A stretch of DNA of 23,109 bases. Source: a virus. Of the stretch, positions 1 to 23,109 are shown piece by piece. The DNA lies in the IMG/VR virus record IMGVR_UViG_3300042863_001740, positions 1 to 23,109 of that record; one strand, 5' to 3'. The position numbers were made by a program, and so were the translations under genes. Each line of letters begins with the position of its first letter. Position 1 is the stretch's first letter. The notes below the pieces were generated by a model. It searched no databases. It saw only the letters and a list, made by a program, of their open reading frames with translations, and had not been told where the DNA came from.

Positions 1-2
1 CA

Positions 3-626
3 ATCAATCCTATTCAAAATACTAAATATAAATTTCCTGATGAAACAGGTTCAGTAACATTTACTCCCGGTACTGTTTCCGTTGGTTCTGATTTGGTTGG
101 TTCAACTAATGCCCCTATTACTGAAATTTACAATATACTTCACACACCTGCTAGGATAGCTGCAAGATGGTGGAAGTATTTAGGGATGAATACTTATGGC
201 TTACCAACTCCAAAAGCTGAATTGTTCTTTCAATCTGGGGAGTATTACACCAAACTTGAAAGTAGTGTTACTAATACTTACTTCCCGACTGCTAATCAGG
301 AAATTTCTGGAACAGTTGCAGAAAATACCAATATTTCAGAAGCTATTTTACAGATTGGTTTAAACAATTACCTTTTCAAACCAATAACCTTAGATTTTTC
401 TTTCCCTCAAAACCTTTGTTCATTCATTGAGATGGCCAATATTGGGACAGGATTTATTAGGGTAACAAGCGGAGGTTTTGAGTTCTTTGGGTTTCTGGAA
501 AGTGCAACTAATAAACCAGTAGACCCAAACTCAGGAATTACGGATTTTAAATTAATTTTGGCAAAAAATATTCCTGATTATTTTTCAGGCGATTATTTCA
601 CAGGAGATTATTTCACAGGCGATTAA
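3..626 (+). CDS. Phage structural protein, 5'-truncated, with Asp-Tyr pentapeptide tail
   Basis: The reading frame is open from the left edge (frame starting at base 3), so this is the C-terminal part of a longer protein. A TTG at 93 is not a credible start because the coding frame continues upstream of it. I do not recognise the family. The soluble, beta-rich composition and its place at the head of a run of structural genes suggest a tail or baseplate component. The C-terminus is a perfect-phase repeat of a 5-residue unit, DYF(S/T)G, three times and then Asp (units at 576, 591 and 606, 15 nt each). The next gene begins 12 nt later behind an A-rich leader. Function is inferred from context only. 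Confidence 0.7.
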   Translation: MNPIQNTKYKFPDETGSVTFTPGTVSVGSDLVGSTNAPITEIYNILHTPARIAARWWKYLGMNTYGLPTPKAELFFQSGEYYTKLESSVTNTYFPTANQEISGTVAENTNISEAILQIGLNNYLFKPITLDFSFPQNLCSFIEMANIGTGFIRVTSGGFEFFGFLESATNKPVDPNSGITDFKLILAKNIPDYFSGDYFTGDYFTGD

Positions 627-638
627 AAAAATAAAAAT

Positions 639-1829
639 ATGGCAGTAAAAACAAGAGCGCAACTCAAAACCGATAACACAACGACTTTCGGAAATGGCAA
701 AAATACCAGAGGCAATGATGAGGTTACATTTAACGATGACCAACTGGATTCAATTGCTTTTAATGCTGAACTGGTTATTAGTGTTACAACTTCTCAATTA
801 ACTACTCTTATTGGTAGTTCTGGATTGATTTTAACAGCCAGATATAACATAACCAACGCATTAGGCAATACAGCTATTATTCAAGTAACGGCTGCAACGA
901 CTTCGACATTGAATCCAAATGCTTTGAATTTGACGAGTGGAAAGTTTGGAAGATACAACAGGACGTCAGATTATTTCATACCTGCTGATAATATTTACAC
1001 AACTGCCCCAACTGCCAATTCAGATAATACTAAGGGATATGTAGCAGGAGATATTTGGATTAATGCGGCCACAGGATTTGAATATAGGGCCACAAGTGTA
1101 GGAACTGGTGCAGCCATTTGGTCTATTGTTTTTATAAATGAAACTGGTAAATTTCAAACCATTGGAACCGCAACAGATACAACAGGAATAGGCGTTGTGC
1201 AAATTTTAGGAGGAAGCGCATCTGGAGATAGAGTAGTTCAAATTGGTGGAGGGGCTGGAACAAGCAATACAGGAAACGACGTCAATCAATTTGGTACAGG
1301 GGCTGGAACAAGCAATACAGGAAACGACGTCAATCAATTTGGCAATCAGGCAGGAAACGGAAATGTTGTACCTGAGGTAAACCAATTTGGTAAGAATGCA
1401 GGGCTAAACAATGCAGGGGCAAATGTAAATCAATTTGGAACTAACGCTGGTGATGGAAATAGTGGTCCTAATGCTAATCAATTAGGCACACAGGCAGGCA
1501 AAAATAATACAGGAGAAAATGCCAACCAGTTCGGACCACAGGCGGGGCAGGATAATACTGGAAATAACGTAAACCAATTTGGTAAGAATGCAGGGAGGTC
1601 AAATACAAAATCAGGCGGTCAGTTTTTTGGAGAAGATGCAGGATGGGATGGGTCCGCTGGCTACACAGGAACGGACAATGTATTTGCAATTTCCAATAAT
1701 TCAATTCCTCAATTTACGGACGCAGCAGCAGCAGCAGCAGCAATAACAGTTCCAAATGGATATGTAACAGGGACCACTTATATTTATTGTGATTCTACAC
1801 TTGGAACAATTGGATACATAAGGTTATGA
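639..1829 (+). CDS. Fibre-like protein with 16-residue repeats
   Basis: This 396-residue protein is probably a receptor-binding fibre or other distal tail structure. Residues 1-198 form an N-terminal region rich in Thr, Asn and Ala. Residues 199-342 are nine tandem 16-residue units with consensus VNQFGxxAGxxNTGxN. The regular Gly and Asn positions resemble parallel beta-roll repeats such as trimeric adhesin heads, though I assign no family. A GCA tract encodes seven alanines before a C-terminal tip of about 30 residues with one Cys. The ATG has an A-rich leader and no Shine-Dalgarno. The stop overlaps the ATG of the next small gene (ATGA). The structural role is inferred from repeats and neighbours. 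Confidence 0.7.
   Translation: MAVKTRAQLKTDNTTTFGNGKNTRGNDEVTFNDDQLDSIAFNAELVISVTTSQLTTLIGSSGLILTARYNITNALGNTAIIQVTAATTSTLNPNALNLTSGKFGRYNRTSDYFIPADNIYTTAPTANSDNTKGYVAGDIWINAATGFEYRATSVGTGAAIWSIVFINETGKFQTIGTATDTTGIGVVQILGGSASGDRVVQIGGGAGTSNTGNDVNQFGTGAGTSNTGNDVNQFGNQAGNGNVVPEVNQFGKNAGLNNAGANVNQFGTNAGDGNSGPNANQLGTQAGKNNTGENANQFGPQAGQDNTGNNVNQFGKNAGRSNTKSGGQFFGEDAGWDGSAGYTGTDNVFAISNNSIPQFTDAAAAAAAITVPNGYVTGTTYIYCDSTLGTIGYIRL
1233..1664 (+). repeat. Nine 48-nt units coding the 16-residue fibre repeat
   Basis: Nine consecutive in-frame 48-nt units start at 1233. Units 1 and 2 share an identical 44-nt stretch (1251-1294 and 1299-1342), which points to recent duplication, while the others have diverged at the DNA level but keep VNQFG and AG positions. 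The last two units are degenerate. Confidence 0.9.
1722..1742 (+). repeat. (GCA)7 microsatellite in the fibre gene
   Basis: Seven uninterrupted GCA triplets code for a run of alanines near the C-terminal tip of the fibre-like protein. Slippage by whole units would keep the frame and change only linker length. Confidence 0.9.
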
Positions 1830-1984
1830 TAGAAGTAAACAAACAAAAAGACCTTGAAGAAGGTAAACGTGCAGTAAATGAAGTACAACCTATTCCACCT
1901 TCTTCTGGTCCATGGTGTTATCGGGACTCAATTTCATTGCAGGGTCAGAACTTTTGGACCACGTATTTTGTAATTATTAGATAA
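1826..1984 (+). CDS. Small 52-residue protein, translationally coupled to the fibre gene
   Basis: A short frame begins MIEVNKQKDLEEGKRAVNEV and ends in FVIIR. Its ATG overlaps the fibre stop codon as ATGA and it ends 6 nt before the next ATG, so it fills the gap between two structural genes exactly. The N-terminal half is charged and helical, and the C-terminal half is rich in Trp and Tyr. No family is recognised. The overlap suggests co-translation with the fibre gene, perhaps as a fibre accessory or capping protein, but that is inference. Confidence 0.7.
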   Translation: MIEVNKQKDLEEGKRAVNEVQPIPPSSGPWCYRDSISLQGQNFWTTYFVIIR

Positions 1985-1990
1985 AAAAAC

Positions 1991-3739
1991 ATGGGTCCAT
2001 TTCCTTTTATAAACTTTGAGCAAGCCGAAATCAATGGAAATTTTGGTGATGAATATGCTTATAGAAAAGTGCAACTGCAAACATTGGTTTCTCTTTTTGT
2101 TGATGATTATTTTCTAACAGATAGATTTTTTGTTTCAGTCAATGAAATAAGAAACGAAATTCAATTATTAAATGATGCACCTTTTTTCGCTTCATTAGAA
2201 TTGATTTTACCAAGTCCTTATCCGACAAGCGTAGGAGTTGAGGTTTATACCTTGAAAATTGGGATTCAACAAAACAAATCCTGTTTTATTCAAATTCTTT
2301 TTAATTTAACTGATGGAGTTGTAACGGCAAATGATACTACGTTTTATCCCGGTCCGGATTTATTAGAAGTAACAACAAACAGACCTTTTATTGCTGAAGA
2401 ACTGAAAATTGCCAAAACACTTTCGGTTTATCAACAAAATGGTGCAGCTATTTTCCCAGATACGTTTGAATTTGATGCAACAACTGGAATAGCTGAAAGA
2501 AGACTGCTAAGGGCTTATGATTGGCAGTACAACACATCAAGCAACCAACCGCAAAGAGATGGTGTAACTGATTTAAGAATGATTCCTAAAACTGTTTTTA
2601 GGCTTCGTGAACTTTCACAAAATGAAAAAGCAATGGTTTCTTTTTTTCTTGAAAAACCAATCAAAGAATCATTGACTAATGACAATTGGAATGCTAGTAA
2701 TATTTATTTAACTCCATTATTAGGAGATTGGCAGTTTGATTTTATTACAGTTAGTTCAACAAAAAAACAACTTTCAATTTCAAGTTCTGAATATGGAATT
2801 TCATTAATATTGGCAGGAATAGAAGTTTCTAATAAATGGTATTTTCAAAGGTTTGTTAACCCAAATTATACAACTGGAACTCCTCCTGATTTAGCAACTG
2901 GTCTTAGTAGTACAATACCATCTAATCCAGATACAGGAAAGCTTTATTCTACTGTTTATTATGACTTTGACCAATGCGAATTTGGAACTGTTGTAAATGA
3001 AGAGCCATTTAACCTGCTAATCAAGTCAGGAGATACTTATCAAATTAATGTTTTAAAGGATTTTATTTTTGAACCAGAAATTGAACCCGAAATACTAATT
3101 GGAATCTTTGATTGTAATTATACTTATATTCAAGATATTGGCACTTTAACAAACCCATTAATTATAACTGGAACCCAATACCAAGCCAACATTACAATTC
3201 CACCATTAGCAAATAGTAATTATTTTATTGGCATTTATCAAGCTTATGGAATAGATGGTCAAGGATATGCAACTTTACTTGCAATGAGTCAAAGTCTTGC
3301 ACTTGATAACTTTGAAGACTTTACTCAGATGCTTGAATACGGTTCAGCACAGGATTCAATCATTGAGGGCTTTGAATACTTGAATGGTTGGCTACAACGC
3401 ATTAGGGTTCCTCTAAACGGTGCAGGTCAAACGTATTCCCTAGAGGAAAGTATTTATAGAAATTCAGACGGTACTTTTCAAAAACCTCAAAATAGTACCG
3501 ATGAAAATATATCTTTGCATACTGATTATTTAGATTTGCAAACTCAAAGAGCAATGACCTCCGCCACGAGACATCCAATTTTTGTTTTGGCCAATCAGAA
3601 TTTATCGGTGCAAGGGGATCTTGAAATCGCCACTAATCAAGATTACACGACAAATCAATCTTTTAGGAAACTTCAGCAAATGAGGTTCCAGGCAAAAAAT
3701 CAAGGCTATCAGCCTAATAACAATTCCTGTTTAGGATAA
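1991..3739 (+). CDS. Large phage structural protein, unrecognised
   Basis: A 582-residue protein with no signal peptide or membrane segment, rich in Asn, Gln, Tyr and Phe and predicted to be mostly beta. Residues roughly 290-440 look like one or two Ig-like or carbohydrate-binding-like beta domains. The last 60 residues are Gln/Asn-rich. It begins 6 nt after the 52-residue gene and is followed 11 nt later by the next structural gene, all on one strand with A-rich leaders. Position among fibre and portal genes argues for a tail or baseplate component. No catalytic motif is visible. Confidence 0.6.
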   Translation: MGPFPFINFEQAEINGNFGDEYAYRKVQLQTLVSLFVDDYFLTDRFFVSVNEIRNEIQLLNDAPFFASLELILPSPYPTSVGVEVYTLKIGIQQNKSCFIQILFNLTDGVVTANDTTFYPGPDLLEVTTNRPFIAEELKIAKTLSVYQQNGAAIFPDTFEFDATTGIAERRLLRAYDWQYNTSSNQPQRDGVTDLRMIPKTVFRLRELSQNEKAMVSFFLEKPIKESLTNDNWNASNIYLTPLLGDWQFDFITVSSTKKQLSISSSEYGISLILAGIEVSNKWYFQRFVNPNYTTGTPPDLATGLSSTIPSNPDTGKLYSTVYYDFDQCEFGTVVNEEPFNLLIKSGDTYQINVLKDFIFEPEIEPEILIGIFDCNYTYIQDIGTLTNPLIITGTQYQANITIPPLANSNYFIGIYQAYGIDGQGYATLLAMSQSLALDNFEDFTQMLEYGSAQDSIIEGFEYLNGWLQRIRVPLNGAGQTYSLEESIYRNSDGTFQKPQNSTDENISLHTDYLDLQTQRAMTSATRHPIFVLANQNLSVQGDLEIATNQDYTTNQSFRKLQQMRFQAKNQGYQPNNNSCLG

Positions 3740-3750
3740 AAAAAATAATC

Positions 3751-4602
3751 ATGTACAATTTTGACTGTCCCGTAAAACCATGTTACGAGAACTTTCCTTG
3801 CGATATTGAAGAAAAAGGCAAGATAGTAGCTTTAGTTTTGGTTGAAAAGGGCGAAACCGTAGATAAAACAGATGGTGAATCAATGATTGATTCATTCACT
3901 TTATTAGCAGTTAATGGCAAGGCTCAATTAATCCTCAATATTGATGGGGAAAAGCCAAAGCCAGAAACAAATGAAGGCCCGGGAAGGGGCTTACAGGAAA
4001 CCAAAATAATGGCATCAGTTCATACAATCAACTGGATAGATTATCAAGGTGTTCCTAATATTCCTTTTTACAACAACATAAGAAGGAGTGGGCAAAATTA
4101 TGATTTGTACTTTATTACTCCGACATTGATTTATGACGTGTCAGGGAACCAATGTACAGTAGTTGCTCCAATGGTAATTGATAGGGATTTGAAGACCTTT
4201 CAACGTGCTGATGGCACACTAAAATGGTCAGCAAATGGAGATCCTTTGCCTCAGTCAGTTCCTGCTTTAACAGTACAGGATTTCATGATTCCTTTGCAAT
4301 ATACTTTTGCAGTTGGTGATACCTATCAAGAAACGATTCTTGTTGGTAATACAAGTACTGGTTTTTGGACTGCATCAATTAACAAGAGTTTGCCGTCAGG
4401 TTCAGTTCCTGATGTTGTTTATTCTTTGATGGACCAATCGAGTAATTTTGCTAACTTAAATATGGTGTTTGACCCATTGACAGGTGAATATCAAATGGAA
4501 GGACTTGTAGAAGGTGTTTATACTTTTACAGTATTGGCATCATCTGATGAAAATTGCATCATTGGCAAATTATTAGTAACAGTTACAGTAAGTATTAGCT
4601 AG
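3751..4602 (+). CDS. Phage structural protein with Cys-rich N-terminus
   Basis: A 283-residue protein of unrecognised family. The N-terminus has three closely spaced cysteines (C6, C11, C17). The C-terminal 90 residues read like a small Ig-like beta-sandwich ending in alternating Val/Thr (LLVTVTVSIS). It sits between the 582-residue protein and the portal, with gaps of 11 nt before and 7 nt after, in an uninterrupted plus-strand run. A role in the tail or neck is plausible from order only. The Cys cluster could bind metal or form disulphides in the virion, but nothing in the sequence decides this. Confidence 0.55.
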   Translation: MYNFDCPVKPCYENFPCDIEEKGKIVALVLVEKGETVDKTDGESMIDSFTLLAVNGKAQLILNIDGEKPKPETNEGPGRGLQETKIMASVHTINWIDYQGVPNIPFYNNIRRSGQNYDLYFITPTLIYDVSGNQCTVVAPMVIDRDLKTFQRADGTLKWSANGDPLPQSVPALTVQDFMIPLQYTFAVGDTYQETILVGNTSTGFWTASINKSLPSGSVPDVVYSLMDQSSNFANLNMVFDPLTGEYQMEGLVEGVYTFTVLASSDENCIIGKLLVTVTVSIS

Positions 4603-4609
4603 TTAAATC

Positions 4610-6409
4610 ATGGAAAAAGTAACTCAGGGGCTTTCTAATTTTTTAAATAAGTCAAAGTTTAGAGAGGGTAAAACAGATTTCATTAAAGAGATAAGGGAAA
4701 AAGCTGAATTGCTTAGTCCTCATTTTGAAAATGACTACCCTGAGTTCCTTTTGAATGTTGTTCATCCTGGTGAGCAGCTCCAGATGAAGAACCACAGAAA
4801 ACTGAACTGGGAATCACCAACCATTGCAGCAACTGGAAGGATTCAAACAAGCTGCCAGAAGATTCAGCAGGCTGATGACTTTAGAATTATCTGGAATGAA
4901 TCAGACTTGGAAACTGGTATTCCTTCAAGTAATAGTTTAGAAAAGTATTGCAAAGAAAATCTCCCAAAATTCAAGAATCTTGAAGATTGGGCATTCTCGG
5001 TTTATCTTAGAAGTCTATTAGAGGATGCAAACTCGGTTTATTTGATATTGCCTGACCTATCAGCCTTTATTGATAACCAATTACCTATTGATTGGACCTT
5101 ACCCTTCCCTCAATATTATGGTTCTGAAGATATTATCCATCATAAGGATAACGAGTTAATAGTAAAGCTTAATGACCTTGAAAAAGATGGTGAAAAGTTC
5201 AATAGGTTTCTGGCCATTTCAATGGAAGGGATTGTTTTAGCAGTTCAATTTAGACCTTATAATCCAAATGAAAATGCCTTCAACTTTTACCCGGTTGAAT
5301 ATCCATTTATTGATTTCCCAGTCGTTATTGCAGGGCAAAAAATCTATGAGTTAGAAGATAATGCAATCATTTATGATTCGTTTTTGGCTCCTTGTGTCCC
5401 TTCATGGAATAGTGCTTTAAGACGTGCTGATGACTTGGAAGTAAACTGGGCATTACACGCCAACCCTCAATACTGGAGGATTAAGAATAGCGAATGCAAG
5501 ACCTGTAAAGGTGTTGGAAGGGTTTTGGTGAAAACCTCTAATGAGTTAAGGGAATGCTCTTCTTGTGCCGGGACAGGTACAGGATCCGAAGGAAGCCCAT
5601 TCAATCAGATTGAAATTACACTTCCAAAATCAACAATCACAAATCCAACGCCGCCATCATTCCCTTATAGTTCGCCTGCTGGCTATATTAAGAGGGATGA
5701 CGATGCGATTAAGAATTTAAAGGTAGAAGTATCGGACAAGATATTTGAGGGCTTCCAAGCGATAGGTTTGGAATTGCTTTCAATTGTTCCTGCTCCTCAA
5801 TCAGGAATCGCAAAGCAATATGATAGAAAAGAGATTAATACTTTCTTTTATCAAATTGCTATAATGATTCAATATGGGTATTCCCATTCTGCTAAGTTGA
5901 TTTACAACTTGCGATATGCAGGAATAGCAGATGCAGCAGGATTAGATTATGAAAAAAGACTTGCCTCATTACCTCGGATTACCATCCCTTCAGACTTTGA
6001 CATCCTGACAATGGATATGTTAGCGGTTAATCTTAGTAAGGCAAAGCAGGACCAATATAACCCTGTTATCATTGCAGGAATGGAAAGGGATTATGTAGAG
6101 AAACTTTATGGAGAGGATTCCGATGAGTTAAAACTAATCAATATTATTTCCAGATTAGACCCTTTGCCTAACAAGACAGTTGATGAAAAGGTAATCATTA
6201 AAGATTCTTACGGCTGCTCGGAGGTTGACTTTGTCCTATCCTGTTACATCAATTCATTTATTAACCAGTTGGTTGAAAATGATGAGTATTGGTTGGATGG
6301 TAAGCTGCCAGACCAAAGGAAAGACCTGGTTAGACTGGCAACTGAAAAGCAAGCTGAAATCAAGAAGTCAATTATCCCGATTAATACTGATGTAAGGGCT
6401 TTTGCTTAA
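4610..6409 (+). CDS. Phage portal protein with four-Cys zinc-knuckle insert
   Basis: A 599-residue protein whose length and all-alpha C-terminal half fit portal proteins, the dodecameric ring at the capsid vertex through which DNA is packaged. Its position before the scaffold-like and capsid genes supports this, although an island now separates them. An unusual insert near the middle has C296, C299, C316 and C319 in the pattern CKTCKGVG...CSSCAGTGTG, which matches the CxxCxGxG zinc-binding repeats of DnaJ. This knuckle sits just before the likely stem and crown half. Its stop overlaps the convergent gene on the other strand by 4 nt and no terminator is visible between them. The portal call is a family-level judgement without a search. 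Confidence 0.65.
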   Translation: MEKVTQGLSNFLNKSKFREGKTDFIKEIREKAELLSPHFENDYPEFLLNVVHPGEQLQMKNHRKLNWESPTIAATGRIQTSCQKIQQADDFRIIWNESDLETGIPSSNSLEKYCKENLPKFKNLEDWAFSVYLRSLLEDANSVYLILPDLSAFIDNQLPIDWTLPFPQYYGSEDIIHHKDNELIVKLNDLEKDGEKFNRFLAISMEGIVLAVQFRPYNPNENAFNFYPVEYPFIDFPVVIAGQKIYELEDNAIIYDSFLAPCVPSWNSALRRADDLEVNWALHANPQYWRIKNSECKTCKGVGRVLVKTSNELRECSSCAGTGTGSEGSPFNQIEITLPKSTITNPTPPSFPYSSPAGYIKRDDDAIKNLKVEVSDKIFEGFQAIGLELLSIVPAPQSGIAKQYDRKEINTFFYQIAIMIQYGYSHSAKLIYNLRYAGIADAAGLDYEKRLASLPRITIPSDFDILTMDMLAVNLSKAKQDQYNPVIIAGMERDYVEKLYGEDSDELKLINIISRLDPLPNKTVDEKVIIKDSYGCSEVDFVLSCYINSFINQLVENDEYWLDGKLPDQRKDLVRLATEKQAEIKKSIIPINTDVRAFA

Positions 6410-6618
6410 TCATTATCAATTATAAATTTCTTTCCTAAAATCGTTACTGTCTTTTTTGATTTATAAACCGATTGGAATTTAATGCCTTTTTGTTTGGCAT
6501 ATTCCTTTGGAGTTATTAAGCACAAATAATCACTTAACTGTTGAATCCCTTCAACCATCTGTTCATTTGTTGCATTGCCAGATTCAACACAATTGCCTAT
6601 TAATTCATTGAGAGTCAT
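6406..6618 (-). CDS. Small HTH-like protein
   Basis: A 70-residue protein, last gene of the minus-strand island. The C-terminal half (ITPKEYAKQKGIKFQSVYKS and on to KKFIID) fits a small MerR- or excisionase-type helix-turn-helix, with a recognition helix around QSVYKS followed by a short beta wing. It could be a local regulator. It lies beyond the last cassette boundary at 6651, so it is probably a phage gene rather than a cassette gene. Its stop overlaps the portal stop on the opposite strand. Confidence 0.6.
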   Translation of the reverse strand: MTLNELIGNCVESGNATNEQMVEGIQQLSDYLCLITPKEYAKQKGIKFQSVYKSKKTVTILGKKFIIDND

Positions 6619-6663
6619 GGGTGAATTTATTCAACTTTCGTAAATATGGAGTTAGCGGTAAGT

Positions 6664-6858
6664 TTAAGGTACACTTTGTCCTTTATCTTGTCCTTTATAA
6701 AACCTTTTATAGTCTTTGTAAAAATCTATTCCGCAGACAACCCAACAGAAAAACTCGGTTATGTAATAGCGAATAGGAACAAACCTACCGCTAACAACAC
6801 CTAACCAAAAGCGGTAAATCCTGCTTCGTAAAAACATTTGTGGTATATTGAAATTCAT
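6664..6858 (-). CDS. Cassette 4 ORF, short aromatic-rich protein
   Basis: A 64-residue frame of unrecognised family. The ATG at 6858 lies inside the loop of the attC-like site, and the frame then reads through the L' arm and the GTTA core at 6795 before reaching the cassette body, where the sequence is rich in Tyr, Phe, Trp and Lys. The cassette itself is only about 145 bp, bounded by inverted copies of GTTAGCGGTA at 6786-6795 and 6651-6660. No alternative ATG exists inside the cassette. Either the upstream site supplies the start or the ORF is not translated. Confidence 0.4.
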   Translation of the reverse strand: MNFNIPQMFLRSRIYRFWLGVVSGRFVPIRYYITEFFCWVVCGIDFYKDYKRFYKGQDKGQSVP

Positions 6859-6915
6859 TGCTTCGTATTTAATTTGTTTGTAAAATTACCGCCTTCGGTT
6901 AGCTGCAAACCGTTA
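6792..6915 (-). repeat. attC-like recombination site B
   Basis: On the minus strand the order is TAAC (6915-6912), a 9-nt spacer, CTAACC (6902-6897), GAAG, GCGGTAA (6892-6886), an AT-rich loop of about 70 nt, TTACCGC (6817-6811), TTTT, GGTTAG (6806-6801), a 5-nt spacer and GTTAGCG starting at 6795. Both arms pair perfectly (6 and 7 bp) around the GAAG/TTTT step. Confidence 0.6.
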
Positions 6916-6932
6916 TAGGTAATAAAAAGTTG

Positions 6933-7184
6933 CTACCCTTCTACTACTTCCGTAATGCTTTTAAGGCGTAACCTATCCGATTTACATTCCCCTTTATTAT
7001 CTTTCTTTTGGTATTCCAATGCTAATTGTCTTGCGTGTTCTTTATTATACGCCTTAAAAAAGTGAGTATATCCATCCTTTCTAAATCCATAATTCGCTGC
7101 AAAATTCCGCAACTTTTTACTACCTATAACAGCACCTTGTTGCAAGTTGCCATTTTCTACTTCATTTGATATTTTCGTTTCCAT
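6933..7184 (-). CDS. Cassette 3 ORF, small basic protein
   Basis: An 83-residue frame with no recognised family. The C-terminal 58 residues (from LRNFAANYGFRKDGYTHFFK) look like a compact basic alpha/beta fold. The ATG at 7184 sits in the attC-like loop, and the first 18 or so codons read through the L' arm and GTTA core at 7130, so a downstream TTG could be the native start within the cassette. The cassette is bounded by long inverted repeats (6912-6933 and 7109-7130) that match at 21 of 22 positions. Confidence 0.5.
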   Translation of the reverse strand: METKISNEVENGNLQQGAVIGSKKLRNFAANYGFRKDGYTHFFKAYNKEHARQLALEYQKKDNKGECKSDRLRLKSITEVVEG

Positions 7185-7254
7185 ATTTTACATTTATTTA
7201 AGTTGATAATTTTGTGCTTCTAATGGCAACCTGACAACAAGCTGCAAAACGTTA
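7127..7254 (-). repeat. attC-like recombination site C
   Basis: On the minus strand the order is TAAC (7254-7251), a 9-nt spacer, CTTGTTG (7241-7235), TCAG, GTTGCCATT (7230-7222), an AT-rich loop, AATGGCAAC (7154-7146), TTG, CAACAAG (7142-7136), a 5-nt spacer and GTTATAGG from 7130. The arms pair over 7 and 9 bp. The TCAG/TTG step leaves one extrahelical base, as attC sites do. Confidence 0.65.
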
Positions 7255-7263
7255 GTGGCAATG

Positions 7264-7470
7264 CTACAACGACTGCTCATCTTGCGGTTCAACATCTTCA
7301 CCTTCTATAAAAATGGTAACAACCGACTGTTTGGTTTTATCCATTCCATTTTCATTAAGTTCACCCCAAGCCAATATAAAATCAGCAGAAGGATTGTTGC
7401 CATTTCTTACAACCACTTTTGCATCAGGGTTGAAATCTAAAAGTTGTTTTGTTAATTCTCTTATTGTCAT
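7264..7470 (-). CDS. Cassette 2 ORF, small acidic protein
   Basis: A 68-residue protein beginning MTIRELTKQLLDFNPDAKVV. The frame is open further up to a TTG at 7506, but that triplet lies at the GTTA recombination core, and the ATG at 7470 has a good A-rich leader, so I prefer the ATG. The pattern (N-terminal helix, then a VVVRNGNNPS turn and a strand with GELNENG) resembles small proteins of about 70 residues common in phages and cassettes. The C-terminus is very acidic. No function is assigned. It lies between sites C and D. Confidence 0.6.
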   Translation of the reverse strand: MTIRELTKQLLDFNPDAKVVVRNGNNPSADFILAWGELNENGMDKTKQSVVTIFIEGEDVEPQDEQSL

Positions 7471-7474
7471 TTTA

Positions 7475-7528
7475 TCAAGTTTTGTGAGAAGCACTGCACC
7501 TAACAAGGTATTGCCAAAAGCAGGGCAT
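7475..7528 (-). CDS. Candidate attC-embedded leader peptide (17 codons)
   Basis: An ATG in the loop of site D opens a 17-codon frame (MPCFWQYLVRCSASHKT) that reads across the L' arm and the GTTA core and stops 4 nt before the ATG of the cassette 2 gene. It may couple ribosomes to that gene, as ORF-11 of class 1 attI does for its cassettes. Short frames arise by chance, so this is tentative. Confidence 0.3.
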   Translation of the reverse strand: MPCFWQYLVRCSASHKT

Positions 7529-7626
7529 TCTCGGTTAATTAATCATTTGTACTCCTATTTGGCATTTGTGTAAGGTTGAAACTTTTGTCTTTCAAATCCC
7601 TGCCTTCGGCAATACCCGAACCGTTA
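7501..7626 (-). repeat. attC-like recombination site D
   Basis: On the minus strand the order is TAAC (7626-7623), a 6-nt spacer, GGTATTGCC (7616-7608), GAAG, GCAGGG (7603-7598), a loop of about 70 nt with its own 6-bp TTGAAA/TTTCAA hairpin, CCCTGC (7525-7520), TTTT, GGCAATACC (7515-7507), a 2-nt spacer and GTTAGGT from 7504. GTTAGGT fits the R' consensus GTTRRRY exactly. Confidence 0.65.
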
Positions 7627-7767
7627 CCTGCCATTCTTATCTATTTTCTCAATTAAATCCATCAAGGCTTCTATGCCGTCAATAAAACCAATCACCTCGT
7701 CTTGGGAATGCTTCGCTTTGATGTAATTATCCACCAAAGCCTCCTGTTGTTCTTTTGTAATTAACAT
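7624..7767 (-). CDS. Small 47-residue helical protein, first gene of the island
   Basis: A 47-residue frame, MLITKEQQEALVDNYIKAKH onwards, ending in KIDKNGR. It is amphipathic and probably all-helical, with no recognised family. Its stop codon lies inside the R''-like TAAC of site D, as expected for a cassette gene. No GTTA core was found upstream, so it may be the resident gene next to which cassettes were inserted. A promoter candidate lies 20 nt upstream of its ATG and could drive the whole island. Confidence 0.6.
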   Translation of the reverse strand: MLITKEQQEALVDNYIKAKHSQDEVIGFIDGIEALMDLIEKIDKNGR

Positions 7768-7786
7768 TTCGTTTCTAAGTTTTCCA

Positions 7787-7794
7787 CAAACTTA
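7787..7794 (-). promoter_or_regulatory. Candidate Bacteroidota -7 element for the cassette island
   Basis: On the minus strand TAAGTTTG matches the TAnnTTTG consensus exactly, 19 nt upstream of the ATG at 7767. The expected TTTG about 20 nt further up is weak (only a CTTT-type T-rich match). It is placed like a Pc promoter for a cassette array. Confidence 0.4.
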
Positions 7795-7855
7795 CAACAA
7801 CAAAATAAAATAAAAAAGAAAATTAAAACTTTGACAGGATATTTGAAAAACTACA

Positions 7856-7873
7856 AATTTGAATATTCAAATT
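7856..7873. promoter_or_regulatory. Perfect 18-bp palindrome, candidate operator
   Basis: AATTTGAATATTCAAATT is a perfect palindrome whose left half contains the -33 TTTG of the promoter for the GT25 gene. It lies between the divergent island and GT25 gene, where a repressor could control the latter. AT-rich palindromes also arise by chance, so this is suggestive. Confidence 0.45.
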
Positions 7874-7889
7874 AATACATTTAACTTTG
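7858..7889 (+). promoter_or_regulatory. Bacteroidota promoter for GT25 gene, near-leaderless
   Basis: TTTG (7858-7861), a 20-nt spacer and TAACTTTG (7882-7889) match the TTTG/TAnnTTTG consensus fully. The ATG at 7894 is only 4 nt beyond the -7 element, so transcription should start at or next to the start codon. An in-frame stop at 7882 rules out a longer protein. Confidence 0.6.
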
Positions 7890-7893
7890 TTGC

Positions 7894-8556
7894 ATGGTAT
7901 TGCCATTTGACAAGATATACTTTATAAGCCTAAACAAATCAACAGGAACAAAAAGGCGAATCTTGCTAAATGAACAATTTGAAAAGCTATCTATAACTGA
8001 TAAATCAGGAAATAAGCCTGAATGGATAATTGCTGAAGGTGGCATGGTTGTTCATCACCATATTGATAATTCATACAGGAAAAAGAATCTAAGAAAAGGA
8101 ACCGTTTCATTGTCTGAAGTAGGGTGCTTTTCAAGCCACAGAAAGACTTGGTTTCAATTTCTGGAATCTGGATTACAAACCTGCCTTATCTTAGAAGACG
8201 ATGCTTTATTTGGTGACTTGTCAATCTTTGACAACTGGCAACAATTTCCGGAATGGGATTTTATAAACTTTGGTTTTATTAGGAACAAGGCTTCCATAGT
8301 TGACAATTTAGAATTGATTATCAAATCTCAATTTCATGGATTATGGCAAGGTTCTGGGATGTGGTTAACCCATGCCTATGCCATTAATCAGAAAGCTTGC
8401 AAAATTCTCTTAGAAGAAACCCAAGTGCAAACAGGAGGCTTAGACTGGCAGTTAACTGGCATACAATCCAAGTTTCAATCCTTTGGGTTTATGCCTTCAA
8501 GAATCACTCAGCAGCCTTTAAAAAAGGCTCCCTCACAAATTCATCATACTCAGTAA
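7894..8556 (+). CDS. GT25-family glycosyltransferase
   Basis: A 220-residue protein matching glycosyltransferase family 25 (the LPS galactosyltransferase/LgtB type), which transfers sugars from nucleotide donors. The N-terminus (FDKIYFISLNKSTGTKRR) is the typical first beta strand and Arg-rich turn. The GTVSLSEVGCFSSHRKTW segment matches the conserved 'gE.GC..SH...w' block, followed by LILEDDALF with the EDD metal-binding motif at about residues 100-102. Length is slightly short but complete. It lies just upstream of capsid genes and could modify virion or host glycans. The start is fixed by the stop codon at 7882. Confidence 0.8.
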   Translation: MVLPFDKIYFISLNKSTGTKRRILLNEQFEKLSITDKSGNKPEWIIAEGGMVVHHHIDNSYRKKNLRKGTVSLSEVGCFSSHRKTWFQFLESGLQTCLILEDDALFGDLSIFDNWQQFPEWDFINFGFIRNKASIVDNLELIIKSQFHGLWQGSGMWLTHAYAINQKACKILLEETQVQTGGLDWQLTGIQSKFQSFGFMPSRITQQPLKKAPSQIHHTQ

Positions 8557-8567
8557 ATTTTATAAAT

Positions 8568-9035
8568 ATGACTTTAGAACAATTAAAAAAGATTGCAGAA
8601 TCTAATCCAACGCAATTGGTTACTCTTCACCGCAAGAAATCAAATCCTAAAACTGAAAGGGTAATCTGGGATACTATTCAAGTAATTGCCCAAGTTGCTT
8701 ACAACAACTTAAGAAAACCTTATGAGCAAAAGTTAAGCGGTTGGAAAAAAATCTTTCTTGAAAGGGATGGAAGTTACAATTCCCCTGAAACTGATTTTAC
8801 ATTTAACAAAAATGCTTTGTCCAATCCTAGCCTTATCGAGCAATTAAAAGAAGCAGGATTTGTAAAAGTGGAAGCAGCAAAACCAGAACCCATCCCAGTT
8901 GCTGAAAAGTCAATATCTGATTTTAGTGATTCTGAACTTTTGGAATATCTAAAAAGCAAAGGTTCAATTCATGGCAAAGTAAAACTGAAAGGTGAAGAAG
9001 AAATCGAATCAAACCTAACCGAAAACCCTCAATAA
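8568..9035 (+). CDS. Phage protein of the capsid cluster, unrecognised
   Basis: A 155-residue protein beginning MTLEQLKKIAESNPTQLVTL. The frame is open further upstream, but that would overlap the GT25 gene by 160 nt, and the ATG at 8568 has an A-rich leader 11 nt after the GT25 stop. The C-terminal region (SDSELLEYLKSKGSIHGKVK) looks like a short helical module resembling HeH/LEM or SAP-like motifs. Only one base separates its stop from the next ATG, so it is tightly coupled to the scaffold-like gene. It could be a head-associated or regulatory protein. Confidence 0.6.
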   Translation: MTLEQLKKIAESNPTQLVTLHRKKSNPKTERVIWDTIQVIAQVAYNNLRKPYEQKLSGWKKIFLERDGSYNSPETDFTFNKNALSNPSLIEQLKEAGFVKVEAAKPEPIPVAEKSISDFSDSELLEYLKSKGSIHGKVKLKGEEEIESNLTENPQ

Positions 9036-9036
9036 A

Positions 9037-9933
9037 ATGAAACTAACAAACCTAATCAAGACCCTTGCCAAACAGGCAGGGATTGAAACTCAAAAGGATT
9101 TAAATGAGTTCCTAGAGGCTAACAAAGAATCTTTGGAATCTTTAGAACTTCCAGACATTGCCGGTAATTTAATGCAAGAAAACCTATGGAATGAAGAAGT
9201 AGCCAAAACAAAAGGAACCCTTAAAAAACATTTTGCAGGTCTATTGTTTCCTGGTATCGAGCAGGGTGCAAAGGAAAGAGCAATTGAAGCAGGATTAACA
9301 CCTGAAGAGGTTATCCAGATTCACCAATCAACGCAAGATTCTGGGCAAAGGGTTAATAGTTACATTGAAGCCTTAAAATCTAAGCTGTCCAATTCTAGCA
9401 AGAATGCCAAAGGAAGCGATGAGATAATGAAACAGATTCAAGAACTTCAGACCAAAGCGATTGAAATTGAAAGGGCTAAAAATGATGAAATCAATTCCTT
9501 AAAATCAAATTTCAATTCCCGAATTGAAGACTTTGCTTGGAAGAACGAGGTTTCTAAAGTGAAATGGAATAAGGCAATTCCTGAATCTGTAAGGTCAATG
9601 GCATTGAAAGAAGCCATCAGAACTGAAGTAGAAAAAGAAAACGGCAAATTGATTTTCGACCCTGAAAGACAAACATGGGAGATCGTCAATAGTGCTGACC
9701 CGACAATGAAAGTTAGTAAGGCTGGAAAAATATTGGATTACAATACTCTTTTTCCTTTAGCTTTGCAAGAACATAAACTTTTGGACATTGAACCTTCTGG
9801 TGGTGCAGTTGGTGCAAATCCTGGCAATCCTTTTTTTGTTCCTTCACAAGGGCAAGGCAATTCACCGATTCCTGAATACGTTCAGAGATCACTAGGTAGT
9901 GCGAATAAGCCTATCGACTTTTCACAATCTTAA
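9037..9933 (+). CDS. Scaffold-like phage protein
   Basis: A 298-residue, highly charged, mostly helical protein directly upstream of the capsid gene, where phages usually encode the scaffolding protein that guides procapsid assembly. Residues roughly 115-165 form a likely coiled coil (IMKQIQELQTKAIEIERAKN). The C-terminal 50 residues are low-complexity Gly/Pro/Ser/Gln, a common tail in scaffolds. No protease motif (Ser-His-Lys or similar) was seen, so this is a plain scaffold rather than a fused protease. The call rests on position, charge pattern and coiled coil. Confidence 0.65.
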   Translation: MKLTNLIKTLAKQAGIETQKDLNEFLEANKESLESLELPDIAGNLMQENLWNEEVAKTKGTLKKHFAGLLFPGIEQGAKERAIEAGLTPEEVIQIHQSTQDSGQRVNSYIEALKSKLSNSSKNAKGSDEIMKQIQELQTKAIEIERAKNDEINSLKSNFNSRIEDFAWKNEVSKVKWNKAIPESVRSMALKEAIRTEVEKENGKLIFDPERQTWEIVNSADPTMKVSKAGKILDYNTLFPLALQEHKLLDIEPSGGAVGANPGNPFFVPSQGQGNSPIPEYVQRSLGSANKPIDFSQS

Positions 9934-9936
9934 AAA

Positions 9937-11085
9937 ATGTCAGTAAATTTAGCATACGTTCAGGCTGCTTTGTTAATCTTAGCCTCGGACGATGGAATAA
10001 CCAACTCTTTATCCGCACAAACGAATAGCGGACTTTTAGGTGCATTATTAACACCTGAAAACTTATCTTATGCAAGTCAGACAAGACTAGCAAATGACAA
10101 CGGAACTGGTCACACCAGAGAAGTAAGAATTGCAACTAAGCAACGATTAACTGCCGATGACAATCCAGATCTTGAAATGGATGGCTGCGAGTTCGGAGAT
10201 GAAATGCCGTACTTGGAAGAAACTGTTACAATCACTCAGCAATCAGCAGCAGGATTTACAATTTCTGAAGCACAAATCAGACTTTATCCGGATTTAGTTT
10301 CCAGACTTCAAGCGATTACAGGAACTAATATTCCTGCTCAGATGGTTATGATTGGCCGAATGATGCCAGAAGGCCGACAGATAATTCAAGCGATTAGAGA
10401 GGTAACTTTCAACTTCGCATTGTCTTATAACTCTTTGGTTCAAAAAATGAACAAAATTCTTTTAAATGATTTTGTTTCAAAAGTTGGAAACTGGAGAGGT
10501 GGAGCATCTACCAAGTCTTATGAGGTTCAAACTGCCAATGCTTATGCTTCTGGTGGTGGTTCTGTTAATCCTGCTGGGTTGTTTAAGTTCAAGCAAGATT
10601 TGAGGTCACAAATGTTACAAGGTAATGCCCATACTATTTCTGGATGGGGAGCTTTGGATCGTGTTGTGGCCCAAAATTCTGAATATTTTGGTCAAGGTGC
10701 AAATGGTGTTGATTATGGTTCTTTGGTTACAAATGCCAATCTAATCAGCCGATATTTTGTTGATGAAAACATTGATCAAGTATTAGGTTCAGAAGACAAT
10801 GCATTGATTTTTATGCCGGGTTCTGCCAACTTCCTTCCTTACTTAAAGTATGTTGGAACTTTTGGTAAAATCGGAACAATGGATAGGTTTACAATGCCTG
10901 TTCCAATTGTACCAGGTTTAGAAGTTGATGTTAAGATTCTTCCTAATGAGTGCGATGAGATTTATGAAATCAAATTTGGTCTTCACTACGAACTTTACAT
11001 TCCAGAAATGGACTTGTTCAAGTCAACTGATTTATTAGCAGGAGTAAACGGAACTTTCCAAGCGACTTTTATTCAGGGTTCATAG
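9937..11085 (+). CDS. Major capsid protein
   Basis: A 382-residue protein following the scaffold-like gene by 3 nt. Size, mixed alpha/beta composition and the pattern of a long helix near the middle (YNSLVQKMNKILLNDFVSKV) followed by Gly-rich and beta segments (LEVDVKILPN, YEIKFGLHYELYIPEMDLF) fit HK97-fold capsid proteins. No N-terminal delta domain beyond residue 100 is obvious, consistent with a separate scaffold. The gene ends at TAG 11083-11085. The next 50 nt carry an unusual in-phase repeat in the -1 frame (see the separate entry), and then a strong terminator. The assignment is by synteny and composition rather than a database match. Confidence 0.7.
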   Translation: MSVNLAYVQAALLILASDDGITNSLSAQTNSGLLGALLTPENLSYASQTRLANDNGTGHTREVRIATKQRLTADDNPDLEMDGCEFGDEMPYLEETVTITQQSAAGFTISEAQIRLYPDLVSRLQAITGTNIPAQMVMIGRMMPEGRQIIQAIREVTFNFALSYNSLVQKMNKILLNDFVSKVGNWRGGASTKSYEVQTANAYASGGGSVNPAGLFKFKQDLRSQMLQGNAHTISGWGALDRVVAQNSEYFGQGANGVDYGSLVTNANLISRYFVDENIDQVLGSEDNALIFMPGSANFLPYLKYVGTFGKIGTMDRFTMPVPIVPGLEVDVKILPNECDEIYEIKFGLHYELYIPEMDLFKSTDLLAGVNGTFQATFIQGS

Positions 11086-11093
11086 ACCAAAAT

Positions 11094-11135
11094 GATTATA
11101 ATCCATTTGACTACAATCCTTTAGATTATAATTAA
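11094..11135 (+). repeat. Codon-phased Asp-Tyr-Asn repeat past the capsid stop (-1 frame)
   Basis: Three 15-nt units begin at 11094, 11109 and 11124 and read DYNPF, DYNPL and DYN in the -1 frame of the capsid gene, ending at TAA 11133-11135. Differences between units 1 and 2 (GAT/GAC, TAT/TAC, CCA/CCT, TTT/TTA) fall at third codon positions of that frame only. The frame is open from 11031, so it overlaps the last 18 capsid codons. Confidence 0.6.
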
Positions 11136-11152
11136 TTCTGTGAACTCAAAAG

Positions 11153-11182
11153 AAAAAGCCCCGACAAAATCGGGGCTTTTTT
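11153..11182. terminator. Bidirectional intrinsic terminator
   Basis: A 12-bp stem (11153-11164 with 11170-11181, core GCCCCGA/TCGGGGC) closes a 5-nt CAAAA loop. It is flanked by A and T tracts, so it can stop the capsid transcript on the plus strand and the SSB operon on the minus strand. Confidence 0.92.
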
Positions 11183-11204
11183 CATGTTTATACACCAAAA
11201 AAAA

Positions 11205-11672
11205 TTAATCCTTCAAAGTAACGGTTATTCCAGTTTTGGAAGTTTTGTAAGCAGGGAATACTTCAATTAACTCCCCTGTTTCTTCATCAAGAATAGAAGT
11301 TTTTTGTTTTAAAGACTTTAGGAAAGTTTCCCGGTCCTTTCTTTCAATATCCAACTTTTCAATATTGGATTTGATGCTGAAATATTTGGAATCATTTGAT
11401 TTATCGAAGTGCCATTTAGAACCTAATTCTTTGACTTCTATTCGTGCATTTTTAAACTCAAAAGATTTGCCGTATTTCTCGGCCTCTGCAAGCGTCAAAG
11501 TTGCAATTGACTCTATTACTTCACCAAGTGCAACCATTAGATTCTTGCACCTAATATGAACTTCTAATGCGTCAAGTGAACCGGATTCAACTTGCTCAAT
11601 AATTGTTTGAGCAAATATTTGGACCTGACTTTTTGTTTCAGGTCCGTTAAATAAAATTGATTTGTTTTCCAT
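11205..11672 (-). CDS. Phage protein downstream of SSB, unrecognised
   Basis: A 155-residue charged protein with a helical first half (AQTIIEQVESGSLDALEVHI) and a likely beta-rich C-terminus (KTSKTGITVTLKD). It starts 9 nt after the SSB-like gene and ends 22 nt before the bidirectional terminator, so the two form a two-gene operon. Partnership with an SSB suggests a role in DNA metabolism, for example a recombination or nuclease-control accessory. No motif proves this. Confidence 0.6.
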   Translation of the reverse strand: MENKSILFNGPETKSQVQIFAQTIIEQVESGSLDALEVHIRCKNLMVALGEVIESIATLTLAEAEKYGKSFEFKNARIEVKELGSKWHFDKSNDSKYFSIKSNIEKLDIERKDRETFLKSLKQKTSILDEETGELIEVFPAYKTSKTGITVTLKD

Positions 11673-11681
11673 AACTATAAA

Positions 11682-12338
11682 TTAAAAGGGTACGTTATCA
11701 TCTTCTTTGTCTGGAACTTGAAATTCAGCTACTTTTTGCTGCACTTCTTCCATGTGTCTAATTTCTGGTGAAACTATTGTTTTGTATTCCTTTGACTGGC
11801 GAATCTTGTCTTTTAGAAAGTCAGGCAACGAATCGAATTTGTTTTGTTCAAAGTTTTCCAATGTAAACTCAAAGGATGGGTTAATCTGTGCAGGCATAAC
11901 AACTCCTTTCATAACTGTTGAAACACTTGCAATCTTATCGTAAATTCTGGAAGGGTCTTTTTTACCCGGTTCATGAACGATACTAAGCATACAAGGCACA
12001 CCAAGCAACTTGGTTACATCAAAGGCTTTGGCTTCATCTTCTGTGAATCCCTTGCCCCTCCAAGAGGTCAGAAATACCCTTAGGCTTGACTTCTCATGCA
12101 TTGATAAGGTAAACTCCTTACTAATTGCCTGCGGCTGCTCTCCCTTGTCTGGATTAAACACCTTTAGTTCCGTTGGCAATTCCCAAGTAATGCGAACCTT
12201 ATTGACTTGTTTTTCGAGTCCTTGGAACTCTTCTTTAACTGTTCCAATCTGGACCATTGAATAACATCTGGCTAGGTATGTACCTGCCGGGATTGGTTCA
12301 TACGATGAACCTCCTGAATTTGTTGCTGTAATTGGCAT
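11682..12338 (-). CDS. Phage single-stranded DNA-binding protein (probable)
   Basis: A 218-residue protein. The N-terminal region (YEPIPAGTYLARCYSMVQIG then VRITWELP) fits the small beta-barrel proteins that phages use as SSBs. The C-terminus ends DKEDDNVPF, almost the acidic DDxxPF tip through which bacterial SSBs recruit replication proteins. It would coat single-stranded DNA during replication led by the DnaB helicase encoded nearby. The ATG follows a promoter with a perfect TATATTTG. SSB function is inferred from fold pattern and tip, not from a search. Confidence 0.65.
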   Translation of the reverse strand: MPITATNSGGSSYEPIPAGTYLARCYSMVQIGTVKEEFQGLEKQVNKVRITWELPTELKVFNPDKGEQPQAISKEFTLSMHEKSSLRVFLTSWRGKGFTEDEAKAFDVTKLLGVPCMLSIVHEPGKKDPSRIYDKIASVSTVMKGVVMPAQINPSFEFTLENFEQNKFDSLPDFLKDKIRQSKEYKTIVSPEIRHMEEVQQKVAEFQVPDKEDDNVPF

Positions 12339-12358
12339 TTTGTTTTTGTTTTAGGCTA

Positions 12359-12366
12359 CAAATATA
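12359..12366 (-). promoter_or_regulatory. Promoter -7 element for the SSB operon
   Basis: On the minus strand TATATTTG matches TAnnTTTG exactly, 20 nt upstream of the SSB start. The -33 position is T-rich without a clear TTTG. It lies in the 99-bp divergent gap with the plus-strand gene at 12438. Confidence 0.5.
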
Positions 12367-12437
12367 AGACAACAAATTGAAATAAAAAAACTAAATGATA
12401 GAAAAGTTTTAATTTCTAATTTTACAAAAAAAATAAA

Positions 12438-13481
12438 ATGAATTGTCTATTAGATTACGTTGGTATTCGTTCATGTGGAACTGCACCTGAATCGGGGGTA
12501 TTCATCAATCAATTTCCTGGTATGTCCACCGAACTGATGGACAAAATAGCCAGTCAAGACCAAGTTACATTTAGCCAAGTTTGGAAAGACATCCAAAACT
12601 CCGCTTACCTCCGATTTAAGTCAGTTGTTCAGGATTCTTTGGTTTCAATTGGCTCGGCCAGATTTGACCAAATTTTATACACTACTCAAAAACCTTTCGT
12701 TCAGCAATGGGCAAAGGTTGAACCAAAGCCAGAAGAGGCCATTTTTAGAGGTTGTATTGCAACCATTTCCGGATCTCGATATGTTGGGTTAAAAGTTAAA
12801 AATATCCTTGTCTATAACTCTGGAAATAGCGATGTGCAATATGTTGATGTTCGGTTGGTAGAAACCCAAACAGGAAAGATACTTTGGCAAGAAAGTGTAA
12901 CCATGCAGCCGGGCATGAATAAGATAGTTTTAAATGAGACTTTTTTCTCGGATTGGAATGCCATCAACATTGCATTGTTAGTTGATTGTACCAACCTGCC
13001 AACATTGGATGGTACTTTTATGGACTATGGGGCTTTCGGTTGGGGCAACTTGATGGATTCTTGCCCTAGTCAGTTTGCTTGTTGGGTTAATCAAGGGTAT
13101 TCAATTTATCCTTTGACCGCCGGTTTAGATTATGAATCTGGCAATGGTTGGAACAATGACAACAGTCAATCGGGGGTTTATTGGGATGCGGAATTGATAG
13201 CCTCACTAGATGCCTTTATTTGCAGCCAAAAAGAAGACCTATTAGATGCATGGACTAACCTTCTTTGCTATTATACTTTGTGGAGTAAAATGTCTTCTAA
13301 CCGAGTCAATTGGTTCACTCAATCAAACCAGGAAATAACCAACTCCAATATGGCTACTTATGACACGCAGTTCAAAGATGCAATTAAGATTTGGGCTAAC
13401 CAGTTGAACTTGCAAGGGGAAGGTTTAGCCTTCAATTATGAGGATGCAGCTATTATTCAGAATCGGGGTAGGATGCCATAA
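12438..13481 (+). CDS. Probable phage structural protein
   Basis: A 347-residue protein of unrecognised family. It starts MNCLLDYVGIRSCGTAPESG and has several cysteines clustered around residues 205-215 (SCPSQFACW). A middle region (residues 115-175) looks like a beta-sandwich of Ig or CARDB type (VKNILVYNSGNSDVQYVDVR), and the C-terminal 90 residues are helical and Trp/Asn-rich. It stands alone on the plus strand between two bidirectional terminators, so it is transcribed as its own unit from the divergent gap at 12339-12437. Composition resembles the other virion genes, hence the tentative structural call. Confidence 0.55.
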   Translation: MNCLLDYVGIRSCGTAPESGVFINQFPGMSTELMDKIASQDQVTFSQVWKDIQNSAYLRFKSVVQDSLVSIGSARFDQILYTTQKPFVQQWAKVEPKPEEAIFRGCIATISGSRYVGLKVKNILVYNSGNSDVQYVDVRLVETQTGKILWQESVTMQPGMNKIVLNETFFSDWNAINIALLVDCTNLPTLDGTFMDYGAFGWGNLMDSCPSQFACWVNQGYSIYPLTAGLDYESGNGWNNDNSQSGVYWDAELIASLDAFICSQKEDLLDAWTNLLCYYTLWSKMSSNRVNWFTQSNQEITNSNMATYDTQFKDAIKIWANQLNLQGEGLAFNYEDAAIIQNRGRMP

Positions 13482-13486
13482 AAAAA

Positions 13487-13513
13487 CCAGACCTAAAATA
13501 AGTCTGGCTTTTA
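13487..13513. terminator. Bidirectional intrinsic terminator
   Basis: CCAGAC (13487-13492) pairs with GTCTGG (13502-13507) around a 9-nt loop. A-tract on the left and T-tract on the right let it end both the plus-strand gene at 13481 and the long minus-strand replication/glycosylation operon. Confidence 0.8.
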
Positions 13514-13561
13514 GCTCGAAAAATTACCCTATTATGAAAAACACTTTTATTTTTATAATGT

Positions 13562-14209
13562 TTACATTCCTTGTAAATAGCAAATTGCTGTTTTTTGTGG
13601 TTTTGAATAACCTTCGCCAATATAAGAAAAATATTTTCCACTTGGATTAATTAAATTATCTAAACCCATTTCTTGAGCAATTATACTTAAAGATGTTTGA
13701 TCATGTCTATGATTTTCCCAAGACCCTATAAAAGTACCTGCTAACATTGATTTTTTCCATTTTTTAAACATTTCCAAACCTATTGGATTTTCAATATCAA
13801 TTCCAACAAATCCAGATGATATCATCCTCATTTTATTTGCTTTTTCCCTATTGATTTTAAAATATTTTAAACATTTATCATTTGACCAACTGCCAATCAT
13901 ATGGCCTGAATCTTCTAAGAAAAACCCATTGTTTAAAATATCATCAAAAACTGGTTTAATGCTTTTTATTGCCCAAACTGAGGAATCTAACCAAAGCACC
14001 TTAGTATATCCTTTATTAAATGCCTCTTGCATTGCATAGACTTTAAAAGCATAAGGATTGTCTTGATGTAAAGGTGCGCCTAAATCTTTTTCATTAGTCC
14101 AAACTAAAACATCTCCATCAAAATTTTCAGTTAAACTATTTTGTAACCTATTTAAAGCTTTTATGTAATTGCCCTTTGAATTTGCAAATGCAACAATTGC
14201 GGTTTTCAT
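13562..14209 (-). CDS. Probable glycosyltransferase
   Basis: A 215-residue protein with a GT-A-like order: N-terminal strand (MKTAIVAFANSKGNYIKALN), a nucleotide-sugar-binding region with VLWLDSS at about residue 75 in the place of the DxD motif, and a late HDQTSLSIIA segment typical of metal-binding acceptor-side loops. I chose the ATG at 14209 because it overlaps the preceding stop as ATGA; a TTG at 14218 is open in frame but less likely. It is the last gene of the long minus-strand operon, 55 nt before the terminator. Substrate is unknown. Confidence 0.65.
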   Translation of the reverse strand: MKTAIVAFANSKGNYIKALNRLQNSLTENFDGDVLVWTNEKDLGAPLHQDNPYAFKVYAMQEAFNKGYTKVLWLDSSVWAIKSIKPVFDDILNNGFFLEDSGHMIGSWSNDKCLKYFKINREKANKMRMISSGFVGIDIENPIGLEMFKKWKKSMLAGTFIGSWENHRHDQTSLSIIAQEMGLDNLINPSGKYFSYIGEGYSKPQKTAICYLQGM

Positions 14210-14778
14210 TTTGTCCAAAAATCGTAATGGTAAATTTCCTTATTTATTTTTACTTCAGTTTTACAAAGTTTAGAATCATGAAGTCTTTTTGCATAGTCAT
14301 AGTCCTCACCAAATCCGATTGGTTTATAACCAATTTGCAAAGCTATTGACCTTTTAATTGGGGCCAAATGATTTGTAAATCTTCGATAATGGAAAATGCC
14401 TTTTTGTTTCCTTTGTTGGTCATATGGCAAATTTTTTGAAATTTCCCATGTTTCATGCTTTTGACCATTAGTTGTCATTGTTCCTTTTAAGCCTAAACAA
14501 TCTGGATTTGATTCTAATGCCTTTAAAACTAATTGGACATAATCATTTGAAACTTTATCATCAGCATCAATAAAAACTACATAATCAGCCTTTGACATTT
14601 CAAGTAAAGATTGGCGATAAAATCCAATTGACTTTTCACCATAATTTATAAGAGGCAAAACCTCAATTTCTAAATTGTCCTCTTTTCTCCAAATTATCTG
14701 TTGAGCAAGATTAACTTTAAGTATGTTAAATTTATCAATATGCTTTGAATGAACTGGTATTAAAATACTTAATTTCAT
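14206..14778 (-). CDS. GT2-family glycosyltransferase
   Basis: A 190-residue family 2 glycosyltransferase, a single GT-A domain that moves a sugar from a nucleotide donor. MKLSILIPVHSKH is the canonical first strand, and ADYVVFIDADDKVSNDY holds the DADD metal site at about residues 72-75. GFGEDYDYAKRL near residue 156 matches the ED(x)D catalytic-base motif. The protein is compact but has all core motifs. Its start overlaps the FkbM gene stop as ATGA and its stop overlaps the next gene likewise, so translation is coupled. Target could be virion protein or a host surface glycan. Confidence 0.8.
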   Translation of the reverse strand: MKLSILIPVHSKHIDKFNILKVNLAQQIIWRKEDNLEIEVLPLINYGEKSIGFYRQSLLEMSKADYVVFIDADDKVSNDYVQLVLKALESNPDCLGLKGTMTTNGQKHETWEISKNLPYDQQRKQKGIFHYRRFTNHLAPIKRSIALQIGYKPIGFGEDYDYAKRLHDSKLCKTEVKINKEIYHYDFWTK

Positions 14779-15392
14779 AATGCATAAATTAGGTTTTCGG
14801 GATTGACAGATTTTAATTTAAAAGAAAACCCATCTACATATTGAGTAATTTTTTTTCTGATTTGTAAATCTGAGTTCCATTCAATACAAATCATTTTACA
14901 TTTAATTTCTGCAAGGTCAATTTGCATTAAGATATCCAAATCTAAACCTTCAGCATCGATTGAAAGAAAGTCAATATAACCAGGTTCATACTTATCTAAA
15001 AAAGATTCCCATGTTAAGCCATTTGCTTCGGTTTCTATAAAATTAGTAGTCTTTTTCCATTTAACAATTTCTGATTTTACAACTGACGAAAGCAATGCAG
15101 TATCACCTTTATTTAAATGGGTTCCTGATTCATAAAATTTAATTGGGCCATCTTTTTTTGTAATTGCATATTGAACACAGACTATTTCTGGATTATCAGT
15201 ATAAAGCAATTTCAATTTATCAAATGCAATTTGTGAAGGCTCTATACAATATCCAGACCATCCAGACAATGCTAAGGCACGAACATTTGATAGGGTTACT
15301 CCATCATTTTCGCCAATGCTTAAAAACCTTCCTTTTTGTCCTTTAAAATAATCTAAGATTATTTGCTCTTCATTGTTTTGTGAGTATTTCAT
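14775..15392 (-). CDS. FkbM-family methyltransferase
   Basis: A 205-residue SAM-dependent O-methyltransferase of the FkbM type. The N-terminus (SQNNEEQIILDYF) and the motif I region (GRFLSIGENDGVTLSNVRAL, SAM-binding Gly loop) are typical, followed by the acidic ribose-binding GYCIEPS. The late IDFLSIDAEGLDLDIL segment is the diagnostic FkbM 'lslDvEG.E..vl' block. These enzymes often methylate sugars, which fits its place between glycosyltransferases. Coupled by ATGA overlaps on both sides. Together the cluster could build a methyl-capped oligosaccharide. Confidence 0.85.
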   Translation of the reverse strand: MKYSQNNEEQIILDYFKGQKGRFLSIGENDGVTLSNVRALALSGWSGYCIEPSQIAFDKLKLLYTDNPEIVCVQYAITKKDGPIKFYESGTHLNKGDTALLSSVVKSEIVKWKKTTNFIETEANGLTWESFLDKYEPGYIDFLSIDAEGLDLDILMQIDLAEIKCKMICIEWNSDLQIRKKITQYVDGFSFKLKSVNPENLIYAL

Positions 15393-16069
15393 AATGGGAA
15401 TCCTTTTCTTTTTCGGTTATCAAAATTTCTTTTATCTCGCAAATGAACACTTTTTGATTCAGTTTTTTGATACTGGGCATCATTTGGACCTTTGCCGTAT
15501 GCAGGATGTAAGTGTTGAAAAATAATTGAATTTATAAATTGATACTTACCTCTACTTTTTGCAACCTCTTGACTTTCATTATCGCACCAGACTGATACAT
15601 AAGAGGGATGGTAAATATATTTATCCCTTTCATAATACTTCCTTCCAATAATTGACATGGTTGATAATGCATCAATTGGGTCATGGTTGGAATCTCTGAA
15701 ATGGACATAACCATCCAAATTTGGAAAACATTGTAAAAAGACATTTTTTATTTCAACATCAAATCCTTCTTTTACAAAAATCTGGTCATCGGAAACATTT
15801 ATCAGAATATCCCAAACCTTTAACTTTTCAATATCCCGGTTAATGGCATCAATTTTATTTTTAGAGTTGCCAAAAAAGTAATGCATTTCAAGTGCAAAGT
15901 TGTTGTTTATCCAATCGGTAAATTCAGCATTATTGACCGTCTTATCGTCTTCATCAAGGGTAAGGCAAATCAGATAATCATTATCAATTGCATTGTTCTG
16001 GATGCTTAATAGGGTTTCTTTAAGCCTTTCTGGCCTTGACCTGCTAGTGACTTTATAAAGTATCTTCAT
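15389..16069 (-). CDS. Glycosyltransferase, GT-A fold
   Basis: A 226-residue protein. The start (MKILYKVTSRSRPERLKETL) is the usual first strand and loop of GT-A enzymes. WDILINVSDDQIFVKEGFD places an SDDQ motif near residue 93, equivalent to DxD with one Asp shifted, and a late FQHLHPAYGKG segment could provide the C-terminal His ligand. This pattern is frequent in glycosyltransferases of Bacteroidota phages and polysaccharide loci. It is joined by ATGA overlaps to the 73-residue gene upstream and the FkbM gene downstream. Substrate is unknown. Confidence 0.7.
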   Translation of the reverse strand: MKILYKVTSRSRPERLKETLLSIQNNAIDNDYLICLTLDEDDKTVNNAEFTDWINNNFALEMHYFFGNSKNKIDAINRDIEKLKVWDILINVSDDQIFVKEGFDVEIKNVFLQCFPNLDGYVHFRDSNHDPIDALSTMSIIGRKYYERDKYIYHPSYVSVWCDNESQEVAKSRGKYQFINSIIFQHLHPAYGKGPNDAQYQKTESKSVHLRDKRNFDNRKRKGFPL

Positions 16070-16287
16070 CTGCTTTTCAAATAAGATTTGACAAACTGCT
16101 CAATCGACATTCCGATGAAATGCTCTCCATTGTTTCGGATAAAAAGAAAGAAGGCGTTTAACTCTTTTTCTAATTCTTCCTTTTGCATTTCTTTGGCTTG
16201 GTCCAATATTTCATTTGCAAATTGTTGATCCTTGTCAAAGTCGTTTATAATATAAAACAACCAGTCAATTGCGGTTTCTTTTTTCAT
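16066..16287 (-). CDS. Small acidic helical protein
   Basis: A 73-residue protein with long amphipathic helices (FANEILDQAKEMQKEELEKE), unrecognised. It lies between the 43-residue gene and the glycosyltransferases, 7 nt after one and overlapping the other as ATGA. It could be a small regulator or helicase partner. Nothing in the sequence decides. Confidence 0.6.
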   Translation of the reverse strand: MKKETAIDWLFYIINDFDKDQQFANEILDQAKEMQKEELEKELNAFFLFIRNNGEHFIGMSIEQFVKSYLKSR

Positions 16288-16294
16288 ATTGTTT

Positions 16295-16426
16295 CTAATC
16301 TAAAATTTCAAGTATAATTTCTGCAAAAGTAACTACATCTCTATTCCTTAAGTCACCAGACTTTTGGAGTTTGATAAAAGCCATTATAAAAGGCTTTAAA
16401 TCATTTATTTGTTGATCGGTTATCAT
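16295..16426 (-). CDS. 43-residue protein coupled to the helicase gene
   Basis: A short frame, MITDQQINDLKPFIMAFIKL onwards, ending in EIILEILD. Its ATG shares one base with the helicase stop (TAATG) and it ends 7 nt before the next gene, so it exactly fills the gap in the operon. Helical, no family recognised. Tight coupling to DnaB hints at a helicase-associated role, unproven. Confidence 0.65.
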   Translation of the reverse strand: MITDQQINDLKPFIMAFIKLQKSGDLRNRDVVTFAEIILEILD

Positions 16427-17757
16427 TAGAAGGTACTTTTAGAATAATCGCTAAACTTCATAGTAGGGCCATTGAACCTAACCGGGAATGTACTTGTGTC
16501 ACCATCCCGAAACTTTGCAATATCAACTATGCAAAGGTCTTTCACATCATACGAATCATTATCAAATTCAACTGATTCGGTCATTTTATAATATTCAGGT
16601 CGCATCAAGAAAATAACCAGGTTAGCATCTTGTTCAATACTTCCCGATTCTCTTAAGTCTGACAATTGGGGCATCTTAGAATTTCTTGATTCAACTGCTC
16701 TTGATAATTGCGATAAGGCAATTATAGGAATATTTAGGTCTTTGGCAAGCACCTTTAAACCTCTGGAAATTTCAGCTATTTCACCCTCCCGATTTTGGCC
16801 TTTTTTATTCTGGCCAGACATCAATTGCAGGTAATCGACTACTAATAGTTTGATTCCAAATTTCTTTTTCCACATTAAAGCCTTAGAACGTAGCTTTCGG
16901 ATGTTTAGACCTGCTTCATCATTGATTTGCAATGGCCAGTTTCTAACCCTGTTTGCGGAGGTGTACAGACGTTCCCTATCGTAGTTGTCAAGTATGTTTC
17001 TTTTCAACTTAAAGGCAAAGACATCGGAGTCCTGACTAATTAACCTTTCAATCAATTGCTCTGAACTCATTTCAAGGCTAAACATACCGGTTGGTATACC
17101 TGCAATTGATAGGTTCCTAATTATTGACAAGACAAATGCCGTCTTGCCTTGCCCGGGCCTTGCTGCTAGGATAATTAAATCCGTATCTACTAAACCGCCG
17201 GTCTTTTCATCTACGATGTTGATTCCTGTTGAAAGACCTGCAAGTCCTGTCTTGTTGTGTTCTTCCCATTTCTGGCTTACATCATAAACTACTTTGGCAA
17301 TTGTCACTTCATCCTCGGTTATAACCTGCTTCATTAGGTCATCCAGTCCATCATGGATTTTTGCAACAATATCAAAAACATCATCAGTTTCGGAAAGTGA
17401 GCAGTTCAAAAGTTTTGCACCCATTTGGCCAATTTCCCTTTTCAAAAAGTTTTCAAGAAGAATTGATATGTGTACTTCGATGTGAGCAGCAGATGAAACC
17501 TTTTCTGAAAGCTGTGTAAGCTTCTTAGCACCTCCGATTGATTTATATTGCCCTGTGCTTTTGAGTTCGTGTGCGATGGTTATAAGGTCAATCTTTTTTG
17601 AATCTTTAATGAAATTTAGGAAAATGCCGGCCAGAATCCTATGGTTTTCTAATTCAAAAACATTTACGGATTGAATACGATTTGAAAATTCTATCTGGGC
17701 TTCTTTGTCGAGTAAGACTGAACCCAATACTATTTCTTCAATTATTTGCTTTTCCAT
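16426..17757 (-). CDS. dnaB: DnaB-type replicative DNA helicase
   Basis: A 443-residue hexameric 5'-3' helicase that unwinds the replication fork. Residues 1-140 are the N-terminal primase-interaction domain (DnaB_N, with GSVLLDKEAQ near the start). The RecA-like C-terminal domain has a linker at GLSTGINIVDEKTGGL, Walker A ARPGQGKT at 199-206, Walker B LLVVDYLQLMSG near 305, and ALSQLSRAVESR with SDLRESGSIEQDANLVIFLM in the DnaB motif 4 region. It starts within the last 20 nt of the initiator gene. Every expected motif is intact and length is normal. It would be loaded by the initiator at the iteron origin. Confidence 0.95.
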   Translation of the reverse strand: MEKQIIEEIVLGSVLLDKEAQIEFSNRIQSVNVFELENHRILAGIFLNFIKDSKKIDLITIAHELKSTGQYKSIGGAKKLTQLSEKVSSAAHIEVHISILLENFLKREIGQMGAKLLNCSLSETDDVFDIVAKIHDGLDDLMKQVITEDEVTIAKVVYDVSQKWEEHNKTGLAGLSTGINIVDEKTGGLVDTDLIILAARPGQGKTAFVLSIIRNLSIAGIPTGMFSLEMSSEQLIERLISQDSDVFAFKLKRNILDNYDRERLYTSANRVRNWPLQINDEAGLNIRKLRSKALMWKKKFGIKLLVVDYLQLMSGQNKKGQNREGEIAEISRGLKVLAKDLNIPIIALSQLSRAVESRNSKMPQLSDLRESGSIEQDANLVIFLMRPEYYKMTESVEFDNDSYDVKDLCIVDIAKFRDGDTSTFPVRFNGPTMKFSDYSKSTF

Positions 17758-18484
17758 CTTTAAAGGCTAATTTGATTGATGTATCTTTATTTTCTGATTT
17801 GTTAAATCCGGGCTTAAGATGTGTAATTGTGTTTTTAAGTTTTAGTTTCCAGTTTGTAATCTTTTTTCCATTTCCATCTTTCCAACCATCATCAATCCAA
17901 GTTTCAAATTTTGTTTTTACAGAAAATAATAAATTGGGAAATTCTTTTTCTAATTCTGTTTTATAGTAAGAAATAAATTCATCTTCAGTTGGGATGGTTT
18001 GTATATCAATCTTAATTTCTTTTATATTCTTATCTATATTACTATCTTGAGTACAAATTTTGGACTGTTCGAGTACAATTTTTGTACTATCACCGTCCAA
18101 TTTTTGTACTACTGGAGTACAATTTTTGGACTGTGGGTCCAATAATTCTCCTACCTTTTTTGATATCATTGAAACGTTATTTGTTTCAATATAAATACCG
18201 ATTTCTTCCTGACAAGAATCCAAGTCATGAATAAACTGGGTTAACCTTAACCCGATTTGGGTTCGTTCAATATAACCTTTTGTTTCCAAGGTTGCCAAAG
18301 CATTAAAAACAGTTCCTCTGGAAAGGTCTAGCCAATCAGCAATCTTTTCTTTTGATTTTATACATTGATACCCAAATTTTGGATTCTTGCTCATGTTTTT
18401 AATGTCGCAAAGAACCGCCATTTCATTAAGGCTTAATAGCAAAGCTTTCCTAACAATATGATTTGTAAGTGAAATAATTTCCAT
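17738..18484 (-). CDS. Replication initiator-like protein with internal origin
   Basis: A 248-residue protein. Residues 1-85 form a winged helix (KEKIADWLDLSRGTVFNALA then LETKGYIERTQIGLRLTQF), as in phage replication initiators and lambda O. Residues roughly 118-145 are a low-complexity linker encoded by the iteron repeats. The C-terminal part (WIDDGWKDGNGKKITNWKLK) is a module I associate with Bacteroidota phage replication proteins that sit next to DnaB. It probably binds the iterons within its own gene and loads DnaB, encoded immediately downstream. The gene is preceded by a kissing-loop RNA and terminator, which may control its expression. Function is inferred from domains and context. 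Confidence 0.75.
   Translation of the reverse strand: MEIISLTNHIVRKALLLSLNEMAVLCDIKNMSKNPKFGYQCIKSKEKIADWLDLSRGTVFNALATLETKGYIERTQIGLRLTQFIHDLDSCQEEIGIYIETNNVSMISKKVGELLDPQSKNCTPVVQKLDGDSTKIVLEQSKICTQDSNIDKNIKEIKIDIQTIPTEDEFISYYKTELEKEFPNLLFSVKTKFETWIDDGWKDGNGKKITNWKLKLKNTITHLKPGFNKSENKDTSIKLAFKDGKANN
18001..18050. other. AT-rich stretch next to iterons, candidate unwinding element
   Basis: These 50 bp are about 18 percent G+C, lower than the surroundings, and abut the first iteron. Lambda ori has the same order of iterons followed by an AT-rich segment inside its O gene. Unwinding function is inferred. Confidence 0.5.
18051..18131. repeat. Four 22-bp-spaced iterons, candidate replication origin
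   Basis: Four 15-bp copies of GT(A/C)CAA-N3-TTG(T/G)AC start at 18051, 18073, 18095 and 18117, exactly 22 bp apart, about two helical turns. Each copy is itself an inverted repeat; the second is perfect. 22 is not a multiple of 3, so the protein sequence does not repeat, which argues for selection on DNA. They lie inside the initiator gene. Confidence 0.8.
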
Positions 18485-18487
18485 TTT

Positions 18488-18599
18488 AAAAAAAATGCCT
18501 TTATGTGCCGTTCGGGGTCACAGTCCGTACTAGGCGCATAAAGGCAATAAATATTAAAAGATTTTCATGATGCTGTGACCCATCAACCTTTCGGCAATG
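18488..18599 (-). ncRNA. Kissing-loop leader RNA, copy A, ending in terminator before the initiator gene
   Basis: On the minus strand, hairpin 1 is TGATG/CATCA with loop GGTCACAG (18580-18573). Hairpin 2 is a terminator stem TGCCTTTATG/CATAAAGGCA (18546-18537 with 18505-18496) plus GCC/GGC, followed by eight T. Its apical hairpin, CGG/CCG, displays ACTGTGACC, whose CTGTGACC (18523-18516) is an exact 8-nt complement of loop 1. The ATG of the initiator is 4 nt past the T tract. Copies B and C share the layout but not the sequence. Confidence 0.75.
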
Positions 18600-18630
18600 C
18601 AAATATAAAAAATTAAAAATATAATGCAAT
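18600..18630 (-). promoter_or_regulatory. Promoter of kissing-loop RNA A
   Basis: On the minus strand ATTG (18630-18627), a 19-nt spacer and TATATTTG (18607-18600) fit the Bacteroidota consensus. It overlaps the stop of the upstream gene, and the first transcribed bases are CATTGC as in copy C. Confidence 0.6.
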
Positions 18631-19161
18631 CAACCAAAGTGCAAAAAAGCACAAAGTTGTTGCCCAAAGCATGAAGTTATTAAACCTTAACTTATCAACT
18701 AATCTTTCAGACTTTTCGTTTTTGGTCATTTCCATCAAGGCTATTTTATCCAACTTATCAAAATTGGACTTGTACTCATTGGCATCAGCAGTCAATCGTA
18801 ACTTGTCCAGTTCCAGTTCATCAATCCTTTCTTTGTTGGCCCTATTGGCCACATCTCGGAGGTTTTCCGATTTGGTTAGTTGTTCATTCAATTCATTGCA
18901 CCTGTGAAAGTACCTACGGCCATATTCATAACGAGTCTTATTTTCCCTTTCAAGTTCTTCAACCTTTGCAATCTCTCTTAGGATTTGACTGGAAGCATAA
19001 AAGACATCTCTAATCGGGCCATCAATGTGCAAATGGTAATTGATAGCCCAAATCTCCAGACCGTCATCTTTGACCTCTTTATGCGATAAGACTAACTTAC
19101 CCTTTCCTACTCCTATCCTTAAGCCAGCCTTTAACTCTAATGGCATATTTTTATTTTTCAT
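18613..19161 (-). CDS. Tail-anchored coiled-coil protein
   Basis: A 182-residue protein of unrecognised family. Residues 60-150 form a long coiled coil (EIAKVEELERENKTRYEYGR, ERIDELELDKLRLTADANEY), and the last 23 residues are a single membrane segment (FMLWATTLCFFALWLIALYF), so it is probably anchored by its C-terminus in the inner membrane. I prefer the ATG at 19161; the TTG at 19188 lies in the -7 promoter element. It could be a lysis or superinfection-exclusion protein, or part of a membrane-bound replication site. No motif separates these. Confidence 0.65.
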   Translation of the reverse strand: MKNKNMPLELKAGLRIGVGKGKLVLSHKEVKDDGLEIWAINYHLHIDGPIRDVFYASSQILREIAKVEELERENKTRYEYGRRYFHRCNELNEQLTKSENLRDVANRANKERIDELELDKLRLTADANEYKSNFDKLDKIALMEMTKNEKSERLVDKLRFNNFMLWATTLCFFALWLIALYF

Positions 19162-19185
19162 TTTTTTGTTGTTTAAAATTTCGGC

Positions 19186-19218
19186 CAAATATAGATTAAT
19201 ATTTTAAATTGTTGCAAA
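19186..19218 (-). promoter_or_regulatory. Promoter of the coiled-coil membrane protein gene
   Basis: On the minus strand TTTG (19218-19215), a 21-nt spacer and TATATTTG (19193-19186) match the Bacteroidota consensus fully, 24 nt upstream of the ATG at 19161. Confidence 0.6.
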
Positions 19219-19222
19219 TGTT

Positions 19223-19645
19223 TCAAGATAAATAATTTTCAACCTCATAAATAACCTCATCAAGTGACCAACTAACCAAAGTTTTATAACCTCGTTTTTC
19301 TGCATTTTCTAAAAACTTCAATTGATGTTCAGTTGGTTTATTATTCCCACATTTTAACTCAATAAAAAAACCTGCAAAACCTTTCCTAGCTTCAAATATC
19401 AAACAATCCGGCACTCCCTTTTTAACTCCTTTTTTAGATAGCAGAATGCCCTCTAAACTAAATGTAATTCCTTTTTTGGTTGTGTAGGACTTCGTCTTTC
19501 TTTCATTGGCCGGATGGGTCCACAAAAGCCCTCTAACATCCAGATACCTAGCGACTGCAATTTGAAAAGAATCTTCCGTTCCGATATAAGGCTGAAAAGT
19601 TGTTGATTTTTTATTCTTCAAAAATTGCATAGAGAATGAATACAT
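19223..19645 (-). CDS. VRR-NUC domain nuclease
   Basis: A 140-residue protein made of a single VRR-NUC domain of the PD-(D/E)XK nuclease superfamily, which cuts branched or structured DNA, often acting like a Holliday-junction resolvase in phages. The motifs are EDSFQIAVARYLDVRGLLWT (first helix with E), KKGVKKGVPDCLIF (catalytic Asp), GFFIELKCG (the ExK pair) and a final Gln-containing helix (TEHQLKFLENAEKRG). All core residues appear present. An internal ATG five codons in could also be the start. It is divergently transcribed from the HTH-like gene at 19701. Confidence 0.85.
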   Translation of the reverse strand: MYSFSMQFLKNKKSTTFQPYIGTEDSFQIAVARYLDVRGLLWTHPANERKTKSYTTKKGITFSLEGILLSKKGVKKGVPDCLIFEARKGFAGFFIELKCGNNKPTEHQLKFLENAEKRGYKTLVSWSLDEVIYEVENYLS

Positions 19646-19648
19646 TGT

Positions 19649-19680
19649 TTTGCAATATTAGAATTTGTTGCCTTACTTTG
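19649..19680 (+). promoter_or_regulatory. Promoter of the HTH-like gene, with flanking direct repeats
   Basis: TTTG (19649-19652), a 20-nt spacer and TTACTTTG (19673-19680; 7 of 8 to consensus) precede the ATG at 19701. TTTGCAATATTAGA (19649-19662) recurs as TTTGCAATTATAGA (19677-19690), 28 bp apart, a candidate operator pair that also covers the start of the divergent nuclease gene. Confidence 0.55.
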
Positions 19681-19700
19681 CAATTATAGATAATAAAATT

Positions 19701-19931
19701 ATGGCTGAAAAATGTATGCAAAGCCTCACTTTTGCTGAGTTTTCCCGAAAGTACGGAATTGCAAGATTTACCCTATCAAAGAAAAAAGACCTGTTCCAGA
19801 TTGACCCAGGCTTTGATGTTGAAAAGTTAATTGATAACCGATTCAATCAAGAACTGGCAAAACAAATCATGGCAACTTCTCAGGTTAGGCCCAATGCCAA
19901 AGGCAAACTAAAACCTAGAAAGAAGCTTTGA
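19701..19931 (+). CDS. Small basic HTH-like protein
   Basis: A 76-residue protein. The frame continues up to a TTG at 19665, but that start would lie in the promoter region, and ATG 19701 has an A-rich leader. Residues 10-30 (LTFAEFSRKYGIARFTLSKK) fit a helix-turn-helix, and the C-terminal tail is strongly basic (PNAKGKLKPRKKL). It may regulate the divergent nuclease gene through the paired repeats in between. It overlaps the next gene by 4 nt. Confidence 0.6.
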   Translation: MAEKCMQSLTFAEFSRKYGIARFTLSKKKDLFQIDPGFDVEKLIDNRFNQELAKQIMATSQVRPNAKGKLKPRKKL

Positions 19932-20191
19932 TTAATCGCCTGCCATTGTTTTTAACCGGATTTATTCAGGTCTATTTTGTAGCAGTAAATACTTACTTCC
20001 TAGCTAAAGAAATCTATCTGGGGGTGTTTATCGCTGCCTTTATGATTAGTTTGATTTGGTCCTTTAACGTCAAAAAGGTAGCCTTTGGGTCAATGACTGA
20101 CAAGGTTGTATATTCCTTTGGCGCGACCTCTGGGAGTGTCTTTGGGTTATGGTCTAGTAAGTTTTTGATTACTTTGTTGAATCAGTTTTGA
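19928..20191 (+). CDS. Small integral membrane protein, holin-like
   Basis: An 87-residue protein with two or three membrane segments (around 6-24, 29-47 and 63-83) and a short basic stretch between the second and third. Size and topology fit holins, but no family is recognised. The start is TTG at 19928, overlapping the preceding stop as TTGA. The only downstream ATG would remove the first membrane segment, so TTG is preferred. It ends at the -33 element of the next promoter. Confidence 0.55.
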   Translation: MINRLPLFLTGFIQVYFVAVNTYFLAKEIYLGVFIAAFMISLIWSFNVKKVAFGSMTDKVVYSFGATSGSVFGLWSSKFLITLLNQF

Positions 20192-20217
20192 TGAAATAAA
20201 ATAATTTCTTAAATTTG
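20187..20217 (+). promoter_or_regulatory. Promoter of kissing-loop RNA B
   Basis: TTTG (20187-20190), a 19-nt spacer and TAAATTTG (20210-20217) match the Bacteroidota consensus fully. The -33 element overlaps the stop codon of the membrane protein gene. Confidence 0.7.
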
Positions 20218-20312
20218 TATTGTTGCGGAGTAGAGGCCAAAACAAAGATATTGGTTTTTTAACCTTAAAGCCTGATTGGACAGTCCTCTACCTGTTTGAT
20301 TGGGCTTTTTAA
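20218..20312 (+). ncRNA. Kissing-loop leader RNA, copy B, before an HNH gene
   Basis: Hairpin 1 spans 20221-20244 (TGTT/AACA and GG/CC with two mismatches) and has the 8-nt loop AGTAGAGG (20229-20236). A small GGTT/AACC hairpin follows at 20253-20264. The terminator stem AAAGCC/GGCTTT (20267-20272 with 20303-20308) is followed by T. Its apical hairpin ACAG/CTGT shows loop TCCTCTAC (20284-20291), whose CCTCTAC complements GTAGAGG of loop 1. It ends 5 nt before the HNH start codon. Confidence 0.75.
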
Positions 20313-20317
20313 TTTTT

Positions 20318-20866
20318 ATGAAAGTTGAAAGTTTAGAAAATGAAATATGGAAAGAAGTACCAGGATTAAATGGGTATTATCTCGCCTCGAATTTTGGAAG
20401 GATTTATTCTATTGAAAGGGAATACAGGATTAAAATGGTAAATGGGAAATTTCAAGAAAAAAAATCAGTAGGTAGATTGTTAAATCAAATGATTACACCT
20501 GGTGGTTATTTAAGGATTCAAATTTCAATAGATGGATTTAAGCGAAAGTATTATTCTCATGTTTTAATAGCGAGAGCCTTTTTAAATCCTATTGAAGGTA
20601 AAGAAGTAGTTAATCATAAGGATTTCAATAAAACCAACAATAATATTGAGAATCTTGAATGGGTTAACAATAGAGAAAATTCAATACATTATTTTCAACA
20701 AAATACTAAAACAGGAAGGGCCGGAATCCATTATAGGGAAAATAGGTCAAGATATAATGGACTTATTTTACATAAAGGGAAAAGACACAATTGCGGATAT
20801 CATAAAACATTTGAGTTAGCCGAAATTGCCTATAATAATAAGTTAAAAGAACTTGGTCTATCTTAG
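20318..20866 (+). CDS. NUMOD4/HNH homing-type endonuclease
   Basis: A 182-residue free-standing HNH endonuclease. Residues 1-50 are a NUMOD4 DNA-binding motif (EIWKEVPGLNGYYLASNFGR), the HNH core is around VVNHKDFNKTNNNIENLEW with H, N and H, and the C-terminal third (AGIHYRENRSRYNGLILHKG) looks AP2-like. The start is ATG 20318; a TTG at 20300 lies inside the terminator hairpin. The gene is on the opposite strand to the head genes around it, overlapping the MuF-like gene end by 9 nt, as expected of an inserted selfish endonuclease that nicks sites in related phages. Confidence 0.9.
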   Translation: MKVESLENEIWKEVPGLNGYYLASNFGRIYSIEREYRIKMVNGKFQEKKSVGRLLNQMITPGGYLRIQISIDGFKRKYYSHVLIARAFLNPIEGKEVVNHKDFNKTNNNIENLEWVNNRENSIHYFQQNTKTGRAGIHYRENRSRYNGLILHKGKRHNCGYHKTFELAEIAYNNKLKELGLS

Positions 20867-21724
20867 TCCTGTAAGGCCTCGTTTTTCTGCTGCAGTATAT
20901 TGGGATTTCGTTACTGCGTAAAATTCATCAACACATCCAAAACCACCTGCGAGCGAAAAAATAGTTGTTTTAGTAGTTTGAGGAATTTTACCATTCCAAT
21001 TCTGGGAAGCCCAACTTTCAATTTCAGATTTTTTAAAAAACCTTCCCTTTCTGGAAATACACCATTGCCGACTTGATTCCCTTCTCGTTCCAACGTACGT
21101 ATAAAACTGAAGGTTCAAATCATCAGAAACTACTGCATTATATTCCCTTGAAAAAATCATTACTGAATCATTGGTAACCTGCTTGACATATCTTTCCAAG
21201 TATGCCCTTTGGTCTGGGGTTCCCTTGATAAACTCCCTGAGTACATTTTGAAGGTTGGTCCTGTTGGTATTGCCTGCAATGTTTTCCTTCAAGACCTGGG
21301 TAATGGCATTGTCAAAATTGGACCTTATCTCTGCTCCCAAAAGTAGGTCGGTAGTTGTCTGGATGTTGCTTTCAAGTATCTGTTTATAAAGTTCTTGTTT
21401 AGCAGAATAGCCATCAATCAATAATGAGTAATAAGAATCTGAAAGGTTTTTGATTTCCTTAAAACCTGTCAACACTTCTTTAACTGCTAATTGATAAGCT
21501 GAGTTTTCTACAATGGCATCAGCAATTTGCTTTTTGATAACCCTTAACTTCTGCAGGTTCTTAACCCGGTCCTTTGCATCAAAAGAAAATTCATTGGAAA
21601 TCTCAATTACCTGGTTGGCTAGGTCTTTAAAGATAACAGGAAGCTTGCCATCCATGTCGGTAATCAACTTGTCCTGTAAGTCTTGAATGGCTTTGATTAT
21701 GTCTGATTGTTCTTTGGATAGCAT
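20858..21724 (-). CDS. MuF-like minor head protein
   Basis: A 288-residue protein. The first 190 residues are helical and charged. The C-terminal 75 residues carry the MuF-type pattern: RESSRQWCISRKGRFFKKSE, then IESWASQNWNGKIP and SLAGGFGCVDEF, with Cys and Trp in the usual places. MuF proteins sit in the capsid near the portal and help DNA packaging or ejection. It is separated from its usual portal partner by over 14 kb and on the other strand. HNH genes lie on both sides, on the plus strand. The start is ATG 21724. The head role is based on the C-terminal pattern. Confidence 0.75.
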   Translation of the reverse strand: MLSKEQSDIIKAIQDLQDKLITDMDGKLPVIFKDLANQVIEISNEFSFDAKDRVKNLQKLRVIKKQIADAIVENSAYQLAVKEVLTGFKEIKNLSDSYYSLLIDGYSAKQELYKQILESNIQTTTDLLLGAEIRSNFDNAITQVLKENIAGNTNRTNLQNVLREFIKGTPDQRAYLERYVKQVTNDSVMIFSREYNAVVSDDLNLQFYTYVGTRRESSRQWCISRKGRFFKKSEIESWASQNWNGKIPQTTKTTIFSLAGGFGCVDEFYAVTKSQYTAAEKRGLTGLR

Positions 21725-21784
21725 AAGGCAAAATTAGCAACTTAAACAATCAATTTTTTCCTTAATTTTTTCCTTAATTTTTTT

Positions 21785-21792
21785 TATATTTG
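21785..21792 (+). promoter_or_regulatory. Promoter -7 element of kissing-loop RNA C
   Basis: TATATTTG matches the consensus exactly and is followed by CATTGC as in copy A. No TTTG occurs at the expected -33 position; instead a T-rich tract with two copies of TTTTTTCCTTAA precedes it. Confidence 0.5.
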
Positions 21793-21905
21793 CATTGCTT
21801 TTAAAGCTTCGGGGTGAAGACCGAAAAAAAGAAACTGGCAGAAATGCCACAACATAGCCTCGTAATGATTTAGCTTCACCTAAATTGTTTCGAGGCTTTT
21901 GTTTT
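21793..21905 (+). ncRNA. Kissing-loop leader RNA, copy C, before an HNH gene
   Basis: Hairpin 1 is TTCGG/CCGAA (21808-21812 with 21821-21825) with the 8-nt loop GGTGAAGA. A TGGCA/TGCCA hairpin with a GAAA tetraloop follows at 21836-21849. The terminator stem AGCCTCG/CGAGGCT (21856-21862 with 21891-21897) is followed by a T-rich tract. Its apical hairpin ATTTAG/CTAAAT presents CTTCAC(C) at 21874-21880, complementary to GGTGAAG of loop 1. The HNH ATG follows at 21906. Confidence 0.75.
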
Positions 21906-22508
21906 ATGCAAAATACAAAAATAGAAAATTTAAGTTGCTGGTATGATGGAGTATTTTATTCTGAAGAGTTTAGGGATATTCCTGATTTTGGAGGGTTTTA
22001 TCAAATATCTAATTTTGGTAGAGTTAAAAGTGTTTCAAGACTTGTAGGCAAAAAAATAAAACCAGATAGGTTGTTAAATTTAAGGATTAATGTTCATGGA
22101 TATTTACTAGTAACCATTAATCATGCAAAAAAGACATACGTATATTTAGTTCACAGGCTTGTTGCATCTGTTTTTATTGAAAATCCAGAAAACAAAAAAA
22201 CTGTAAACCATAAATTTGGAAATAAAACTGATAATAGGGCTTGGTTGATAGAATGGAATACTCATAAAGAAAATGTTCATCATTCTTTTAAGACAGGACT
22301 TAAAGTCAATGTTTCTGGGGCTAAAGCAAGTAGGTCAATTCCTATTTCTCAGTTTACAAAAAATGGTATTTGGATAAAATATTGGTGGGGTGCTAGGGAG
22401 TTTGAAATTAAAACAGGACTTTCAAGGTGTCTTATTTCCATGCATTTAAAAGGTAAATGCCAAACAGCACATGGATTTATATGGAAATACAAAAATGTAA
22501 AAGGCTAA
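21906..22508 (+). CDS. NUMOD4/HNH/NUMOD1 homing-type endonuclease
   Basis: A 200-residue free-standing HNH endonuclease. NUMOD4 lies at about residues 15-50 (EEFRDIPDFGGFYQISNFGR), and the HNH core at about 85-115 has TVNHKFGNKTDNRAWLIEW. A C-terminal NUMOD1 DNA-binding module follows (EFEIKTGLSRCLISMHLKGK then HGFIWKY). The start is ATG 21906 because the TTG at 21885 is inside the terminator. It lies antisense between two minus-strand phage genes and overlaps the next gene end by 4 nt. Little sequence is shared with the HNH gene at 20318 outside the HNH core, so they are not simple duplicates. Confidence 0.9.
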   Translation: MQNTKIENLSCWYDGVFYSEEFRDIPDFGGFYQISNFGRVKSVSRLVGKKIKPDRLLNLRINVHGYLLVTINHAKKTYVYLVHRLVASVFIENPENKKTVNHKFGNKTDNRAWLIEWNTHKENVHHSFKTGLKVNVSGAKASRSIPISQFTKNGIWIKYWWGAREFEIKTGLSRCLISMHLKGKCQTAHGFIWKYKNVKG

Positions 22509-22969
22509 CAATTAATGCAATCAATTTTTTCTTTTATTGAAAAATCTATTGTAAAAAAGTAGAATTCAAAATTAAATTGGTCAATTCCAAAGTAATTCTG
22601 TGCAATTGCCTTTGCATCGTTGTTAGTATCTCCTAATTGAACCTCCGATATACTATTAAGAATGTAATTCAAATTGTAATCATTGGATGCAGTTTTGGAA
22701 TTGGCTATAAGTTTAAAATTAACAGTTCTGGAAAGAACCTGTTTTAAGCCTCTCCCATTCTCGTCATCAAGACTTGAATTTTCCCTGACGAAGAAGAGAA
22801 CGAGGTCGTAATTATCATCGACTGAGCAAGGCTTTTCTGAATCAATAGACCTGTAATTGAAACCTTGATTTTCTGTTATAACCTCATGGGATTCCCCATA
22901 GTTCAAAATCTTGATTTTCAAAAGTCTTTCGATTTCAGAACATATTGTTTTTAAAGGTCCGTTTTTCAT
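22505..22969 (-). CDS. Phage protein, possible tail-completion type
   Basis: A 154-residue protein of unrecognised family, between the LamG-like gene and the MuF-like gene on the minus strand. N-terminal helix (LKTICSEIERLLKIKILNYG) followed by alternating strands (YDLVLFFVRE, VNFKLIANSK) gives an alpha/beta fold like that of many head-tail connector or completion proteins, but this is only a resemblance. Four cysteines are spread along the chain, two in the last four residues. It begins 11 nt after the LamG-like gene stop, so it is in the same operon. Confidence 0.5.
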   Translation of the reverse strand: MKNGPLKTICSEIERLLKIKILNYGESHEVITENQGFNYRSIDSEKPCSVDDNYDLVLFFVRENSSLDDENGRGLKQVLSRTVNFKLIANSKTASNDYNLNYILNSISEVQLGDTNNDAKAIAQNYFGIDQFNFEFYFFTIDFSIKEKIDCINC

Positions 22970-22980
22970 TTTAATAATAT

Positions 22981-23109
22981 TTAAACTCCATAAAATCCTC
23001 TTTGGGCTGTGAAATTCTGCAAAATCTCACTTACACTTAATGCCCTGTCGTACATACTTACCCGATATATTTCACCATTGAATTGCCTAACTGCTGCGGT
23101 TCCCCAACT
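22981..23109 (-). CDS. LamG-like domain protein, C-terminal fragment
   Basis: The frame is open from the right edge and runs 42 codons to TAA at 22981. FNGEIYRVSMYDRALSVSEI then LQNF matches the closing strands of LamG/concanavalin-like lectin domains ('G.I..v.iYnraLs..EI..nf'). Such domains in phages are usually in tail or capsid-surface proteins that bind glycans. The rest of the gene lies outside the window. Confidence 0.75.
   Translation of the reverse strand, partial: SWGTAAVRQFNGEIYRVSMYDRALSVSEILQNFTAQRGFYGV

Follow-up and report, generated by a model that had tools for sequence, protein, structure and literature searches.

Loop-matched leader RNAs predicted before replication and homing endonuclease genes in Bacteroidota phages

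The window analysed here, a virus record of 23,109 bases taken at its full length, carries three leaders in which the loop of the first hairpin is complementary to the loop of the terminator that follows, and it raises the question of what such a leader does and whether it is found elsewhere. By direct reading of the sequence we located leader 1 (18599-18488, minus strand), leader 2 (20218-20312, plus strand) and leader 3 (21793-21905, plus strand) where the first-pass annotation had placed them, and the common architecture that it described (promoter, 5' hairpin, terminator with a complementary apical loop, then a gene) was observed in all three. Each begins with a -7 box of the Bacteroidota type (TAnnTTTG) and a 5' hairpin; a second hairpin, with its U-run, resembles an intrinsic terminator and is directly followed by a start codon. 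The features are as follows.

18600..18607, minus strand: leader 1 -7 box TATATTTG (sequence, pattern match), with TTG 19 nt upstream
18556..18592, minus strand: leader 1 5' hairpin, loop GGTCACAG at 18573-18580 (folded with the loop held open, -7.0 kcal/mol)
18496..18546, minus strand: leader 1 terminator hairpin, apical loop ACTGTGACC at 18516-18524 (-22.8 kcal/mol)
18488-18495, minus strand: leader 1 U-run
17738..18484, minus strand: DnaD-like/replication-initiation gene after leader 1 (PHROG 186, E 1.7e-10; PHROG 270, E 1.5e-6)
20210..20217, plus strand: leader 2 -7 box TAAATTTG (sequence), with TTG 19 nt upstream
20220..20245, plus strand: leader 2 5' hairpin, loop AGTAGAGG at 20229-20236 (-3.4 kcal/mol)
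20267..20308, plus strand: leader 2 terminator, apical loop TCCTCTAC at 20284-20291 (-19.0 kcal/mol), T-rich run to 20317
20318..20866, plus strand: NUMOD4 + HNH_3 homing endonuclease gene after leader 2 (Pfam PF07463, PF13392)
21785..21792, plus strand: leader 3 -7 box TATATTTG (sequence, pattern match)
21808..21825, plus strand: leader 3 5' hairpin TTCGG-GGTGAAGA-CCGAA, loop at 21813-21820 (-5.5 kcal/mol)
21836..21849, plus strand: leader 3 optional middle hairpin TGGCAGAAATGCCA (sequence)
21856..21897, plus strand: leader 3 terminator, apical loop CTTCACC at 21874-21880 (-20.8 kcal/mol), T-run to 21905
21906..22508, plus strand: NUMOD4 HNH-type homing endonuclease gene after leader 3 (Pfam PF07463, PHROG 59)

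The apical loop of the leader 1 terminator is the complement of the first loop of that leader (GGTCACAG/CTGTGACC, 8-9 bp), and the corresponding pairs are GTAGAGG/CCTCTAC in leader 2 (7 bp) and GGTGAAG/CTTCACC in leader 3 (7 bp). As annotated, the loops were matched within each copy and unrelated between copies, the longest run being 7-8 nt with the partner of the same copy and 2-3 nt across copies. The terminator stem ends 11, 9 and 8 nt before the ATG in leaders 1-3 (ATGs at 18484 minus, 20318 plus and 21906 plus). Unlike leaders 1 and 2, leader 3 has no TTG 19 nt upstream of its -7 box. Because of the promoters and the related phages, the host of this phage is probably a member of the Bacteroidota. 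A scanner requiring a promoter, a 5' hairpin, a complementary terminator loop and a U-run, with its stem rule relaxed since the inner stem of leader 1 is interrupted, returned exactly three matches in the window, namely leaders 1-3, while 20 dinucleotide shuffles gave no promoter-bearing match.

The leaders had been described as a three-member family, which proved too narrow. By a hand tally, which makes the figure an estimate, about 60 more distinct copies with different loops exist outside the window, and the search for further copies with compensatory changes, on which the annotation had staked the family, turned up dozens. To obtain the extra loci, we used homology to the downstream genes as well as promoter patterns. 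A first anchored scan at a score of at least 55 gave 19 reverse-complement matches, against 2, 0 and 0 in the identity, reverse and complement controls. A looser fold-based scan (kiss of at least 7, no length or ATG limits) was rejected, as it returned 29-32 reverse-complement matches against 10-21 identity and 8-12 reverse matches; strict limits were added because many of its control matches lay in coding DNA. The strict fold-based scan of 2.48 Mb of fetched sequence gave 21 reverse-complement matches against one each in the identity, reverse and complement controls, and two of these three control matches sit on genuine copies. Copies were present in the cultured Flavobacterium phages 11b, tooticki (two), elemoA, FCV-1 and FCL-2, and in Polaribacter P12002L, Olleya Harreka_1, Cellulophaga phi10:1 and Bacteroides B40-8. 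Mycobacterium phage Dori (JN698995), which is not a Bacteroidota phage, had none. A pattern scan of 85,000 prokaryote genomes (promoter plus RGTNNNNR hairpin) gave nine matches and no leader, and in Bacteroidia genomes the leader stood at just one of eight DUF6291 loci; it is therefore mainly a phage feature. As predicted from sequence, the leader RNA is widespread in Bacteroidota phages and not a local set of three.

We also estimated how often the leader accompanies one particular gene. We retrieved 80 viral loci whose protein resembles the DUF6291 replication protein; 78 of them had enough upstream sequence, and as they were picked by the protein alone, this census is free of selection by the leader itself. 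The leader was found within 1.5 kb upstream in 20 of the 78 loci (16 unique), compared with 0, 0 and 0 in three matched controls, and 16 of these 20 copies lay 10-32 nt before the DUF6291 gene. A relaxed promoter added seven loci (controls again 0, 0 and 0), among which L319 and L321 are doubtful, and 51 of the 78 loci had no recognisable copy even under the relaxed criteria. Across the collection, the predicted copies mainly open replication operons or precede homing endonuclease genes of the HNH or GIY-YIG type. Replication initiators follow the leader in FCL-2 and P12002L, and DUF6291 operons follow it in 11b, tooticki, Harreka, elemoA, L005 and L237, in some cases with one or two small genes in between. 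A GIY-YIG gene is downstream in L123 and pRha in B40-8, and the gene after the leader in L185 encodes, by our own reading, a RecT-like protein, with no match in a Pfam search. Tight gene coupling is not universal, since a marine subfamily (L071 and others) has no sizeable ORF for about 480 nt downstream.

The covariation of the two loops, claimed earlier from three copies, was borne out among 33 curated members, in which the loops change in concert and the own partner is always the match. These members carry 28 different kiss sequences, each fitting its own partner. When kissing energies were approximated as free duplexes, the loop-loop duplex in the 21 strict members came to -9.6 kcal/mol with the own partner and -2.0 kcal/mol in crosses (p 4e-14), a comparison that shows specificity and not discovery, because these members had been selected for the match. 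Cleaner cases are provided by two pairs of leaders and by the marine subfamily treated below. L307 and L316 share a backbone and have exchanged their loops (CTGCAT/ATGCAG vs ATGCAG/CTGCAT), and leader 2 and L013 have most of the leader in common, with loops GTAGAGG/CCTCTAC and GTAGTGG/CCACTAC. Between leader 1 and L003, identity was 88% in the upstream DNA and 93% in the gene, but just 47% in the leader body. One copy, L264, is an exception with non-matching loops. The family is defined by the match between the 5' loop and the apical loop of the terminator and by compensatory change from copy to copy, and both were found.

In the marine subfamily, changes on both sides were seen in five of the eight kiss pairs and in no other helix (automatic alignment of 13 sequences, 10 of them distinct, with three rows out of register). 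The loop positions showed 0.30-0.35 differences per site, much like four-fold sites in the terminase gene next to the leader (0.35); for the backbone the figure was 0.03 (97% conserved, ten-fold more conserved than the loops). As the loops diverge about as fast as four-fold sites with pairing kept, the loop letters are free and the match is not. Positive selection on the loops was considered and rejected, since they have diverged about as much as four-fold sites (0.33 against 0.35), and less than these in most pairs. An explanation as inverted-repeat DNA operators was likewise rejected: the two halves are found in the loops of separate hairpins, at distances that differ between copies (44 to 63 nt).

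The predicted leader RNA is about 93 nt long (75-114), and its 5' hairpin starts at about the expected transcription start. The annotated (C/T)ATTG start is not general in the family, and the start position itself was guessed from the promoter. The loops are most often 8 and 8 nt, the first often being RGTNNNNG; apart from this weak preference, no family-wide conserved sequence was found outside the loops. Some copies carry an optional A/T-rich or small middle hairpin. The terminator stem has a median of -18 kcal/mol, although terminator quality was partly selected because the U-run belonged to the search criteria, as did the promoter features. The median distance from stem end to ATG was 8 nt, and in some copies at least 200 nt separate stem and gene.

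Taking these features together, we tentatively favour a kiss-stabilised attenuator as the best explanation of the leaders, a reading to which we give somewhat less than an even chance. Transcription would start a few nucleotides after the TAnnTTTG promoter, and the first product would be the 5' hairpin displaying a 7-8-nt loop. Usually past a short A/T-rich linker, an intrinsic terminator would follow, its apical loop the exact complement of the first loop. The two loops would then kiss, with the start codon usually within about 10-20 nt downstream. The kiss would clamp the terminator shut, so that most transcripts would end as an RNA of about 90 nt with both ends locked, and any read-through mRNA would keep a stable structure inside the ribosome landing site that blocks the start codon. 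The gene (replication initiator or operon, homing endonuclease, or Rha regulator) would thus stay low or delayed until the lock opens. The promoter-like boxes, the hairpins, the loop complementarity and covariation, the gene position and the absence of an antiterminator are read from the sequence; we infer where transcription starts, that it terminates, that the loops kiss in the cell, which way this acts and that something opens the lock.

The kiss is compatible with the terminator because the complementarity is in the apical loop and not in the stem. No antiterminator was detectable, the 5' arm of the terminator pairing with its own upstream leader at -6.1 kcal/mol and with those of others at -6.8 kcal/mol (p 0.86). 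These two observations, along with the lack of conserved sequence outside the loops, are why an attenuator is favoured. The earlier list of small RNA, attenuator or put-like leader is narrowed accordingly: the attenuator stays, perhaps one that also releases a small RNA, and the put-like element becomes improbable for want of a family-wide sequence. If the loops paired before the polymerase had released the 3' arm, the effect on the terminator might be a delay and not a gain.

The attenuators of plasmid rep mRNA of the pT181 type resemble these leaders in that the transcript of a replication initiator gene begins with a kissing-loop 5' hairpin and has an intrinsic terminator ahead of the gene (PMC4878617), and a predicted intrinsic terminator does stand before a replication initiator in the window (17738-18484), FCL-2 and P12002L. 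The pT181-type leader, however, kisses a separate antisense RNA and has its antiterminator in the 5' hairpin (PMC4878617), whereas in the phages a single leader holds both loops, the second being that of the terminator, and no antiterminator could be detected.

Control of translation was weighed as an alternative, in which a kiss-locked hairpin within the ribosome footprint of the start codon represses translation until opened and termination is secondary. Bacteroidota rarely use Shine-Dalgarno pairing. The median of 8 nt from stem end to ATG would suit this reading, and phage T4-type homing endonucleases (I-TevI, segB, mobE) provide a precedent of structured RNA at the start codon, their hairpins sequestering the Shine-Dalgarno and being bypassed by a late promoter (PMC2988022). 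In the phage leaders, by contrast, the structure is part of what the promoter itself transcribes, and it includes a U-run and a kiss. Every copy used had a U-run fit for termination, which would be superfluous for control of translation, and the copies with at least 200 nt between stem and gene do not fit, so that we regard this reading as unlikely. By their published descriptions, neither the pT181-type nor the T4-type combines two kissing loops in a single leader, one of them the loop of the terminator.

That the leader is a small RNA, terminated at about 90 nt, made exonuclease-resistant by the kiss and acting elsewhere while the gene is expressed by leaky read-through, seems quite unlikely to us, even though each copy has its own promoter and terminator and the marine subfamily, whose backbone is 97% conserved, precedes a long non-coding stretch in which several sequences have just a 10-codon reading frame (MFSFSHNKRG). 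The loop, which would be the natural target seed, drifts at about the rate of four-fold sites (0.33 vs 0.35) and differs between nearly all copies, and the short distance from stem to start codon is hard to explain for an independent RNA.

Processive antitermination would have the kissing complex contact RNA polymerase and pass its own and later terminators. A put-type element needs conserved RNA sequence and structure contacting RNA polymerase. Like HK022 put and EAR-type leaders, the phage leaders are short, structured and placed where a phage or operon transcript begins, here as a compact, leader-encoded two-hairpin structure at the 5' end of replication operons. In contrast to those systems, they have no family-wide sequence beyond the weak loop preference, finish in their own terminator and conserve the loop-loop pairing, and we consider antitermination improbable. 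Least probable is action in trans, with two RNAs kissing as dimers or rings (as in phi29 pRNA) or terminated leaders feeding back on nascent ones to sense copy number as in plasmid replication control: the loops are mutually complementary, copies within one genome are orthogonal (cross-match 2-3 nt) and they lie at replication initiators, but intramolecular partners just about 45-60 nt apart should win, and the loops show no excess divergence over neutral sites. In phi29 pRNA and ColE1 RNAI/RNAII the kissing is between molecules; the short complementary loops, whose letters change with pairing kept, are alike, whereas both partners lie inside one phage leader.

The leader appears to be an undescribed RNA family. 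As the annotation had supposed, it matches no named RNA, Rfam 15 yielding nothing above the gathering threshold in the window; at E<=1 there were no matches in seven loci (six with copies, and L239, a lookalike). No published description of a self-kissing leader plan was found in the literature searched, which was thin on subscription papers.

It is possible, though doubtful, that the leaders represent a new RNA control in which the leader's own 5' hairpin sets the terminator through a free-but-matched kissing loop, as a general phage governor of replication initiation and homing endonucleases across Bacteroidota; in its strongest form, the terminated leader would kiss nascent leaders in trans and sense genome copy number. 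If true, trans-kissing copy-number sensing would be the viral counterpart of plasmid copy control. The leader is found at the gene by which the phage commits itself to replicating, in a poorly understood phage group, and offers a testable case of a loop-loop contact acting on an intrinsic terminator, for which natural orthogonal variants exist for reporters. In the genomes of Bacteroidota phages it also provides a marker for replication operons and for homing endonuclease genes.

We observed a promoter and a GGAGT..CC hairpin, as in the self-kissing leaders (in which the terminator loop, loop 2, is complementary to the 5' hairpin loop, loop 1), in lookalike leaders at loci fetched for comparison:

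L238:7282-7316, minus strand, lookalike leader
L243:6332-6366, plus strand, lookalike leader
L239:6184-6217, minus strand, lookalike leader

Unlike those of the self-kissing leaders, their 8-nt loops are palindromic (GTAGCTAC, GTCATGAC). These lookalikes may represent a sister RNA family with the potential to dimerise. In L238 and L243, GTCTATC forms the second-hairpin loop, and its complement, GATAGAC, occurs twice immediately 5' of ATG.

Upstream of the DUF6291 gene in L282, L283 and L297, the terminator loop forms 8-10 nt of pairing with a 5' segment (GCTATCAAGG/CCTTGATAGC; CTCTCACA/TGTGAGAG), and a 5' hairpin is not evident in these variants. At L264:4672-4798, loops 1 and 2 do not match, each being of a different subfamily type; this copy may have arisen by recombination, or may be a chimera introduced during assembly.

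In the marine subfamily (L071, L064, L255 and relatives), a conserved non-coding stretch of ~480 nt, with additional hairpins within it, lies 3' of the leader. In several members, the ATG past the U-run opens a reading frame of only ~10 codons (MFSFSHNKRG).

The window also encodes:

639-1829, protein in which NQFG-like units recur (GNDVNQFGTGAGTSNT...)
19223-19645, minus strand, VRR-NUC / Holliday-junction-resolvase-like nuclease

The nuclease gene adjoins the replication genes.
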